Assembly (NCBI RefSeq): GCF_002079305.1
Contig: NZ_CP015039.1
Location: 951,501-1,015,500 of the forward strand
Length of the DNA stretch: 64,000 bases
DNA from: Rhodovulum sp. P5
Lineage (GTDB): Bacteria; Pseudomonadota; Alphaproteobacteria; Rhodobacterales; Rhodobacteraceae
Direction: 5' to 3'
Below are positions 1 to 64,000 of this stretch, piece after piece. Each line of letters opens with the position of its first letter. Positions within the stretch are counted from its first letter, which is position 1. The position numbers were made by a program, and so were the translations under genes. The notes beneath the pieces were generated by a model. The model ran no database searches and was not told the origin of the DNA. It saw only the letters and a list, made by a program, of their open reading frames with translations.

Positions 1-411
1 GATGCCCTCCATGCCGGAGAACGGGAGCGCCTTGCCAACGTGGAGAAAGCCTTTCGCATCCACGCCGCCGCGTTGCATGGCGACGCGTTGTCGCCCCTTA
101 TGGTCGATACGCTGGTCAACGGCCTGACCGACAATGCCGCCGTATTTTCGCATCTGGTCACCGGCAATGTTGAAGAACTGGACCCCGGCAACTCAGCGGC
201 TATGCGGCGCTTTACGCGTTCGGTTATCGAAGCAGACGAAATGGCACAGCGCAACCTTGAATTCACGCTGGGGCACCGCAAGGCCGCTCTCGAAGCTGAA
301 TTTCTTGCTGGGCTCAAGCAAGGTGAAGCTCTCCGTCTTCACCGGCAGAACCTTCTTGAAAAGCGCAAGGCTGCCTATGTGGCGGAAAGGCTCGATGCCC
401 GGTTTGCCTGA
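1..411 (+). CDS. Hypothetical protein, 5' end outside window
   Basis: The reading frame is open from base 1 to the stop at 411, so the gene very probably begins upstream of the window; a GTG at 40 is the first in-frame candidate start seen here but is unlikely to be the true one. The visible 136 residues are mostly helical, charged and free of membrane segments or signal peptide. The last third (EAEFLAGLKQGEALRLHRQNLLEKRKAA as a region) is a probable amphipathic helix. No family is recognised. It is the first of four genes that overlap or abut and so form one operon. Confidence 0.6.
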   Translation, partial: DALHAGERERLANVEKAFRIHAAALHGDALSPLMVDTLVNGLTDNAAVFSHLVTGNVEELDPGNSAAMRRFTRSVIEADEMAQRNLEFTLGHRKAALEAEFLAGLKQGEALRLHRQNLLEKRKAAYVAERLDARFA

Positions 412-892
412 CGCTCCCGGATCACTCCCAATGAGCCGCGACCGGGAAGAACGCTTTGCGCGGTTGGTCGCAATCGACGGACTCACCTATCTCGCGGCAT
501 GGTGTGAGTCAGCGGAAGGGTATCCAAAGCCGGAACCAACACCCAGCGCCCGCGTACAATCGAGCCGCTATGCGAAGCGAACCGCCGACCGCCGGGCTTG
601 GCTTTCGAAGCGCAAGGCAGACGCCGCAGCCCCCCGCGAAATCAGCACCTCGCCGCAGTCAGTCCTTGTGCTCATGGATGACGTAACAAAGGCGCTCATG
701 TGTGCTGCACAGGTCGCCACGGCCCATGGTGCCGACCGGCTGGCGACGTCCATCAAGGCCTCGCTGACCCGGCATGTCGGGCGACATGACCGCGTGTCCA
801 CGCGGGTGGACCGTCCCAACGCCGCGCCAAACAGCGCGAATGATGCGGCCTACGTGTTCGCGCGCCGTATCTTGGAGGCGGACGCCAAATGA
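395..892 (+). CDS. Hypothetical protein
   Basis: This 165-residue frame starts at ATG 395, with GGAAAGG about five bases upstream, and overlaps the end of the preceding gene by 17 bases; ATG 431 (MSRDREERFARL) is an alternative start. The protein is Arg/Ala-rich and soluble, without a recognised domain. Its stop overlaps the next start in an ATGA junction at 889-892, which supports translational coupling. A much longer frame opens at 134 but its upstream part runs antiparallel in phase to the real first gene and is not coding. Confidence 0.55.
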   Translation: MPGLPDAPGSLPMSRDREERFARLVAIDGLTYLAAWCESAEGYPKPEPTPSARVQSSRYAKRTADRRAWLSKRKADAAAPREISTSPQSVLVLMDDVTKALMCAAQVATAHGADRLATSIKASLTRHVGRHDRVSTRVDRPNAAPNSANDAAYVFARRILEADAK

Positions 893-1191
893 GTTCGCAG
901 TTGGAAGCATTGGTCTATGTCGTGTCAACGTCGCTCTCGGAAATGAAGGCCCTGCTGGCGTCGGTAAATGACGCCGACCCGCGCACCATTGACGCAAAGC
1001 TGCGCCTTCTTGAGGCGGTGGCTTCAAACCTCAGTTCGGGAGCGGATCGGCTGAGCAAGCATTTGGATACCCTGCCACCCGATGATCCGAACGCCGTGCA
1101 AAACGGTCCGCAGCCGCCCGAAGATGATGACGGGCTGTTGCTGAAGGCGGCATTGTGCCTTGGGGAGATCGTGGGAGAACCGCCGCAATGA
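889..1191 (+). CDS. Small hypothetical protein
   Basis: A 100-residue acidic protein beginning at the ATGA junction with the preceding gene. It has a helical N-terminal half (residues 1-60, repeated Leu/Ser/Glu pattern, weak coiled-coil character) and a Pro/Asp-rich linker near residues 64-80. No signal peptide or known family is visible. Its stop again overlaps the following start by four bases, so it sits in the middle of a coupled operon whose role in the element is unknown. Confidence 0.55.
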   Translation: MSSQLEALVYVVSTSLSEMKALLASVNDADPRTIDAKLRLLEAVASNLSSGADRLSKHLDTLPPDDPNAVQNGPQPPEDDDGLLLKAALCLGEIVGEPPQ

Positions 1192-1484
1192 CTGTCTACC
1201 ATCTTGGCCCGTTCGGCCAATTCTTGAACCTTGCGGGGGGCGAGGTGCCGTTTGTGCATCTTCCCGCGACAGTTGTCAGCACAGAAGCGGGCACGCGGCG
1301 CGAATGCTACGATGCCACCGATCTTCGCGCCATCCTGACGGCCCACAACGATGCCACGGGGCGGCATTATAGCGTGGAAGACGTTCTTGATTGGGCGCTG
1401 GATCAGTCATCGCCCATGACGTGCAAAGACGTGACTTCTAACCTGTTTCGAACGTCAGTTGACGCGCGATGGTTCACCTACTGA
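1188..1484 (+). CDS. Small hypothetical protein
   Basis: A 98-residue protein starting at ATG 1188 inside the ATGA overlap. The sequence (MTVYHLGPFGQFLNLAG at the N-terminus, then a region with YDATDLRAILTAHN) is predicted soluble. Nothing in it matches a family I recognise. It is the last gene of the four-gene operon; an 11-bp inverted repeat starts immediately behind its stop codon. Confidence 0.55.
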   Translation: MTVYHLGPFGQFLNLAGGEVPFVHLPATVVSTEAGTRRECYDATDLRAILTAHNDATGRHYSVEDVLDWALDQSSPMTCKDVTSNLFRTSVDARWFTY

Positions 1485-1521
1485 TCATGAAATGTTCACA
1501 TGATATGGCGACATTTCATGA
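1485..1521 (+). promoter_or_regulatory. 11-bp perfect inverted repeat behind the first operon
   Basis: TCATGAAATGT at 1485-1495 is repeated in inverse orientation (ACATTTCATGA) at 1511-1521 with a 15-base spacer. There is no T-run, so it is a poor intrinsic terminator; the wide spacer fits an operator for a dimeric regulator better. The following 300 bases up to the replication gene are gene-free and relatively AT-rich. Confidence 0.4.
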
Positions 1522-1710
1522 ATGATACTCATAACTACCGCTGAGATTGTGCCGATATATGGGACAAACGAAGATCATAGAGCCCATTGTTCGCGAATTC
1601 GTCGCCAATGGCTTGTGAAAGTTTAGCTCGGCGCGAATTTATCGCTTGACATTCAAAATAAGTCAACCGAATGGGGCTGACTCAATGATTCGAATGTGGT
1701 AAAAAGAAGA

Positions 1711-1767
1711 TGACCCGCCTAGCCTTGCAGGGCTGTATCCGAGAAAGAGAGGATACGCGGCGGGTCA
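1711..1767 (+). ncRNA. Candidate three-way-junction RNA structure upstream of the replication gene
   Basis: A 9-bp outer stem, TGACCCGCC (1711-1719) with GGCGGGTCA (1759-1767), encloses two adjacent hairpins: AGCC/GGCT (1721-1724 with 1731-1734) and GTATCC/GGATAC (1735-1740 with 1751-1756). Nearly every base between the outer strands is used, which is unlikely for random DNA. It lies 85 bases before the replication protein start, where plasmids often keep antisense or leader RNAs. Transcription is not shown by the sequence. Confidence 0.4.
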
Positions 1768-1819
1768 GTAATATGAACGGACCATTGATACCCCAATCGG
1801 CGCCAGCGCGTCAATAGAA

Positions 1820-1892
1820 CCTCGGGCGATGGTCGAAACGAGAGAACCAGAATGCAGTCTACTGTTGCAACCTCGCCCGAGGAATACTCGGG
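1820..1892 (+). promoter_or_regulatory. Alternative stem-loops around the replication-gene start codon
   Basis: CCTCGGGCGA at 1820-1829 can pair perfectly with TCGCCCGAGG at 1873-1882, closing a 43-base loop that contains the start codon at 1852. The downstream arm can instead pair locally: CCCGAG (1876-1881) with CTCGGG (1887-1892) around a five-base loop. The two structures exclude each other, the layout expected of a translational switch for a copy-controlled Rep protein. Only the pairing is seen; regulation is inferred. Confidence 0.4.
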
Positions 1893-4416
1893 TAAAAATC
1901 CCGGCCCGAAAATGCTTGCCTCGTGGGCCGCGCAAAAGCGCGGAGAAACCGGCGTAATCGAGATTGATCGCCCCCTTGATGATCCCGCGTGGAACTGGGC
2001 GCCTGACAACCATAACGTTGTCGTATCTATCGAAAACGCGCGTAAGCGCGCCGCGTATCAAGCATCGCCCGAATATGCAGAACGCGAACGCCAGATCGCC
2101 GACCACCGCGAATGGCTGGCGCTTCTGGATCGGTTGGACGAATGGGACCGCGACATGCTAATTGAAATCGAGCGCGAACTGGCCCTGTTGAACAAGCCCG
2201 AGGTGGTCGCCGAGCGCAACGCCCACATCCGCGCGACCAATACGACCGGCAAAATGATCCGCGAAGAGATCGGCGCCGATGGTAAGGTGACCCGTGAAAC
2301 CGTTGAAGTCGGAATCCGGCGCGAAAACAGTGTGGAAAAGTTCCTCTCCGATCTTGCGGTATTTAACCATGCAGCCCGCGACGATGGTCTCGACTCCGAT
2401 CTGATTCAGGCAGTGGTTACACCCCTTTTGGACGTGGCCAGCGCGCATGTAAAAGGCGACGTGCATGAGGCATACGCCGCCGCTCAGGCTGCATATGCGG
2501 AAGAACTGCGCGCGCTGAAAGAGCGTGTCGCCGCGCGCGAGGCCAAGGCCAAAGATACCCGCGCGCCGATCTATCGTCATATTGACAAGGCGGTTGCAGG
2601 CTTCCCGCCCCACGCCATGCGCGATGATATGTATCAATCGATTCATGTGCTTGCAGCCAAGCATAAACTGGGCGACGAACCGGGCGCGCAGGGATACTTG
2701 AAAGAACAGATCGCGGCCAATGCGGGCTGGTCCAAACCTGCGGCGGGGAAGCTGATCAAGGAAGTCTGTATTGCCGCTCGCTCTGACGCGCCAACCAAGA
2801 AAGGTAAAATCCCCGTGGTCAATGAATGGGGCGAACCTGATATGGCGGAATGGGGAGAAGAAAAACTGGCGGCGAAAATGGTTCACGGTGTGCCGGTTGT
2901 CTTCCAATTCGAAGGCGACGTTTGCGCGGCTCGCCATGGCAAACGGCAGATGTTGAGTGACCGCCAATTCGCCGCTGTTCTGAATGACAACACGAAATGG
3001 GCAAAATCCGAAGGTGACTCCAAACGGGCTGTCTTCGCCCCGAAAGAGGTGTATGAGCATATGTTTCATCGCCAACCCAAGTCCTACGCGGAATTGACGG
3101 GCATCTGCACCGCACCCTATTTCGGGCCGGATGGCCGGTTGGTTGCCGAAGAGGGCTATGACGCAGAGACGCAAACGCTCCTGCAACTCAACGGGCTGGA
3201 CGTGGGGCGCGTTAGCGCCTCGCCGTCCGAGGACGAAGTGCGGGAAGCCTTGCGTTTGATCTTCGAAGAGGCGTTCGGCGACTTCCCGATTGGTGGCATG
3301 GATCGTGACGGGATCGTGGAGTCGATGGTGGACGGCAAAGGGGATGCGAACCCGGACGCGGCCCACCTTCTGGCGATGCTGTTGCAGCCCTTTGCCCGCG
3401 ACATGATTCAGGGCGTGACGCCCATGTATGCCGTCACCAAGCCGTTGCCCGGCACCGGCGGCGGGCTCTTGCTCGAAACGGCTTCGCGTATCACTGACGG
3501 CGAACCCGCCGCCATGCTGGCCATGCCTTCCACCGAAGACGAACTGACGAAGACGGTTAGCACGCTGGTGAACGAGGGCGCGCGCTGGTGCCCATTCGAC
3601 AACCTCAACGCCGCCGTGATGCTGGGCAATCTCGCGTCGGCACTCACGACTCCGACATACCGGGCGCGGCTTCTGCATTCGAACCGGACAGTTGAAGCGC
3701 CAATCCGCTGGGTCTGGGCTGCGGTTGCAAACAACATCAAAGGATCAAGCGAGAACCTGCGCCGTATGGTCATGATCGAACTGGACGCCCACACAGCCGC
3801 ACCTCAAAAGCGCGGCGGCTGGCGTCACAATGATCTGCCGGGCTGGGTGATGGAAAATCGTGGCAAGCTGGTCTGGGCTTGCCTGACGCTCATTCAGAAC
3901 TGGGTAGCGAAAGGCGCGCAACCTTGGAAAGGCGCGGCGCTCAACTCGTTTGAAGGATGGTCGCGCGTGATGGGCGGCATCCTGCGCGACGCGGGCGTGC
4001 GTGGCTTCCTCGACAACCGCGACCGGCTGCGTTCCTATGCCGCCACGGCGCAGGATAGCGGCGCGCAGACGCTTATGGACGTGCTGGCCGCTAACTACCC
4101 GAACGGGCAGTTGTTCCGCGCCGGGGGAACGGCTGCCGTTCGCGGGCGTGAAGGAACTGTGGAATCCATCAAGGACGTTCTGGAAGAATCTGGCGAAGAC
4201 GGCGGCGCGCTGGCAATCGACGGCTGGGGATGGTCCAGCGGCGATGACGGCAAAATCCGTTACGGGCGCTCAACCGGTATCGCCCGCAACTTCCGGGATG
4301 CGGCGCGGGTGCCTTGGGAATGTGGGGAATGGGAAGTCGCATTCGAAGAGCACCCCGACCCGCAATCGTCCAAACAATTCTACTGGATGATGCGCAAGAC
4401 CAAACGTCCGACTTGA
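1852..4416 (+). CDS. Large AAA+/SF3-helicase-like replication protein
   Basis: The 854-residue protein has a long charged, coiled-coil-like N-terminal region (about residues 20-260) and a C-terminal ATPase-like core from about residue 500. The core carries a P-loop-like sequence PGTGGGLLLE at residues 533-542, an acidic strand ending FDN, a sensor-like ANN motif and LRRMV, the order found in helicase/primase-type proteins of plasmids and phages. The invariant Walker A lysine is replaced by glycine, so ATPase activity is uncertain. It is the only replication-type gene in the element and is followed by a terminator and an iteron-rich region, which supports a Rep/helicase role. Family assignment is tentative. 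The SD is weak (GAGAG). Confidence 0.55.
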   Translation: MQSTVATSPEEYSGKNPGPKMLASWAAQKRGETGVIEIDRPLDDPAWNWAPDNHNVVVSIENARKRAAYQASPEYAERERQIADHREWLALLDRLDEWDRDMLIEIERELALLNKPEVVAERNAHIRATNTTGKMIREEIGADGKVTRETVEVGIRRENSVEKFLSDLAVFNHAARDDGLDSDLIQAVVTPLLDVASAHVKGDVHEAYAAAQAAYAEELRALKERVAAREAKAKDTRAPIYRHIDKAVAGFPPHAMRDDMYQSIHVLAAKHKLGDEPGAQGYLKEQIAANAGWSKPAAGKLIKEVCIAARSDAPTKKGKIPVVNEWGEPDMAEWGEEKLAAKMVHGVPVVFQFEGDVCAARHGKRQMLSDRQFAAVLNDNTKWAKSEGDSKRAVFAPKEVYEHMFHRQPKSYAELTGICTAPYFGPDGRLVAEEGYDAETQTLLQLNGLDVGRVSASPSEDEVREALRLIFEEAFGDFPIGGMDRDGIVESMVDGKGDANPDAAHLLAMLLQPFARDMIQGVTPMYAVTKPLPGTGGGLLLETASRITDGEPAAMLAMPSTEDELTKTVSTLVNEGARWCPFDNLNAAVMLGNLASALTTPTYRARLLHSNRTVEAPIRWVWAAVANNIKGSSENLRRMVMIELDAHTAAPQKRGGWRHNDLPGWVMENRGKLVWACLTLIQNWVAKGAQPWKGAALNSFEGWSRVMGGILRDAGVRGFLDNRDRLRSYAATAQDSGAQTLMDVLAANYPNGQLFRAGGTAAVRGREGTVESIKDVLEESGEDGGALAIDGWGWSSGDDGKIRYGRSTGIARNFRDAARVPWECGEWEVAFEEHPDPQSSKQFYWMMRKTKRPT

Positions 4417-4419
4417 TCA

Positions 4420-4442
4420 CAGGCCGCGTTAGCGGCCTGTTT
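4420..4442 (+). terminator. Intrinsic terminator behind the replication gene
   Basis: CAGGCCGC and GCGGCCTG form an 8-bp perfect stem with a GTTA loop, followed by TTT, four bases after the stop codon. A second hairpin (ACGCACGCC/GGCGTGCGT, 4479-4500) and a third short GC stem with a T-run (4624-4643) follow in the same gene-free stretch. Confidence 0.65.
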
Positions 4443-4518
4443 CATCCATGGGGCGGATCATCTGTTGAGGGGCAGACGACGCACGCCTGACGGCGTGCGT
4501 TAGCCGAGCTTTTGTGAG

Positions 4519-4595
4519 TTGGGAACATGATACTGCGCAGGGACATGTTACCAAGTCGGACCCGACAACATGATGCAGGGTCATGTTCCCAAGTC
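4519..4595. repeat. Repeat family A: CATGTT-type direct and inverted repeats
   Basis: Two 21-bp direct repeats with only two mismatches lie at 4537-4557 and 4575-4595 (shared CATGTTNCCAAGTC part). The second also forms a 12-bp perfect inverted repeat with TTGGGAACATGA at 4519-4530. Centre spacing is 38 bp. Together with family B just downstream this looks like a replication-initiator or partition-protein binding array. Confidence 0.5.
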
Positions 4596-4642
4596 GCCGG
4601 GTCACTGCATTCGCGGGCATTGGCGCCCGTCAGGGCGGTTTT

Positions 4643-4986
4643 TGCGGACATACATGTCCGCATGTCCGCAAGCCTTATAAATAAGGGGTTTGCAGGAGCG
4701 AATTCAGCGTTGCGGACATGATTCTAGAACAAAGTCACTTAAGGAAGGTTCTTATTTTCACGAAGGCCAAAATTCGGTGCATGGTCATGCTATCAGGTTT
4801 GCCGCCTCCGCCCCACGCGCTCGCCAGCATGTCGAAAAAATATGTGAATCTGTAGGTCAATCTTGGATTCATGTCCGCAAGTCCGCAAACTAGGCGGGCA
4901 CCCCTATTAACTACCAGAAATCATTCATTGAATCTCTGCGGAGATATGTCCGCAAACGCGCGGATTCAAGTCCGCACATGTCCGCA
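4643..4986. repeat. Repeat family B: ATGTCCGCA iterons, candidate replication origin
   Basis: The 9-mer ATGTCCGCA occurs at 4654-4662, 4662-4670, 4871-4879, 4946-4954 and 4978-4986, and inverted (TGCGGACAT) at 4643-4651 and 4711-4719. Variants AGTCCGCA occur at 4880-4887 and 4969-4976. Nine copies in about 345 bases right behind the replication gene and without any credible gene is the usual picture of an iteron-type oriV. Origin function is inferred. Confidence 0.55.
4661..4691. repeat. 31-bp direct repeat, copy 1
   Basis: An exact 31-bp sequence found again at 4977-5007, 316 bp further on. Each copy begins with an iteron and contains an AT-rich hairpin, CCTTAT-AA-ATAAGG (here 4673-4686). 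Such AT-rich inverted repeats next to iterons could be the melting element of an origin. Confidence 0.6.
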
Positions 4987-5007
4987 AGCCTTATAAATAA
5001 GGGGTTT
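4977..5007. repeat. 31-bp direct repeat, copy 2
   Basis: Exact second copy of 4661-4691 including the CCTTAT-AA-ATAAGG hairpin (4989-5002). The bases outside the 31 bp differ between copies, so the repeat unit is sharply bounded. From here to 5218 I see no gene; GAAGGAG at 5072-5078 precedes only a 14-codon frame. Confidence 0.6.
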
Positions 5008-5218
5008 ACACAATCTGCGGCCTTCGCACGCCCGGTTCTTGAACTGCTAAGCAATGCCGCCTATGTTGTCAGAAGGAGCCGTTCGCCTTGGCTAAGAGCG
5101 ACCAAAAAGACGGCAGACTGCAAAGCTGCTAAACCTCAACTCTCTGCGAATTGCGGGCATGGTGGCGGTTAAACGCTCTTCGACACTGACGAAGCCCCGC
5201 AAGGAACAGGAGTGATCC

Positions 5219-5908
5219 ATGTCCATTTCCAAACTGTGTGCAGATCATCTGCGCCAAGTGCATGAGCGTGACTTTGGCCAGAAGCTGAAAGCTTCCCATG
5301 CCCGTGAAATCGTGGCGGCGTTCTTCGGCTACCGGAGCCATGCTGCACAACTTGCAGAAACCAACTATCCCCTGTCCGGGATTGAAGACGCCACCGTCAT
5401 GGTGCCGGATGTGTCCCGGATCGAATGGCGGTTGGGTCGGTTGAATGGCCTTCCCCCGAACCTGCCGTCCGCAATGGAGTTGGCGCGCATTATCACTGAC
5501 TTTTTGATCGGGGAGAATTGGTTCGGCGGCAAGGTGTGGCTCTATGAGACGCTGGGCAACTTTGTCGTGGAAGAGTATTTGCGGGAGAACGACTCCTATA
5601 TCTCCGACGAGCTTTCCGGCGAAATGGCCGGCACCAATGCCTATTTCGAGGACTTCCCGGACTACGAACCGCCGGACGTTATTGAAGGGCAAGACGAAGT
5701 GCAAGTTGTAGCCAACGGCACCCTCTCGGGCAGCCAAGACCTCGACCGGCCCTACGTGGGGCATGAAATTGGTTTCAGTGTAACCATGACGCTGAATCGC
5801 GTCGCCGGGCGTACATGCTTCCAAGAGCCGGACATTGAAGTGGGCGGGGCCGTTGATGACGGCTTCTACGGCTTCAATGACGAAGCGGAACCGACGCTGA
5901 CCGAGTGA
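5219..5908 (+). CDS. Hypothetical plasmid-type protein
   Basis: A 229-residue acidic, soluble protein with a good SD (AGGAG, about six bases before ATG 5219). Residues 20-45 (KLKASHAREIVAAFFGYRSHAAQLAE) form a helical motif that resembles the N-terminal module of some plasmid- and glyoxalase-annotated proteins ending in a GYRSHA-like turn; this resemblance is from memory and weak. The rest is rich in Asp/Glu with no catalytic pattern I can name. It stands alone between the putative origin and the recombinase. Confidence 0.5.
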   Translation: MSISKLCADHLRQVHERDFGQKLKASHAREIVAAFFGYRSHAAQLAETNYPLSGIEDATVMVPDVSRIEWRLGRLNGLPPNLPSAMELARIITDFLIGENWFGGKVWLYETLGNFVVEEYLRENDSYISDELSGEMAGTNAYFEDFPDYEPPDVIEGQDEVQVVANGTLSGSQDLDRPYVGHEIGFSVTMTLNRVAGRTCFQEPDIEVGGAVDDGFYGFNDEAEPTLTE

Positions 5909-6489
5909 CCAAATCAAGTGACTGCCCGGCTCACTGTCGGGCAGGCGCACGCGGTTAACAGTGTTCCCGTGGGTTATCCGTCTAAATCGCCGCACCACCA
6001 CCCGCGTCCGCTGCCCGATGGAGCCCTTCCAAACGAATTCAAACCCTGCGTTTGTTGGGGTGTCATGGTACCGCAATGCCCGATCCGCTCGATACAGCGT
6101 CGCGCATCTTGCCCGATAAAAAACGCTCCGACGCTCGCCGCAAACGCGCGCCAGATTTATTCTAGATCGTTACAGATCGTGACAATTTCGCGCTCAGTTC
6201 TGGGTAACCCTCATGACGGGCGTCGATTTTTTTGAACTGACTCTCGCCCGTTTCTTTTTGAACGCGAACGTGGTTTGATTTTTCGACGCGTGCGCATCGG
6301 CTTACCCTATGCCCGGCACGACCCACCCTCGATTTTCCAATCAGTCGACATATGGGGAACCGAGGGGATTTCCAGACTCGGGACAGTGAAATTCCCCCTA
6401 GAGCATTGAAAAGACTCACGAATCATGCTGGCGTGTAATACAAGATTGCCAAGGGTCCCCTTGGCAGTTTTGGAATTGGAGCGCTGGTA
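5909..6489. other. Gene-free stretch before the recombinase
   Basis: No convincing gene. It contains a tandem AGATCGTKAC repeat (6164-6183), T-runs at about 6228-6234, and the 20-bp palindrome at 6447-6466 described separately. Long frames here lack ribosome sites and recognisable composition. Confidence 0.4.
6447..6466. promoter_or_regulatory. Perfect palindrome with 2-bp centre, candidate recombinase site
   Basis: TGCCAAGGG and CCCTTGGCA are perfect 9-bp arms around a central TC, 23 bases before the serine recombinase start. Serine recombinases cut with a two-base overlap at the centre of such imperfect or perfect dyads, so this may be a crossover or autoregulatory site. It could also simply be a hairpin in the leader. 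Confidence 0.45.
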
Positions 6490-7188
6490 ATGAAAATCGT
6501 ATCTCTAATTCGCGTCAGCACCACGAAACAACAGCGCAGCGGCCTTGGCCTTGAAGCGCAACAAGCGACGATCAAGGCATATGCCGCCGCTAACGCGGCC
6601 AACGTTATTGCCGAATATGTAGAGGTAGAATCGGGCCGGAAGGTGGACCGTGAAGAACGCGACAAGGCGTTGCGGCACGCTCGTGTCACCGGGGCGAAAC
6701 TGGTCATCGCCAAGTTGGACAGATTGGGTAGGAACGCTGCATTTCTTATGACTTTGAAAGAGTCCGGTGCCGATTTCGTCGCGCTAGACATTCCGAATGC
6801 CAACACCATGACTGTGGGCATGATGGCGGTCATGGCACAGGCTGAGGCAGAAGCGATCAGCGAGCGCACCAAAGCCGCCATGGCAGCCGCCAAGGCCCGT
6901 GGCCAGACCTTCGGCAATCCCAACGGCGCAGCCGCGCTCCACGCCGCAGGCAAGGGCAATACTGACGCGGTGCGGGCGATCAAAGGCAAGGCTGACGCCT
7001 TTGCCGCCGATCTATCCGACACGCTGGCAGATGTGCACGCCGCAGGCCACATCACGTTGAAGGCTCAAGCTCAGGAACTTAACCGCAGGGGTATCAAGAC
7101 CGCCCGTGGGGGGCGTTGGCATCCGTCCAGCGTGGCGAATCTGCGGAACCGGCTGGAAGGCCACCAGAGCCACGCTGGACCCCTCTGA
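6490..7188 (+). CDS. Serine recombinase (resolvase/invertase family)
   Basis: The 232-residue protein has the resolvase N-terminal catalytic domain (about residues 1-140): nucleophile serine in RVSTTKQ (Ser10), the KLDRLGRN motif, and an MAQAEAEAISERTKAAMAAAKARG stretch corresponding to the long E helix. The C-terminal part (LKAQAQELNRRGIKTARGGRWHPSSVANLRNRL) resembles the start of the recombinase DNA-binding domain found in larger serine integrases, here in a short version. It catalyses site-specific strand exchange through a phosphoserine link, probably resolving multimers or moving the element. It is a single-gene unit with the palindrome at 6447-6466 in its leader. Confidence 0.9.
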   Translation: MKIVSLIRVSTTKQQRSGLGLEAQQATIKAYAAANAANVIAEYVEVESGRKVDREERDKALRHARVTGAKLVIAKLDRLGRNAAFLMTLKESGADFVALDIPNANTMTVGMMAVMAQAEAEAISERTKAAMAAAKARGQTFGNPNGAAALHAAGKGNTDAVRAIKGKADAFAADLSDTLADVHAAGHITLKAQAQELNRRGIKTARGGRWHPSSVANLRNRLEGHQSHAGPL

Positions 7189-7933
7189 TGCGGGACGGTT
7201 CACACCGTCAAGGGTGCCATTATCGCCCCTCGCTCACTCACCACACCACCAGCCCACCCACCCGTCACCCCGCCATGCGTATGGGCTGTTTGCATGGTAT
7301 CTTGGCACTGGGGCGCGTCAGCGCCCGTGCACGGTGCCAAGCTGCATGTTCAGTCATGATCGCGCTGACGAGCGCTCCTGTCCGTTCTGATCCTTTATCA
7401 CGAATCCAAATCACCCCGCCGCCAACGAGGGTAGCGTGGCACCGGCGCGCGCGGTCGGTTCGCCTGTTTGGTTGAAGTGAAATACCGCCTGAGACGTCCC
7501 CGGCGACCGAGGGACTAGGGGGCCGCGTAGCGGCCTGCTGAGCGCCTGTCCTGCTCGCCTGTCTCGCTTGGTCGCGGAAGGGCAAGATGGGCCGTCAGAG
7601 AGGCTTCCGGGGGCTCCAAGGGGGGAATATACCACTTAACTAAAAACCCCTCAGTTGCCGCAGCGGCCTACCTGAGCAAAATGTTGCAGGGTTGCCGGGG
7701 ACCGCGCAAAGCGCGTCAATCGCTACGCGAGGGACCCACGCAAACGAAACGCAGGGGACCCAGCGTCCACCGGAATCTTTAGCTGAGTGGAATTTTCCGG
7801 GTTTGTTGCACACCTTTTTTCCCACGGGTGTTTCAACTCGTGAGTGTGCTTGATCGCATGTCACCGAAAGGATAACCTTCGGGTGAAAGAAGGCAACGGG
7901 GCAGGCCGTTGAATCCAAAGAAGAGGCAAGCCA
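7189..7933. other. Gene-free stretch with hairpins
   Basis: No supported gene. There is a two-tier hairpin at 7301-7341 (outer CTTGGCAC/GTGCCAAG, inner GGGCGC/GCGCCC with GTCA loop) and a GGCCGC/GCGGCC hairpin at 7521-7535. Neither has a T-run. The last 100 bases must hold the promoter of the peptide cluster, but I cannot point to clear -35/-10 boxes. Confidence 0.4.
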
Positions 7934-8311
7934 ATGGCGCAAATTGAGGCCCGGCACAAAACGCCAGTTCCGTTCCTCACCCAATATGCATCGGAGCGGT
8001 CGCTGTCCCCCGAAATCCAAGGGTATTACTCCCATGAAACGGCAATGTGGGTTGTGAAATCAGGCAGTGTTGAAACCCCTCTGATCGACCACGCGAAGGA
8101 AACCGTCGAACTGGTCACGAAGACCATGGTTGAGCGAGAAACTGACGACGAAGAAAGCGCTTTTTCCTCGGCGGAATTGGCGACCAAGACTCGCACCCAA
8201 TCTGAACAAGATGACGCGAGCGCCTTTGTTGGTCTTGAAATGGCGACGAAAACCGAAGCGCAACTGGAACACGATGATACCTCGCCCGAGGTTACAGGGC
8301 TATTTCTGTAG
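7934..8311 (+). CDS. Graspetide-type precursor peptide
   Basis: A 125-residue protein with a leader-like first half containing PVPFLTQYASERSL (residues 11-24) and a repetitive second half. Three repeats of E-[LM]-[VA]-TKT-x4-E-x-DD lie at residues 59-72, 81-94 and 102-115, spaced 22 and 21 residues. Thr/Lys followed by Glu/Asp-Asp clusters in tandem is the hallmark of omega-ester or omega-amide linked peptides (graspetides such as microviridins, plesiocin and thuringinin), where an ATP-grasp ligase joins Thr/Ser/Lys side chains to acidic ones. The next gene, overlapping by one base, is such a ligase. SD is AGAGGCAAG. No Cys or signal peptide. The exact ring pattern is unknown. Confidence 0.75.
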   Translation: MAQIEARHKTPVPFLTQYASERSLSPEIQGYYSHETAMWVVKSGSVETPLIDHAKETVELVTKTMVERETDDEESAFSSAELATKTRTQSEQDDASAFVGLEMATKTEAQLEHDDTSPEVTGLFL

Positions 8312-9276
8312 TGGAGCGCCACCATCCCTACTTGATAGTCACGAATAAAAGGGACCTGACCTCCGATTTCATCGTTCGAGAAATCCGCAACCGGGGTCTG
8401 CCGTTCCACCGCCTAAATACCGAAGACGTTGCACAGTTGTTGTTCACCCAACGCCTTGGCGACGCAACCACTCTATGCAACGGTGACACCCAGATAAAAT
8501 TGGACACCGTCCGCGCGGCCTATTTTCGAAGGCCCCTTCCCCCAGAAGTGAAACCGGATGGTTTGTCGCATTCTTCCGTCACCTATATCCGCGAAGAATG
8601 GAGCTACTTGCTTCGCTCGCTGTATCTGGAACTCGGTGAGAAGTGGTTCAATCATCCAAACAGCGTCATACTAGCAGAAGACAAACCCCGTCAACTCCGG
8701 CTTGCGCAAGAGGTTGGTTTCACGGTGCCCGAAACCGTTATTACGAACGAATTGGATTCAGTAGAGCGGCTTTTTTCTGACGGTGACGTCATCGCCAAAC
8801 CGATGAAGCAATCCTTGCTGGAAGACCCTAGCGGCCCCGGAAGCGTGATCTACACTACCACCATCCACTCTATCGAAGAAATCGACCCAACGAACCTCCG
8901 CGTGGCCCCGGTGATCTTCCAACGGAGAATAGACAAGCGGTTTGATTTGCGTGTGACCGTTGTGGAAACAAGGGTATTCGCCGTTGCGATCAACTCCCAA
9001 AAGTTTGCGAAGACGGAAACGGACTGGCGGCACAGCTCAGTCACGGAGCTTGAACACGAGGTCTTTGAACTCCCCGAGGAAGTAGCCAAGCAATGCGTGG
9101 AAGTTGTCCGTCGATTGAATCTTCGATATGGCGCGATTGATCTTGTGTTGGATGCATCGGGCGCGTTTTGGTTCTTGGAATGCAATCCAAATGGTCAATG
9201 GGCTTGGATCGAAAATCGAACGGGCTTGCCGATTGCAGCCGCAATTGTGACCGCAATGGAGAACATATCGAAGTGA
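8311..9276 (+). CDS. ATP-grasp graspetide macrocyclase (MvdC/MvdD-like)
   Basis: The 321-residue protein shows the layout of microviridin-type ATP-grasp ligases: an N-terminal domain (residues 1-100, reading like YLIVTNKRDLTSDFIVREI), a central ATP-grasp domain, and the C-terminal hallmark FLECNPNGQWAWIE at about residues 287-300, very close to the EvNPnGQW signature of this family. These enzymes activate Asp/Glu side chains of a precursor peptide by phosphorylation and couple them to Thr/Ser/Lys. It starts at GTG 8311, sharing one base with the precursor stop, so translation is probably coupled. It is 1 base from the precursor and overlaps the membrane-protein gene by four bases. Family call is strong; substrate call rests on context. 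Confidence 0.85.
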   Translation: MERHHPYLIVTNKRDLTSDFIVREIRNRGLPFHRLNTEDVAQLLFTQRLGDATTLCNGDTQIKLDTVRAAYFRRPLPPEVKPDGLSHSSVTYIREEWSYLLRSLYLELGEKWFNHPNSVILAEDKPRQLRLAQEVGFTVPETVITNELDSVERLFSDGDVIAKPMKQSLLEDPSGPGSVIYTTTIHSIEEIDPTNLRVAPVIFQRRIDKRFDLRVTVVETRVFAVAINSQKFAKTETDWRHSSVTELEHEVFELPEEVAKQCVEVVRRLNLRYGAIDLVLDASGAFWFLECNPNGQWAWIENRTGLPIAAAIVTAMENISK

Positions 9277-9899
9277 AGATTCTCGATTTCATATGGCCCC
9301 ACGTTGGCAAAGTGCCGCCTGACGAAACCCTGACAGGCGAGCTTGAAAGCATCGCGGCAGCGTCATGGGGAGAGAACACCGCTACGTTCCTAGATGAAGC
9401 ACGACGGTTGCGTGACGTTGAAACGGGGCGAAAGAATGCAGTCGAAACCAAAAGCCAAATCTACCTTGCGGCATTGCTGGCGCTTATACCTATTTTGGTT
9501 TCCTTGACTGAAAACGCCACCCTGAAAGGCATCATGGCCTTTGATACGTGGTATAGGATCGTCGGCTTCGTCCTTTTCATTTTGGGGCTCGCGTACGGGA
9601 TTGGTGCCTTTGTATCGTCTTTTCGTGCGTTGACGGTTCGCGCCTTCCACCGCGTTGATGTAGGTGAAATCGTCAATTCTGGGACCCGCGAGGACCCCCT
9701 TGCGGACCTGACAAAGGAAATCCTGAAATCGGTCCGGCAAGATCGGCAGAACGTTAACCACAAGGTCAGCTATGTGATCGTTACACACCAACTTCTTTTC
9801 AGAATGGCGCTATTGTTACTTTTGGCCTTGGGCTTGATCACGTTCGCATCCCCTGCCAGCGACTTGTTTGAGGCCGTGAAATCGGCTCTTTGCGGTTAG
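9273..9899 (+). CDS. Three-helix membrane protein of the graspetide cluster
   Basis: A 208-residue protein starting at GTG 9273 inside the macrocyclase stop (GTGA overlap). Residues 1-60 are cytoplasm-like with a charged helix (EARRLRDVETGRKNAVETK), followed by transmembrane segments at about 61-79, 94-116 and 174-192 and a soluble loop of roughly 55 residues between the last two. It has no ABC, protease or MFS motifs, so it is not an obvious exporter. Its coupling to the cluster suggests a role as receptor, immunity protein, effector or export helper for the modified peptide; the sequence does not decide. Confidence 0.65.
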   Translation: MKILDFIWPHVGKVPPDETLTGELESIAAASWGENTATFLDEARRLRDVETGRKNAVETKSQIYLAALLALIPILVSLTENATLKGIMAFDTWYRIVGFVLFILGLAYGIGAFVSSFRALTVRAFHRVDVGEIVNSGTREDPLADLTKEILKSVRQDRQNVNHKVSYVIVTHQLLFRMALLLLLALGLITFASPASDLFEAVKSALCG

Positions 9900-9916
9900 A
9901 AGCGCACTCGCTCCAC

Positions 9917-10381
9917 TCATCGCCAAGCCTTCGACAGGACACCATGGAACCGCATGAGGGAGTCGAAAGTGCGCGGCACCACGTATTTGTAGGCGGGCAC
10001 ATTATATCGGCGCTTAATGATGGCAGCGAAGCGGTTGGCGAGGTCCGGCAGATCATCAAGATTGTCGGGCGTCACGTCGATTTCAACGGTGTAGTTGAGG
10101 CCGGATTCCTGTTCTTCGATCTCATGTTCGGCATACCACTGCGAAACCGCATCGCTCTGAGGCACGCCGCCGATCAGGCTCAAGTGAACCACGTCCGCTT
10201 CCTCGACAAAAGCGAACATCTGGCAGAACCACAGGAATAACTGCCCGCGTGCATCGTAATCACCACGCCCACGGTCATCCACTATGAACGGGGCATCGTT
10301 TTCAAGCTTCTTGTATCGCCTATCGGCAAAACCGTCGAAGGCGTCGAAAAGCAGGCCCTTTAGCTCAAGTTTGGTGGCCAC
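9917..10381 (-). CDS. Hypothetical protein
   Basis: A 154-residue acidic protein beginning at GTG 10381 with GAGGG about six bases upstream. It has a mixed alpha/beta look (LFDAFDGFADRRY near the start, a YTVEIDVTPDNLDDLPDLANRFAAIIKRRY stretch) and no signal peptide. No family is recognised. It follows a second unknown gene by 15 bases on the same strand, and the pair is convergent with the graspetide cluster, so it is not part of that operon. Confidence 0.55.
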   Translation of the reverse strand: MATKLELKGLLFDAFDGFADRRYKKLENDAPFIVDDRGRGDYDARGQLFLWFCQMFAFVEEADVVHLSLIGGVPQSDAVSQWYAEHEIEEQESGLNYTVEIDVTPDNLDDLPDLANRFAAIIKRRYNVPAYKYVVPRTFDSLMRFHGVLSKAWR

Positions 10382-10396
10382 TTTTTGCCCTCACCA

Positions 10397-10795
10397 TCAT
10401 GGCCTCTTGTTAAATCGGTCTGCGGCGTCCTTAATCCGCTTGCGCTCTTTCCGCTCAACCGCTTTTGCATTCGCCTCGTCGTCGCGCGCTTTCGCGGCAA
10501 GTGTCCTCTGTCTTTCGTTCACTTCGCCAGTGATCTTTTCAAGTTCAGTCACCAGCCCATCGTCAAGTTCGTCAAGGTGGCAATGGACGACGAGGCCGTC
10601 ACCTTGAACCAATGCCCGGCGTTTCTGCATGTAAAAGTGCTGCGCCCACGTCTCGTTGAAGTCGCTCGCCCAAGCCGCCGTCGGCTGCGGGGACAAGGAG
10701 AGGAAGACATAGTGCAACGCCGACTGTTCGTCCTTGCGGGTCCGATCCGTATCCATTCCGGTGATTTTAATGGGCTCATACTGCGCGATGCTCAT
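10397..10795 (-). CDS. Hypothetical protein with charged C-terminal helix
   Basis: A 132-residue protein. Residues 28-75 look globular (HYVFLSLSPQPTAAWASDFNETWAQHFY), and residues 80-130 form a long Lys/Glu/Arg-rich helix likely to be coiled coil. It is the first gene of a two-gene left-pointing operon. I do not recognise it; there is no catalytic signature. Confidence 0.55.
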   Translation of the reverse strand: MSIAQYEPIKITGMDTDRTRKDEQSALHYVFLSLSPQPTAAWASDFNETWAQHFYMQKRRALVQGDGLVVHCHLDELDDGLVTELEKITGEVNERQRTLAAKARDDEANAKAVERKERKRIKDAADRFNKRP

Positions 10796-10940
10796 GGTTT
10801 TTGCCCTCGTGTGTCATTGATTGCGGGAATCATATACACCCGAAAGGTGTGCCGCCAGCGTGAATTCCATGCCTAGCACCTCCGCTTGATGGAAGCGCCT
10901 CGTAACTGTAAGGGTCGAAACAACACACGCGGAGGTAGTC

Positions 10941-11177
10941 ATGGCGACGACGGTTTATTTCGAAGAGGAAATCAAAGATCAGGGCGGCAAGGAAACTCTG
11001 TTCGTTGAGTTCGGGCGATCCTCTTGCTATTCGGGGAGCCCGATTCCCGGCGGAACTGGCGTCGATAGCATCTATCTCACGGTTGAAGACAAGACTGTCA
11101 TCATGGATCGGGAAACGGCAAGGAAATTTGTGGAGGCTGCGGTTTCCGTTGGCCACTACCACGGGTTGCTCGATTAG
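10941..11177 (+). CDS. Small hypothetical protein
   Basis: A 78-residue protein with a strong SD (GGAGG, seven bases before ATG 10941). The sequence suggests a small beta-rich fold with an acidic C-terminal helix (DRETARKFVEAAVSVGHYHGLLD). It is divergent from the pair at 9917-10795, with about 145 bases between them that should contain both promoters. Unknown family; a short partner follows 11 bases downstream. Confidence 0.6.
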   Translation: MATTVYFEEEIKDQGGKETLFVEFGRSSCYSGSPIPGGTGVDSIYLTVEDKTVIMDRETARKFVEAAVSVGHYHGLLD

Positions 11178-11188
11178 GCGCAACCCCC

Positions 11189-11443
11189 ATGGGCATCATA
11201 GACAGCACCTACTTTCGCATTCGCTGCCCGCAGTGCGGCACCGTCAACATCGCGGAGACGCATCAACGTGGTTCGAACTGGAGTCCCGGTAGCTGGGGCT
11301 CGATAAGCGGCGGGGGCGACTTCTCACTGAGCGTCAAGGATGATGACGTATCGGGGCCGGATATCGTGTCTGCGACCTGTAAGCAGTGCGGTGAAGCGGC
11401 TGAGGTTGAATTACACGGGTTTGCCAAGCCGAAGGACTGGTAG
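11189..11443 (+). CDS. Small zinc-ribbon protein
   Basis: An 84-residue protein with two Cys pairs, CPQC (residues 13-16) and CKQC (residues 64-67), a probable structural zinc ribbon. The region between them is Gly/Ser-rich. Such proteins bind nucleic acid or act as adaptors, but no specific function can be read. It is probably co-transcribed with the preceding gene and is followed by a GCGCCC-TAAC-GGGCGC hairpin. Confidence 0.6.
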   Translation: MGIIDSTYFRIRCPQCGTVNIAETHQRGSNWSPGSWGSISGGGDFSLSVKDDDVSGPDIVSATCKQCGEAAEVELHGFAKPKDW

Positions 11444-11452
11444 CCCGGCGGT

Positions 11453-11468
11453 GCGCCCTAACGGGCGC
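11453..11468 (+). terminator. Hairpin behind the zinc-ribbon gene
   Basis: GCGCCC and GGGCGC pair around a TAAC loop ten bases after the stop codon. The T-run (CCTTTTTG) only comes about 12 bases later, so termination here is likely but weaker than for the other hairpins reported. Confidence 0.4.
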
Positions 11469-11534
11469 TAATGGCCATGTGCCTTTTTGTTCCGCCTCAC
11501 GAATCGTCACATCCAAACGCGGCAGATTCAGGCC

Positions 11535-11560
11535 GGAGTCACCCCATTTGGAGTCACCCC
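11535..11560. repeat. Tandem GGAGTCACCCC repeats near the element end
   Basis: GGAGTCACCCC occurs at 11535-11545 and 11550-11560 and a degenerate AAGTCACCCG follows. They lie about 125 bases inside the element from the tRNA-Asn 3' end, where integrases and excisionases usually have arm-type sites. Confidence 0.35.
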
Positions 11561-11683
11561 TAAGTCACCCGTTTATGTGCCAAAAGGTCGAAAAACGCCG
11601 AATGAATCAGCACATTGGCTGTCAAGCGGAATATTTTCGCGTAGCTAAACTTCCGCCAAGTCCTTGACTGGAAATGGAAAAAT

Positions 11684-11758
11684 TGGCTCCGGCGGTAGGG
11701 ATCGAACCTACGACCAATTGATTAACAGTCAACTGCTCTACCACTGAGCTACGCCGGA
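11684..11758 (-). tRNA. tRNA-Asn (GTT)
   Basis: Reading the minus strand, the acceptor TCCGGCG pairs with CGCCGGA, the D arm is AGCTCAGTGGTAGAGC, the anticodon loop CTGTTAA gives GUU, and the T arm contains GGTTCGATCC. CCA is encoded. The 3' end faces the accessory DNA on the left. Confidence 0.95.
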
Positions 11759-11830
11759 ACGTGAGGGGGCGTATAGCAAGTCGGTTTGCCGACGTCCAGA
11801 GGGTTTTGGCGATAAAATTCGGGATGCTTG

Positions 11831-12733
11831 TCAGGTCCGTGCCCACGCCGTATCGGCGCCAAGCGGGCCCACCGCCTCAACCGCTTCTTTGTCTTTCAAA
11901 TCAATTAGGTGCGCCAGGACGTTGCGGGTTGCTGCGGGCAAAAGCGCGCGCGGCGTGTCGATGTAGATCCGCTCCGTCAAGGCCTCTGCCGTGGCGGGCG
12001 CATCGGCCAGTGCCGCCACGATCTGCGCCTCGCGGTTCTTGCGATGGGCAAGCAGATCGGCGACCCGCTCGGGTCCGTTCGCTACCGGTGCCCCATGGGC
12101 GGGAAAATAGGCGTTCTCGGACCGCGCGGCGAGCTTTTGAAGGGACCTCATGAACGCCCCCAGATCGCCGTCGGGCGGCGACACCATCGAACTGGCCCAG
12201 CCCATCACATGGTCGCCCGTGAACATTGCGTCCTCCCACGCGAAACACATGTGGTTGCCCATATGGCCGGGGGTGTGCAGCGCCGTCACCTGCCAGCCGG
12301 CGCCGTCGATCACATCGCCATCGCCAAGCAGGATGTCGGGTACAAAACCGGCATCGATACCCTCACCCCCGCCGAGGCCGGGAATGTCCGCAAGATCGGC
12401 GCGTCGCCCGGCCGCACTGTCACCGAAGGCCAGAACCGGCGCCCCGGTCAGGTCGGACAATGGCCGCGCCAGCGGCGAGTGATCGAGATGGGAATGGGTC
12501 ACAAGGATATGGCTGACCCGTTCGCCGGGCCCAAGTGCTGCCAGCAGGGCCTGACGATGGGCCGGCATATCGGGGCCCGGATCGATGATCGCGACCGTCC
12601 CCTGCCCCAGAACGTAGGTGTTCGTGCCACGAAAGGTCATCGGCGACGGATTTGGCGCAAGCACACGCCGCAGACCGGGGCGGAGGGTTTCCACGATGCC
12701 CGGCGTCGGGTCGAAGGGGGGCGGTGCTGGCAT
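11831..12733 (-). CDS. Metallo-beta-lactamase-fold hydrolase (LACTB2-like)
   Basis: The 300-residue protein has the MBL zinc motif THSHLDH (His80, His82, Asp84, His85), the later HTPGHMGNH, the TGDHVMGW strand, and a C-terminal PAHG with a winged-helix-like tail (residues 225-300), the layout of LACTB2-type hydrolases and their bacterial relatives. These use two zinc ions to hydrolyse esters, thioesters or RNA; the substrate here is unknown. It is the first backbone gene beyond the element and is divergent from the histidine kinase, whose start lies 41 bases away. Confidence 0.85.
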   Translation of the reverse strand: MPAPPPFDPTPGIVETLRPGLRRVLAPNPSPMTFRGTNTYVLGQGTVAIIDPGPDMPAHRQALLAALGPGERVSHILVTHSHLDHSPLARPLSDLTGAPVLAFGDSAAGRRADLADIPGLGGGEGIDAGFVPDILLGDGDVIDGAGWQVTALHTPGHMGNHMCFAWEDAMFTGDHVMGWASSMVSPPDGDLGAFMRSLQKLAARSENAYFPAHGAPVANGPERVADLLAHRKNREAQIVAALADAPATAEALTERIYIDTPRALLPAATRNVLAHLIDLKDKEAVEAVGPLGADTAWART

Positions 12734-12774
12734 CCGTGCTTCCTTCGTGCGCGCTCTCTCGCTATGGCTTTAGC

Positions 12775-14094
12775 ATGAGCGAAAGCTGGATCAAGCGGAT
12801 GCTGCCGCGCAGCCTGTATGGACGGGCCGCGCTTATTCTGGTGTTGCCGGTCCTGACATTGCAATTGGTGGTGTCCATCGTCTTCATCCAGCGCCATTTC
12901 GAAGACGTCACCCGTCAGATGACCGGGGCCATCGTCCTTGAACTCGTCTATCTGGATCGGCTTGTCTCGGCCGCGCCCGACAAGCCCGCCGCCTTGCAGC
13001 AAGTACAGGCCGTTGCCGAACCGCTGAACTTGCGGGTGAGGTTCGACGGCACGCCACCGGTCGGCGAAAGCCGGCGCTACTATGATCTCTCCGGCAAGAC
13101 CGTGACATCGACCCTGCGCAAGGGCCTGCCCGGATTTTCAGGCATCGACCTTGCCAGCAATACCAACATGGTGCGCATCGCCCTTGAAAGCCGCTATGGC
13201 CCGATGGACATCAGTTTTGACCGCAAGCGCGTGTCCGCCTCGAACCCGCATCAACTTCTGGTTCTCATGGTGTTCACGGGTCTCTTGATGACCGTCATCG
13301 CCAGCCTCTTTCTGCGCAACCAGTTGCGGCCGATCAAGCGGCTGGCCCGGGCCGCGGATGCCTTCGGCAAGGGGCGGAGCGTGCGCTACAAACCCTCCGG
13401 CGCGACAGAGGTTCGGGCCGCCGGGCAAGCCTTCCTGGACATGCGCGAGCGGATCGAGCGCCAGATCGAGCAGCGGACCATGATGCTGTCGGGCATCAGT
13501 CACGATCTGCGCACGCCCCTCACCCGCCTGCGTCTGGGGCTGTCGATGATCGACCCGGCCGAGGACACGGCGGCCATGCTGCGTGATCTCGACGATATGG
13601 AGCGGATGATCGAGACCTTTCTCGATTTTGCCCGTGTCGAGGCCCTGGACGATCTGCAATCCGTCGACCCGGCAGACCTACTGGACCGTGTGGCAGGGGC
13701 GGTACGCGATGGCGGGCAGCGGGTCCATGTCACAGACTGCTGTCGCGGGACTTCCGCAATGCTGTGCCCACTCGCAGTGGAACGGGCGCTGCACAACCTC
13801 ATCAACAACGCGCTGCGCCACGGCACGACGGTGGAGGTCGGTCTGGACATCACCGACCGCCATGTCACCTTCCGGGTGGAGGATGACGGGCCGGGGATTC
13901 CCGAGGACCGTCGAGAGGAGGCGTTGAAGCCGTTTCAGCGGCTCGATACGGCCCGCAACCAAAACTCCGGGATCGGGGTCGGCCTTGGCCTTGCCATCGC
14001 GGCAGACATCGCCCGCAGCCATGGCGGCGCATTGCGGCTGGGGCAAAGTGCACGGCATGGCGGTCTTCTGGCGGAGCTGGTGCTGGCAAGATGA
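12775..14094 (+). CDS. Membrane sensor histidine kinase, EnvZ-like
   Basis: A 439-residue kinase with two transmembrane helices (about 18-38 and 160-180) flanking a periplasmic region, a HAMP linker (RPIKRLARAADAFGKG), the phospho-acceptor H box SGISHDLRTPL (His243), N box NLINNALRHG, and G boxes EDDGPGIP and GIGVGLGLAI. It phosphorylates a response regulator in answer to an envelope signal, in the manner of EnvZ/OmpR. No response regulator gene lies beside it in this window. ATG 12775 was chosen because the N-terminus then starts just before the first membrane helix; a longer frame overlaps the divergent hydrolase. Confidence 0.9.
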   Translation: MSESWIKRMLPRSLYGRAALILVLPVLTLQLVVSIVFIQRHFEDVTRQMTGAIVLELVYLDRLVSAAPDKPAALQQVQAVAEPLNLRVRFDGTPPVGESRRYYDLSGKTVTSTLRKGLPGFSGIDLASNTNMVRIALESRYGPMDISFDRKRVSASNPHQLLVLMVFTGLLMTVIASLFLRNQLRPIKRLARAADAFGKGRSVRYKPSGATEVRAAGQAFLDMRERIERQIEQRTMMLSGISHDLRTPLTRLRLGLSMIDPAEDTAAMLRDLDDMERMIETFLDFARVEALDDLQSVDPADLLDRVAGAVRDGGQRVHVTDCCRGTSAMLCPLAVERALHNLINNALRHGTTVEVGLDITDRHVTFRVEDDGPGIPEDRREEALKPFQRLDTARNQNSGIGVGLGLAIAADIARSHGGALRLGQSARHGGLLAELVLAR

Positions 14095-14259
14095 CCGTCT
14101 GACCGGCAGCAGGCCAGCGGCCCGTCATGGATCATCAGTCGCGTGGGGAATGATGCCGCTTCCGCGGCACTGCACGCCACCTGAAGCGGTCTTGTACATA
14201 TTCAATCGCGAACCGGGCTTGCAGCCGACGGCCCTGCCGGTTTAAACCGCTGCGCAGTC

Positions 14260-14335
14260 GGGCGATTAGCTCAGTTGGTAGAGCGCCTCGTTTACACCGA
14301 GGATGTCGGGAGTTCGAGTCTCTCATCGCCCACCA
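14260..14335 (+). tRNA. tRNA-Val (TAC), host of the 6.4-kb island
   Basis: Acceptor GGGCGAT pairs with ATCGCCC, D arm AGCTCAGTTGGTAGAGC, anticodon loop TTTACAC (UAC), T arm GGGAGTTCGAGTCTCTC, CCA encoded. The 3' 28 bases are duplicated at 20765-20793. Confidence 0.95.
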
Positions 14336-14336
14336 T
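14308..14336. repeat. attL: tRNA-Val 3' end, 29-bp core
   Basis: The sequence from the T arm of tRNA-Val through CCAT is identical to 20765-20793. The integrase gene begins 80 bases further, the standard layout of an integrated element that keeps the tRNA intact. Confidence 0.9.
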
Positions 14337-14416
14337 TGCAACCCATTGAAATCTGGCAAGCTACTGCCCTATAACACTTTTGACCGCTCCCACTGGTACA
14401 TAGGGGTGGTGCAGAC

Positions 14417-16024
14417 ATGGGATGGAATATGCCGAGTCCGGTCTTGATCGGGTCAACCTACTACTTGCGGGTTCATGTCCCGCGGGCTGTTGCTGACAAG
14501 GCGAAGGGGACGCGTGTCACTCTTCCCGTAGGAGAAATTCACAAGACGGTTCAGGTAGGCGGTGCGGTCAAGGTGTCGCTCAGCACCAAAGACCCGGCGG
14601 AAGCCAAGCGCCGGTTCGTTCAAGCCTTCGCTGCCGTTGAGCGTCACTGGCAGGCCCTCCGCCAAGATCATCTGACAGCGCTTAGCTTCAAGCAATGTGT
14701 GGCCCTCGCGGGGGAAATCCGCGCCGACTTCATCAAGATATTCGACGAGGAACCCGGGAGCCCCGAGACATGGCAGCGCGTCCGTCTCCTGAACAAGGAA
14801 GCCCAAGAAGCCACCCAGTCGCCGTTTGCGCGGCTGATGATCCGGCCTGATAGGGACACCGGCAATCGACCGGCCCTTGAGCTTCGGTTTGGTGGCTTTG
14901 TGGATACTGTTTTAGGCCGACATGGTCTCGTTATAGACGACGAGTCCCGGGGAAAACTCCTTCAACGGATAGCCGCTGAGATGGACGATGCCGCCCGCAT
15001 CAACTTTCAGAAGGCCCGGGGGGACTATGGGGAAACAGGACTGACCAAGCCGTTTCCCAAGTTCCAGCCGCCCGAGGCTGCGGAAGGCCCCCAGCGGGAT
15101 GCGCCTGCCAAACTCACGTTTGAAAGCGTAATCAGCGAAGAAGTCCACCGCAGGACCATGGGCAGGGATGCGAAGCCGCTGCCACCCAACACCGAAAAGA
15201 AGTTCCGCCGGGTCGCTAGGGAGTTCGCGAAGCATCGGAAAAGTGATCTTGTCGAGACGGTCACGGCAAGGGAGGCGAACGACTGGATGCGAAAAATGCA
15301 GGAAGTTGGGGAACTGTCCAACCGGACCATTGCTCAGCGCATCCAAAACCTAAAGACGCTGATCGAATGGGCACGGGGACAGGCGCTGGGCGACGTATTC
15401 CCCTCAGGGAACCCCCTAGATGTCCTCAAGGCACCCAAGGGTGCCCCTGTGCCCCTTGGGGAGCGCACGCTCCGCATTGAGGAAGCGCGGGCAATCCTGA
15501 GGGCCGCACGGGGGGAGGCCAAGCCGGAACTGCGCTGGCTGCCGTGGCTGATGGCCTATTCGGGGGCGCGAGTGAACGAGGTTGCCCAGCTTAGGGCCGA
15601 TGATTTCTTTCAGGTCGGAAATGATTGGTTCTACCGCCTGACGACAAAGGGCGGTCGGAAGTTGAAGAACCAACACAGCGCCCGGCGTGTCCCCGTCCAT
15701 CCCGACCTGATCGCAGAAGGTCTTCTGGCCTTCACCGGTGCAGCGAAAGCGGGGGAACGGCTGTTCCCCGAGCGCTCACAGGCGAACCTTCGGGACTGGG
15801 TGCGAAAGTCAGTGGGCCTGAAACGCGAAGCGCTGGCCCCGAACCATGGATGGAGGCACCTGTTCGAGGACATGGCCCTAACCGCTCAGATGCAGGAAGC
15901 GGCGAAACGCTACATCACGGGGAGGGCATCGCGCGGTTCCGACGATGACTACGGCAAGAGCGACGCCATGCTGCCTGCGTTGGCGGTCGAGATGCGAAAG
16001 CTGCCGCCCTTCCTTGAGGGGTAG
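14417..16024 (+). CDS. Tyrosine-type site-specific integrase
   Basis: The 535-residue protein has an N-terminal module (YYLRVHVPRAVADKA, like the DUF6538-type start of many alphaproteobacterial integrases), a SAM-like core-binding region around 240-345 and the catalytic domain: Arg385 in YSGARVNE, the K/H strand with HSARRVPVHP, His477-x-x-Arg480 in NHGWRHLF, and nucleophile Tyr512 in DDDYGKS. It cuts and joins att sites, here the tRNA-Val 3' end, to integrate or excise the island. ATG 14417 is used; ATG 14429 is an alternative that removes four residues. All catalytic residues are present, so it is probably active. Confidence 0.95.
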   Translation: MGWNMPSPVLIGSTYYLRVHVPRAVADKAKGTRVTLPVGEIHKTVQVGGAVKVSLSTKDPAEAKRRFVQAFAAVERHWQALRQDHLTALSFKQCVALAGEIRADFIKIFDEEPGSPETWQRVRLLNKEAQEATQSPFARLMIRPDRDTGNRPALELRFGGFVDTVLGRHGLVIDDESRGKLLQRIAAEMDDAARINFQKARGDYGETGLTKPFPKFQPPEAAEGPQRDAPAKLTFESVISEEVHRRTMGRDAKPLPPNTEKKFRRVAREFAKHRKSDLVETVTAREANDWMRKMQEVGELSNRTIAQRIQNLKTLIEWARGQALGDVFPSGNPLDVLKAPKGAPVPLGERTLRIEEARAILRAARGEAKPELRWLPWLMAYSGARVNEVAQLRADDFFQVGNDWFYRLTTKGGRKLKNQHSARRVPVHPDLIAEGLLAFTGAAKAGERLFPERSQANLRDWVRKSVGLKREALAPNHGWRHLFEDMALTAQMQEAAKRYITGRASRGSDDDYGKSDAMLPALAVEMRKLPPFLEG

Positions 16025-16049
16025 CCTCGGGGGATGCACTCGGGGGTGA

Positions 16050-16089
16050 GGAACGCCCAAACCGGCGCAGGCGTTCCCCTCTCTTTTTT
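16050..16089 (+). terminator. Intrinsic terminator of the integrase gene
   Basis: GGAACGCC (16050-16057) pairs perfectly with GGCGTTCC (16070-16077), followed by CCTCTC and a run of six T. The remaining bases to 16483 hold no gene I can support. Confidence 0.8.
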
Positions 16090-16483
16090 GGCGACCGCTA
16101 TTGTCGGCGCTGGGCTCAGACCTTTACCAGCTTACATCGAGCCACGGCTCGCGAACCCCGGGGCGAACCGGGAGACGCTCAAGAAACCAGAAGAGCTTAC
16201 CAACGCGCCCCCAAATCACGCCCCCGGGAACTCGCTGGAATACCCCCGGGTCTTCGTCATAAACGCGGTGTTGGCGGTGGAGTGAGATTGTCTGGCGGTA
16301 GCCCCGGAAAGCGGGCATCCGGATGGTGGCATAGAACATGACAGTTCCCCTTTGTTTTGCACTCGGGGGAAGCGACAATCTGTCCGGTATCGGAAAGACT
16401 GATTTCCTCCCAAGGGTTAACCGTATTCTTGCCAGCCCGCAAGGCGTCTAGTACTGCTTTCATCGGAAAGGCATGGAGGCAGC

Positions 16484-16897
16484 ATGTTATTCTTTGATCG
16501 TGGCACGTGGCTGACCTCCACACTTGCTCTAATCGTCGTCATCGCGCCTAGCGTTTCACTTGCCGAGGAAAGGCTTGAAGATAGAGTGCTTCCATCATGT
16601 GAGTTTGTAACTGAAATGGCAGCAGCGATCATGACCGCACGCGTGACTGGCTCACCAATCAATGAGTTGATGGCGAAAACTGATGCAGCCGAACGCCGCA
16701 GCTTTAGGTGGATGCTAAGGTTACTCATATACGACGCCTATTATGGGCAAAGTAAAGCCCTTGGGGATGAAATACCCGAAGAGCTTTGGAAGAAGAAGCT
16801 TTGGATTGAATCTTTCAAGATGGGCTGGGAAATGGACTGCATGAGAGTGAAGCCGTGGTTGGACAAATATGGTGATGAGCAAAGCCAGAATGAATGA
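16484..16897 (+). CDS. Secreted hypothetical protein
   Basis: A 137-residue protein with a clear signal peptide (hydrophobic residues 9-22, cleavage likely after SLA at about 27). The mature part is helical and charged and has two cysteines (about 39 and 118) that could form one disulfide in the periplasm. No family is recognised. Its codon use is visibly more AT-rich than the island's integrase, suggesting a separate origin. It is a single gene, convergent with the broken resolvase. Confidence 0.6.
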   Translation: MLFFDRGTWLTSTLALIVVIAPSVSLAEERLEDRVLPSCEFVTEMAAAIMTARVTGSPINELMAKTDAAERRSFRWMLRLLIYDAYYGQSKALGDEIPEELWKKKLWIESFKMGWEMDCMRVKPWLDKYGDEQSQNE

Positions 16898-16920
16898 CTA
16901 TTTCGTTTTTTCTCGGCGGC

Positions 16921-17524
16921 TCAGAGTTTGAGGTTTGCAAAGGCTTGCCGGATATTTGAGGGCCGCTCAGGGCTGCCCCCCATGATCCGATAGACACTGG
17001 CCCGCCCGATCCCCAGCCGCCGGGCAATCTCGGTCGCGCCGACCCCTTCGGCCCTCAGCTTTCGCACCTCGTCGGCCTTGGCCTGTGCGGTGGGTTTGCG
17101 GCCCTTGTATTTCCCCGCGGCCTTCGCCTTGGCAATGCCCTCCCGCTGCCGCTCAAGCATGATCTCCCGTTCGAACTCAGCGACACCCCCAAGGACCGTC
17201 AGCATCAACTTGCCGGTGGGGGTGGCGGTGTCGATCCCCATGCTCAGGATGCGCAGGGCTGCGCCGCGCTCCGTCAGCGTGTCGAGGATTTCCAGCAGGT
17301 GCGCCACTGAGCGGGCCAGACGGTCCAGCTTGGTTACGACCAGCGTGGTCCCCCTCGCGGACGTAGGACAGGGCCTCAGCGAGCTTCTCACGGGCTGTCA
17401 CGTCCACCGAGGACACCTGTTCCACGAACACCCGGTCGCACCCGGCGGCCTCAAGGTCCCTTTGTTGCCCCTCAAGGCCCGCCCTCTGGTCCAGCGTCGA
17501 AGTCCGGGCATATCCCACCAACAT
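16921..17524 (-). pseudogene. Frameshifted serine recombinase (Tn3-resolvase-like)
   Basis: Residues 1-59 (MLVGYARTSTLDQRAGLEGQQRDLEAAG, with the catalytic Ser in ARTS) read in one frame from 17524, and the rest (TLVVTKLDRLARSVAHLLEILDTL through the C-terminal helix-turn-helix GATEIARRLGIGRASVYRIMGG) reads in another frame ending at 16921. One extra base near 17346-17350, where the gene reads GACCACG instead of the expected GACACG, explains the break. Without it the protein would be a full-length resolvase of about 200 residues. A sequencing error cannot be excluded. Confidence 0.85.
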
Positions 17525-18371
17525 CGTCTCACCTCCATCAAGACTGTCTCACAAGATCTTAAACGTTATAGGGCGCAGCGTCTCAGAAATGCAAGACCAT
17601 GTTTATGGGACATTCTGCGCCGGGCGGTGAGACGACTCACTAGACCTTGCCCTGTGGGACACTCTGGGGGCATCCGGCAGGCCAGCCTTTGCCCCGGAGT
17701 GTTCACAGGATCGGGGATGGGGAAGGTGGCGAGCGCTGAGCCGTCGCTACGGTGGGGGCATGGGGGAAACTCAGGCGAACGCCCCAGCGTATAGGTGTGA
17801 CAGATTTTCTGTGGAAATATCCGATGGGGTGGGGGCGGCCTCAGGGTCGCACTTGGTGCCTGTCCTGTGACAGTAGAGACGGAGGCCCAGCAGACCATTC
17901 ATCCCCAAGATGCCCTCGGGGACCACTCGGGATGCAAACGAGGGAATGCCCTGTTTGGGGTTGGGGGAGGTGCTGCCCTGACAGATCAGCGTTGCCAACC
18001 CAAGGGGACTCTCAGGGGAACCCCAAGAATACTTAAGCACCTATAACCAAACAATAATAACCCTCAGGTTACTCTCAGAGACATCTTTAAGAATCTATAG
18101 AAATCTCAAACGGCCCACCCATCCGTAGGGGATGCAAATTCTAAGTCATTGATAAAGATCCAGTTTCTCAAGATGCAGGGTGCGACAAGCCGAATACCCA
18201 AACTCCCCCGCGAAGCCTGACCTGCACCTGCGCCGAAGTCTCCTTGTGCATATCTCAAGCGGCCCCGTAGACCTGTGGATTTGCCCCGGACAGGCCCACT
18301 CGATGTGCCACAGGTGTCACGGCCCCAGAGAGCACCCTAAGGCACTCTCAGGGCCAAATCCCCCTACTCCC
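17525..18371. other. Gene-free stretch inside the island
   Basis: No supported gene. The first half is GC-rich; 18020-18180 is distinctly AT-rich (CCAAACAATAATAACC and ATCTATAGAAATC) compared with its surroundings and could be a regulatory or replication region. No strong repeats are evident. Confidence 0.35.
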
Positions 18372-18572
18372 TTACATGACGGGGACGGGGTAGTTGAACG
18401 GTTCCGGTTTGGGTTGGTCGGGGTCTTCCGCCTCCCTCCGGTGATAGGTCACAAGCTTCACAGCGGTTGCGAGGTCAGAGGACCGCGCTTCCCCTTCGCG
18501 AATGCGGCGCAAGAGTTCTTGAGCCACCTCAAGATGGAGGGTGTCGAGTTCGTCTGTGCTGAGTTTGGTCAT
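18372..18572 (-). CDS. Small phage-like protein, possibly small-terminase type
   Basis: A 66-residue protein from ATG 18572, with AAAGG upstream. Residues 8-45 (TLHLEVAQELLRRIREGEARSSDLATAVKLVTYH) follow the LL..I..GEA...DL..A..L pattern seen in short small-terminase subunits of T7-like and related phages; this is pattern recall, not an alignment. If right it would bind packaging sites or redirect a helper phage terminase. It is the last gene of a left-pointing operon. Confidence 0.45.
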   Translation of the reverse strand: MTKLSTDELDTLHLEVAQELLRRIREGEARSSDLATAVKLVTYHRREAEDPDQPKPEPFNYPVPVM

Positions 18573-18574
18573 TC

Positions 18575-19339
18575 TCAACCTTTCCAGTAATCGTAAACTT
18601 GGCGATAAAGGTCGATCCAGCCGCGCGGCGTCATTTCCCCGCGAACATGGCGACCGAAGGCGTGATTGATGACCGCGCGGACCTTGGGGTCCCCAGTGGT
18701 ACGGGCATGGTTGAGGAAGGCCAGCCGCTGCGGCCCTTGCCCATCGCCGGTGTCGAGCACGGCGGCGGCGCTTTCAGAAACCTTCCCAATGGCCTCTTGG
18801 ACCAGCCGGTCGGCGGTGTCATGGTTCATACCCATCTCAAAGACAAGCGACCTTCTCAGGTCTTCGCTAAGGGCCCCATTGTGGATTGCTTCGTCCGCAG
18901 CGGCCTCAAACAGTTCAATGCCGCGGTCCCCAAGTTGAAACAGGAAGGCATCCCGAAGCACCCCAACGCTGTGCGGCAGTTCAACTGAAACGTCAGCCGG
19001 ATCAACCGGGGTTGCTTGTTCTGCAACCGTTTCCCCGTGGGCCGCAACGTCTGTGCTGTCTGTTGGGTACAGCCCCGCCTCCCGGGCCGCTGCTGCGGTT
19101 AATTGAAAGCCGCTTTCGAGAGTGAGTATATCATCGTCCCGGTGCGTGTCCCATGTCGCGTGGACATACCGCCCGTCTCGCTGGACAACCGAGGGGTTTC
19201 CGCGTGCTTCCTCGGGGGACAACCCCGCTTGGACGCTGTGTTGTTTCCCCTGCGCCTTCTTCTCTAGGGAGATGCCGCGGACCCGTGCCTCTGGGACATG
19301 TTCAACGGGTTCAAGTTCAAAGTGGTTGGTGTTGGTCAT
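18575..19339 (-). CDS. Hypothetical phage-like protein
   Basis: A 254-residue acidic protein. ATG 19339 is preferred because GAGGA lies eight bases upstream; a TTG at 19357 would overlap the preceding stop. The central region (about 120-190) is helical with a repeated hydrophobic pattern, and the C-terminus has FGRHVRGEMTPRGWIDLYRQVYDYWKG. No known family. It sits in an operon between a zinc-binding protein and a possible small terminase, three bases from the latter. Confidence 0.5.
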   Translation of the reverse strand: MTNTNHFELEPVEHVPEARVRGISLEKKAQGKQHSVQAGLSPEEARGNPSVVQRDGRYVHATWDTHRDDDILTLESGFQLTAAAAREAGLYPTDSTDVAAHGETVAEQATPVDPADVSVELPHSVGVLRDAFLFQLGDRGIELFEAAADEAIHNGALSEDLRRSLVFEMGMNHDTADRLVQEAIGKVSESAAAVLDTGDGQGPQRLAFLNHARTTGDPKVRAVINHAFGRHVRGEMTPRGWIDLYRQVYDYWKG

Positions 19340-19353
19340 CGAAAGTTCCTCGT

Positions 19354-20109
19354 TCAAATGAGCAATTGCGCGGCGCTGAGAAGCTGGCCGCCGTAAATCC
19401 AGTCCTTGGTAACCGCAAATTCCACCGCGTTTGCAAGTTGTGCGCCAATGGCCCGCCGAATGCCTGCCATCCCGTCCGTCTTGTAGGTTCTCTTCGGGCC
19501 GCCCGGGGTTTGTCCGACGCGCCGGAAGGCGGCCCGGCGGGTGACAAACTTCCCGGCATGCAGATTCACGAAGCGGTTCAGTTCGGTTGCCGGTTTCTGC
19601 TTTCCGGGTGGTGTGTAGAAGCGCAGTTCAGCCCAAAGGCGGACGGCCATCCAACGAAGCATTGCCGCCCCGTTTGAATGTCCCCGCTTCTGGAAATGGG
19701 CCAAGAATACATCCGCCTTGGCCCTTTGGGTGTATCCGGGAGCCCCCGAGAGTACGAAGAAGGGAACAGCAAGGCGGGCAGGTTTCATTAGTTTTGCCTG
19801 TGCTGCATCCCAGAGCGCAAGGCGGTCAGCAAAGATGGTCCCCGAAAGCCCCTCGGCGGGCTCAGACAACCACCGCACCAAAAGACCTTCCAGCGCCTTG
19901 AGTTTGGCTGGCGTCGGCGGGGTAAGGGTTGGGTGGCCGTGCTCCCGGTAGCGTCGGCGGTGTGCATTGCAGTAGGTGCTTGCGTCGTCGCGTAGACAGT
20001 TGCACCCCGGGACGGCACAGGGTTTTTCCCGGTTCTCCGCGATATAGGCGCGAAGCTTTTCGGCGCGTTCTTTCGGGCGGCGCTGGGTTTCTTCTAGAAG
20101 GGCATTCAT
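19354..20109 (-). CDS. Zinc-binding hypothetical protein of the island
   Basis: A 251-residue basic protein from ATG 20109. Residues 30-60 contain CAVPGCNCLRDDASTYCNAHRRRYREHGHP, the C-x4-C...C-x2-H-x-R...G pattern that precedes many HNH nucleases and phage DNA-binding proteins. No complete HNH signature follows; residues 90-250 are Arg/Lys-rich and may bind nucleic acid. Its stop is 15 bases before the next ATG. A longer frame from 20223 lacks a ribosome site. Role probably in island replication or packaging, by inference only. Confidence 0.5.
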   Translation of the reverse strand: MNALLEETQRRPKERAEKLRAYIAENREKPCAVPGCNCLRDDASTYCNAHRRRYREHGHPTLTPPTPAKLKALEGLLVRWLSEPAEGLSGTIFADRLALWDAAQAKLMKPARLAVPFFVLSGAPGYTQRAKADVFLAHFQKRGHSNGAAMLRWMAVRLWAELRFYTPPGKQKPATELNRFVNLHAGKFVTRRAAFRRVGQTPGGPKRTYKTDGMAGIRRAIGAQLANAVEFAVTKDWIYGGQLLSAAQLLI

Positions 20110-20247
20110 GTGGGTGTCCCATTGCTGTTCAGGACGTCCGCAAACCTGTGGATTTGCGGCGAGGGGGCGCGTTGCGGCCTCGGGGTGGGTGGAGGGTGCC
20201 CGGGGGAACTTGGGGGCACCCATGGGGGCAAATCCCAGACCGGGGCA

Positions 20248-20472
20248 TCATCCTCTGCGATAGGGTCGGAAGCGCATGTGAGCGCCGCAACTTGATTCTT
20301 CGGCGGTCAAACCCGCCCATTTGGAAAGCGGGGCAGGACTGAAACAGGGTGTCGAGCCGCGAACGAAGGCGACGAGTGTGTCGGGGGGATATCCTTCTTT
20401 GAGAAGGCCCCGCGAGATCGGGCAGGGGCCTTTGCGGTCGGGCCGGTTAAGGTCGATGGTAATGGCAGGCAT
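20248..20472 (-). CDS. Small phage-type hypothetical protein
   Basis: A 74-residue protein (MPAITIDLNRPDRKG at the start, SRGLLKEGYPPDTLVAFVRG in the middle). The G-x-P-D-T-L-V-x-F-V-R-G segment is reminiscent of small conserved proteins of phages and gene-transfer agents in alphaproteobacteria, but this is weak. It is the first gene of the left-pointing group. Its composition matches its neighbours. Confidence 0.4.
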   Translation of the reverse strand: MPAITIDLNRPDRKGPCPISRGLLKEGYPPDTLVAFVRGSTPCFSPAPLSKWAGLTAEESSCGAHMRFRPYRRG

Positions 20473-20764
20473 GAGCTGTTCGGGTTGGGGTGCTAGATGC
20501 GCTGGGCAGCTTGTTGGGGGCTGTCCTACGAGAGCCGCAGCACGCAGAAAAAAACTGCAAGCGCGGGAAGTCGCTTCAACGAGAAGAGTCTTGATGAATG
20601 GAGCGAGCGAGAAGGCGTTTTTTTAGTCCTGTAGGGGATACTAATTCGCTCAGCCTAGACAGGCGGCTTGTAATCGGCCCGGCCCCGGTACAGGTTACTG
20701 GTACATAGAGCGGCCAAAAGGTTCGGGAAAGTAAAGCTAAATCAGTGGGTTGGGCTTGGTCTTT

Positions 20765-20793
20765 GGGAGTTCGAGTCTCTCATCGCCCACCAT
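20765..20793. repeat. attR: 29-bp copy of the tRNA-Val 3' end
   Basis: Identical to 14308-14336. The bases after it (CCGACCTAG) belong to the backbone leading to the repair genes. No other part of a tRNA is present here, so it is an attachment remnant, not a second tRNA gene. Confidence 0.9.
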
Positions 20794-20828
20794 CCGACCT
20801 AGAAGATACCCTCACCCAAAGGGCGTTC

Positions 20829-23474
20829 TCATGCCCGTTCGATCACCAGCGGCACCTCAGTTCCGCCCAGCCTTGAAAACGCCCGCTGGCGGCAGGTGAA
20901 GACAAGGATCTGCTGATCGGCCGCCACGTGGTGAAGCGCTGTGAACATGCGCTCGATCCGGTCGTCATCTGAATGGACAAGCGCATCGTCAAGGATCACC
21001 GGCACGCTCTGCCCGGCGCGGGCGTAGAGGCGCGCAAAGGCCAGGCGGGTCAGGATCGCGACCTGTTCGGCGGTCCCACCGCTCAGGATACCGATATCCT
21101 CCGCCTGACCATTGCGGGTCAGCGCCGAGGGCAGAAGCGTCGTGTCATCAAGCGTCAGATCCGGGGCGTCATGGATCAAGGCCAGAAGTGGCAGGAGTTC
21201 CCGTTTGACCGGTTCGAAATAGGTGTCGCGGGCCGCGCGACGCGCGTCTTCCAGCGCCGCCCTCAGACGGGCAAGGGCCCGAACCTCCCGCGCGTAACGG
21301 GCAGCCCGGGCTTCGGCCAGTTCAAGACGGCCGCGCAGATCCGAAAGGCGCTCTTCCACCCCGTCCTCGGCCCGGGCGCGGATGAGGCCGTCCAGTTCGA
21401 AGATGCGCTCCGACAGGGCCTTCAGCCGCTCCTCGGCATTGCGCACGACCCCTTCCGTTCGCGCCAGTTCCGCCTCCAGCATCGCGATATCCGGGGCGTC
21501 CTCCATCAGGCGGCGGTGGTCCCGGGTAGCCTTTTCCAGCGTTTCGTCCAACTTGACCCTCAGCATGCGGGCCTCTTCGATACGGGCCGCGTGCTGGTCC
21601 TGCGGGCCGCGCGCCTCCTCGGCATCAGTCAGGCGGGCTTTGGCAAGGCGCAGGCCGGTGCGGGCTTCGGCCAGGGCGGTCTCTGCCCGGGTCAGGCGGT
21701 TCCTTTCGCTCTCCAGCAGGTTCCTTGCATCTTCGAACTCGGCAACGGCCCCCTTCAGCGCGTCGGCAAGCGCCACAGGATCGCCCGGCTCTGCCGCCGC
21801 TCCGTCCTCTGCCATCTGCGCAAGGTCGGCGATTTCGGCCCGCAACGCCTCCACCCCGTGCGGGGCGAGGTTTTCAAGCAGCCGGTTCGCCATCTCGATC
21901 ACGCCCTGATCGGTGCGCCGTGCCGCATGGGCCGCCCGTGCCTCGGCCAGCCGGTGAACGCCAGCCTTGCGAAGAAAGTCATCCAGATGCGCTTCGGCCC
22001 GCGCAAGGTCGGCGGACAAACCGGCCTCGACCCCGCGCCCCCCCGGGTCGAGGTCAAGGCGCCCGATGTCGGGCACGTCCAGCGTCACGGGCTCATGCAG
22101 GGGCACCGGCTGTCCGTCCGGCAGCGGTGTCCCGTTCAGAAAAATCCGCCCGGCCCCGGCATAGGTCGCGACAACTGTCACGGCCAGCGCATCGCGTCGG
22201 GCCAGCAGGCTGCGCACCTCGTCGGCGGCCGTTTCGATCGCGCGCAAGGCCTGTTCCGTGACCTTTGTTGCCGCGACCCGGGCCTGCGCCGCGGCACGTG
22301 CCTTGGCCTGCTCCTCGGCCGTATCCAGCCGTTGGCGCAGGTCGGCAAGGCGCACCGCGGCGTCCTTTGCCCTTGCTGCCTTTTCCGCCCGGTCCAGCGA
22401 TTGGCGGAGACGGGCCACGCCAGTCTCCGCCACCGTCTGCGCCTGTCGCGCCGCGGCCTCGGCCTCTTGCGCCTGTCTGAAAGCGTCCTCCGCCTGCCGA
22501 TCCTCGACCATTGCGGCCTCTACGGCGGCTTCGGCCTCGGTGCAGGCCCGGGCTTGCGCCTCCAGCCCCACAAGCGTCGTGGCCGACGCATCGCGTTCCA
22601 GCATGGCAACCCGGACAGCGGTTTCCGCCTGCGCGGTCTTTTCGCCATGGGCCCGCGCCGCCCGCATCTGCGACCGGGCGGCTTCCAGCGCCGCCTCGCG
22701 CGCCTTCTGATCGGCCGGGTCAGTCAGGCGGGCACGTTCCGCCTCGGCCGTCCGCCGTTCGGCGAGGTCTTCGCCAAGTTCGGCAACCTTGGCGTCTAGG
22801 TCGGCACAGGCCGCGCGAAGATCTTCCGCCTCGTCCTCGGCCTGTTTCCACGGCCCGCCCGCCTTCGGCCGACCGGTCGAGGTCGCCAGCGCGTCATAGG
22901 CCGACCCGCAGGCCTGCATCACCGTATCCATCCGCCGGCCGCCGGTCATCATGTCGATTTCCCCGGCCAGCGTGGACATAAGGGTTCGCCGGGCCTCAAG
23001 CGCGGTGTCCCAGTCCCGTTTGCTGGCCGCGCCCGCCCCCTCGGCGCCCAGCGCCGCCGCCCCCTGCCGCACCCACAGCAGACCGGCCGGCCCGCCAAGC
23101 CCCCCGGTGACAAGGCGGTCGATCCATGCCTCGGCCTCGTCATCCTGCGCCACCACCCGACCCGTGGCCGTATCGGTGACCCGCGCGGCACGCTTTGCCA
23201 GCCATGTCTTCTCGATCCGGAACATCCCCTCGACCGTCTCGATATCGGCCGCGACGGTGACGCCCCCGCCGGAATGGGGGCGCAGCGCCTTGATCTCCTT
23301 GTTCGCGCTGCCATGGGGCTGAAAGAAAAGCGCATGCAGCGCGTCGAAGACGGTCGACTTGCCGGTCTCGTTCGGTGCGGACAGCACCGTCAGGCCATCG
23401 CCGATGTCCTCGATCCGGGCCGTTTGGCCCGCGAAGCGGCGGACATTTGTCAGGGCAATGCTGCGCAGTTTCAT
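20829..23474 (-). CDS. SbcC/YhaN-like SMC-type ATPase
   Basis: An 881-residue protein with Walker A APNETGKST (Lys39), long coiled coils rich in Ala/Glu/Arg, ABC signature LSGGTAEQ and Walker B VPVILDDALVHSD near the C-terminus. This is the architecture of Rad50/SbcC ATPases that pair with a Mre11/SbcD nuclease to process DNA ends. The middle (about residues 420-480) has a small globular insertion and no CxxC zinc hook, as in YhaN-type proteins. The start ATG 23474 overlaps the nuclease stop by four bases; longer upstream frames run into the nuclease gene. Functions with the next gene. Confidence 0.85.
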   Translation of the reverse strand: MKLRSIALTNVRRFAGQTARIEDIGDGLTVLSAPNETGKSTVFDALHALFFQPHGSANKEIKALRPHSGGGVTVAADIETVEGMFRIEKTWLAKRAARVTDTATGRVVAQDDEAEAWIDRLVTGGLGGPAGLLWVRQGAAALGAEGAGAASKRDWDTALEARRTLMSTLAGEIDMMTGGRRMDTVMQACGSAYDALATSTGRPKAGGPWKQAEDEAEDLRAACADLDAKVAELGEDLAERRTAEAERARLTDPADQKAREAALEAARSQMRAARAHGEKTAQAETAVRVAMLERDASATTLVGLEAQARACTEAEAAVEAAMVEDRQAEDAFRQAQEAEAAARQAQTVAETGVARLRQSLDRAEKAARAKDAAVRLADLRQRLDTAEEQAKARAAAQARVAATKVTEQALRAIETAADEVRSLLARRDALAVTVVATYAGAGRIFLNGTPLPDGQPVPLHEPVTLDVPDIGRLDLDPGGRGVEAGLSADLARAEAHLDDFLRKAGVHRLAEARAAHAARRTDQGVIEMANRLLENLAPHGVEALRAEIADLAQMAEDGAAAEPGDPVALADALKGAVAEFEDARNLLESERNRLTRAETALAEARTGLRLAKARLTDAEEARGPQDQHAARIEEARMLRVKLDETLEKATRDHRRLMEDAPDIAMLEAELARTEGVVRNAEERLKALSERIFELDGLIRARAEDGVEERLSDLRGRLELAEARAARYAREVRALARLRAALEDARRAARDTYFEPVKRELLPLLALIHDAPDLTLDDTTLLPSALTRNGQAEDIGILSGGTAEQVAILTRLAFARLYARAGQSVPVILDDALVHSDDDRIERMFTALHHVAADQQILVFTCRQRAFSRLGGTEVPLVIERA

Positions 23475-24583
23475 GCAACCTCCGACGCGATGCCGTAGAG
23501 CAGCGAGAGGGCGGCCTCGGCGATGGCCCGGTCTTCCCCGTTCAGGTCTGCATTCTGCGCCTCGTCCAGCAGCACCTCGGCCGCCCGGCGCAACGCCCCG
23601 GCGCGGTCGATCCGGTCGAGGTCCGTGACATCGTGGTGAAGCCCAAGGCGCGAAAGATCCGCGTCGAACCAGGCGAAATCGTCTTCGACCTCCGCAATCG
23701 CCGCCGTCAGCGCGGACCGCTCGGCCAGTGACATCCGGCCGGTTGCGAGCAGATTGAACAAGGTCTTGCGCCGCGCGGCGGCGTTGGGCAGCAGTGCTGT
23801 CAGCGCGTCCCCCGGATGTTCTCCCGGCAGGAAATCGCGGCACGCGGACAGCCACGTATAGTCGCCGGTCGGAACCGGGGTGACCGAGGGCACTGCGCCC
23901 GGCCCGGCGATCTCGACCAACAGGGCGGCGGCCTGCGCCTCATGCTTGAAACTGTCGGCTTCGGGCGTGCCCGAATACCACAGCCGGGGGCCGATCCGCC
24001 TTTGCCCATGCCAGTCCCCCAGCGCAAGATAATCGAGCCCTGAGCGTTCGGCCCGGTCGGGGGGGATGACGGCCGCATCGCCCTCTTCACTGAAATCGGT
24101 AACCGCCCCATGGGCCAGCCCGATCCGGACCGCGCCGTCCTCGGTCGGGCGGTCCAGTGTCGCCGTCAGGTCCCGGCCCGGCCGGCGCGACGTGCAGGGC
24201 GCCGGCAGGATCTGCGCGCCATCCACGGCAATAGGGTTGGCATCCGTCGCAACGCGCAGGTTCGGCGGCGCCTCCGCCGCGATCCGTCGCCAAAGATCCG
24301 TGGCCGCCAGCGAGTCATGATTTCCCGGCAACAGGACCCATGTCAGATCCTCTGCCTCCCTGATGGCCTGAAGCGCCTGCCGAATGGTGCCCGGCGATGG
24401 CGTCTCGGCATCGAACGTGTCGCCAGCCAGCAGCACCGCCTGCGCCCCACCCTCTCGCGCCGCCGCTGCCAAGCGGCCAAGTGACAGGTAGCGTGCCTCG
24501 CGCAAGAGCGCGGGCAGATCGCCCCCGAAACGGCCAAAAGGCTTGCCCAGATGCAGATCGGAACTGTGAAGAACCCGGATCAT
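23471..24583 (-). CDS. SbcD/YhaO-like metallophosphoesterase nuclease
   Basis: A 370-residue protein with all calcineurin-type metallophosphatase motifs: SSDLHLG (Asp9, His11), LAGDTFD, LPGNHDSL, GLAHG and LGDWHG. Such proteins form Mre11-like nucleases with an SMC-type ATPase. The C-terminal region is helical and probably binds the coiled-coil base of its partner. It is translationally coupled to that partner (four-base overlap). ATG 24583 gives the canonical start MIRVLHSSDLH; a longer frame upstream has no support. Confidence 0.88.
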   Translation of the reverse strand: MIRVLHSSDLHLGKPFGRFGGDLPALLREARYLSLGRLAAAAREGGAQAVLLAGDTFDAETPSPGTIRQALQAIREAEDLTWVLLPGNHDSLAATDLWRRIAAEAPPNLRVATDANPIAVDGAQILPAPCTSRRPGRDLTATLDRPTEDGAVRIGLAHGAVTDFSEEGDAAVIPPDRAERSGLDYLALGDWHGQRRIGPRLWYSGTPEADSFKHEAQAAALLVEIAGPGAVPSVTPVPTGDYTWLSACRDFLPGEHPGDALTALLPNAAARRKTLFNLLATGRMSLAERSALTAAIAEVEDDFAWFDADLSRLGLHHDVTDLDRIDRAGALRRAAEVLLDEAQNADLNGEDRAIAEAALSLLYGIASEVA

Positions 24584-24799
24584 CAAATGTCTCCCGTTCA
24601 TGTCGGTGCGGCCGCCAGCGGCGGTCAGCGTCCCCCAAGGCAATTGGCGATGCCGAACACGCCACACCACCGGCAGGCATCCCCGTCTCACCCTCTCCGC
24701 GACTCGCCGTGGCGACCGCGTGGTCCTGTCTAGACGGCCAGGGTGACAGAAATGGACAGGGTTGGTCAGCCGGCGCTTGGCGGGTCCGCCGGGCGGCCT

Positions 24800-25798
24800 T
24801 CATGGCAGGGCGGCAAAGTCGGGCCGCCTGTGGTCGTTCACCAGCCTGCGCAGATCTTCGGGTTCCAGAACCTCCACCTGATCGCCCCATTGATAAAGAT
24901 GCCACGCCATTTCCAACCAACCGGAGGCCCTGAACCGCACCACCAGCGCGCCATCCGGGTCTTCGCTCATCTCTTGCCGTGGATGGAAGACGAACTCCCG
25001 CGCGACACGGGCGGCGGATGGGGTGAACCGCCAGACAACCTCGCCATATTCCGCCTCTGCGTGAAACGCCCCGAAGGCCCGGGCCGCGTGGTCATCAAGG
25101 TTGAACTCCGGGTCGCGCTGAAAGGATCGCGGTTCAAGCCGGGCCGTTTGCAGGCGGTCCAGACGGAAGTGCCGGAACACGCCGTCTCCGCCTTCGTCCC
25201 GGGCCACAAGGTAGCGGCGCAGGCCAAGCAACAGGCCATAGGGTTCCAACACCCGCTCTCGTGGGGCGTTGTCACGCTCCCCGGCATAGCTGACGGTCAG
25301 GATATGCGGGGCCTTCAGTGCCTCGGCGATGGTCGACAGCAGCTTGAGATCGGCGCGCACCCGCGGCCCGGGGCGAGAGGCGAAGCCATAGGCCTCCAGC
25401 ACCGCCTCGGCGTCGGCCTCGGCCCGACGTGCATGGGGGCCGGGCATCGCCGACAGCAGACGGTCACGCAGGGAGGTCAGGGCCTTGACCTCATGCGCGG
25501 CACCCTCACGCTCCGCCCGCCTTATCGACATGTCGATGGCGGCCAGTTCGCTGTCACGTATGCCCTGCGACAGCATCAGCCGCGCATCGTCACCGCGGAG
25601 TTTCCAGTATTTACGTCGCTGGTCGTCGGTGCGCGTCTCGACATTGGCAAACAGGTCTTCCAGCGCCTTGGTCATCCGCTGCGCGGTGCGGCGGTCGACC
25701 GAAAAGGCGTCCTCGATTTCCTGAAGGCTGACGCCGAAATGGCGGGCGGCCGACATCTCGGCCAGTCGCAGCAGGTCGGAGGCTTTGGCGAAGGACAT
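24800..25798 (-). CDS. WYL-domain transcriptional regulator
   Basis: A 332-residue protein with an N-terminal helix-turn-helix (residues 15-60, VSLQEIEDAFSVDRRTAQRMTKALEDLF), a linker, and a WYL-type Sm-fold domain (about 140-225, with RVLEPYGLLLGLRRYLVARDEGGDGVFRHFRLDRL), then a WCX-like C-terminal domain. WYL regulators bind nucleic-acid or nucleotide ligands and often control DNA-damage or defence genes. It lies 216 bases upstream of the SbcD/SbcC pair on the same strand, so it may regulate them. Confidence 0.85.
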   Translation of the reverse strand: MSFAKASDLLRLAEMSAARHFGVSLQEIEDAFSVDRRTAQRMTKALEDLFANVETRTDDQRRKYWKLRGDDARLMLSQGIRDSELAAIDMSIRRAEREGAAHEVKALTSLRDRLLSAMPGPHARRAEADAEAVLEAYGFASRPGPRVRADLKLLSTIAEALKAPHILTVSYAGERDNAPRERVLEPYGLLLGLRRYLVARDEGGDGVFRHFRLDRLQTARLEPRSFQRDPEFNLDDHAARAFGAFHAEAEYGEVVWRFTPSAARVAREFVFHPRQEMSEDPDGALVVRFRASGWLEMAWHLYQWGDQVEVLEPEDLRRLVNDHRRPDFAALP

Positions 25799-25885
25799 GG
25801 CATCGACATGACAGAAATTGACGCCCTGCCACCTTAGACGGTCACCCCCTGCGTGTCGATCCCGTAGGAGCGGTGCGCGCTGAAT

Positions 25886-26953
25886 TCAAAGCGCCTTGAG
25901 CGCCGCAAGCATTTCCGTCCGGAACCGGCTTTCCGAATACCGGCGTTCGTACAAGGCCCTTGCCGGACCGCGCATCGCCGCGAGCGAGGGTTTTTCAAGG
26001 GCGGCAAGCGCGTCTTCCATCCCGACGGGGTCCAGCGGCATGACAAGGCCGCTGTCACCGGGTTCGATCAACTTCGGCAGCCCGCTGGCCTCGGACAGCA
26101 TGACCGGGGTCCCGGCGCGCAGCGCCTCGATCAGGACCATCGGCAGACCCTCCCACCGGGAGGGCATCACGACGAGGTCGGCGAAGCGATAATAGGCCGC
26201 GATCTGATCGGCCGGGACCCATGAGTGAAAGGTGATCCGCCCCGGCGGCAGGCCTGCGGCGGCATCTTCGCCCTCGCTGCCGCTGCCGACCACATGCAGG
26301 TGCAGACGGGGGTTCCGGCCCAGCGCCCCGGCGAACGCCGCCAGAAGCAGATCCAGCCCCTTCTGACGCTCGAACCGGCCGACGAACAACAGGTTCAGGC
26401 GGTCGGCGCCGGTTTCAAAGGGCGCCGCGTCCGGCCACGTCGTCAAATCCGGAAGCGCGTTTTCAACGACGACATGTCGCCGGCCATAGCCGCTGGACAG
26501 CGCAACGGCACGGTCGTTCTCGGCGATGTTCACGATCAGGTCCGGCAGGCGCGACAACTGCCGTTCGGCCGCAGTCACAAGCACGCGACGCGCACCGGTT
26601 TCGCGCAACTGGCCCCAGCAATGGGCGGTGTAGACATAGTGCCCCGGCACGCGCCGGACCCTGAGCCAGGCCATCGCCCCGAAGGAAAAGGTGGAGTGGA
26701 ACCAGATGATGTCGGGCCGAAACGTCACGGCCTCTGATCGCGCCACGCGGGCGAGGTTCGAAACCGCGCGCAGACCGCGACGCTCTCGCGCAAAGGTCAC
26801 CGTCGCAAGCTCGGGCAGAAGATAGTCGGCCTGTTCGTCGGGAACGACAAACCTGTTCTCGACCCCGGCCTCCTGGTTGCAGACGGTGCCGAAGGTGTTG
26901 AGGAAGGTGGCGATACCACCCTTTACGACTTCGGCGACATGGAGGATCTTCAT
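25886..26953 (-). CDS. Glycosyltransferase family 4
   Basis: A 355-residue GT-B enzyme: N-terminal MKILHVAEVVKGGIATFLN (acceptor domain with Gly-rich loop), and C-terminal donor domain with LLFVGRFERQKGLDLLLAAF, then SRWEGLPMVLIEALRAGTPVMLSEASGLPKLI, the E-x7-E motif of GT4. It transfers a sugar from a nucleotide-sugar to a lipid-linked or growing glycan at the inner face of the membrane. Its start overlaps the flippase stop by four bases. Part of the surface-polysaccharide locus. Confidence 0.88.
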   Translation of the reverse strand: MKILHVAEVVKGGIATFLNTFGTVCNQEAGVENRFVVPDEQADYLLPELATVTFARERRGLRAVSNLARVARSEAVTFRPDIIWFHSTFSFGAMAWLRVRRVPGHYVYTAHCWGQLRETGARRVLVTAAERQLSRLPDLIVNIAENDRAVALSSGYGRRHVVVENALPDLTTWPDAAPFETGADRLNLLFVGRFERQKGLDLLLAAFAGALGRNPRLHLHVVGSGSEGEDAAAGLPPGRITFHSWVPADQIAAYYRFADLVVMPSRWEGLPMVLIEALRAGTPVMLSEASGLPKLIEPGDSGLVMPLDPVGMEDALAALEKPSLAAMRGPARALYERRYSESRFRTEMLAALKAL

Positions 26954-28206
26954 GGTCCGTCTCCGCGAAGTGAGGGGATCAGGCTTGTGCGGTAGGGTAT
27001 TTCGAAACGCCGCTTGAGCACGACACCATAGCCCGCAAGCAGCGCGACCTGGGATGCGACCAGCGCGATCGCAGCCCCCGTCAGCCCGAAGCCCGGGATC
27101 AGCACAAGCGAAAGTGCGACGTTCACGGCGATACCGACAAGGATGACCGGCGTGGCGATCAACGGGCGGCCCTGCGCGGTGAGCGTTGGATAGATCAGCT
27201 TGGTCGCCGCGGCGGGACCGATGGCCAGCGCGGTGATCTGCAGAACAGGAACGGCCGGGGCATAGGTTTCGCCGAATGTCAGGGCCACAAGGGGCGCGGC
27301 CAGAAGCATCACCACAATCGACAGCCCGGTAAAACCCCACAGGACGAAGGCCGCGATCCGGGCATTGGCACGCATGGCCGCCGCGCGATCCTCTGCCCGT
27401 ACCGTGTCAGAGAACAGGACGAAGCCCGCCGCCATCGCGACCTCGCCCAGAACGTCCGACAACCGCTGGCCGACGAAGAACTGCCCCGCAGCCTCTGCCG
27501 ACGCCAACCCCTCGACCAGAAAGAGAGAGATGCGTGTCGATAAAAGGATCAGGAAGACGTTGACCGCGAAGGCGAAGCCATGACGCACCATGGGGACGAT
27601 CCGCGACGGTTCCGGCCGGGCAAGCCCCCCCCAGCGCAGCCCCATGACAATCGCGACGCCACCCGCCAACAGATAGCTGCCCGCCAACGCCACCAGAACC
27701 GCGCCAAGGCTGGCCTGCCCGGTCAGGGCAAAGCCCGCAACGGCCACCAGAAGGAGCATCGGCATCAGGCTGTCGGTCAACCCGAAGGCCGTCGTGCGCC
27801 CAAGCCCAAGCAGGACCCCCTGCATCAGGATCACCGCCATCGCGCCCAGCATCGCCACGGGAATGACGAAGGCCAGCCCCACCGCGCCCACGGGCGGTGC
27901 AACCAGAAGGACCCCGACCACCGAAAGTGCCGAGAGCACCGGCCAGAGCGTCAGCAGGTTGGCCACCACCTGTCCGGGGGTGTCCTTCCCCTGCCCCAGC
28001 CACACCGCCGCCGCCTGCCTGAGCCCGATGGACCCGATCTGGGCGGCCAGAACGATGGACGCCGTCAGGATGCCGTACCAGCCGAAGTCCGACGGATCGA
28101 GCATTCGGCCAAGCAGAAGAAATGCCACGAACTGCGCCACACGCGCCATGCTCCGGCCCACCAGAACGGCCGCGATCCGCCGCAAAAGTTGACCCGTCGT
28201 CCCCAT
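26950..28206 (-). CDS. Wzx-like polysaccharide flippase
   Basis: A membrane protein of about 418 residues with 12-14 predicted transmembrane helices and the MATE/MVF-type N-terminus (QFVAFLLLGRMLDPSDFGWYG). Members flip undecaprenyl-linked oligosaccharides to the periplasm. ATG 28206 is used; TTG 28248 in frame would add 14 residues and neither has a clear ribosome site. It is coupled to the GT4 gene by a four-base overlap and lies 51 bases behind the MurB-like gene. Confidence 0.85.
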   Translation of the reverse strand: MGTTGQLLRRIAAVLVGRSMARVAQFVAFLLLGRMLDPSDFGWYGILTASIVLAAQIGSIGLRQAAAVWLGQGKDTPGQVVANLLTLWPVLSALSVVGVLLVAPPVGAVGLAFVIPVAMLGAMAVILMQGVLLGLGRTTAFGLTDSLMPMLLLVAVAGFALTGQASLGAVLVALAGSYLLAGGVAIVMGLRWGGLARPEPSRIVPMVRHGFAFAVNVFLILLSTRISLFLVEGLASAEAAGQFFVGQRLSDVLGEVAMAAGFVLFSDTVRAEDRAAAMRANARIAAFVLWGFTGLSIVVMLLAAPLVALTFGETYAPAVPVLQITALAIGPAAATKLIYPTLTAQGRPLIATPVILVGIAVNVALSLVLIPGFGLTGAAIALVASQVALLAGYGVVLKRRFEIPYRTSLIPSLRGDGP

Positions 28207-28257
28207 CAGCGTGGCATCACGAGAGGCGAAAGGGACCGCCAACACCAACCACCACGC

Positions 28258-29319
28258 TCACGCATCGCTACGGTCGATCCGGTCAAGCAGGCTCCGGTCG
28301 AACCGGCCCGCATCGGTGAATTCATGGGCGGGGCGTTCCTCTCCGCTTTCGGTCAGGTGGCGCACCTCGCAATCCATGGCAAAGCCGGTCCGGTTCTGCA
28401 CCGTCCCGCGCACCAGCGCAATCAGGGCCAGCACCTCATCCGATGTCGCCCCGCCGCGATTGACGATGAAATTGGCATGGAGCGGAGAGACCTGCGCGCC
28501 GCCGATGGCCACGCCTTTCAGCCCGGCCGCCTCAATCGCCTGGCCGGGCGGGCCGACCTTGTCGTACATCGCCGGGTTCGACAGGAAGGTGGAGCCGCAA
28601 TTGGGCAGGTTCTTGGGAAATTTTCGCCGACGCGAGGCAAGGATCTCGATCATCTCGCGCATGATTACGCCACGGTCGCCCGGCTCCAATTCCAAGACAA
28701 CGTCGGTGACGATGGCGCCACTGCCCTGAAGCGCCGAAGTCCGGTACGAATAGCCGAGATCCGCGTGCGCCAGTGTCCGGCTCTCTCCATCCCGCGTCAC
28801 GACGGTCACGTGGCGCACATGGGTTCCGATCCCCTTGCGCTGGCTGCCGCCGTTCATCACCACAAGACCGCCAAGCCGACCGGGGATGCCGACGACATGT
28901 TCCAGACCCGCAAGACCGCGCAGCGCCAGTTGGCGGGCAAAGGCGGGCACCCAGATCCCGGCACCGGCGGTGACCCGTGTGCCGGCAAAGGCAAGCGCAT
29001 CAAGGCCGGGCCCGATCCGCAGGACGATGCCGCGAAAACCCCGGCTGTCGAACAGCATGTTGCTGCCATCGCCCATGACGAAAAGCGGCAGGTCACAGTC
29101 GCGCGCAACCGACACGGCGTGGGACACCTGCCCGGTCGTTCCGGGCGTCACGACGATATCTGCCGGTCCGCCGATCTGCCATCGGGCAAGCGGGGCGAGC
29201 GCTACATTGCGGTCAGGACGCATACCGCCCGATGCAAGCGCCGCGACAGCCGCCTCCAGCCGCTGCGCGTGCCCGGATGCGGGGGCCCGAATGGGCGTGT
29301 CTTGATGATCCTGCCTCAT
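28258..29319 (-). CDS. MurB-like UDP-enolpyruvyl-GlcNAc reductase paralog
   Basis: The 353-residue flavoprotein has the MurB FAD-domain signatures: PLARWQIGGPADIVV, FVMGDGSNMLF, GIPGRLGGLVVMNGG, and the YSYRTS loop. The catalytic region KFPKNLPNCGSTFLSNP retains the serine and the C-terminus retains a Glu in CEVRHL. MurB reduces UDP-GlcNAc-enolpyruvate to UDP-MurNAc with NADPH. It is not in a cell-division cluster but in a polysaccharide locus, divergent from a MurA paralog, so a specialised role in making a lactyl sugar for a surface glycan is likely. Whether another murB exists in the genome cannot be seen here. Confidence 0.8.
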   Translation of the reverse strand: MRQDHQDTPIRAPASGHAQRLEAAVAALASGGMRPDRNVALAPLARWQIGGPADIVVTPGTTGQVSHAVSVARDCDLPLFVMGDGSNMLFDSRGFRGIVLRIGPGLDALAFAGTRVTAGAGIWVPAFARQLALRGLAGLEHVVGIPGRLGGLVVMNGGSQRKGIGTHVRHVTVVTRDGESRTLAHADLGYSYRTSALQGSGAIVTDVVLELEPGDRGVIMREMIEILASRRRKFPKNLPNCGSTFLSNPAMYDKVGPPGQAIEAAGLKGVAIGGAQVSPLHANFIVNRGGATSDEVLALIALVRGTVQNRTGFAMDCEVRHLTESGEERPAHEFTDAGRFDRSLLDRIDRSDA

Positions 29320-29619
29320 GGCGCGTCGTGATCGTCCCTAGCCCAAGACCCCGGTGCGTGACCGCCTGGCCGGCCCTTTCGAACCTGCATGCGCGTCGAT
29401 AGCCTACTGATGCGGCAATGCAGCGAAAAAAGCAACGCGCAACGGGATACAGCCCGTTTCGCCGCCGGACCAACGCTGCAGTTGCAGAAAATTCGCTTGC
29501 AACACGGCCGCTTTCGCGCTGAGTTTTGCGCGAATTGACGATTGGTCGCACCGGGGCGATTCCTGCACGGTGCTGTATTGTACGAACCGGCCAGGCATCG
29601 CCCGGGTCAGGAGAGCATT

Positions 29620-30087
29620 ATGATCCGGTGGCTTTTTGGCGGTGCCGAGACGAGATTGCGCGCGGCGCGGCGACTGCTCCTCGCCTGTCAGCACCGGGGT
29701 TGGTGGTGGGCGGCGAAGATCGTCGCCAATCATATCCAGCGGCGCTATGGTGTGTTCCTGCCGCCAAGAGAGGCGGTTCCGCTCTCAACCTCGTTTCCCC
29801 ATCCCGCTTGCATCGTGATCGGCGAAGGCGTCAAGCTGGGTGAGCGGGTGACCATCTACCAGGGCGTGACCTTGGGCGGGGCCCGGCGCGGCGACTGGCA
29901 GGCAGGCCGATACCCAGTGATCGACGATGACGTGACCATCTTTGCCGGTGCGTTGGTGGCCGGCGACGTGTCTGTCGGTAAGAACTGCACAATTGGCGCG
30001 AATGCTGTCGTTCTGACAGACGTGCCCGAGGGACGGACCGCCGCCGGGGTACCGGCGCGCATCCTTCCGCAAAAGACCGAAGCCTAA
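29620..30087 (+). CDS. Hexapeptide-repeat acetyltransferase (serine acetyltransferase-like)
   Basis: A 155-residue protein whose second half has left-handed beta-helix hexapeptides (IGEGVKLGERVTIYQGVTLGG, VTIFAGALVAGDVSVGKNCTIGANAVVL, AAGVPARIL), as in CysE and WcaB-type acetyltransferases. It would transfer acetyl groups from acetyl-CoA. The N-terminal helical domain is shorter than in CysE, and the gene lies in a glycan locus, so sugar O-acetylation is a better guess than cysteine synthesis. ATG 29620 has AGGAG nearby. Eleven bases separate it from the MurA-like gene. Confidence 0.8.
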   Translation: MIRWLFGGAETRLRAARRLLLACQHRGWWWAAKIVANHIQRRYGVFLPPREAVPLSTSFPHPACIVIGEGVKLGERVTIYQGVTLGGARRGDWQAGRYPVIDDDVTIFAGALVAGDVSVGKNCTIGANAVVLTDVPEGRTAAGVPARILPQKTEA

Positions 30088-30097
30088 GGGGGCTGCC

Positions 30098-31357
30098 TTG
30101 TCCGAAATCAAGCTTCTGAAAGTCAGACGGTCCCGTCTTGAGGGCGAGGTGCGGCTGAACGGGGCAAAAAACTCTGCCCTGCGCCTGCTGGCGGCAAGCA
30201 TTCTGACCGCCGCGCCGGTCCGGCTGAGCAATTACCCATCCGGGCTTCTCGATGCACAGGTGCACGAAGACATGCTGCGTGTGCTGGGCAAGACCGTCAC
30301 CGCCGAGGGACCGGAAGCCGTGCGCATCGCCGATGCGGGCACGCTGAAAGGCCGGCTTGACTGGGATGGCCGTTCGATCCGTAACACGCTTCTGATCCTC
30401 GGCGCGCTGACCGCACGGCTTGGCGCGGGCGCCGTCCCGCTGCCCGGCGGCTGTCGGCTTGGCGAACGGAAATACGACTTGCATGTGATGCTTCTGGAAC
30501 GCTTGGGCGCGCGCGTATGGGAGGACGGCGATTACCTGTGCGCCGAAGCCCCGAACGGCCTGACCGGCGCCGACATTCATCTTGCCATCCGGTCCACCGG
30601 TGCAACCGAGAACGCGATCCTCGCCGCCTCTCTGGCCAAGGGGACCACGCGCATTTGGAACCCCCATATCCGCCCCGAGATTCTGGATCTTGTCGCCATG
30701 ATCAACGGGATGGGCGGCAAGGTTACGGTCCACGGCCAGGAACATATCGAGGTCGAGGGCGTAGAGGAACTGGGCGGCACCGACCATGCGGTGATCCCCG
30801 ACAACATGGAGGCGGTAACATGGCTGGCCGCGGCCTCGATCACCGGGGGCGATGTCGAGATCCACGACTTTCCCTTCGACGATCTTGAGGTCGTGCTGGC
30901 GCATCTGAAAGCCGCGGGCGCGCAGCTCTACCGCGGCGAACGCTCCATGCTCGTGCGAGGGCGCAACTGCTATCCGCTGGAAATCAGCACCGGCCCGCAT
31001 CCGGGCATCAATTCCGATGTGCAACCCATCCTTGCCGCATGGGCGCTGCGGGCCAAGGGCGAATCCCGGATCGTCGACCTGCGCTTTCCGGGCCGCTACG
31101 GCTATGCCGAGGAACTGGCCCGGATGGGCGCGCAGTACGAGGTGACGGGCGATATGCTGCGGCTGTTCGGAACCGGCGGTCAGTTGACCGGCGCCGAGGT
31201 TCGGGCGCTGGATTTGCGCGCCGGGGCTGCCCTGACGCTGGCCGGGTTGATGGCCGAGGGCGAGACGGTGATCACGGATGCATGGCAGATCGGACGCGGC
31301 TATATGGATTTCGTGCCGAAGCTGCGTGCGCTCGGCGCCGATGTAGAGGCCTGCTGA
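30098..31357 (+). CDS. MurA-like enolpyruvyl transferase paralog
   Basis: A 419-residue EPSP-synthase-fold protein with the MurA substrate loop LNGAKNSALRLLAASIL and the PEP-binding cysteine in LPGGCRLGERKYDLH (Cys119). It differs from the housekeeping MurA at 60331 in several loops: LGERKYDLH instead of IGARPVDLH, and GINSDVQPILAAWAL instead of [13 protein letters not shown]. It probably adds enolpyruvate to a UDP-sugar, UDP-GlcNAc or a variant. The start is TTG 30098. It is followed after six bases by a glycosyltransferase, supporting a glycan-specific role. Confidence 0.8.
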   Translation: MSEIKLLKVRRSRLEGEVRLNGAKNSALRLLAASILTAAPVRLSNYPSGLLDAQVHEDMLRVLGKTVTAEGPEAVRIADAGTLKGRLDWDGRSIRNTLLILGALTARLGAGAVPLPGGCRLGERKYDLHVMLLERLGARVWEDGDYLCAEAPNGLTGADIHLAIRSTGATENAILAASLAKGTTRIWNPHIRPEILDLVAMINGMGGKVTVHGQEHIEVEGVEELGGTDHAVIPDNMEAVTWLAAASITGGDVEIHDFPFDDLEVVLAHLKAAGAQLYRGERSMLVRGRNCYPLEISTGPHPGINSDVQPILAAWALRAKGESRIVDLRFPGRYGYAEELARMGAQYEVTGDMLRLFGTGGQLTGAEVRALDLRAGAALTLAGLMAEGETVITDAWQIGRGYMDFVPKLRALGADVEAC

Positions 31358-31363
31358 GCGGTC

Positions 31364-32365
31364 ATGGCCCGGGTCACGATCATAAGCGCCTATCACAAGC
31401 GGCCCGACGCGGTTCAGGTCACGCTGGAGGCCATCGTAAACCAGGCCTATGAAGACTGGCGGGCCCTGATCTGGGATGACGGATCCCCCGATGCGACATG
31501 GCAGGAGTTGCAGCGCGTTGCAGCCGACATTGACGACCCGCGGATAGAGGTGTTCCGCCACGAACCCAATATCGGCTTTGTCCGCGGTATGAATGAGGGC
31601 CTGCGCCGGGCCGATACGGAGTATGTCGCGGTCGTGGGGTCCGGGGACGCCTTTATCCCGGACCGGATCGCCCGACAGGTCGCCGCGCTTGACGCCGATC
31701 CCGGGGCAGCCTTTTGCACAACCGCCGCGGTCTCCATCGACCCCGACACGGGCGAACGGTTCGAGGACAACACCTTCACCCGCGACCGGATCGAAGCCGC
31801 AGACCTCTTTCACAGTTGCCCCTTCACCCATGGCTCCGTCATGTTCCGGCGCAGCGCGGTCGAGGCCGTCGGGGGCTACGAGCCCGCCTTCACCTGGAGT
31901 TCGGACTGGGATTTGTTCAACCGGTTGTTGGCCGATGGCCATGCGATCCATCTGACCGATCCGCTCTATCTGCGATACGCCCGGGCCGATGGGGCGAGTT
32001 TTTCCCCGAAAAAGTCGATCCTTCAGGTAAAGTTTGCCCATCTTGCCCATGCGCTGCGTGAAAACCCCGCGGGCCGGGAAGCTTTGCTGGACAAGGTTCG
32101 GCGCGAAGGTCTTGATGCCGCACTGGCGGAACGGCGCGCCGACATCGCCTCCGATCTCTATACCCGTCAGGCCAAACTCTACATCCTCGGCCGCCGTGCA
32201 CTTGGCGACGAACTTGGCGCGCTTATCGGCGATGAGGTCCCGCCCTCGGCGAAGTGGCGTGTCTCGCTGGCCGGTCTTCGCGCACTCAGCGGCCTGCCGC
32301 TTGTCCGGCTGTACGGGCTGGCGCATGCTGCCAACCAGATGCGAAAGCGGCTGCGCCAGCGCTGA
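31364..32365 (+). CDS. Glycosyltransferase family 2
   Basis: A 333-residue GT-A enzyme: VTIISAYHKRPDAVQVTLEAIVNQ, the nucleotide-binding IWDDGSPD, N-x-G-x5-N motif, and VVGSGDAFIPDRI in place of the usual DxD, then SSDWDLFNRLL. It transfers a sugar during repeat-unit assembly at the cytoplasmic side. The canonical DxD reads GSGDAF, so the metal-binding acid is the single Asp. The C-terminal 90 residues are helical and Arg-rich, perhaps membrane-associated. Part of the right-pointing half of the glycan locus. Confidence 0.88.
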   Translation: MARVTIISAYHKRPDAVQVTLEAIVNQAYEDWRALIWDDGSPDATWQELQRVAADIDDPRIEVFRHEPNIGFVRGMNEGLRRADTEYVAVVGSGDAFIPDRIARQVAALDADPGAAFCTTAAVSIDPDTGERFEDNTFTRDRIEAADLFHSCPFTHGSVMFRRSAVEAVGGYEPAFTWSSDWDLFNRLLADGHAIHLTDPLYLRYARADGASFSPKKSILQVKFAHLAHALRENPAGREALLDKVRREGLDAALAERRADIASDLYTRQAKLYILGRRALGDELGALIGDEVPPSAKWRVSLAGLRALSGLPLVRLYGLAHAANQMRKRLRQR

Positions 32366-32403
32366 TCGGCCGGGCAGGACGCAAGCAAGAGGCCCGTAGA
32401 CGG

Positions 32404-33456
32404 ATGGTGGCACGATACCGGGATATCTTCATCCTTTTCAGCGCCCTCTTCTACGTCGCGATCATTGCCGGCGGTCAATCGACCTTTTCGGCCACCGCAA
32501 GTCTCGACAGTCAGGCGATCGAGCGGCTGGCACAGGACGGCGAAACCTCCGGCGGATCCTATGCCGCGATGGCGGCGGTCTACCTGATGATCCCGGCGGG
32601 CCTGCACAAACTCGTCACGCTTCTGATCGGCCTGGCCTGCATCGGCGCCTATTTCTGGCAGGTCCGGCGGCGTGAGGCGGCGCTCTCCATCGCGTTCCTC
32701 TCGCTTGCGCCGTCGATCCTGACGCTTGCCACCTTCCAGAAGGACACGGTTCTGGCGCTGTTCGTCCTGTCGGTCTTCGCCATCTTGCTCAGCCGATGGC
32801 CCAATCTCTACAAGATCCTGGCGATCCTTGCGATATACGCGCTCTACGCATCGCTTTTCCGAAACTACTATTTCATCATCGCCGTGTTCTTCGTGATGCT
32901 GATGGTCCTGCGGCGTGGGAACCGCGTGGCCCTTTTCTATGGGCTTCTTCTCTTTGCGGTCAGCTTTGTCTTCGTCCCACCCGACGTGTACGAGACGCTG
33001 CAAGGCTCACGCGACGTGGTCAACACGTTCCGGCTGAACCGCCCGGCATGGCAACAGCCGCGCACGGCCTTTCTCAACCCCGTTCCACCCGACAGCCTGT
33101 GGAACTTCGCTGTCAACTATGTCTACGCGATGTTCCGGCTGAACCTGTATGTGCTGGTCTCACCCGGGGCGAAGGAGCTTTTCCTGCTGCTGAACGCCGT
33201 CTTCTACATCGGCTTCTTTTCCTGGGGTTATATGCGTCGCACCGATGCCGCGATGCTTGCCGGCGCACTTGGGGTCGCCCATCTGTTGGTGCTGCATTTC
33301 TTCGAGCCCGACAACGGCTCCTATGTGCGGCACCTCGGCTCGACGCTGCCCTACCTGACGATCTGCATCAACGCGTATTTCGCCAACCGACGCCTGAACC
33401 TGTTCCAGTCCCTGCGTTCGACGCCGGACGAGATGACGGCCGATCCGCCACGCTGA
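32404..33456 (+). CDS. Multi-pass membrane protein, Wzy-like polymerase candidate
   Basis: A 350-residue protein with about nine or ten predicted transmembrane helices and a larger periplasmic loop around residues 190-245 (FVPPDVYETLQGSRDVVNTFRLNRPAWQQPRTAFLNPVPP). Size, topology and position beside flippase and glycosyltransferases fit a Wzy-type polymerase, a family with little sequence conservation. ATG 32404 was chosen as it immediately precedes the first membrane helix; the longer frame overlaps the GT2 gene. Ends at a bidirectional terminator. Confidence 0.65.
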   Translation: MVARYRDIFILFSALFYVAIIAGGQSTFSATASLDSQAIERLAQDGETSGGSYAAMAAVYLMIPAGLHKLVTLLIGLACIGAYFWQVRRREAALSIAFLSLAPSILTLATFQKDTVLALFVLSVFAILLSRWPNLYKILAILAIYALYASLFRNYYFIIAVFFVMLMVLRRGNRVALFYGLLLFAVSFVFVPPDVYETLQGSRDVVNTFRLNRPAWQQPRTAFLNPVPPDSLWNFAVNYVYAMFRLNLYVLVSPGAKELFLLLNAVFYIGFFSWGYMRRTDAAMLAGALGVAHLLVLHFFEPDNGSYVRHLGSTLPYLTICINAYFANRRLNLFQSLRSTPDEMTADPPR

Positions 33457-33477
33457 GCGGGCGCGCCGAAATAGAAA

Positions 33478-33501
33478 GAGCCCCGATTTTCATCGGGGCT
33501 C
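33478..33501. terminator. Bidirectional intrinsic terminator
   Basis: GAGCCCCGAT and ATCGGGGCTC form a perfect 10-bp stem with a TTTC loop between two convergent genes. On the minus strand the stem is followed by TTTCTATTT, so it best serves the beta-helix gene, but the stem can act in both directions. Confidence 0.8.
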
Positions 33502-33542
33502 CGCATTCTAACCGACCGGACACGGTCGCAAACGGCCACTAC

Positions 33543-35627
33543 CTAAACATAGGCGCCGGTCTTGGTCACCGTGATACGGTAGTCAGCCAAGACGAGGTCG
33601 ACGGGATCGGCGGTCGGATTGAAATGCACCAAGGCGACCTTGTCGTTGGCCAAGACATAGGCAGAAAGCATCACACCGGAGAGGCTGCCCTCGCGTGTTA
33701 CCTCCACATGATCGGAGGTTGTCGCACCGGCCACGGTCAGCCCCGTCACATCCGCTTCGCCGGCCGCGATGCTTGGCGGATTGTACGGAATCTCGGCGTA
33801 CGCCATTTGACCGCTGTTGTCGCGGATCCATGGGCGAACAGCCGGATTTGCGCCAAGGATGCGCGACCCGACGCTTTCCGCAAACCTGTTTCCAACGACC
33901 CAGAAACCACTGGCGATAGAACTGCCGAGAAGGATGCCTGTCGTGCAGTCTTCGATCACGTTCTCCCGGCATACGCCACCGCCGGAAATGGACGGCACAA
34001 GGATGCCGCGCCCCCAGCCTTTGACGATGTTTTCCCGGATCGTTGGGGTCGCGATGTCCTTGTCGGTCACCGAGATACCAACCTGATCGGCGACCGGTGC
34101 GGCCCCAAGGTTGATGACCGTATTGCGAGTCACCTGTGCGTTGACGCATTCCTCGACCATGATCCCGCAGGATGCATGGCTCTTGACCACGTTGCCTTCG
34201 ACGACCGGGCGGATATTGACGCCGCCGCCGTATTCCGACACGCGAATGGCGGCCGTCACGATGGTCGCCGTCTCATCCTCGCACAACGCCATGTTGTTCC
34301 GGAAGGCACAGTCGGTCTGGAAGCTCGAACTGCCGCTGCCCTCCATATGCATGACCGCGTGACATACCGATCCGGCCGCCAGCCAGATCGTGTTGTTCTG
34401 CATCGAACAGTTTTCGACGGTCTGCAGGAATTTGAGCGGCGCCGTCGTCCGGGACCAGTTGGCCCAGTCTTCGTCGGTGTTCGTCCAATAGACCGCATTG
34501 TCCGACATCGTGCAGTTGACGCAGCCCTCGACAATCGACAGGCCCCACCAGGTTGACCCATGCACGACATTCCCCGTCGCCGTCGCCCCGGTCATGCCCT
34601 CGAACGTGATCCCGCGCCGCCATGCGCCCTCGATCACGTTTCCGGCGACGGTAACGTTGGCATGGGGATAGGCGCCCGGCGTGGCGGCGTAAGGCTCCAG
34701 CCGTTCCGCGTGGATTGCAATGCGGCCGTCATGGCCCGCCTTCAGGGACACGATGTTGCCCACGATCGTGGACCCTGCCCCCCAGATCGTGATGCCATCG
34801 CCGCGGTCCTCCCCGTAGGACAGTTCGCTCTTTGCGCCCTGCCCCGCGCCGAGGCAGTCCTCCAGCCAGTTGTGATGGATGCGCGCGCGATACCATTCCC
34901 CGGTCGAGCGCTGGGAAATCGGGTTCTGAAACCCCTTGATATGGCACCCTATGACGGCAACGTCATGGGCCTCGATCTCGATCGCATAGGGCCGCGCCGT
35001 TGCGGCCGCAACATTGCCAAGTTCGCCGGGGTTGTCCATGCGAAGCCCGCGCAGTTCGGTCCCGTGCCCGGTCACCTTGATTGCCGCCTTGCCGTCGATC
35101 CCGCCCGTGAAGTTCAGACAGCCAGCACCGGAAAGACACAGCTTCTTGGCAACGACCACGCCATCCTCAAGGTCCAGGCGCCATCCCGCCGGATGATGCA
35201 GCGTGGAACCGGCGTCCAGCCGGTCGAGAATCCCCTGATAGTCAGCCGCGCCCGACGGGGCGAAGGCGGCAACCTCAAAGCCCTCTTGCCCCGGTTCGAC
35301 GTATAGCTTTACACCGCCTGCGGTCGTCAGGTGGTGATCCGTCGCCTCTGCTGCGGCAACCTTGTAGGTGAACCCCTCCGCACGGGTCGTCAGGACCTCT
35401 CCGGCCTTCACCGGACGTTCGCCCCCATAGCTCAACGCGTCATTCGCACGAAGGCTTGTGACATCGTCGACGTTTCGATCCGCAAGACGCTTCAGATAGG
35501 TCGTCCTGTTGGCCAGTTGCAGGGCCTGCTGGTTCAACGTACCAACCGGTCCGGCAACGGAAAACGCGCCGATTTCGATGACGCGAACGGCGTCCTCCCA
35601 GGCACCAGTTTCAGATAGATCAGCCAT
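33543..35627 (-). CDS. Tail-spike-like right-handed beta-helix protein
   Basis: A 694-residue protein. The N-terminus (residues 1-50, WEDAVRVIEIGAFSVAGPVGTLNQQALQLANRTTYLKR) matches the adaptor-like start of phage tail fibre and tail-spike proteins. From about 190 to 590 there are many coils of the parallel beta-helix type (repeated xGNVVxG, xxNxIxxxxxGI patterns, as in pectate-lyase and tail-spike folds). It has no signal peptide. Such proteins bind or cut polysaccharides. Its place next to a polysaccharide locus suggests it acts on that polymer, or is a domesticated phage spike. No phage genes surround it. Confidence 0.7.
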   Translation of the reverse strand: MADLSETGAWEDAVRVIEIGAFSVAGPVGTLNQQALQLANRTTYLKRLADRNVDDVTSLRANDALSYGGERPVKAGEVLTTRAEGFTYKVAAAEATDHHLTTAGGVKLYVEPGQEGFEVAAFAPSGAADYQGILDRLDAGSTLHHPAGWRLDLEDGVVVAKKLCLSGAGCLNFTGGIDGKAAIKVTGHGTELRGLRMDNPGELGNVAAATARPYAIEIEAHDVAVIGCHIKGFQNPISQRSTGEWYRARIHHNWLEDCLGAGQGAKSELSYGEDRGDGITIWGAGSTIVGNIVSLKAGHDGRIAIHAERLEPYAATPGAYPHANVTVAGNVIEGAWRRGITFEGMTGATATGNVVHGSTWWGLSIVEGCVNCTMSDNAVYWTNTDEDWANWSRTTAPLKFLQTVENCSMQNNTIWLAAGSVCHAVMHMEGSGSSSFQTDCAFRNNMALCEDETATIVTAAIRVSEYGGGVNIRPVVEGNVVKSHASCGIMVEECVNAQVTRNTVINLGAAPVADQVGISVTDKDIATPTIRENIVKGWGRGILVPSISGGGVCRENVIEDCTTGILLGSSIASGFWVVGNRFAESVGSRILGANPAVRPWIRDNSGQMAYAEIPYNPPSIAAGEADVTGLTVAGATTSDHVEVTREGSLSGVMLSAYVLANDKVALVHFNPTADPVDLVLADYRITVTKTGAYV

Positions 35628-36138
35628 TGCTCGTATTCATCCTTCCACGCTCTTATCCTGAGAATTTTCGAACCGGGCCGCGATATGCCGTGACCCGGCA
35701 AGACGAAGCCGCCGGTCCTGAAGAAGCCGCATCGATCACGCCCCGACCTGACCTGTGAACATCGCCGCCCCTTGGACGAACCGTTTCCGTGGTCCGTTCG
35801 CGGGGCTGGACTATCCCAAAGCGCGGTTTGCGGTTTCTTCACCGCCCGTGCGCTGCAACCAAAGGCCCGTCAGAACCGCGACCGGCAAGCAAGCCGCGCC
35901 GTCATGCGGTTGCTTCCTCGGGCCGCCGCCCTTACGGCGAATTCCATGACGGAAGATCGACGGCCCCCTCCCGCCCAACACAGCCCGATCAGCCCCAGTA
36001 AGGCATCACAAGAGGTTGGCCCGGCGTATTCGTCGTGGCTCAATAGGCGCGACAAGCGTGGGCAAGCGCGGATATCTATCTTTGCCGCCAAAGTCTCTCT
36101 TGCAATTGGGTAACGGGCAGGAGTAGCAAGGCGCCCAC
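35628..36138. other. Gene-free stretch
   Basis: About 510 bases between the beta-helix gene and tRNA-Ser. I see no credible gene, RNA structure or repeat; it should contain the promoters of both neighbours. Confidence 0.35.
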
Positions 36139-36228
36139 GGAGAGGTGGCCGAGTGGTCGAAGGCGCACGCCTGGAACGCGTGTAGGCGGGAAACTGTCTC
36201 CAGGGTTCGAATCCCTGTCTCTCCGCCA
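36139..36228 (+). tRNA. tRNA-Ser (GGA)
   Basis: Acceptor GGAGAGG pairs with the 3' strand TCTCTCC, followed by G and CCA. The anticodon loop CTGGAAC gives GGA, there is a long variable arm (GTAGGCGGGAAACTGTCTCC) typical of class II tRNAs, and the T arm is AGGGTTCGAATCCCT. Confidence 0.95.
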
Positions 36229-36732
36229 TAATTTCCTCAGGGCGTATTTTCCCAAATTGTCCGTGCGTTATCTCTTCGCGTATGCGGGGATAACCACCCG
36301 TTGTCACCACATGCTCATGAGAATGCAGCGGGCAGTATGATAGCGAACCGGGGAAAGTGACTCGTCGGCCCTCTTCGGAAAACCTGCTGCGCCGCTCCGC
36401 ATGGTCCCGCGGATTTCAATCCCTCTGCACGCGCGCCCAATCCATACTGCCTTATCAACCGCGCGCGCATGACGGACAGTGGCACCGTCAAGAACGGCTT
36501 CAAGACACGGCATCGCCGCGCTGCAGACCGACGAACAAACGGGAAATTCGTCTTCCCATGCTCTGCAAACGGCCTCAGATGTTTGAAATGAACAACGCTT
36601 TCTTCATCCAATTCGTCCATCCATCGGGGTGGCCCTTCCGTATTCGGCCTGTAGAGGTGACCCCGAACGGGGTCTCGAAAGCCCCGCGGATGAGACTGAC
36701 AGCCCGGCCCGCTGTGATGGGAGACCGACATA
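36229..36732. other. Gene-free leader of the phytochrome operon
   Basis: About 500 bases without a supported gene. It must carry the promoter of the phytochrome gene, but no convincing -35/-10 pair stands out. Confidence 0.35.
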
Positions 36733-39630
36733 ATGGACGACCTTCGAGAATCCGCGCTTGACCTCGTCCAGTGCGAGCAGGAGCCCATCCACATTCCCGG
36801 GGCCATTCAGGCATCGTCGGTCCTGCTCTTGTTCGACATGCAATCGGGGAAGTTGGCCGCGGCAAGCGACAATCTCGAAGACCTGTTCGGCGCTTCCGTT
36901 CATGACCTGATCGGCGCCGAGATGGAGCGGTTCTTTTGTGAACGGGACGCTGTCGCGCTCCGGACCGGACCCGAACGCCCGGACGCATGGACCTCGCGGT
37001 ATCTGGAGCTTCGGGACGGCATCGAAAAATGGGTCACGCTGTTCGAAACGGACGGCCTTCTGGGTGCCGAGATCAACACCTATGAAAGCTCAGACCACGA
37101 TTGCGTGGACTTTGGGCTTGATGTCGGCAAGGCGCTTGGAGAAATCCACCGATATACAGATCGGCTCGGCCACGCCACGGAAGAAAACATTCGCGAAATC
37201 GCCGAGATCGTGACTTCCCGGTTCCGGGAATTGTCGGGCTATGACCGCACGATGATGTACCGGTTCGACACAGACTGGAACGGCGAGGTCATCGGAGAGT
37301 CATTCGGTGAGCGCCTTGACCATTCGTTCCTCGGCCTGACCTTTCCGTCCTCCGATATCCCGCGTCAGGCCCGGCACCTTTTCCAGCGAAACCGGGTCCG
37401 CCCCGTTATCGATGTCGAGGGCGAAGCCGTATCCTTGGTCCCCGCCTTGAACCCGCGAACCGGGCACAAGATCGACCTGTCCGACTGCACGGTCCGCGGG
37501 GTCTCACCGGTTCATATCGAATACCTGCGGAACATGGGGGTGCGCGCCACGCTGACCATTGCGCTGATCGTGCGCGACGAACTCTGGGGATTGCTGACCT
37601 GCCATCACTATGATGGCCCCTACCGCTTGACCCCGGGCCGGGCGTCTGCCTGCCGATTGTTCTGCGAAGCGATCTCGGCAGCGCTGTCGCGGATCGTCGA
37701 GCGCTGCGAGAGCGAGACCGTTGAACGCGTGCGCAACCATCTGCGGCAGTTCCGCAATGACGTCCTGCATGCGCCCAGCAGGTCCGATTTTGCGCACTTC
37801 CTGCAAGATCAGGCGCAGACCCTGCTGAATCTGATGAACTGCGACGGTATGATCTTTCACTTGAATGGGGCCGACAATGTCTTTGGCGCCGTACCGAAAC
37901 CATCCGTTCTTTCCTGCATCAGAGACCGGCTTCCGAAACAGATGCGCCTCGTCCAGCGGGACATCTTCAGCACCCATTTCACGGCCGGTCTCTGGCCGGA
38001 TTTGGCCGAGGACGTGAAGGCAGAAGCCGCGGGCCTGCTGCTGTTCCAGCCCCCCGAAGGCAATTTCAGCCTTCTGCTGTTCCGCAGGGCGCGGCAGGTC
38101 GAGATGACATGGGCCGGGGATCCGTACAAACGGGTCAGCCCCGAAAAAGAGGGCGAACGCCTTCACCCGCGCGGTTCTTTCGACCTTTGGAAGGAAACCG
38201 CGCAGGACCGCGCCGCCCCCTGGGAACGGGAAGCCGCCGTCGCCGCCCGGGAACTGGCGATGGGGCTGAACGAAATCGACTGGCTTTTCGAATGGCAAAG
38301 ATCCGAGGCGGAGCTTGCCGCCGCGCGCGCCGAAACCGAATACAACGCCCTTCATGACACGCTGACGGATCTTCCAAACCGACGTTTCCTTCAACAACGC
38401 CTCGAAGAGGCAGACGGCGGGCCCTTTTCGACCGAGCCGCCCGCGGCGCTTATCCATATCGATCTGGACGGGTTCAAGGAAATCAACGACACGCTGGGCC
38501 ATTCCGCCGGCGACGAGCTTCTGGTCGAGGTAGCCTCGCGCCTGAAACACCTGATCCGGCGGGACGATTTCCCCGCGCGCATCGGCGGCGACGAATTCGT
38601 GGTCCTCGTCGCGCGTGGCACCGGGCAGGACGAGTTGCACGCGATCGGGCAGCGCATTGTTGATTTCATGGCGCGTCCCTTTGAATCGGAAAGCGGCGAA
38701 TGCCGGTTCGGGGCCAGCGTCGGGGTTGCGCTCTACGATCCGCATATCGCGATTGACGAGCTTTTCCATCGGGCCGACCTCGCCCTCTATGAATCCAAGC
38801 ACACCGGGCGTGGGCGCGTGACCTTCTTCAGCGACGAACTGGAACAGCGCCAGCGAGAGCTGCAACTCTTGGGCGGAGAGATCCGGGACGGGATCGACAG
38901 CGGGCAGTTCCAGGTCTGGTATCAACCGCAAGTCGATGCCGCCACCTACCAGTTGACCGGGCTGGAGGCTTTGCTGCGCTGGCACCACCCCACGCGCGGT
39001 GTGCTGTCGCCCGCACATTTCCTTCAGCATTCCGAAGACATGGGCATGTTGGCGGCGCTTGATCGCATCGGGATGGAAACGGCGCTTGCCGATCTGGCCT
39101 GGCTGCATGCGCGGGGTCACGACATCCCGAAGATCTCGCTCAACGTGTCTGCCCGCCGGCTTCAGGACCCTGACCTCATCGAAACGATCCGCGAGATGGG
39201 ACCGGAACGAAACGCCTTGAGTTTCGAGTTGCTGGAGTCGATCTATCTGGACGAGGTCGACCCGGTGATGGAGGCGAACCTGCAAGGGCTGCGGGACCTT
39301 GGCATTCCCATCGAGGTCGACGATTTCGGAACGGGGCGCACCTCGATTGTCAGCCTCGTCTCGTTGCGCCCCGATCGGCTGAAGATCGACCGGCAACTTG
39401 TCGAACCGGTTGTCAGGTCGGACGCGGCGCGGCGACTGATCGCGTCGATTGTCGAAATCGGGCAGTCGCTGGACATAGGCATAACCGCGGAAGGAGTCGA
39501 GACCGAAGACCATGCCCGGATCATGCATGATCTGGGATGCACGGTTTTGCAGGGTTTCCACTTTGCGCGCCCGATGCCGAAATCCGAACTTGCGACATTC
39601 CTCGATGGCCGTGAGAACAATGTTGCCTGA
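36733..39630 (+). CDS. bphP: Bacteriophytochrome with GGDEF and EAL output domains
   Basis: A 965-residue red/far-red light sensor. The PAS domain has Cys14 in QCEQEPIHIPGAIQ, the usual biliverdin attachment site. The GAF domain has PSSDIPRQARHLF (Asp208) and LWGLLTCHHY (His291/292), and the PHY tongue has PRGSF at 479-483. Output is a GGDEF domain with RIGGDEF (618-622) preceded by an RRDD I-site, then an EAL domain (EAL 745-747, ISLNVSARRL, DDFGTG, ITAEGVE). Both enzymatic motifs are intact, so it may make and break cyclic di-GMP in response to light. The heme oxygenase gene overlaps its end by 11 bases. Confidence 0.95.
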   Translation: MDDLRESALDLVQCEQEPIHIPGAIQASSVLLLFDMQSGKLAAASDNLEDLFGASVHDLIGAEMERFFCERDAVALRTGPERPDAWTSRYLELRDGIEKWVTLFETDGLLGAEINTYESSDHDCVDFGLDVGKALGEIHRYTDRLGHATEENIREIAEIVTSRFRELSGYDRTMMYRFDTDWNGEVIGESFGERLDHSFLGLTFPSSDIPRQARHLFQRNRVRPVIDVEGEAVSLVPALNPRTGHKIDLSDCTVRGVSPVHIEYLRNMGVRATLTIALIVRDELWGLLTCHHYDGPYRLTPGRASACRLFCEAISAALSRIVERCESETVERVRNHLRQFRNDVLHAPSRSDFAHFLQDQAQTLLNLMNCDGMIFHLNGADNVFGAVPKPSVLSCIRDRLPKQMRLVQRDIFSTHFTAGLWPDLAEDVKAEAAGLLLFQPPEGNFSLLLFRRARQVEMTWAGDPYKRVSPEKEGERLHPRGSFDLWKETAQDRAAPWEREAAVAARELAMGLNEIDWLFEWQRSEAELAAARAETEYNALHDTLTDLPNRRFLQQRLEEADGGPFSTEPPAALIHIDLDGFKEINDTLGHSAGDELLVEVASRLKHLIRRDDFPARIGGDEFVVLVARGTGQDELHAIGQRIVDFMARPFESESGECRFGASVGVALYDPHIAIDELFHRADLALYESKHTGRGRVTFFSDELEQRQRELQLLGGEIRDGIDSGQFQVWYQPQVDAATYQLTGLEALLRWHHPTRGVLSPAHFLQHSEDMGMLAALDRIGMETALADLAWLHARGHDIPKISLNVSARRLQDPDLIETIREMGPERNALSFELLESIYLDEVDPVMEANLQGLRDLGIPIEVDDFGTGRTSIVSLVSLRPDRLKIDRQLVEPVVRSDAARRLIASIVEIGQSLDIGITAEGVETEDHARIMHDLGCTVLQGFHFARPMPKSELATFLDGRENNVA

Positions 39631-40342
39631 GCCCGAAAAGGCCGCGCATGCCGACGCCTGCCTTGCAGCCCTGAAGGCCGCGACGGCAAACGCTCATGCA
39701 GACATTGAGGACGTCCCGCGCCTTGCCGCCCTCATCTCACCCGACCTGACGCTGAGGGCCTATGGGGAGGTGTTGCAGCGCTTTCACGCCCATTTCGCGG
39801 CGTGCGAGCCCGATCTCCTTGGCTGTCTGTCAGGGGTCGTCCCGGCCGAAGCGCTGGAGATCAGAACCAAACTGCCCCTCTTGCAAGCCGACCTTGCCGA
39901 TCTGGACCTTCCGGTGCCCCGGCTTGCTGCGCAGAAAGGCCCGGACTGTGCGGCCTCTGCCGCAGGATGGCTCTATGTCCACGAGGGGACGTCTCTCGGC
40001 GGGCGCGTCGTGCTGCGAAGCCTTCAGACCACCCTCGGCCCTTCACTGGGTTCGGCCAGGCGCTATTACGAGGGATACGGCAAGGCGACCGCCGCCAGAT
40101 GGAAGGAAAGTCGCCGCCTTATCGCAGGATTGATAACCGACGAGACGGCACTGGAGCGCGCGATTTGGGGCGCCTGCCGTGCCTTTGCCCAGATCGAAGA
40201 CGTCATGGTCTCGGATAATCCCGGCCGGTCTCATCTGGCAGCCTGGTCTGCTCTCCTGAAATGCCCTCAGTCTCAGGTCGCTTGTTCGCCGCCATGCCCG
40301 GCTGCGCGCGGTCAGGTGCCCGACAGCAGTGACGTCGGATAG
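39620..40342 (+). CDS. bphO: Heme oxygenase (biliverdin-forming, BphO-like)
   Basis: A 240-residue protein with the heme-oxygenase fold: N-terminal LKAATANAHADIED carries the candidate proximal His, followed by YGEVLQRFHAHF and the distal-helix GWLYVHEGTSLGGRV, matching bacterial BphO proteins. It cleaves heme to biliverdin, iron and CO, providing the chromophore for the phytochrome encoded just upstream. ATG 39620 or GTG 39611 may be the start; both overlap the phytochrome gene. Its last 31 bases overlap antisense with the next gene, and the tail is Cys/Pro-rich and unconserved-looking. Confidence 0.9.
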   Translation: MLPEPEKAAHADACLAALKAATANAHADIEDVPRLAALISPDLTLRAYGEVLQRFHAHFAACEPDLLGCLSGVVPAEALEIRTKLPLLQADLADLDLPVPRLAAQKGPDCAASAAGWLYVHEGTSLGGRVVLRSLQTTLGPSLGSARRYYEGYGKATAARWKESRRLIAGLITDETALERAIWGACRAFAQIEDVMVSDNPGRSHLAAWSALLKCPQSQVACSPPCPAARGQVPDSSDVG

Positions 40343-41298
40343 GCGATGGAAATGGTTTCATCCGCAAAATCCGAAAAGCTCTGGTTCCAATGGTGGCCGG
40401 GCCAGAGGATCTCGACACTTCCGGACCGGGGGCGATAGGCGGCCGTGTAAAGCGTGCCAAAGCCCCGATCGAACGCCAGAGAATAAAGCGGTGGGCGAAG
40501 AAACGTCCGGATGAACTTTTCCTGCGGTTCGGGGTGCAATGTCAGGCGCTGCAAGAGATAGCGTTCACGCTCCACCGTGGCGGTCAGGCGGGCATGGCTG
40601 TTCCACTCCACCCGCTCCTGATGGTTGGTGGCGACGGCGGCATGGGTGACCAAGGTCGGCCGGTCGGGGGCAAGATAGGCGGTCAGATAGCGCCGCTGCG
40701 CATCGATCACAGTGACGTTGTAGCTCATATGACACGGGACTCGCTTTAGGACATCGGCGGCCTGCGCGACCGTGGTGCAGGTCTGCAGCACGTAACGCAG
40801 GATCAACGGTACCCCGAACCCCTCGCCCACCGCCTGCCGGCCGCCAAAGGTAAGCGAAACGGCCAAACCATCCTCGTTCATTCCGTCGACCAGCCCGAAC
40901 AACCCGTCGGACATGCCGATCACCCGTCGTCCCAACCAGGCCGTTTTCAACAGGAGTGCATCGATGGCCCGCGGGTCGTAATCGTAATTCCGCACGAGGA
41001 GCGGCTGGTCACCAGGCCAGATCGCCTGGCTGCATCCCGACAGATAACGCGGCGGCGCGAAGAAGCTCAGAAAGCGCGCCTCCCGATCCCCGCCGCCGGC
41101 AAGCTCGGACAGCCGTTCCCAAAGCGGAACGAGTTCAGGCATATGGGTCTGCAGCGCGCGCCGGCATTCGATATAGGTGGGACGGCCGGAAAGGCCCTCT
41201 CTCGCCCACCAGTTCAGATAGGCCGACCGGTATTCGTCGAAGAGACCTGCCCATTTCGGGCCGGGACTGTCCTCGTCCATTGCTCGGAATGTCACCAT
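40312..41298 (-). CDS. Ntn-hydrolase of the acyl-CoA:6-APA acyltransferase (C45) family
   Basis: A 328-residue protein with the family motif GCSQAIWPGDQPLLVRNYDYDP, whose Cys89 would be the autoprocessed N-terminal nucleophile, and later MNEDGLAVSLTFGG, VTVIDAQ and TNHQERVEW. Members cleave or transfer acyl groups on amide bonds, including linear amides and acyl-homoserine lactone-like substrates. An 88-residue segment before the nucleophile would be released or form the alpha subunit. ATG 41298 was chosen; the frame extends further but without a ribosome site. Convergent with the heme oxygenase. Confidence 0.8.
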   Translation of the reverse strand: MVTFRAMDEDSPGPKWAGLFDEYRSAYLNWWAREGLSGRPTYIECRRALQTHMPELVPLWERLSELAGGGDREARFLSFFAPPRYLSGCSQAIWPGDQPLLVRNYDYDPRAIDALLLKTAWLGRRVIGMSDGLFGLVDGMNEDGLAVSLTFGGRQAVGEGFGVPLILRYVLQTCTTVAQAADVLKRVPCHMSYNVTVIDAQRRYLTAYLAPDRPTLVTHAAVATNHQERVEWNSHARLTATVERERYLLQRLTLHPEPQEKFIRTFLRPPLYSLAFDRGFGTLYTAAYRPRSGSVEILWPGHHWNQSFSDFADETISIAYPTSLLSGT

Positions 41299-41413
41299 GT
41301 CCTGAGTCTCGCGGAAAGCGGGGAGGGAGGCAAGCGGATCGGCGCGCATCACGGGCCTGCACAACGCGCGACACCCTGCAGGTTTTGCCGGATACTTCCG
41401 GACGGGAAAGGCA

Positions 41414-41830
41414 ATGAAACCTGAAACCGTCACCATCGAAGCGCCGGTCGACGGGTCGTTTATCACCATTTGGGAGCACTACACCGCGACCGCCCGCTTA
41501 CCCCGAAGGAACTTCGCACCCGACGACTGGTGCTGTGCTGTCGCCGAAAACGACCTGCGCGTCGGCAATACCTACCGCGCGCGGATGGGGATGACGGATG
41601 GCAGCTTCGGTTTCGATTTCGTCGCGGTCTATGACGAGGTAGTGGCACAGGAGGCCCTGTCCCTCGTGCTTGCGGATGGACGCACGGTCCGGGTGACCTT
41701 CACTCCCACAGTCGGCGGGACAAAGGTAACCACGGTATTCGATGCCGAGACCGAGTATTCCGTCGAGCAGCCACGCGACGGGTGGCAGGCGATCCTGAAC
41801 AACTTCAAGGCTTGCGCCGAGACCGCCTGA
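41414..41830 (+). CDS. SRPBCC (AHSA1-like) domain protein
   Basis: A 138-residue single-domain protein with the START/AHSA1 pattern: beta strand VTIEAPVDGSFITIWEHYT, W-x-C segment, FGFDFVAVYDEVVAQEALSLVLADGRTVRVTFTP, and C-terminal helix DGWQAILNNFKACAETA. Members form a hydrophobic cavity binding lipids or co-chaperone partners. The ligand is unknown. It lies alone, convergent with the ATP-grasp gene. Confidence 0.8.
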   Translation: MKPETVTIEAPVDGSFITIWEHYTATARLPRRNFAPDDWCCAVAENDLRVGNTYRARMGMTDGSFGFDFVAVYDEVVAQEALSLVLADGRTVRVTFTPTVGGTKVTTVFDAETEYSVEQPRDGWQAILNNFKACAETA

Positions 41831-41845
41831 CACCCATCGCAGGCC

Positions 41846-43297
41846 TTACATGATCTTGAAGGCCGGGTCTTGAAAGTTCTGCGGCTCGGTCAGCCCGCGG
41901 GCCTTGAAGCTTGACTTGATCCCCTCGATCCAGCGCTTGGATTTCTCGGTCAACTGGAAGTTAGCCGTCATCGACCGGCCGCGCGTGACGAGGATGCCCA
42001 GGTCGGCGCCCTCATAGCGGTAATCGCCGACATTCGAGATGCGCAGGAAGAACGCCTCATCCTCGGTCTCCACCGCCCGGCGGTGATAGTCGAAGCGGTC
42101 AAAGACCACCTGCCCGTCCGGCAGCATCCGGTAGATCCCCGATTGCGGTGCCTCGGTGATGATGTCGACCGAATCCTCGGTGTGCTTGATGACCATCTGG
42201 GACCAACTGTCGATCATGTCGGGGTCGGCCCAGCGGGCGTTCAGTTCCTCGACATCCAGTTCGAACGGCTTCTTGGAGAATTCCAGAAGGTGGAACAGGA
42301 ACAGGGGCGCATCCGCATGGGCAAAGGCGGCATGGTTGGTCATCGAGCTTGCGCCGGTGATCCGCGGGTTCAGCTCACCCAGCCAGATGTCGCCATTCTT
42401 CTTGTCGATCAGGAAGTCGAGCTCGAAATAGCCGCGATAGCCTTCCTTGCGCAGTTGCTCGCCGAACTGGAAGGTCAGTTCGCGGGCGCGCTGGCGGGTC
42501 TTGGGCGGGAAGGCGGTCGAGAAGATCTCGTTCCCGCACCAGCCGCCGCGATAGGGGGTGAGTTCCTTGAACCCCACAAGCTCCGTCATCAGCGGGCCGA
42601 CGATGGTGCCCTGCGACGTGGCGCATGCCTCGATGGCCGAGCCGCGGCAGTCGATCCGCTTCATGATCTTGATCTCGCCCTGGCCGACGATCTCATGCTC
42701 ATGCTTGCGGAAATCGGCCTCGGACTTGATGAAGAATGTCGTGTGGCCGCTGTCACCGAAGGCCGATTGCAGCACGAGGTCGTCACCCAGCCCCGCCTCC
42801 TTGCAAAGGTCCTGAAGGTGGGCGTAGTCCTTCACCTCCGACAAGGTGTTCGGCACCGACGGCACGCCGGCCTTGTTGCCCACGCGCACCGTCTCGATCT
42901 TGTTGTCCATCGCTGTGCGCAGCTTGGCCTTGGGGAACCAGACCTCGCCCCCCAGTTCCTTGGCCAGTGCCTCGGTCTTTTCGTCGAACATCAGGAAGAC
43001 GAACTTCGGCTTGCCGCCACGCGCCTTCACGTAGTCGACCACTTCCTTGTGAGACAGCAGATAGTTGTTGATGTCCTCGATCGACTGAAACTCGTCATGC
43101 GGCAGTTCCGAGGGTACCAGAACATTCGGATGGCGCCCGTCGAAACAGTCCATATAGCAGATATACTTGAAGTTCTTGACCCATTCATCGAGCCCGAGCA
43201 GGTTGAAATTGGTCGCCGAGACGAAATAGATCGGATCCCGGTTCGTATGGAAAAACCGCCGTATTTCCGAGATATTCTTCAGGGTCTTTTTCGGCAT
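41846..43297 (-). CDS. ATP-grasp enzyme linked to the decarboxylase
   Basis: A 483-residue ATP-grasp-type protein resembling those often labelled biotin carboxylase. It starts MPKKTLKNISEIRRFFHTN, has an ATP-grasp core (LVLQSAFGDSGHTTFFIKSEADF, GYRGYFELDFLIDKKNGDIWLGELNPRITGASSMTNHA), the last being the E-x-NPR metal-binding motif. It lacks a biotin-carrier domain. It probably ligates a carboxylate to an amine or thiol using ATP. It follows the decarboxylase by 13 bases with an excellent SD (GGGAGG), at the end of a seven-gene operon. Substrate unknown. Confidence 0.8.
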   Translation of the reverse strand: MPKKTLKNISEIRRFFHTNRDPIYFVSATNFNLLGLDEWVKNFKYICYMDCFDGRHPNVLVPSELPHDEFQSIEDINNYLLSHKEVVDYVKARGGKPKFVFLMFDEKTEALAKELGGEVWFPKAKLRTAMDNKIETVRVGNKAGVPSVPNTLSEVKDYAHLQDLCKEAGLGDDLVLQSAFGDSGHTTFFIKSEADFRKHEHEIVGQGEIKIMKRIDCRGSAIEACATSQGTIVGPLMTELVGFKELTPYRGGWCGNEIFSTAFPPKTRQRARELTFQFGEQLRKEGYRGYFELDFLIDKKNGDIWLGELNPRITGASSMTNHAAFAHADAPLFLFHLLEFSKKPFELDVEELNARWADPDMIDSWSQMVIKHTEDSVDIITEAPQSGIYRMLPDGQVVFDRFDYHRRAVETEDEAFFLRISNVGDYRYEGADLGILVTRGRSMTANFQLTEKSKRWIEGIKSSFKARGLTEPQNFQDPAFKIM

Positions 43298-43310
43298 CGG
43301 GGAACCTCCC

Positions 43311-46064
43311 TCAGTTCTTGTCTGCCATGACAGCCTCAAGGGCCGCTTTCGTGAATACGCGCAGGCCCAGATCGGCGCGGTAGCCGTGGATCTCGCTGAC
43401 ATCGAGTGCGCGCATGAATGCGAGGATCTCGGGGCTGATCACCTGCCCGGGCACGAGGATCGGAAAACCGGGCGGATAGGGGATGATGAAGCTGGTCGAC
43501 ACCAGTTCCTCCCCCTCTTCGAGCCGTTTCATCAAGGTATCGTCCAGTGGCAGGTAATCGCAATTGTCCTCGTCATAGGCGAGGAAATAGGCGCTTCGAA
43601 TATCGCCTTCGGGTGTATCCGTTCCGGCGCGGAACGCCTCGTGGAAACAACTGAAATCGGGCAGCGGCGGAACATGTTCCACCAAGGCCGATACGCGGTT
43701 CTGGAACGACCTCTTTTCCATCTTGGAGGCATCGTCCAGCAGATCGTCAAGGTCGTTCGCAATCTCGACCAGAACCTCGATGAGATAGGCGATAGAGGAC
43801 CGCGTTGTGCCGATATTGGTCATGAACAGGACGGTGTTGCGGGACGTCTTGTTGATCTGGATCCCGTATTTGTCCATCAGGATCTTGGTCTTGAACGTGT
43901 CGCCGTCCCAGCCCGTTCCGCCCACGGTCAGCGTGATCCGCGTCGGGTCCAGCACGAATTCATCATCCTGCCACATCGCCGATTTGTCGGTCCAACCCTG
44001 CTTGGGGTCGTAATAATGGGTCGATGTCGCGGCGCGGTATTCCTCGGGAATGATGTCGGCCACCGTCAGGACCTTGAAGTACTTTTCCAGCAGGGGATGG
44101 GTCGATACCGCACGGCGGATCGCCATCGCGCTTTCCACCTGCCGCTGCACGAACTCGAAACCTTCAAGTTCGACCTGCCGCCGCCCGACATCCAAAGAGG
44201 CAATGATCTGGTAGTTCGGCGATGTCGAGGTGTGGGTCATGAAGGCCTCGTGGAAGCTCTGCTCCACCTCGCCCTTGAAGTCCTGATCGTTGACATGGAT
44301 CATCGACCCCTGCCGCAAGGACGTCAGCGTCTTGTGCGTCGATTGCGTGGCGTAGGCGCGCACCCGCGCGTCGGGCGGCGGCACCAGCCGCGTATTCAGA
44401 AGGGTCGCCTCATCCGCCCCTTCCAGTTCGGCCTGCTGCGCCTCCCAAGCCTCGGCCGTCTCGGGCGTGCGCAGCGTTTCGCGCAGGGTGTTGGCCACGT
44501 CCATCGCCGTGCGTTTGCGGTAGGTCGGTTCGAACCGGGCGAAGGCAAACCACGCCTCGTCCCACAGGAAGATCAGGTCCTTCTTGATGGCGAGGCATTC
44601 TTCCATCACCCGCTGCACGTTGTAAACGACCCCGTCGAACGTGCAGTTGGTCAGCAGAACCATGCGCACCTTGTCGAGTTTGCCAGCGGCCTTGAGTTTC
44701 AGCAGGTGATGCTTGATCTCGCGCAGCGGCACCGCGCCGTACATCGAATATTGGTGCAGCGGGTAGCTGTCCATATAGACGACATCCGCGCCAGCCAGAA
44801 CCATCCCGTAATGGTGCGACTTGTGACAGTCGCGATCCACCAGAACGATGTCGCCGGGCTTGACCAGCGCCTGCACCACGATCTTGTTGCAGGTTGAGGT
44901 TCCGTTGGTCGCGAAATAGGTATGTTTGGCGCCGAATGCGCGGGCCGCCATGTCCTGCGCTTCCTTGATCGGCCCCTTGGGCTCCAGCAGGCTGTCGAGC
45001 CCGCCCGAGGTCGCCGAGGTTTCAGCAAGAAAGATGTTCGGCCCGTAGAAGGCCCCCATGTCCTGAATCCAGTGCGAGCGCGAAATCGACTTGCCGCGGC
45101 TGATCGGCATGGCGTGGAACACGCCGGTGGGCTGCTTGGAATACTCTTTCAGTGCCGTGAAGAACGGCGTCTTGTAGCGTCGTCCCACCCCCCGCAGAAT
45201 GTTGAGGTGGAGTTCGAGAAAGTCCTCCTGATTATAGAACACCCGTCGGCAGCGGCCGAGATCGAGCCCCGCGATTTCCTCTGCCGAACGGTCGGTGATC
45301 AGATACGCATCGAGTTCCGGTCGGATCTTGGCAATCAGCCTGCATGCCTCAGGCCCATATTCGTAGGGCTCGATCTCATCCACATGTTCCGCATCGCCCA
45401 CGCGCTTGAGATATTGGCTGAGGATCGGCAGTTCATTCTTCGATTTGAGTGTCAGGCCCGGGCGGACCACGACCGCCTGCACATTGTAGTTGAAGAGGAT
45501 CCCGATCAGCGCATCCTCAAGCGAGGGAACGACCACGGGTTCGTAGATGAACGGGTCTTCCGGGCGCCTCATGCGCTGCAGACTGTGACGCAGGAACCGC
45601 TCCTGATGCTCGTTGACCTCGTCGACGATCAGAACCTCGAAATAGGGTCGTCCAAGGGCCCGCGCCTCCGGCGACAGCGAGGCTTCGTCCTCGGTGTCGT
45701 CCTGCTCACCGTCTTCCGAGGTCAACGGGATCGTCCGCCGACGGTAGGTGCCGGAGGTCAAAGCGCGCGCCACACGCCGGACGGCGACCAAAAGATCCTC
45801 GCAATTGCCGTGGTCGAGCAGACGGCGCAGATGCGCGAAATTCGCCGCCCCCGGAAAGGCCCAGTAGGCCTCGATCAGGGCGAGCGCATCGAGAAGATCG
45901 CGCGCCGTTGTCTGGAATTTCTTGCCCTTGCGACTGTCGGGGCCGTGCCGCACAAGCCCCTCTGCCGCCTCGCGCAGCGCGCTCCACCGGTCGGATCGGA
46001 GTTGGATCGCGCTGTAATAGTCGCGGATCGACGGCAGGTGCACGCTTTCTCCCTGCAGGTTCAT
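43311..46064 (-). CDS. Orn/Lys/Arg-type PLP decarboxylase
   Basis: A 917-residue fold-I decarboxylase. It has an extra N-terminal domain (1-140), a receiver-like wing domain (about 142-270, VLIVDEVNEHQERFLRHSL), the PLP domain with HTYFATNGTSTCNKIV, DEAWFAFARF and the Schiff-base motif ATQSTHKTL (Lys578), and a C-terminal domain with PYPPGFPILVPG. Members convert ornithine, lysine or arginine to the diamine. It is somewhat longer than typical inducible enzymes (about 710-755 residues). In this operon it probably decarboxylates the imported compound or an arginine-like intermediate; the exact substrate is not decidable. Confidence 0.88.
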   Translation of the reverse strand: MNLQGESVHLPSIRDYYSAIQLRSDRWSALREAAEGLVRHGPDSRKGKKFQTTARDLLDALALIEAYWAFPGAANFAHLRRLLDHGNCEDLLVAVRRVARALTSGTYRRRTIPLTSEDGEQDDTEDEASLSPEARALGRPYFEVLIVDEVNEHQERFLRHSLQRMRRPEDPFIYEPVVVPSLEDALIGILFNYNVQAVVVRPGLTLKSKNELPILSQYLKRVGDAEHVDEIEPYEYGPEACRLIAKIRPELDAYLITDRSAEEIAGLDLGRCRRVFYNQEDFLELHLNILRGVGRRYKTPFFTALKEYSKQPTGVFHAMPISRGKSISRSHWIQDMGAFYGPNIFLAETSATSGGLDSLLEPKGPIKEAQDMAARAFGAKHTYFATNGTSTCNKIVVQALVKPGDIVLVDRDCHKSHHYGMVLAGADVVYMDSYPLHQYSMYGAVPLREIKHHLLKLKAAGKLDKVRMVLLTNCTFDGVVYNVQRVMEECLAIKKDLIFLWDEAWFAFARFEPTYRKRTAMDVANTLRETLRTPETAEAWEAQQAELEGADEATLLNTRLVPPPDARVRAYATQSTHKTLTSLRQGSMIHVNDQDFKGEVEQSFHEAFMTHTSTSPNYQIIASLDVGRRQVELEGFEFVQRQVESAMAIRRAVSTHPLLEKYFKVLTVADIIPEEYRAATSTHYYDPKQGWTDKSAMWQDDEFVLDPTRITLTVGGTGWDGDTFKTKILMDKYGIQINKTSRNTVLFMTNIGTTRSSIAYLIEVLVEIANDLDDLLDDASKMEKRSFQNRVSALVEHVPPLPDFSCFHEAFRAGTDTPEGDIRSAYFLAYDEDNCDYLPLDDTLMKRLEEGEELVSTSFIIPYPPGFPILVPGQVISPEILAFMRALDVSEIHGYRADLGLRVFTKAALEAVMADKN

Positions 46065-46114
46065 ATCCTGTCTCCTCCCCTTTTATGTTCGGTTCTCGTT
46101 GGGCGTGTCCCCGA

Positions 46115-47083
46115 TCACTCCGACCCGGTTTTGCCCTGAAAGACCGAGAAATTATGCGGCGACACTTCGGGCCATTCCTCATAGCCCAGCGCCGTGCGCG
46201 GATCGGATGCCTTCAGCCCCCGCGCCGATCCTTGTCGCGGCGTCTCTAACGGCCCAAGCGTGTGCAGATAGGCATCCGATCCGCTTGCGCGATCATAGAC
46301 GGGAAAATCGACATCGCGGTCGCGGAAGCTTTTCAGGACCTGGCCAAGGCCCTTGATCCCGGTCTCTCGCTGACGGCGAACCTGATCGAGATCGACCTCG
46401 ATCGGGAACATGTCTTCCTGCCCGGCGGCCTGGTGCAGCACCGTCGCCGCGGGATCGACCACAAGCGACCGCCCAACACCGCCTGCCGCCAGCCCGTTCA
46501 CGTCGAACACGTAGCACTGGAACTGCGCCGCCGTCGCCCGCGCGATGGCAAGTTCCGCATCCCGGTCCGTCGTCCCGGTCAGCACGGGGTGCAGCAGCAC
46601 CTCTACCCCCTGGCTGGTCAACTGCCGCGTGGTTTCAGGGAACCAGATATCGTAACAGATCGACAGGCCGAAACGACCGATCTGGGGCACGTCGAACACG
46701 CAAAATTCGGTGCCCGCTGCAATCCCCGCCTCGTAGGGCCGGAACGGGAACATCTTGGAGTATTTCGCCACGATGTCGCCGTCTGGGTTGATCACGACGG
46801 AGGTGTTGTACACCTGCCCGTCATCCCGGCGTTCGAACATCGACCCGGGGATCAGCCAGATGCCGAACCGACGGGCGTCGTCCTGAAACTGCTGCAGCGC
46901 ATCATTGGGGAAAGGCTGTGCATAGCGGTCAAGCGGACCGAAAGGGGCAAGTTCGGAAAACAGCACCATCTGGGTCCACGGGAACCGCGCCATCAGCACG
47001 TCGATCCGGTGGCGCATTGCCTCGACATTCGAGTGAAGCGCCGCGACATGCATCTGCACGCCGGCAATCGCAAATGGTGTCAT
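46115..47083 (-). CDS. Carbon-nitrogen hydrolase (nitrilase superfamily)
   Basis: A 322-residue amidohydrolase with the nitrilase triad Glu44 (LFSELAPFG), Lys110 (AKYSKMFPF) and Cys143 (ICYDIWFPE). Enzymes of this family hydrolyse amides such as N-carbamoylputrescine or omega-amides. Beside an arginine-like decarboxylase, an N-carbamoyl or amide intermediate is plausible. The C-terminal 60 residues beyond the catalytic domain (AYLHTLGPLETPRQGSARGL) are an extra tail. ATG 47083 was chosen for the canonical start MTPFAIAGVQMH. Confidence 0.87.
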   Translation of the reverse strand: MTPFAIAGVQMHVAALHSNVEAMRHRIDVLMARFPWTQMVLFSELAPFGPLDRYAQPFPNDALQQFQDDARRFGIWLIPGSMFERRDDGQVYNTSVVINPDGDIVAKYSKMFPFRPYEAGIAAGTEFCVFDVPQIGRFGLSICYDIWFPETTRQLTSQGVEVLLHPVLTGTTDRDAELAIARATAAQFQCYVFDVNGLAAGGVGRSLVVDPAATVLHQAAGQEDMFPIEVDLDQVRRQRETGIKGLGQVLKSFRDRDVDFPVYDRASGSDAYLHTLGPLETPRQGSARGLKASDPRTALGYEEWPEVSPHNFSVFQGKTGSE

Positions 47084-47150
47084 CTGTCTGTGGTCTCCGT
47101 CTGGAACGCGCCGCGCCCTGCGGCGCGACGCAAGGAACTGCCCTTGGGCA

Positions 47151-47576
47151 TCAACGCACCACCATGACCGGCCGATCAGCGTGGCGGACAACCTTGTCGG
47201 CATTCGATCCGACAAGGAAGTTGCGCAACTCGTCAGGCGGTTCGGATGCCATGACGATCACGTCGGCGTTCAACTCCTTGGCCGCCGACAGGATGTGTTC
47301 GGGCACATGGCCGTGGCCGACATGGGCGGTGGCATGCGCATCCTTTCCCAATTCGCGGATGATGAAGGCGTCGAGGTCGGCCTTCATCGCCTGCAGGGCT
47401 TTTGCCTCGAAATCCGCCGGAAGGTAGGACGCGATCATCGGCGATCCCAGGTCGTGGACGATCCCAAGAATGTGCAGCATGCCCGACGCGCCGCACAGAC
47501 GTCGCGCCATGGGCAGGGCCTTTTCCCAGCTTTCCGGATGATTGAGGTCGATAGGCAGGAGGATACTGTCGAACAT
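47151..47576 (-). CDS. Universal stress protein (UspA family)
   Basis: A 141-residue Usp domain protein: MFDSILLPIDLNHPES at the start, a central VGHGHVPEHIL strand-helix, and the ATP-binding C-terminal GSNADKVVRHADRPVMVVR. Usp genes are frequently fused to or placed beside TRAP transporter genes and are thought to modulate transport in response to ATP. It lies 12 bases behind the TRAP permease gene, which fits that role. Confidence 0.9.
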   Translation of the reverse strand: MFDSILLPIDLNHPESWEKALPMARRLCGASGMLHILGIVHDLGSPMIASYLPADFEAKALQAMKADLDAFIIRELGKDAHATAHVGHGHVPEHILSAAKELNADVIVMASEPPDELRNFLVGSNADKVVRHADRPVMVVR

Positions 47577-47588
47577 GGTCGCTCTCCT

Positions 47589-50336
47589 TCAGGCCGCAGC
47601 CGGCGACTGTGCAGGGACGCGCCGCCGCTGCATCCAGACAACCAGCGCCAGAACCAGAAGCGCCGGAATGTACATCAGGTATTTCGTGGGCTGCCAGACC
47701 GGGGCCAGAACCTCGACGATTTCCTGATCCCAGTCGAGCCCGGCCTCTTGCGCCGGACTGCCATAGGCCACGTTGTCGATGATCGTCTTGCCGTCCCTGT
47801 CGACATACTCGACACCCGCGGCCAACAGGCGATCGCCGCCGGTCTCCCCCTCGGGCACGGACAGGAGCGCGGTGAAGGTGACCGGATCGCCCACCATGTT
47901 CAACCCGCTGACCGTCAGGCGCAGATCGTCACCGGGCTGTGCCTCTGCCATCGCCTGTTCGATCTGCGCGGGTGGCACCGTTTCGAACGGCGGCGCGATC
48001 ATGTCCATCCAGTAACCCGGACGGAACAGGGTGAAAGCGACAAGCAAAAGCATCACCGTCTCGTGGATGCGGTTGCGTGCAAGGAACCAACCCTGTGTCG
48101 CCGCCGCGAACAGAAGCATCGCAACAGTGGCAATAATGAAGACGAAGATCCCCTGCCCCCAACCAACATTGATCAGCAGAAGGTCGGTATTGAAGATGAA
48201 CAGGAAGGGCAGCGCCGCCGTCCGAAGCGAATAGAAGAACGCCACGACCCCGGTGCGGATCGGATCGCCCCCGGACACCGCCGCAGCCGCAAAGGAGGCC
48301 AGCCCCACGGGGGGCGTCACATCCGCCATGATCCCGAAGTAGAACACGAACAGGTGCACCGCGATCAGCGGCACGATCAGCCCGTTCTGCTGACCAAGGG
48401 TCACGATGACCGGCGCCAAGAGCGCCGAGACTACGATATAGTTCGCCGTGGTCGGCAAACCCATCCCCAGGATCAGCGACAAGACAGCAGTCAGCGCAAG
48501 AATGGCCATGATGTTGCCGCCCGACAGCACCTCGACCACATCGGCCAGAGCCGAGCCGACGCCGGTCTGGCTGACTGCGCCGACGATGATACCGGCTGTC
48601 GCCGTGGCGATGCCGATGCCGATCATGTTGCGCGCACCGGATTCCAGCCCCTCGATCAGCTCGCGCACACCTGTTGCGACCGCCGAACCAAGTTTGCCCT
48701 CGCCACGGAATATTGCCTCCAGCGGACGCTGCGTCACCAGGATGAAGACCATGAAGGCCGCCGCCCAGAAGGCCGACAGGCCGGGGGACAGCCGGTCCAC
48801 CATCAGAGCCCAGACCAGAACCACCACCGGCAACAGGAAGTGCAGGCCGGAGCGGATCGTCGGCCCCGGCAGCGGCAGTTTCGTCACCGGCGCATTCGGG
48901 TCCTCCATCTTGAGCCGTTCCTCACGGCAGGCGACGAAAAGCAGCGCCAAATAGGCCAGAACCAGCAGGCCGAACACGATATATCCCGCCGCGTCGCCAA
49001 AGGCCGGTCGCATCCAGCCCATGCCGTAATAGACCGCGAAGGACAGCCCACAGATCACCGCGATGGTGAACGCCAGCGACAACAGCCAGGCGACCAGCGG
49101 TTTGGGCTCATATGCCCGGGGCAGGCCCTGCATGTTGGCCTTCATCGCCTCCAGATGAACGATATAGACCAGCGCGATATAGCTGATCACGGCCGGGACG
49201 AAGGCGTGCTTGACCACGTCGAAATAGGGGATGCCCACATATTCGACCATCAGGAAGGCCGCGGCCCCCATCACCGGCGGCATGATCTGCCCGTTGACCG
49301 AGGATGCCACCTCGACCGCGCCGGCCTTTTCGGCCGAAAAGCCCACACGTTTCATAAGCGGAATGGTGAAGGTGCCGGTGGTCACCACGTTCGCGATGGA
49401 AGAGCCGGAAATCAAACCGGTCATCGCCGAGGAGACAACCGCGGCCTTGGCCGGTCCGCCACGCATGTGGCCCATCAGCGAGAACGCCACCTGGATGAAG
49501 TAGTTGCCCGCCCCGGCCTTATCCAGGAGCGACCCGAAGAGCACGAAGAGGAACACGAACGAGGTCGAGACGCCCAGAGCGATGCCGAAAACGCCCTCGG
49601 TCGTGATCCATTGATGGTTCACGACTTCGCCCAGCGAATTGCCCTTGTGGGCGATGATCCCGGGCATCATCGGCCCAAGGAAGGTATAGGCGAGGAACAC
49701 GGTGGCCACGATCATCAGCGCCGGGCCCAGCGCCCGGCGCGTAGCCTCCAGCAGGATCATCAGGCCGATGGCCGCAACGACATAATCTTGCAGGATCGGT
49801 GCACCGACCCGTGTCGCGATGCCGTCATAGAAGACGTAGAGATATAGCGAGGCGGCCGCGCCGAGGATCCCCAGCGCCCATTCCCAAGGCGGTATCCTGT
49901 CCTTCGGAGACCCGGCAAGGATTGCCGCGACCATGCTGACACCGACGATGGGCACCCACCAGACCGGTGTGCCGGGCTTGGCCCCATAAATGAACAGGAC
50001 CGTCAGCAATATCGGCACGCCAAGCCCCAGCGCCAGTTGAACCGGCGTGCGCGCGGCGGGATAGGCAAGGAAGGCAAGAAACAGCGCAAAGGCGAGGTGG
50101 AAAGACCTCGCCTCCGTATCGTTGAAAACACCGAAGCCCAACTGGAAGGGCAAGGGAGAGGCGATCCAGAGCTGGAACAGCGACCAGATGATCGCCACAA
50201 CCATGATCAGCCGTGCGATCCCCGCCGAAGGGACGCGTCCCCCGGTGTCTGAGGATGCGACCAGGTCGTCCAGTTCCGACTGGCTTAGGCCGCCGCGCCC
50301 GGCCGCCGCTTCGAGTTGCTTGTCTTCCTCTGCCAT
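47589..50336 (-). CDS. TRAP transporter fused 4TM/12TM permease, TAXI type
   Basis: A 915-residue membrane protein with roughly twenty helices. The first part is the DctQ-like small subunit, followed by the DctM-like large subunit with AMTGLISGSSIANVVTTGTFTIPLMKRVG and GMGLPTTANYIVVSALLAP, signature loops of TAXI permeases. The C-terminal 150 residues contain a PDZ-like segment (GVEYVDRDGKTIIDNVAYGSPAQEAGLDWDQEI), the DUF3394-type tail, and a final helix. It uses a sodium or proton gradient to import the substrate bound by the TAXI receptor encoded upstream. Confidence 0.93.
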   Translation of the reverse strand: MAEEDKQLEAAAGRGGLSQSELDDLVASSDTGGRVPSAGIARLIMVVAIIWSLFQLWIASPLPFQLGFGVFNDTEARSFHLAFALFLAFLAYPAARTPVQLALGLGVPILLTVLFIYGAKPGTPVWWVPIVGVSMVAAILAGSPKDRIPPWEWALGILGAAASLYLYVFYDGIATRVGAPILQDYVVAAIGLMILLEATRRALGPALMIVATVFLAYTFLGPMMPGIIAHKGNSLGEVVNHQWITTEGVFGIALGVSTSFVFLFVLFGSLLDKAGAGNYFIQVAFSLMGHMRGGPAKAAVVSSAMTGLISGSSIANVVTTGTFTIPLMKRVGFSAEKAGAVEVASSVNGQIMPPVMGAAAFLMVEYVGIPYFDVVKHAFVPAVISYIALVYIVHLEAMKANMQGLPRAYEPKPLVAWLLSLAFTIAVICGLSFAVYYGMGWMRPAFGDAAGYIVFGLLVLAYLALLFVACREERLKMEDPNAPVTKLPLPGPTIRSGLHFLLPVVVLVWALMVDRLSPGLSAFWAAAFMVFILVTQRPLEAIFRGEGKLGSAVATGVRELIEGLESGARNMIGIGIATATAGIIVGAVSQTGVGSALADVVEVLSGGNIMAILALTAVLSLILGMGLPTTANYIVVSALLAPVIVTLGQQNGLIVPLIAVHLFVFYFGIMADVTPPVGLASFAAAAVSGGDPIRTGVVAFFYSLRTAALPFLFIFNTDLLLINVGWGQGIFVFIIATVAMLLFAAATQGWFLARNRIHETVMLLLVAFTLFRPGYWMDMIAPPFETVPPAQIEQAMAEAQPGDDLRLTVSGLNMVGDPVTFTALLSVPEGETGGDRLLAAGVEYVDRDGKTIIDNVAYGSPAQEAGLDWDQEIVEVLAPVWQPTKYLMYIPALLVLALVVWMQRRRVPAQSPAAA

Positions 50337-50391
50337 CTACTACCCCCTTCACCGCGGCCGAACCATCGCGCCGCCCCACCGTTTCGGTAAC

Positions 50392-50414
50392 ATGCGCCCC
50401 GCCGCGGGGCGCAT
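50392..50414 (-). promoter_or_regulatory. Intercistronic stem-loop between receptor and permease
   Basis: ATGCGCCCC and GGGGCGCAT form a perfect 9-bp stem with a five-base loop between the receptor gene and the permease gene. Without a T-run it is more likely an mRNA-stabilising or partial attenuation hairpin giving more receptor than permease, as is common for binding-protein transporters. Confidence 0.55.
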
Positions 50415-50436
50415 GGAGTCGATCACGTAAAGGGGA

Positions 50437-51399
50437 TCACTCGATCCAGCCGCGCTCGCGATAGTATTTCTCGGCGCCCGGATGCAGCGGTGCGCTCAGA
50501 CCGGCCGAGATCATCTCTTCTTCCTTGAGGTTGGCGAAGGCCGGGTGCAGGCCCTTGAAGCGCTCGAAGTTGTCGAACACGGCCTTGACGACCTCATAGA
50601 CCACGTCATCGGGCACGTCGGAGGAGGTCACGAACGTCGCCTTGACGCCGAACGTGTCGACATCTTCTGGGGTGCCCTTGTACATGCCGCCCGGGATCAC
50701 GGCCTTGGCGTAGAACGGGTTGTCTGCAACCAGCGTGTCGATGGCCTCACCCGTCACGGGCACCAGCAGCGCATCCACGGTCGAGGTCGCCTCCTGGATG
50801 GACCCGTTGGGATGGCCCACGGTGTAGATGATCGCATCCACCTTGTTGTCGCCCAAGGCGGCAGACTGTTCGGCGGGTTTCAGTTCGGAGGCCAGCGCAA
50901 AGTCATCTTCGGACTTGCCCATGGCCTTCAGCACGACATCCATGGTGGCCCGCTGGCCGGAACCCGGGTTGCCGACATTCACACGCTTGCCGAACAGATC
51001 GTCAAAGGTCGTAACGCCGGAATCGGCGCGGGCGACCACGGTGAAGGGCTCGCCATGCACCGAGAAGACGGCGCGCAGCTTGTCAAATTGCTTGCCCTCG
51101 AACTGCGACGTGCCGTTATAGGCGTGGTACTGCCAGTCGGACTGGGCCACGCCCATATCCATGTCGCCCGCCGCAATCGCGTTGATGTTGGCGATCGACC
51201 CGCCCGTGGACGGCGCGGTGCATTTCAGGCCCGTCTGGGCGGTGTTGCGGTTCACCAGCCGGCAGATCGACTGACCGACCACGAAGTACACGCCCGTCTG
51301 GCCACCGGTGCCGATGGTGATGAAGCGTTCCTGCGCCGTGGCCGCGGTTGCGAAAAGCGCCATCGACGCGCCCAGCGTCGCAAGCTTGAGTGGTTTCAT
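50437..51399 (-). CDS. TAXI-family TRAP solute receptor
   Basis: A 320-residue periplasmic protein with signal peptide (residues 1-22, ending ATA-Q) and the TAXI start FITIGTGGQTGVYFVVGQSICRLVN. Later QSDWQYHAYNG, VNVGNPGSGQRATMD and the terminal LHPGAEKYYRERGW are typical. It binds the substrate, likely an amino-acid or carboxylate compound, and delivers it to the fused permease downstream. It is the first gene after the regulator and has its own long leader with an inverted repeat. Confidence 0.92.
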   Translation of the reverse strand: MKPLKLATLGASMALFATAATAQERFITIGTGGQTGVYFVVGQSICRLVNRNTAQTGLKCTAPSTGGSIANINAIAAGDMDMGVAQSDWQYHAYNGTSQFEGKQFDKLRAVFSVHGEPFTVVARADSGVTTFDDLFGKRVNVGNPGSGQRATMDVVLKAMGKSEDDFALASELKPAEQSAALGDNKVDAIIYTVGHPNGSIQEATSTVDALLVPVTGEAIDTLVADNPFYAKAVIPGGMYKGTPEDVDTFGVKATFVTSSDVPDDVVYEVVKAVFDNFERFKGLHPAFANLKEEEMISAGLSAPLHPGAEKYYRERGWIE

Positions 51400-51427
51400 G
51401 GGTCTTCTCCCTGTACCTTCGTGTTGA

Positions 51428-51493
51428 GAACAGGTTTCTGCAAACACCTGTTCGTTTGTACGGCCACGCTAGCAGCCCGGCGAGTCACGTCAA
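51428..51493 (-). promoter_or_regulatory. Candidate promoter and operator of the TAXI transporter operon
   Basis: On the minus strand TTGACG (51493-51488) and TAGCGT (51471-51466) are 16 bases apart and could be -35 and -10 boxes. Just downstream lies an 8-bp perfect inverted repeat, GAACAGGT (51428-51435) with ACCTGTTC (51446-51453), and a third ACCTGTT half-site is at 51536-51542. The regulator gene next door is a likely binder. Function is inferred. Confidence 0.4.
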
Positions 51494-51552
51494 AGAAATT
51501 CCAGAACACGACGTCCGGTGCTCTGAACGCGACCCACCTGTTGACGCACCGC

Positions 51553-52122
51553 CTAAAATGTCGGCGGCGTACATGCGCTGATGATAACGCATGGCGCGTC
51601 GGAAATGTTCCGAAACCGGTGCGGCAGCCGGCTGTCGAACAGGTAGCCGTCGCCGGGATTGAGCACGCGGACCTGCTCACCCACGGAAATCTCGATCAGG
51701 CCCGAGACGACGATTCCCGCCTCCTCGCCTTCGTGGCGCAACATTTCGGGCCCGGTATCGGCACCGGGGGGATAGGTCTCGTGCAGGACCTGAAGCGCGT
51801 GGCGAGAGGCCTCCCCCAGTTGCCGGAGCGAAACCCGCGCCGCCCCGTCCCCAAGCCCGATGTCCTGTGGCGACAATTCGATGAACTCGTCCGGAGCATA
51901 GAAGTATTTCGGGGCGCGTTCCTGTTCGACGGTCGAAAAGAACTCCGACAGGTTCATCGGGATCGCATCGAGCAAGCTCTTGAGCGATGCCACCGACGGG
52001 CTGGACTTGTTCTGCTCGATCAACGAGATCGCGCTGCTGGTCAGGCCGGCGCGCCCGGCAAGTTCCCTCTGCGACATGCCCCGCGATTCTCGCACTTCCC
52101 GCAGGCGATGACCGATATCCAA
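51553..52122 (-). CDS. PuuR-like XRE/cupin transcriptional regulator
   Basis: A 189-residue protein: DNA-binding domain (residues 1-60, DIGHRLREVRESRGMSQRELAGRAGLTSSAISLIEQNKSSPSVASLKSLL) and C-terminal cupin (about 105-185, GEEAGIVVSGLIEISVGEQVRVLNPGDGYLFDSRLPHRF). PuuR-type regulators repress polyamine or GABA catabolism genes and sense the amine or aldehyde. TTG 52122 is favoured as start because GAGGG lies about ten bases upstream and homologs begin at this point; TTG 52182 is possible. It is divergent from the gabT-like gene, so it probably controls both arms of the locus. Confidence 0.88.
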   Translation of the reverse strand: MDIGHRLREVRESRGMSQRELAGRAGLTSSAISLIEQNKSSPSVASLKSLLDAIPMNLSEFFSTVEQERAPKYFYAPDEFIELSPQDIGLGDGAARVSLRQLGEASRHALQVLHETYPPGADTGPEMLRHEGEEAGIVVSGLIEISVGEQVRVLNPGDGYLFDSRLPHRFRNISDAPCVIISACTPPTF

Positions 52123-52321
52123 GTGATAAATTCCCTCATGGAGCGTCAAGTTTATTAAGCGGCTGAAGCCGCCCCCGGTCAACAGAAATTTTTTATCTCA
52201 CAAAAACATGATATTGACGCCACCGTCCGCGGACACCACCTCGAATGCCGACACCTTTATTGACAATTATAATGGCCTTGTGGCAAATAAACTGGCCATC
52301 ACGCGCCACAGGAGGCCTGCC

Positions 52322-53731
52322 ATGACCACCGCCACGAAGCCGCGCAAACCGCGTTCCCGCCCTTCCCCCAAAACCGCCACAACGGTCGCAGAACGGGCCA
52401 CGACCGTCAAAACCACAACCGCCACCCCGACGGCGAGCAACGCGGCACTCTGGTCGCGGCGCGACGCCGCGGTCGCCCGCGGCGTGGCCTCTGCCGCCCC
52501 GATCTTTGCAGACCGGGCTGAGAACGCAGAGCTTTGGGATGTCGAAGGCAACCGCTATATCGACTTTGCCGGCGGCATCGCGGTGCTGAACACAGGGCAT
52601 CGTCACCCCAAGGTGGTCGCCGCCGCGAAGGCACAGGAAGACCGGTTCACCCACACTTCTTTCCAGGTCGTGCCGTACGAATCCTACATCGCACTGGCCG
52701 AGAAGCTGAACGCGCTGGCCCCGGGCGATTTCGCGAAGAAGTCCCTTCTGGTGACGACCGGCGCCGAGGCGGTCGAGAACGCCGTCAAGATCGCCCGTGC
52801 CGCCACCGGCCGGCCCGGCGTGATCGCCTTCACGGCCGGCTATCACGGCCGTACGCTGCTGACGCTGGGGCTGACCGGCAAGGTTTCGCCCTACAAGAAA
52901 GACGTAGGCCCGTTCCCGGGTGACCTCTACCGCGTGCCGTTCCCAAGCACGCGCGACAAGATCACCGTCGAGGATTCGCTCCGCGCGCTGGAAATGCTGT
53001 TCCTGACCGATGCGCAACCCGACCGAGTCGCGGCGATCATCCTCGAACCCGTCCTCGGTGAAGGCGGCTATTACCCGGCACCGGCCGAACTTTGGCAGGG
53101 GCTGCGCGCGATCTGCGACCGGCACGGTATCCTGCTGATCGGCGACGAGATCCAGTCGGGTTTCGGCCGCACCGGGACGTGGTTCGCAGTCGAACATTCC
53201 GGCGTCGTTCCCGATCTCATCACAGTGGCGAAAAGCATGGCGGGCGGTTACCCGCTGGCCGGCGTGATCGGCCGGGCCGAGGTGATGGACGCCCTGGCCC
53301 CCGGCGGCCTTGGCGGCACCTATGGCGGAAACCCGGTGGCCTGTGCCGCCGCGCTCGCCGCCATCGAGGCGCTGGACAGCGAGGGGCTGCTGACCCGCTC
53401 CGCCGCCCTGGGCGACACCATGCGCACACGGTTCTCCGAGATCGGCGCAAGGGTCGCGCCGTGGCGGATGTGGGACATCCGCGGCCTTGGCGCGATGCTG
53501 GCGGTGGAATTCGTCACCGATTTCGAAACCGCCGCGCCGGATGCCGCCCTGACCAAGGCAGTTGTGGCGCATGCGCTGAAACGGGGCCTGATCCTGTTGG
53601 CCTGCGGTATGCATGGCAATGCGCTGCGGATCATGGTGCCGCTGACGGCGTCGGACGAGATCATCGAAGAGGGGTTCGCGATCTTCGAAGCGGCCCTGGC
53701 CGACGCCATCGCGGAGACGGCGGCAGCCTGA
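52322..53731 (+). CDS. gabT: 4-aminobutyrate-type aminotransferase
   Basis: A 469-residue class-III PLP aminotransferase with an unusual Thr/Lys/Pro-rich N-terminal extension of about 45 residues (MTTATKPRKPRSRPSPKTA). The body starts WSRRDAAVARGV, with YIDFAGGIAVLNTGHRHPKV, TTGAEAVENAVKIAR, and the Schiff-base lysine in TVAKSMAGGYP (Lys304). It moves the terminal amino group of GABA or related omega-amino acids to 2-oxoglutarate, giving succinic semialdehyde. SD is AGGAGG before ATG 52322. Followed by a terminator, then a second aminotransferase. Confidence 0.88.
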   Translation: MTTATKPRKPRSRPSPKTATTVAERATTVKTTTATPTASNAALWSRRDAAVARGVASAAPIFADRAENAELWDVEGNRYIDFAGGIAVLNTGHRHPKVVAAAKAQEDRFTHTSFQVVPYESYIALAEKLNALAPGDFAKKSLLVTTGAEAVENAVKIARAATGRPGVIAFTAGYHGRTLLTLGLTGKVSPYKKDVGPFPGDLYRVPFPSTRDKITVEDSLRALEMLFLTDAQPDRVAAIILEPVLGEGGYYPAPAELWQGLRAICDRHGILLIGDEIQSGFGRTGTWFAVEHSGVVPDLITVAKSMAGGYPLAGVIGRAEVMDALAPGGLGGTYGGNPVACAAALAAIEALDSEGLLTRSAALGDTMRTRFSEIGARVAPWRMWDIRGLGAMLAVEFVTDFETAAPDAALTKAVVAHALKRGLILLACGMHGNALRIMVPLTASDEIIEEGFAIFEAALADAIAETAAA

Positions 53732-53742
53732 ATCAGACAGAC

Positions 53743-53776
53743 GGGGCGCGCCGCAGCGTGCGCCCCGGTTGCTTTT
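53743..53776 (+). terminator. Intrinsic terminator behind the gabT-like gene
   Basis: GGGGCGC (53743-53749) pairs with GCGCCCC (53760-53766), followed by GGTTGCTTTTT. It would partly separate the first aminotransferase from the downstream genes. Confidence 0.65.
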
Positions 53777-53841
53777 TCCGGCAAGGCAGGCAGGCTGGAG
53801 GGGTGCAAGGCCCGATCGGGCTGCTATCAGAGGATCCGCCG

Positions 53842-55161
53842 ATGTCGCATATCTTTCCCAGGCACACCCGCCAATTGCCACCCGTCGCCGTGTCGGGCGA
53901 TGGCTGTTATCTGATCGACGCCTCGGGCAAGCGATATCTCGACGCGTCCGGCGGCGCCGCGGTGTCCTGCCTCGGCCATTCCGATCAGGCGGTGATCGAC
54001 GCGATCAAGACGCAACTCGACACGCTGGCCTTCGCCCATACCGGGTTCTTCACCTCCGAACCCGCGGAAAAACTCGCCGATCTGCTGATCGCCAATGCAC
54101 CGGCCGGGATCGACCGCGTCTATCTCGTCTCTGGCGGGTCGGAGGCGACGGAGGCCGCGATCAAGCTGGCCCGGCAATACTGGGTCGAGAAGGGGGAGCC
54201 CAAGCGCGGCCGCCTGATCGCCCGCAAGCAAAGCTATCATGGCAACACCATCGGCGCGCTCAGCGCGGGCGGCAACGAGTGGCGCCGCGCGCAGTTCGGC
54301 CCGCTTCTTCTGGATGTCAGCCATATCGACCCCTGCTATGCCTACCGCTATCGCCGCGATGACGAGAGCGCCGAAGACTACGGCAAACGCGCCGCGCAAG
54401 CGCTGGAGGACGAGATCCTGCGGGTCGGCCCCGAAACCGTGATGGCCTTCATGGCGGAACCCGTGGTGGGCGCGACAGCGGGTGCACTTGCGCCAGCGCC
54501 CGGCTATTTCAAGCGGATCCGGGAAATCTGCGATAAATACGGTGTCCTTCTGATCCTTGACGAGGTCATGTGCGGTATGGGCCGCACCGGCACGCTTTTC
54601 GCCTGTGAACAGGATGGCGTGTCGCCCGACATCGTCTGCATCGCCAAGGGGCTGGGCGCGGGCTATCAGCCGATCGGCGCGATGCTTTGTTCCGCCGAGA
54701 TCTATTCCGCCATCGAACAAGGCTCGGGCTTCTTCCAGCATGGCCACACCTATATCGGCCATCCGACTGCCGCGGCCGGCGGGCTTGCCGTGGTCAGTGC
54801 GATCCTCGAGCGTGGACTCGTGCCGCGGGTGCAGGCTCAGGGCGAGAAACTGGCGACCAAGCTTGCCGAGCGGTTCGAGCAGCACCCCCATGTGGGCGAT
54901 CTGCGCGGGCGGGGCCTGTTCCGCGGCATCGAACTGGTCGAGGACCGCGCGACCAAAGCACCCTTCGATCCATCGCGCGGTGTTGCGGGCAAGATCAAGA
55001 AGGCGGCCTTTGAAGAGGGACTGATCTGCTACCCGATGTCGGGCACAATCGACGGGCGGCAGGGCGATCATATCCTGTTGGCGCCTCCCTTCATCGTTGA
55101 AGACGACCAACTCGACGAACTGATCGACAAGCTGTCACGCGCCATCGCGGCGGTGATCTGA
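53842..55161 (+). CDS. Class-III aminotransferase, second copy
   Basis: A 439-residue PLP enzyme, distinct from the preceding one: MSHIFPRHTRQLPPVAVSGDGCYLIDASGKRYLDASGGAAVS, SGGSEATEAAIKLARQY, LDEVMCGMGRTGTLFACEQDGV, Lys269 in CIAKGLGAGYQPIGA, and C-terminal GRQGDHILLAPPFIV. This subgroup (often labelled aspartate aminotransferase family) acts on omega-amino compounds with pyruvate or similar acceptors. It may use the amine made by the decarboxylase. ATG 53842 follows AGAGGA. A carboxymuconolactone-decarboxylase-like gene follows after 29 bases. Confidence 0.86.
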   Translation: MSHIFPRHTRQLPPVAVSGDGCYLIDASGKRYLDASGGAAVSCLGHSDQAVIDAIKTQLDTLAFAHTGFFTSEPAEKLADLLIANAPAGIDRVYLVSGGSEATEAAIKLARQYWVEKGEPKRGRLIARKQSYHGNTIGALSAGGNEWRRAQFGPLLLDVSHIDPCYAYRYRRDDESAEDYGKRAAQALEDEILRVGPETVMAFMAEPVVGATAGALAPAPGYFKRIREICDKYGVLLILDEVMCGMGRTGTLFACEQDGVSPDIVCIAKGLGAGYQPIGAMLCSAEIYSAIEQGSGFFQHGHTYIGHPTAAAGGLAVVSAILERGLVPRVQAQGEKLATKLAERFEQHPHVGDLRGRGLFRGIELVEDRATKAPFDPSRGVAGKIKKAAFEEGLICYPMSGTIDGRQGDHILLAPPFIVEDDQLDELIDKLSRAIAAVI

Positions 55162-55190
55162 CGCAACGGCGAGCGGATGTGAGGCACAGA

Positions 55191-55745
55191 ATGTCAGAGA
55201 TTTCCGATTTCGCCCCGATCAGCGACGCTGGCTGGCCCGAAGCGGTGGAGGACCTGCGCACGGGTTTTGCCGGCGGGCTGAACGTCTATCGCACGATGGC
55301 GCATCACCCCGCGCTTCTGCGCGCCTGGGCGCCTTTGCGCGAGCATGTCGTGAACCGCTCGGCCCTGGGCAAGGAACGGCTTGAAGTCGTCATCCTGCGC
55401 ACCGGTTTCCGGCTGGGGTCCGATTATGAATGGGCGCAGCATGTGGTTCGGGCGCGGGCCTGCGGGTTGGACGATGCGCGCATCCGGGCGGTCAAAGGCC
55501 CGCTTAAGGACATGAACGCAGGCGACCGCCTGCTTGCCGGCGCCGTGGACGAGTTGTTCGCAGACAAGGCACTCAGCGCAACGACGCAAACCGATCTTGT
55601 CGCGGGCTTCGGCAAGGCCGGCATGCTCGACCTGATCGCGACCGTGGGGTTCTACAGCACGCTTGGCTACATGCTGAACAGCTGCGGCACACCGCTGGAC
55701 GATGACATCGCCGCCGAACTGGCCGCACACCCCCTGCCCGGCTGA
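55191..55745 (+). CDS. Carboxymuconolactone decarboxylase/AhpD-like protein
   Basis: A 184-residue protein of the CMD fold: helix GGLNVYRTMAHHPALLRAWAPLREHVV, LGKERLEVVILRTGFRLGSDYEWAQHVVRARACGLDDARIRAV, and FYSTLGYMLNSCG. The family motif E-W-x-x-H is present but the CxxC redox pair of AhpD is absent, so a lyase, hydrolase or scaffold function is more likely than peroxidase. Many such proteins are annotated in catabolic operons with no proven reaction. ATG 55191 is favoured over the upstream ATG at 55179. Confidence 0.82.
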   Translation: MSEISDFAPISDAGWPEAVEDLRTGFAGGLNVYRTMAHHPALLRAWAPLREHVVNRSALGKERLEVVILRTGFRLGSDYEWAQHVVRARACGLDDARIRAVKGPLKDMNAGDRLLAGAVDELFADKALSATTQTDLVAGFGKAGMLDLIATVGFYSTLGYMLNSCGTPLDDDIAAELAAHPLPG

Positions 55746-55845
55746 GCCGATGGAACAGGTCCGCCGCGGGGCCCGTTGAACTGTGAGAGACACCTGCCCG
55801 GCGGCGCCGCATCCGCGCCCCGGCCGACAAGAGGATGAAGACCCA

Positions 55846-57324
55846 ATGCTGGACGACCAGACCAACCTGTCCAATTTGCTGAACGATCCCGATCTGCTGG
55901 CGACGAAGGCATATCTGGCCGGCGAGTGGAGCGATGCAGACGATGGGGCGACCTTCGCCGTCACCAACCCCGCCCGCGGCGACGGGATTGCCCATGTTGC
56001 CGATCTGACCCGGGCAGAGACCGCCCGCGCCATCGATGCCGCCTACGCCGCGCAGAAAGACTGGGCCACCTGGACCGGCAAGGAACGCGCGGCCGTCCTG
56101 CGCAAATGGTACGACCTGATGGTCGCCCATGCCGATGACCTTGCCACGATCCTGACCGCCGAGCAGGGCAAGCCCCATGCCGAGGCGCGTGGAGAGATCC
56201 TTTACGGGGCCTCCTTCATCGAATGGTTCGCGGAGGAGGCCAAGCGGGTCTATGGCGAAACCGTCCCCGGCCACCAGCGCGACAAGCGCATCACCGTGAT
56301 CAAGCAGCCGATCGGCGTGGCCGCCTCGATCACGCCGTGGAACTTCCCCAACGCGATGATCACCCGCAAGGCCGGGCCGGCACTGGCCGCCGGCTGCGCC
56401 TTTGTTGCGCGGCCCGCCGCCGAAACACCGCTTTCGGCGCTTGCGCTTGGGGTTCTGGCGGATCGCGCCGGAATTCCCAAGGGTGTTTTGTCGATCATCC
56501 CGTCCTCGCGTTCCTCCGATATCGGCAAGGAGTTCTGCGAGAACCCCAAGGTCCGCAAGCTGACCTTTACCGGCTCGACCGAGGTGGGTCGTATCCTGCT
56601 GAAACAGGCGGCCGACCAGGTCATGAAATGCTCGATGGAACTGGGCGGCAACGCGCCCTTCATCGTCTTCGATGACGCCGATCTGGACGCGGCGGTCGAG
56701 GGGGCGATGATCTCCAAGTACCGCAACAACGGGCAGACCTGTGTCTGCGCCAACAGGATTTATGTGCAGGCCGGGGTCTATGACGCCTTCGCCGAGAAAC
56801 TTGCCGCCGCGGTCGCGAAAATGCCGGTGGGTGATGGGCTGTCGGGCGACGCCCAGCTTGGGCCGTTGATCAACGACGCCGCGGTGGAGAAGGTGGAAGA
56901 ACACATCGCCGACGCAGTGTCGAAGGGCGGGTCGGTCATGACCGGCGGCAAGCGGCATGCCCTTGGCGGCACCTTCTTCGAACCCACCATCGTCACCGGC
57001 GCCACGCGCGAGATGGCGTTTGCCAAAGAGGAAACCTTCGGCCCCCTTGCGCCGCTTTTCCGGTTCGAGACCGTGGACGAGGTGATCGAGTTGGCCAACG
57101 ACACGATCTTCGGGCTGGCGGCCTATTTCTACGCGCGCGATCTGTCCCGCGTGACGAAAGTGCAGGAGGCGCTGGAATACGGCATGGTCGGCGTAAACAC
57201 CGGCCTGATCTCGACCGAGGTCGCCCCCTTCGGCGGGGTCAAGCAGTCCGGTCTCGGCCGGGAGGGAAGCCACCACGGCATGGATGAGTTCCTGGAGATG
57301 AAATACATCTGCACCGCGGTGTAA
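55846..57324 (+). CDS. gabD: NAD(P)-dependent succinate-semialdehyde dehydrogenase
   Basis: A 492-residue aldehyde dehydrogenase with catalytic Cys299 in NNGQTCVCANRIYV, Glu265 in SMELGGNAPFIV, ITPWNFPNAMITRKAGPALAAGC and TFTGSTEVGR. The extra Cys in TCVC is typical of GabD-like enzymes. It oxidises succinic semialdehyde to succinate. It completes the right-pointing operon: aminotransferase output aldehydes would be its substrate. Ends 36 bases before a convergent TAXI receptor gene. Confidence 0.9.
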   Translation: MLDDQTNLSNLLNDPDLLATKAYLAGEWSDADDGATFAVTNPARGDGIAHVADLTRAETARAIDAAYAAQKDWATWTGKERAAVLRKWYDLMVAHADDLATILTAEQGKPHAEARGEILYGASFIEWFAEEAKRVYGETVPGHQRDKRITVIKQPIGVAASITPWNFPNAMITRKAGPALAAGCAFVARPAAETPLSALALGVLADRAGIPKGVLSIIPSSRSSDIGKEFCENPKVRKLTFTGSTEVGRILLKQAADQVMKCSMELGGNAPFIVFDDADLDAAVEGAMISKYRNNGQTCVCANRIYVQAGVYDAFAEKLAAAVAKMPVGDGLSGDAQLGPLINDAAVEKVEEHIADAVSKGGSVMTGGKRHALGGTFFEPTIVTGATREMAFAKEETFGPLAPLFRFETVDEVIELANDTIFGLAAYFYARDLSRVTKVQEALEYGMVGVNTGLISTEVAPFGGVKQSGLGREGSHHGMDEFLEMKYICTAV

Positions 57325-57359
57325 GTAGTACCGGCGGTGCAAGTCCCGGGTGGGCCGCC

Positions 57360-58361
57360 CTACGGTCGCAGCCCGGCCTCTTCATAGAACCGGCGGGCTG
57401 CCCCATGAAGCGGGGCAGTCAGCCCGTCGTGCAACATCTGTCCGGTGTCGAATTCCGCGAAAGACGGGTGGCGGGCCCGAAACTCCGCCAATCCGTCCAC
57501 CAATGCCTCGGCCACGGTCCGCACGGCCGCCGGCGGGGTTCGTGACGTTGTCACGAGCGTCGCGGCCAGCGCAAACGTATCGACACTTGAGGTTTGGCCC
57601 GGATAGGTCCCGCCGGGAATTGCATAGCGGAAGAAAAACGGGTGCTCCGCGACAAGCCGGTCTGAAATCTCCCGGTCCACCGGAACAAGGATGATGTCGC
57701 AGGACGACAGGATATCTTCTACCGCGAGATTGGGATGGGCAATCACCAACACCGCCGCGTCGATATCCCCGTCACACAACGCCTTGGCCAGCTCCGTCGC
57801 CCTCAGGTCGGCGATATGGGCGAAGTCGGCAGCGCCCCACCCCATTTCCGCCATTACCATTTCCATCGTGGCACGCCCACCTGACCCCAAGGGACCGATG
57901 CTCACCCGCTTGCCAACAATGTCGGACAGACGTGCGATCCCGCTCGTGCCGCGGGCAAGGATCGAGAACGGCTCTGGGTACAGTGACATGACAGAGCGCA
58001 GGGACCGGTCGGGACCGCGCCCTTCGAACACATCCGTTCCGTTCACGGCGTGGAACTGCCAATCCGACTGGACGATGGCAAACCCTGCATCGCCCCGCCG
58101 CAGCGCCTGAAGGTTCTCGATCGAACCGCCGCTTGCCTGGGTCAGGCAGCGCACCCCCGACGTCCAGCGGCGGGCGTTCACCAGCGCGCAGATCGTGCCG
58201 CCCGCGTAGTAATAGACCCCGCTGCGGTCACCGGTGAACAGTGTGACAAGCCGGGGCGGCACATTGCCCGCCCCTTGGGCCGACAGCGCATAGAATGACA
58301 GGGCAAGAACCAGAAGCGCGCGGGTGAAAACCGTCTTTCGCAAGGCATTGGCGAGCAACAT
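57360..58361 (-). CDS. Second TAXI-family solute receptor, orphan
   Basis: A 333-residue protein with a signal-peptide-like N-terminus (residues 10-31 hydrophobic, MLLANALRKTVFTRALLVLALSFYALSAQGAG) and the TAXI pattern TLFTGDRSGVYYYAGGTICALVNARR, QSDWQFHAVNG, VSIGPLGSGGRATMEM and C-terminal LHGAARRFYEEAGLRP. It resembles the receptor at 50437 but is clearly divergent. No permease lies beside it, so it may share the TRAP permease of this locus or act with one elsewhere. ATG 58361; the longer frame overlaps the divergent channel gene. Confidence 0.88.
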   Translation of the reverse strand: MLLANALRKTVFTRALLVLALSFYALSAQGAGNVPPRLVTLFTGDRSGVYYYAGGTICALVNARRWTSGVRCLTQASGGSIENLQALRRGDAGFAIVQSDWQFHAVNGTDVFEGRGPDRSLRSVMSLYPEPFSILARGTSGIARLSDIVGKRVSIGPLGSGGRATMEMVMAEMGWGAADFAHIADLRATELAKALCDGDIDAAVLVIAHPNLAVEDILSSCDIILVPVDREISDRLVAEHPFFFRYAIPGGTYPGQTSSVDTFALAATLVTTSRTPPAAVRTVAEALVDGLAEFRARHPSFAEFDTGQMLHDGLTAPLHGAARRFYEEAGLRP

Positions 58362-58500
58362 CCTGGCATGTCCTTCAGGCAGTTCCGGAACCGGAACGAG
58401 GTTAACAAGGCAGGCGAGAAAGGAAAGCCTGCACCTGACATGTTGCCTCCAGCCCGACTTCGGAGAAATACTGAAGATATCGGGGGGTGCCGGGGGCCTC

Positions 58501-59865
58501 ATGGAAAGCTATCAGCGACTGATCGACGTCATTTCTCTGGAAAACCTGCATATGCGGGCAGAGCATTGGGCTCTGACGCGGTTGCTGGTCCGGGAAACGC
58601 TGCTCCAAGTCGCGGTTCTGGTCGCGGTCATGGCGCTTTGCCTTCTGGTCGCACGCATGGCGCGCCCGCGTGTCCGGCGGCTTGTCGGTTGGAAGGGGCT
58701 GCGGCGCCGGTCGCGGCGAAACCTGCGCGGCGCCCTCGTGGAACTCGCCGCCCCGATCCTTGGTCTGCCGATCATCGGCGCGCTGGCCTTCGGGGCCCGC
58801 CTGTCCGGTCTGCCAAACGGTCTGATGATCGTCGCGCTTCAACTGCTGCTGGCATGGATTGTCATCCGGCTGCTGTCGCAGGTCATTGGCACCGCATTCT
58901 GGTCCCGCTTGGCCTTTGCCGTGGCCTATTTCATTGCCGCGGCCAGCATTCTCGGCTTTCTCGAATCGCTGATCGTTGGGCTTGACCGGCTGGACGTCAC
59001 CTTTGCATCGATCCACCTGTCCGCACTCGACCTTCTGCGCGGGATGGTGCAACTCGCTGTCCTGGTCTGGGCGGCCCTTGTGATCGCCCAACTGGGCGAG
59101 AACTATGTCCAAGGCGCACGCGGCATGGCGCCGTCCCTGCGGGTTCTGACCGGAAAGCTGCTGCGGCTCGGGCTGGTTGCCACCGCGTTGCTCATCGCCC
59201 TTACGAATATCGGCATCGACATCACCGCCTTCGCACTGGTCACCGGCGCCCTCGGGGTCGCCCTCGGCTTCGGCATGCAGAAGACGGTGTCCAACCTCAT
59301 CAGCGGGCTGCTCCTGCTGATCGATCGGTCGATCAAACCCGGGGACGTCCTTGAACTGACCGATCCCGGCAACCGCAACGTCCAACTCTTCGGCTGGGTG
59401 ACGGCGCTGAACGCACGCTACGTGTCTCTGACCACGCGCGATGGGACCGAATGGCTCGTCCCGAACGAAGAGCTTATCTCGCAACGGATCGTCAACTGGT
59501 CCTACAATCACCAACGATTGCGCTTGCTGACACCGATTGCGATCTCGTTCGACTGCGATGTTCGCCTGGCCATGGAGATCGCGGTGAAAGCGGCCCGCAA
59601 GACGCCCCGCGTCCTGCAAGACCCCGCGCCGGTCTGCCGTTTGATGAGCTTCGGTGACAGCTGTGTGAACCTGGAACTGCGGTTCTGGATCGAAGATCCC
59701 ACGAACGGGATCATCAATGTGCGAAGCGATGTGCTGGTGTCGGTGTGGGACGAGTTCCGGGCAAACGGCATCCGGACCCGCCTTGGGCATCGCGATCTTT
59801 TCATCAAGGGCGACTCGGAACTCACGGTCCGCATGGTCCCCGCGTCGGACGGCCAATCCACCTAG
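58501..59865 (+). CDS. MscS-family mechanosensitive channel
   Basis: A 454-residue membrane protein: several N-terminal helices (about 30-52, 80-100, 108-128, 136-160, 180-200), then the MscS pore and beta domain with ITAFALVTGALGVALGFGMQKTVSNLISGLLLLIDRSIKPGDVLEL and GRV-like GWVTALNARYVSLTTRDGTEWLVPNEELISQRIVNWSY. It opens under membrane tension to release solutes. ATG 58501 fits the domain start and removes overlap with the divergent receptor gene. Confidence 0.9.
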   Translation: MESYQRLIDVISLENLHMRAEHWALTRLLVRETLLQVAVLVAVMALCLLVARMARPRVRRLVGWKGLRRRSRRNLRGALVELAAPILGLPIIGALAFGARLSGLPNGLMIVALQLLLAWIVIRLLSQVIGTAFWSRLAFAVAYFIAAASILGFLESLIVGLDRLDVTFASIHLSALDLLRGMVQLAVLVWAALVIAQLGENYVQGARGMAPSLRVLTGKLLRLGLVATALLIALTNIGIDITAFALVTGALGVALGFGMQKTVSNLISGLLLLIDRSIKPGDVLELTDPGNRNVQLFGWVTALNARYVSLTTRDGTEWLVPNEELISQRIVNWSYNHQRLRLLTPIAISFDCDVRLAMEIAVKAARKTPRVLQDPAPVCRLMSFGDSCVNLELRFWIEDPTNGIINVRSDVLVSVWDEFRANGIRTRLGHRDLFIKGDSELTVRMVPASDGQST

Positions 59866-60027
59866 ACGGCAAGCGTCGGAGATTTGAAAAGGGGGGCGGT
59901 CATTCAGACAAGAGTTTCGGCGCAGGGCCGGAATATGGCCCGCAGCTTGCCCTCACTAAATAGCGACGGAAAAAACAAGGCGCTGCGCACCATACCGCGA
60001 ATAGACTGATCGTCTAAATGAGATAGA

Positions 60028-60102
60028 TGGTGCCGCAGGGGAGGATTGAACTCCCGACCTCACCCTTACCAAGGGTGCGCTCTACCACTGAGCTACTGCG
60101 GC
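60028..60102 (-). tRNA. tRNA-Thr (GGT)
   Basis: On the minus strand GCCGCAG pairs with CTGCGGC, the anticodon loop TTGGTAA gives GGU, the T arm contains GAGTTCAATCC and CCA is encoded. Confidence 0.95.
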
Positions 60103-60190
60103 CTCTCGTGTGGGCGGCTGATTAGACGCTATCGCGCCGCGACGCAAGCGCTATCTGGACGGTTTTTTTCCGCTACGCTAGAGAAGGGGC

Positions 60191-60331
60191 ATGGCAGAAA
60201 AGACCCCGAAAAAGAGCCGCCCGAAAGCGGAGAACCCGCGGCAGGAACGTCTCAAGCAGGCGTTGAGGGCCAATCTGGCAAGGCGCAAGGCGCAAACCCG
60301 CGCGCGCAAGGGGCAGGACGAGCAGAACTGA
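60191..60331 (+). CDS. Small basic protein upstream of murA
   Basis: A 46-residue, Lys/Arg-rich frame ([20 protein letters not shown] at its start) with GAGAAGGGG before ATG 60191. Its stop overlaps the murA start by one base (TGATG), so the genes are translationally coupled. The highly basic composition suggests RNA or DNA binding. I recall similar tiny proteins annotated next to murA in this bacterial group but cannot verify. It is too short to be found by length-based gene calling. Confidence 0.65.
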
Positions 60332-61599
60332 TGGACAAGATCGTGATCCGCGGCGGTGTGCCGCTCAAGGGAGACATCCCTATAGCCGGGGCCAAGAATG
60401 CCTGCCTCGCCCTGATGCCGGCGACGTTGCTGACAGATGCGCCGCTGACGCTGATGAATGCGCCGCGACTGTCGGACATCCGGACGATGACGACGCTTCT
60501 TCAATCGCTTGGCGCGGAAGTGTCGACCCTGCATCGGGGCAAGGTGCTTGCCCTTTCCTCCCATGACCTGACGAGCGAGCGCGCCGAATATGACATCGTG
60601 CGCAAGATGCGCGCCTCGATCCTTGTGCTCGGGCCGCTGCTGGCCCGGACCGGGCGGGCGGAGGTCTCGCTTCCCGGCGGATGTGCCATCGGGGCGCGGC
60701 CGGTCGATCTGCATCTCAAGGCGCTGGAGGCGATGGGCGCGGAACTGGACCTGCGCGATGGCTATGTCCATGCAAAGGCGCCGGGCGGCCTGAAAGGGGC
60801 CGTGGTCGAGTTTCCCCATGTCTCGGTCGGGGCGACTGAAAATGCGCTGATGGCGGCCACGCTGGCCAAGGGCACCACGGTGCTGAAACGTGCGGCGCGA
60901 GAGCCGGAGATCGTGGACCTTGCCCGCTGCCTGCGCGCCATGGGCGCCCAGGTCGAAGGCGAAGGCACCGACACGATCACCGTTCAGGGCGTCAGCGCGC
61001 TGGGCGGGGCAACGCATCGCGTCGTCACGGACCGGATCGAGCTTGGCACCTATATGCTGGCCCCTGCTATCACGGGCGGCGACGTGACCTGCCTTGGTGG
61101 GCGGCTGGACCTTGTCCCCGCCTTCGCCGAGAAACTCGACGCGGCCGGTGTCTCGGTTGAAGAGACCGACAGGGGTGTCCGCGTGTCCCGCAAGAATGGC
61201 GGGATCGGCGCGGTCGATGTTGCGACCGAACCCTTCCCCGGCTTTCCAACCGACCTGCAGGCGCAGATGATGGCCCTATTGTGCACGGCAGACGGGGTCA
61301 GCCATCTGGAGGAAACGATCTTCGAAAACCGGTTCATGCACGCGCCCGAACTGATCCGGATGGGTGCTCGGATCGACGTGGCGGGCGGCACCGCGACGGT
61401 GACAGGTGTCGAACGCTTGAAAGGCGCGCCGGTCATGGCGACGGATCTGCGTGCCAGCGTTTCGCTGATTCTGGCGGGTCTGGCGGCAGAGGGCGAAACG
61501 GTTGTCAGCCGTGTCTATCACCTCGACCGCGGCTACGAGAAGGTGGAGAGCAAGCTTGGCGCCTGCGGGGCGCGGATCGAACGGGTCGACGACGAATGA
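60331..61599 (+). CDS. murA: UDP-N-acetylglucosamine 1-carboxyvinyltransferase
   Basis: The 422-residue protein is a canonical Mur[18 protein letters not shown] (Lys/Asn of the substrate loop), [15 protein letters not shown] with the PEP cysteine Cys118, [19 protein letters not shown] and [14 protein letters not shown]. It makes UDP-GlcNAc-enolpyruvate, the first committed step of peptidoglycan synthesis, in the cytoplasm. Compare with the divergent paralog at 30098. It overlaps the next gene by four bases. Cysteine at 118 predicts fosfomycin sensitivity of this enzyme. Confidence 0.97.
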
Positions 61600-62072
61600 C
61601 GCAGGATGCGAGCTTTCAGGACGGAGCCGAGGAGCCGCTGCGGCTGGTGGCGCTCGACGCCGATGACCTTCAGGTGATCTCGGCCCTTGCGCAGGATGCC
61701 GTCCTGCCGGTGACCGAAATGACTTGGGACCGGCGTTCACGGCGGTTTTCGATGCTGTTGAACCGGTTCCGCTGGGAAGATCGGACGGCGGCGGAACGGC
61801 GCGGGCGACCGGTGGAACGGGTCCGGTCGGTGCTGAGCGTGAGTGGCGTCGACCATGTGGCCAGCCAGGGGTTCGACCGCCGCGATGACGACCTTGTCCT
61901 GTCGCTTCTCTCGGTCACGTTCGAGGCCGGCGAAGACGGCGCCGGGCGTGTCGCGCTGACACTCGCCGGGGACGGGGCCATCGCGGTCGATGTCGAATGC
62001 CTTGAGGTGACCCTGACCGACGTCACCCGCCCCTATGCGGCGCCGTCAGGCAAGACACCGGAGCATCGCTGA
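61596..62072 (+). CDS. DUF2948-family protein
   Basis: A 158-residue protein with [47 protein letters not shown], the conserved start of an alphaproteobacterial family of unknown function that is regularly found with hisD. The fold appears alpha/beta. The start ATG lies in a four-base overlap with murA. No catalytic motif is known. Only its conserved neighbourhood hints at a housekeeping role. Confidence 0.85.
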
Positions 62073-62158
62073 GCCCCCGTCCGCACACCGACGCTTTGGG
62101 GTGTTCACCCTCCCCGCGATTGCCGCTACACAGAACGGGACAGTTTGCGAGGGACAAG

Positions 62159-63469
62159 ATGCCCGTATTTCTCGATACAAGTGCGCCGGGGTTCGAGGAC
62201 GATTTCGCGGCGCTTCTGAGCGCCAAGCGTGAGGACAGCCCGGACGTGGACGACACCGTCGCCGCGATCATTGCCGATGTCCGCGCGCGCGGCGACGCGG
62301 CCGTGATCGAACTGACCGACCGCTTTGACCGGCTGAGTCTGACCCCTGAGACGCTGGCCTTTTCGGCCGAGGAGATCGAGGCCGCCTGTGCCACGGTTCC
62401 CGATGACGAACGCGCGGCCCTTGAACTCGCCGCAGAGCGGATCCGGGCCTATCACGTCCGCCAAAAACCCGACGATGCCACATGGACGGACCCCGAAGGC
62501 GCGACGCTGGGCTGGCGCTGGACGCCAGTGTCGGCGGCGGGGCTTTACGTGCCCGGGGGGCTGGCCTCCTACCCGTCTTCGGTCCTGATGAACGCGATCC
62601 CGGCACAGGTCGCGGGGGTGGAGCGGCTGGTGATCTGCGCGCCCACGCCCGAGGGCAAGGCAAATCCGCTGGTGCTTCTGGCCGCGAAACTGTCGGGGGT
62701 GGACACCGTCTATCGTATCGGTGGGGCCCAGGCGATTGCAGCGCTCGCCTATGGCACCGACACGATTCAGCCCGTCGACAAGATCACCGGGCCGGGCAAT
62801 GCCTATGTCGCCGCGGCGAAACGGCGGGTGTTCGGCAAGGTGGGGATCGACATGATCGCCGGTCCATCCGAAATCCTCGTGATCGCTGACAAAGACAACG
62901 ACCCCGACTGGGTGGCCATCGATCTTTTGTCCCAGGCCGAGCACGATGAAAGCGCGCAATCGATCCTGATCACCGATGACGCGGAGTTTGGCCGGGCCGT
63001 CGCCGCCGCGGTCGATCGGCATCTTGAAACCCTGGAACGCCGCGCCATCGCCGGGGCAAGCTGGCGCGATTTCGGCGCCGTCATCACGGTGCGAAATCTC
63101 GACGAGGCAGCCGAGCTTTCCAATCGCGTCGCGCCCGAACACCTGGAGCTTTGCGTTGCCGACCCAGATGCACTGTCGGAAAAGATCACCCATGCCGGCG
63201 CAATCTTCCTGGGCCAATGGACACCGGAGGCCATCGGCGACTATATCGGCGGGCCGAACCACGTTCTGCCGACCGCGCGGTCGGCCCGGTTCTCCTCGGG
63301 CCTAAGCGTGCATGACTTCATCAAGCGCACGACGCTGGCAAAGATGACGCCCGCCGCGCTGAAGGCCATCGGACCCGCCGCCGAAACGCTGGCGATCTCG
63401 GAAAGCCTGGAGGCACACGGGCTGTCGATCCGCGCGCGGCTGAACCGGTTGAACGAGGCAGAGACATGA
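62159..63469 (+). CDS. hisD: Histidinol dehydrogenase
   Basis: A 436-residue zinc enzyme with the HisD signatures: AGLYVPGGLASYPSSVLMNAIPAQVAGV, RIGGAQAIAALAYGT, KITGPGNAYVAAAKR, IDMIAGPSEILVIAD, LLSQAEHDESAQSILIT (Gln/His zinc ligands) and GPNHVLPTARSARFSSGLSVHDF. It performs the last two steps of histidine synthesis, oxidising histidinol to histidine with NAD. ATG 62159 follows GAGGGACAAG. Stop overlaps the UPF0262 start. Confidence 0.97.
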   Translation: MPVFLDTSAPGFEDDFAALLSAKREDSPDVDDTVAAIIADVRARGDAAVIELTDRFDRLSLTPETLAFSAEEIEAACATVPDDERAALELAAERIRAYHVRQKPDDATWTDPEGATLGWRWTPVSAAGLYVPGGLASYPSSVLMNAIPAQVAGVERLVICAPTPEGKANPLVLLAAKLSGVDTVYRIGGAQAIAALAYGTDTIQPVDKITGPGNAYVAAAKRRVFGKVGIDMIAGPSEILVIADKDNDPDWVAIDLLSQAEHDESAQSILITDDAEFGRAVAAAVDRHLETLERRAIAGASWRDFGAVITVRNLDEAAELSNRVAPEHLELCVADPDALSEKITHAGAIFLGQWTPEAIGDYIGGPNHVLPTARSARFSSGLSVHDFIKRTTLAKMTPAALKAIGPAAETLAISESLEAHGLSIRARLNRLNEAET

Positions 63470-63951
63470 CCACCGCGCGCCTGACCCATGTGGAACTGGA
63501 CGATTCCAACCTGCCCCCGCCCACGCCGGAGATCGAGCAGGAACGGAAGGTCGCGCTTTTCGACCTGATGGAGGACAACTCCTTCGGCCTGCCGGGGCGC
63601 GAAGACCGGCCAGCGCCGGACGGCCCCTATCGCCTGACGCTATCGATCCGCGAAAAGCGGCTGGTGTTCGACGTCAAGACCGAAACAGGTGATCCGGCGG
63701 CAGAGTTCCATTTGTCGCTGTCCCCGTTCCGGCAGGCGGTGAAGGACTATTGGCAGATCTGCGAAAGCTATTTCGACGCGGTCAAGCGCCTGCCCCCCAG
63801 CCAGATCGAGGCCATTGATATGGCCCGTCGCGGCATCCACAACGAAGGTGCGCGCATCCTGCAGGAACGGCTCGACGGTAAGGCCGATCTCGACATCGAT
63901 ACCGCGCGACGGCTGTTCACCCTTGTTTGCGTCTTGCATCACGGGGGTTGA
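63466..63951 (+). CDS. UPF0262 family protein
   Basis: A 161-residue protein with FDLMEDNSFGLPG, GPYRLTLSIREKRLVFDV, FHLSLSPFRQAVKDYWQICESYFDAVKRLPPSQIEAIDMARRGIHNEGARIL, the conserved blocks of UPF0262, an alphaproteobacterial family of unknown function. It starts in an ATGA overlap with hisD and is followed one base later by the phosphatase gene, a conserved order in this group. Confidence 0.93.
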   Translation: MTTARLTHVELDDSNLPPPTPEIEQERKVALFDLMEDNSFGLPGREDRPAPDGPYRLTLSIREKRLVFDVKTETGDPAAEFHLSLSPFRQAVKDYWQICESYFDAVKRLPPSQIEAIDMARRGIHNEGARILQERLDGKADLDIDTARRLFTLVCVLHHGG

Positions 63952-63952
63952 G

Positions 63953-64000
63953 GTGCCGGGGAAAATCCCGTCCTCCGTGTTGTTCTGCTGCGACCACAAT
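63953..64000 (+). CDS. Low-molecular-weight tyrosine phosphatase, 5' part only
   Basis: The last 16 codons of the window read MPGKIPSSVLFCCDHN from GTG 63953. A hydrophobic strand leading to a Cys-rich loop is how low-molecular-weight protein tyrosine phosphatases and arsenate reductases start (the C-x5-R loop would continue past the window). It follows UPF0262 by one base. Only the start is visible, so the call depends on context. Confidence 0.6.
   Translation, partial: MPGKIPSSVLFCCDHN

What the first reader, a model, noticed from the sequence alone, without database searches (positions are those of the whole stretch)
7934..9899. Candidate new graspetide system on a mobile element
Seen: three overlapping genes encode a repeat-containing 125-residue peptide, an ATP-grasp enzyme with the ECNPNGQW signature, and a three-helix membrane protein. 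Known: MvdC/MvdD-type ATP-grasp ligases cross-link Thr/Ser/Lys to Asp/Glu in microviridin-like peptides. Inferred: this is a complete biosynthetic unit carried by an element integrated at tRNA-Asn, with a role in competition, defence or element maintenance. I cannot match the core motif to a named product.
Basis: partly seen in the sequence, partly recalled or inferred. Interest (0 to 1): 0.85.

Follow-up and report, generated by a model that had tools for sequence, protein, structure and literature searches.

The report
Graspetide cassette with membrane partner
A small mobile set of three genes makes a repeat-built, probably enzyme-stapled peptide together with its own membrane protein, and the same trio recurs on bacterial plasmids, phages and an island that also carries a phage-defence system, which suggests that the peptide controls a membrane weapon or alarm.

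Summary
Three overlapping genes encode a precursor with three copies of TKTx4ExDD, a graspetide-type ATP-grasp ligase, and a protein with three predicted membrane helices. They sit on a 16.8-kb element at tRNA-Asn (46-bp att repeat, 44 identical; tyrosine integrase; EcoRII, methylase and Vsr genes). In all 15 distinct main-branch loci that I opened (Alphaproteobacteria, a Pseudomonas plasmid, a Leptospira phage, other viral contigs) the three genes are adjacent, one precursor being interrupted. Searches with the membrane protein alone led to four of these. Eight loci of other ligase branches (Streptomyces-like, Herpetosiphon, Burkholderia) lack the partner. The membrane family is faintly like Pycsar membrane effectors (23 of 47 members, PADLOC E 0.01 or better) but misses that family's curated cut-off. 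No exporter or leader protease lies in the operon. Best reading, inferred: a cytosolic multi-core graspetide controls a dedicated membrane effector, probably by restraining it, in defence or element maintenance. Main rival: an exported graspetide with an immunity or export protein. Modification, toxicity and defence are untested. Published group lists in supplements could not be checked.

The parts
7934..8311 (+). Graspetide precursor: leader with PFLTQYAS and GYYS..AMWVV, then three repeats ELxTKTx4ExDD
   Evidence: ORF; alignment of 29 rows; motif count and 2000 shuffles
8117..8149 (+). Core repeat 1, TKTMVERETDD (residues 62-72)
   Evidence: positions
8183..8215 (+). Core repeat 2, TKTRTQSEQDD (residues 84-94)
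   Evidence: positions
8246..8278 (+). Core repeat 3, TKTEAQLEHDD (residues 105-115)
8311..9276 (+). ATP-grasp graspetide synthetase (GTG start, overlaps precursor stop by 1 nt)
   Evidence: TIGR04187 1.2e-79; profile match to PDB 7m4s, 5ig8, 5ig9, 7mgv, 9bou
9273..9899 (+). Three-helix membrane partner (GTG start, overlaps ligase stop by 4 nt), N-terminal IWP motif, faintly PycTM-like
11683..11728 (.). Right att site: 3' end of tRNA-Asn; near copy (44 of 46) at genome C1:946471-946516, left of the window
11684..11758 (-). tRNA-Asn(gtt), integration target
6490..7188 (+). Serine recombinase/resolvase on the same element (not shown to belong to the trio)
   Evidence: PF00239 2.4e-26

Best explanation
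The trio is a mobile conflict or maintenance module. The ligase uses ATP to link Thr/Lys side chains to Glu/Asp within each TKTx4ExDD repeat (up to three links a repeat, inferred), giving one long peptide with three stapled cores. With no transporter or leader protease in the operon, the product probably stays in the cytosol. There it acts on the co-encoded three-helix inner-membrane protein, whose long helices would face the cytosol (orientation assumed). Because the three genes overlap and none looks like a sensor, I think it most likely that the modified multi-repeat peptide holds an oligomer of the membrane protein inactive, and that infection or loss of the element lowers or removes the peptide, freeing a membrane-damaging effector. 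Shown by sequence: three-gene linkage, enzyme class, repeat conservation, mobile element. Inferred: cross-linking, cytosolic retention, restraint of the effector, defence.
For: Adjacent trio in all 15 distinct main-branch loci opened: window, L002-L008, L012, L013 (=L028), L024-L027, L038 (the L004 precursor is interrupted). Membrane-only searches led to L002-L004 (L004 again) and L038 (27% identity). The membrane family is one family: the HMM of 47 close members finds the third gene of ten diverged loci at E 4e-57 to 3e-12. PycTM models lead in PADLOC: 23 of 47 members match PDLC02365 at E 0.01 or better, best E over the three PycTM models 2.4e-6. hhalign of the family against four PycTM proteins scored 25.85, above all 400 local shuffles. 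The element carries EcoRII, a C5 methylase and Vsr; in L012 AbiJ and Eco29kI genes flank the trio. Parallels: DRT10, where a repetitive cDNA is proposed to control a SLATT membrane protein (PMC12632851, passages), and Panoptes, where a ligand restrains a membrane effector (PMC12657218, passages including the abstract).
Confidence: 0.45

Rival explanations
1. The trio makes an exported or antagonistic graspetide (bacteriocin or protease inhibitor); the membrane protein is its exporter or immunity protein, and host proteases remove the leader.
For: Makarova et al. 2022 think an uncharacterised membrane protein in thuringinin loci (cluster 18) likely transports the peptide, and list another (cluster 40) whose role is unclear (PMC8939145, section 7). 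Mobile elements often carry bacteriocins (recalled).
Against: No ABC transporter or C39 peptidase among the three genes and no GG pair in the window's precursor (looser GG variants not tested); a 208-aa three-helix protein without ATPase would be an unusual exporter (reasoning); the faint likeness is to effectors.
Confidence: 0.3
2. Toxin-antitoxin-like addiction module: the graspetide neutralises the membrane toxin only to keep the element in the population, with no phage defence.
For: Same anatomy as the best reading; carriage on plasmids, viral contigs and a tRNA-Asn element.
Against: Three conserved genes including an ATP-using ligase would be costly for addiction alone (reasoning); sequence cannot separate this from defence.
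Confidence: 0.15
3. The membrane protein is a biosynthetic scaffold or partner that brings the ligase to the membrane, and the peptide has another, unknown target.
For: Partner-protein-dependent graspetide synthetases exist (PMC13097080, abstract and section 7); a membrane scaffold for microviridin is in a reference title seen.
Against: Other ligases of this fold are known to work without such a protein (recalled); in the loci opened the partner is absent from the Streptomyces-like, Herpetosiphon and Burkholderia branches.
Confidence: 0.1

Closest known systems
Graspetide (omega-ester peptide) biosynthetic clusters, TIGR04187 subfamily / MvdC-MvdD kin
   Same: Precursor next to ATP-grasp ligase; leader with P-h-h-x-h; Thr/Lys and Glu/Asp rich core repeats
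   Different: Core TKTx4ExDD in tandem, no methyltransferase, transporter or peptidase in the operon; recurring three-helix membrane partner
Multi-core graspetides (plesiocin/thuringinin, recalled; Makarova cluster 13; Carter groups 34 and 35)
   Same: Several core repeats behind one leader
   Different: Those groups' motifs and members sit in supplements not readable here; this trio may be one of the numbered groups
Pycsar (pyrimidine cyclase + PycTM)
   Same: Small membrane protein with two close N-terminal helices and a third near the end; faint profile similarity
   Different: No pyrimidine cyclase; ligand would be a peptide; curated PycTM cut-off not reached
DRT10 (RT + ncRNA + SLATT protein)
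   Same: A repetitive polymer made beside a membrane protein predicted to form pores
   Different: Peptide in place of cDNA; no reverse transcriptase; no SLATT homology detected here
Panoptes (OptS-OptE)
   Same: Model of a constitutive ligand restraining a membrane effector
   Different: Cyclic dinucleotide ligand; different proteins

Membership tests
Graspetide synthetase family | Homology to known graspetide synthetases over the full length (pre-ATP-grasp and ATP-grasp parts) | tested here: met
   TIGR04187 267.8 bits, residues 8-315, though under its curated 350; profile E 1e-60 to 1e-43 to 7m4s, 5ig8, 5ig9, 7mgv, 9bou
MvdC / MvdD equivalogs | Curated NCBIfam cut-off | tested here: not met
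   190.7 of 425 and 158 of 475 bits
Graspetide precursor | Adjacent small ORF with P-h-h-x(1,2)-h leader motif and repeated Thr/Lys + Glu/Asp core | tested here: met
   PFLTQYAS and 3 x TKTx4ExDD; leader rule from PMC8939145 section 5
Graspetide | Omega-ester/amide cross-links, loss of 18 Da per link | not testable with these tools
   needs mass spectrometry
Numbered graspetide groups of published surveys | Core motif or network group of a named product | not testable with these tools
   group motifs and members are in supplements (0 look-ups allowed); the Carter text describes groups 34 and 35 only in general terms
PycTM (PF18967) | Curated Pfam cut-off | tested here: not met
   no PF18967 hit at E up to 1 for the window protein; database-precomputed PF18967 on 5 of 49 relatives, not reproduced when those 5 were scanned at E up to 0.1
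PycTM (PADLOC models) | Profile similarity | tested here: inconclusive
   window E 0.0035; 23 of 47 members match PDLC02365 at E up to 0.01
SLATT | SLATT profile match | tested here: inconclusive
   one relative is so named by a source (P0161); no SLATT hit in NCBIfam or Pfam scans; one SLATT_5 protein at background
Pycsar system | Pyrimidine cyclase gene | tested here: not met
   no cyclase hit among the three genes or the other element ORFs that I scanned; not every ORF of the element was scanned
tRNA-integrated genomic island | tRNA 3'-end att duplication plus integrase next to one end | tested here: met
   46-bp repeat, 44 identical, and a PF00589 integrase gene 70 bp inside it

The most novel reading that the evidence does not exclude
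A new class of anti-phage system in which a ribosomal, ATP-grasp-stapled multi-repeat peptide serves as the intracellular signal or plug for a pore-type membrane effector, in the place that cyclic nucleotides have in Pycsar, CBASS and Panoptes.
Probability: 0.33. Interest if true: 0.93.

Novelty: new variant of a known kind. Interest (0 to 1): 0.64.

Why it matters
Most graspetides have no known biological role (recalled). A conserved mobile trio of precursor, ligase and membrane partner gives a directly testable one: control of a membrane protein inside the cell. If that protein is an effector, RiPPs would join cyclic nucleotides and cDNA as signals in bacterial immunity. It also gives a simple signature for mining: tandem TKTx4ExDD, then a NPNGQWAWIE ligase, then a three-helix protein with an N-terminal h-WP motif.

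Tried and rejected
Rejected: third gene from TTG 9168, because that start lies inside the ligase; the GTG at 9273 matches relatives. Rejected: RimK/ribosomal modification, because RimK scores are far below graspetide families.

Corrections and limits: in the first tree I labelled P0082 and P0120 as having the membrane gene without evidence. One search repeats the tree without those labels (and without PDB rows, with L005 and L020 added); it still needs one change, but support falls from 93/80 to 74/15. No microviridin locus was opened, only solved ligase sequences, so nothing is said about membrane genes there. L018, L019 and L023 look like trios, but the L018/L023 membrane proteins are not detectably related to the main family (100 of 150 shuffles score as high), so they are not among the 15. 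Neighbours: 79 of the 103 ORFs picked, plus 4 from L036, were scanned as one set; those calls count families without naming most members, so two further DNA-methylase hits (PF02086, PF01555) could not be placed. Neighbours of L038 were not scanned.

Full report
Observation. The precursor (7934-8311) ends in TAG, sharing its last base with the GTG start of the ligase (8311-9276); the ligase stop overlaps the GTG start of the membrane gene (9273-9899) by four bases. The set looks like one translationally coupled operon. The strict motif TKTx4ExDD occurs three times; none of 2000 shuffles had one copy. The genome is inferred to be alphaproteobacterial: a genome of its class (G077) holds a contig of the same length and gene as L004, titled Alphaproteobacteria.

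Ligase. NCBIfam ranks it TIGR04187 (267.8 bits, under the curated 350), then MvdC and MvdD, far above RimK. A profile of 26 relatives finds AMdnB, two microviridin-type ligases, CdnC and 9bou over the full length. In a first tree with these references the ligases labelled as trio members are one side of a branch (93/80), but two of those labels were unsupported. The corrected tree, without PDB rows and with L005 and a Burkholderia ligase added, still needs one change but with weak support (74/15). The window's nine-row clade is solid (100/99).

Precursor. One search found 29 proteins; 28 were aligned with the window's (the other is the window's own shorter copy). In all 29 rows the T-K-T, E and D-D of repeats one and three are invariant; repeat two varies more. 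The PFLxxYA leader stretch fits the P-h-h-x(1,2)-h motif of PMC8939145 (section 5). Outside this set copy number varies: 4 in the Pseudomonas plasmid, 2 in L025, degenerate copies in L007, L008 and L012, none matching in L027.

Membrane gene. A database search gave 49 relatives. Equal contig lengths suggest that 31 of the 40 best ligases (of 120 listed, 889 found) share a contig with one of them, 31 of 49 the other way round, and 14 of 29 precursors share with both. Reading DNA is firmer. All 15 distinct main-branch loci opened have the three genes in this order: the window; L002 Pseudogemmobacter; L003 Phyllobacteriaceae; L004 (precursor interrupted by a stop); plasmids L005-L008 of Sinorhizobium, Pseudomonas, Croceicoccus and Agrobacterium; L012, a faecal phage contig; L013, a Leptospira phage (L028 is the same sequence); IMG/VR contigs L024-L027; and L038. 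L027 is the weakest: its precursor has only a divergent SKTMAWPGDDD stretch, and its membrane protein scores E 0.018, then 2e-5 in a second round. An HMM of the 47 close members finds L004-L008, L012, L013 and L024-L026 at E 4e-57 to 3e-12 (E for 16 sequences). 44 of 47 members have h[WFL]P within the first 60 residues, and those ten have h[WF]P.

Contrast set. Eight loci of other branches lack this partner: L020, L021, L022, L029, L030, L031, L033 and L034 (L020 judged by eye, the rest by hydropathy of downstream ORFs); L032 ends at the ligase and cannot be judged. L029 and L031-L034 group with the annotated Streptomyces tgmB of L021 (100/99; L030 not in the tree); their host is not given. 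L021 has an annotated downstream methyltransferase; L029, L031 and L034 have a similar ORF by eye. No microviridin locus was opened. L018, L019 and L023 form a third kind: 62-63-aa precursors ending ETGEDQKG/Q, a ligase about 33% identical, and a multi-helix protein not detectably related to the main one (L018/L023 tested). All three lie beside genes annotated as AbiE, ABC-three-component or SIR2.

What the membrane protein resembles. Pfam and NCBIfam give nothing above cut-off. In PADLOC, PycTM models lead: PDLC02365 in 23, PDLC02364 in 14 and PDLC02363 in 5 of 47 members at E up to 0.01; five other models, two of them labelled 2TM effector, match one member each. Of diverged members, L006 gives 3e-5, L005 9.8e-5 and L008 0.036; L007 gives only AbiZ (0.015), and L004, L012 and L013 give none. 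hhalign against four PycTM proteins fetched by PF18967 scored 25.85 with a probability of only 8%; the highest of 400 locally shuffled controls was 24.62. Singly, one PycTM protein scored 18.7 and three 10.8-13.4, against 10.3-17.2 for five stray multi-helix ORFs. The helix spacing (two close helices, a gap, a third near the end) is shared with three PycTM proteins. I read this as a lead, not as membership.

Element and neighbours. The 3' end of tRNA-Asn (window 11683-11728) has a 46-bp copy with two mismatches at genome C1:946471-946516, and a tyrosine-integrase gene lies 70 bp inside it. The element of about 16.8 kb also carries a C5 methylase, Vsr and EcoRII and a resolvase. In L012 the trio lies between AbiJ and an Eco29kI endonuclease gene. 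A set scan of 79 of 103 neighbour ORFs plus four from L036 found AbiEi and AbiEii in two members each, and two more DNA-methylase matches that the output does not place. So defence genes are placed in at least 2 of the 14 main-branch loci scanned (L013 by its copy L028; L038 not scanned); no background rate was measured. In L024 the trio abuts P2-like tail genes: gpU (PF06995, 5.8e-31) and a gpD-like hit just under its cut-off. P2-like phages carry defence hotspots, though at another place (PMC9122126, passages). Prevalence is low and patchy: ligase in 2 of 385 class genomes (E 1e-50) and 1 of 394 family genomes, membrane gene in 2 of 385 class and 2 of 196 order genomes, each count including the window's own genome.

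Mechanism. No transporter or peptidase is in the operon, so an intracellular peptide is the simpler reading. Overlapping genes without a sensor make constitutive restraint more likely than activation, as in Panoptes; tandem repeats could engage an oligomer, the argument made for DRT10 cDNA and SLATT. These steps are inference. Export or immunity is the main rival.

Novelty. PMC8939145 (abstract, passages, sections 5 and 7, two of three parts of section 6) lists two uncharacterised membrane families of ATP-grasp loci; PMC13097080 (abstract, section 7, passages) mentions new groups with repeats and unmatched proteins. Either may already contain this trio without interpretation; their supplements were not readable. 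No paper among those listed (titles and abstract starts) links graspetides to a membrane effector or to defence, and one search found none.

Noticed in passing
window 14308-14336 and 20765-20793: A 29-bp repeat of the tRNA-Val 3' end flanks a second small island with an ORF that looks like an integrase by eye (14417-16024), next to the tRNA-Asn element.
   Followed up: partly
L036:16624-19550 (left of window): C5 methylase, Vsr and EcoRII on the same element as the trio.
   Followed up: partly
L018, L019, L023: A diverged three-gene layout with a short precursor (core ..KKNDLETGEDQKG) in defence-like neighbourhoods on Rhizobium, Martelella and Agrobacterium plasmids; possibly a parallel system.
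   Followed up: partly
L019:3421-4105: The membrane gene is annotated as two pieces, a near copy of the L018 gene that is in one piece.
   Followed up: no
L004 upstream of 2404: The precursor reading frame is interrupted after the first repeat.
   Followed up: no
L013 / L026 / L028: A Leptospira phage and a related viral contig carry the trio; the annotated 37-aa ORF in L013 is a fragment of a 106-aa ORF with three (two strict) repeats.
   Followed up: partly
   Followed up: no
window 9917-10795 (-): Two unknown genes downstream on the other strand without a family match above cut-off.
   Followed up: no
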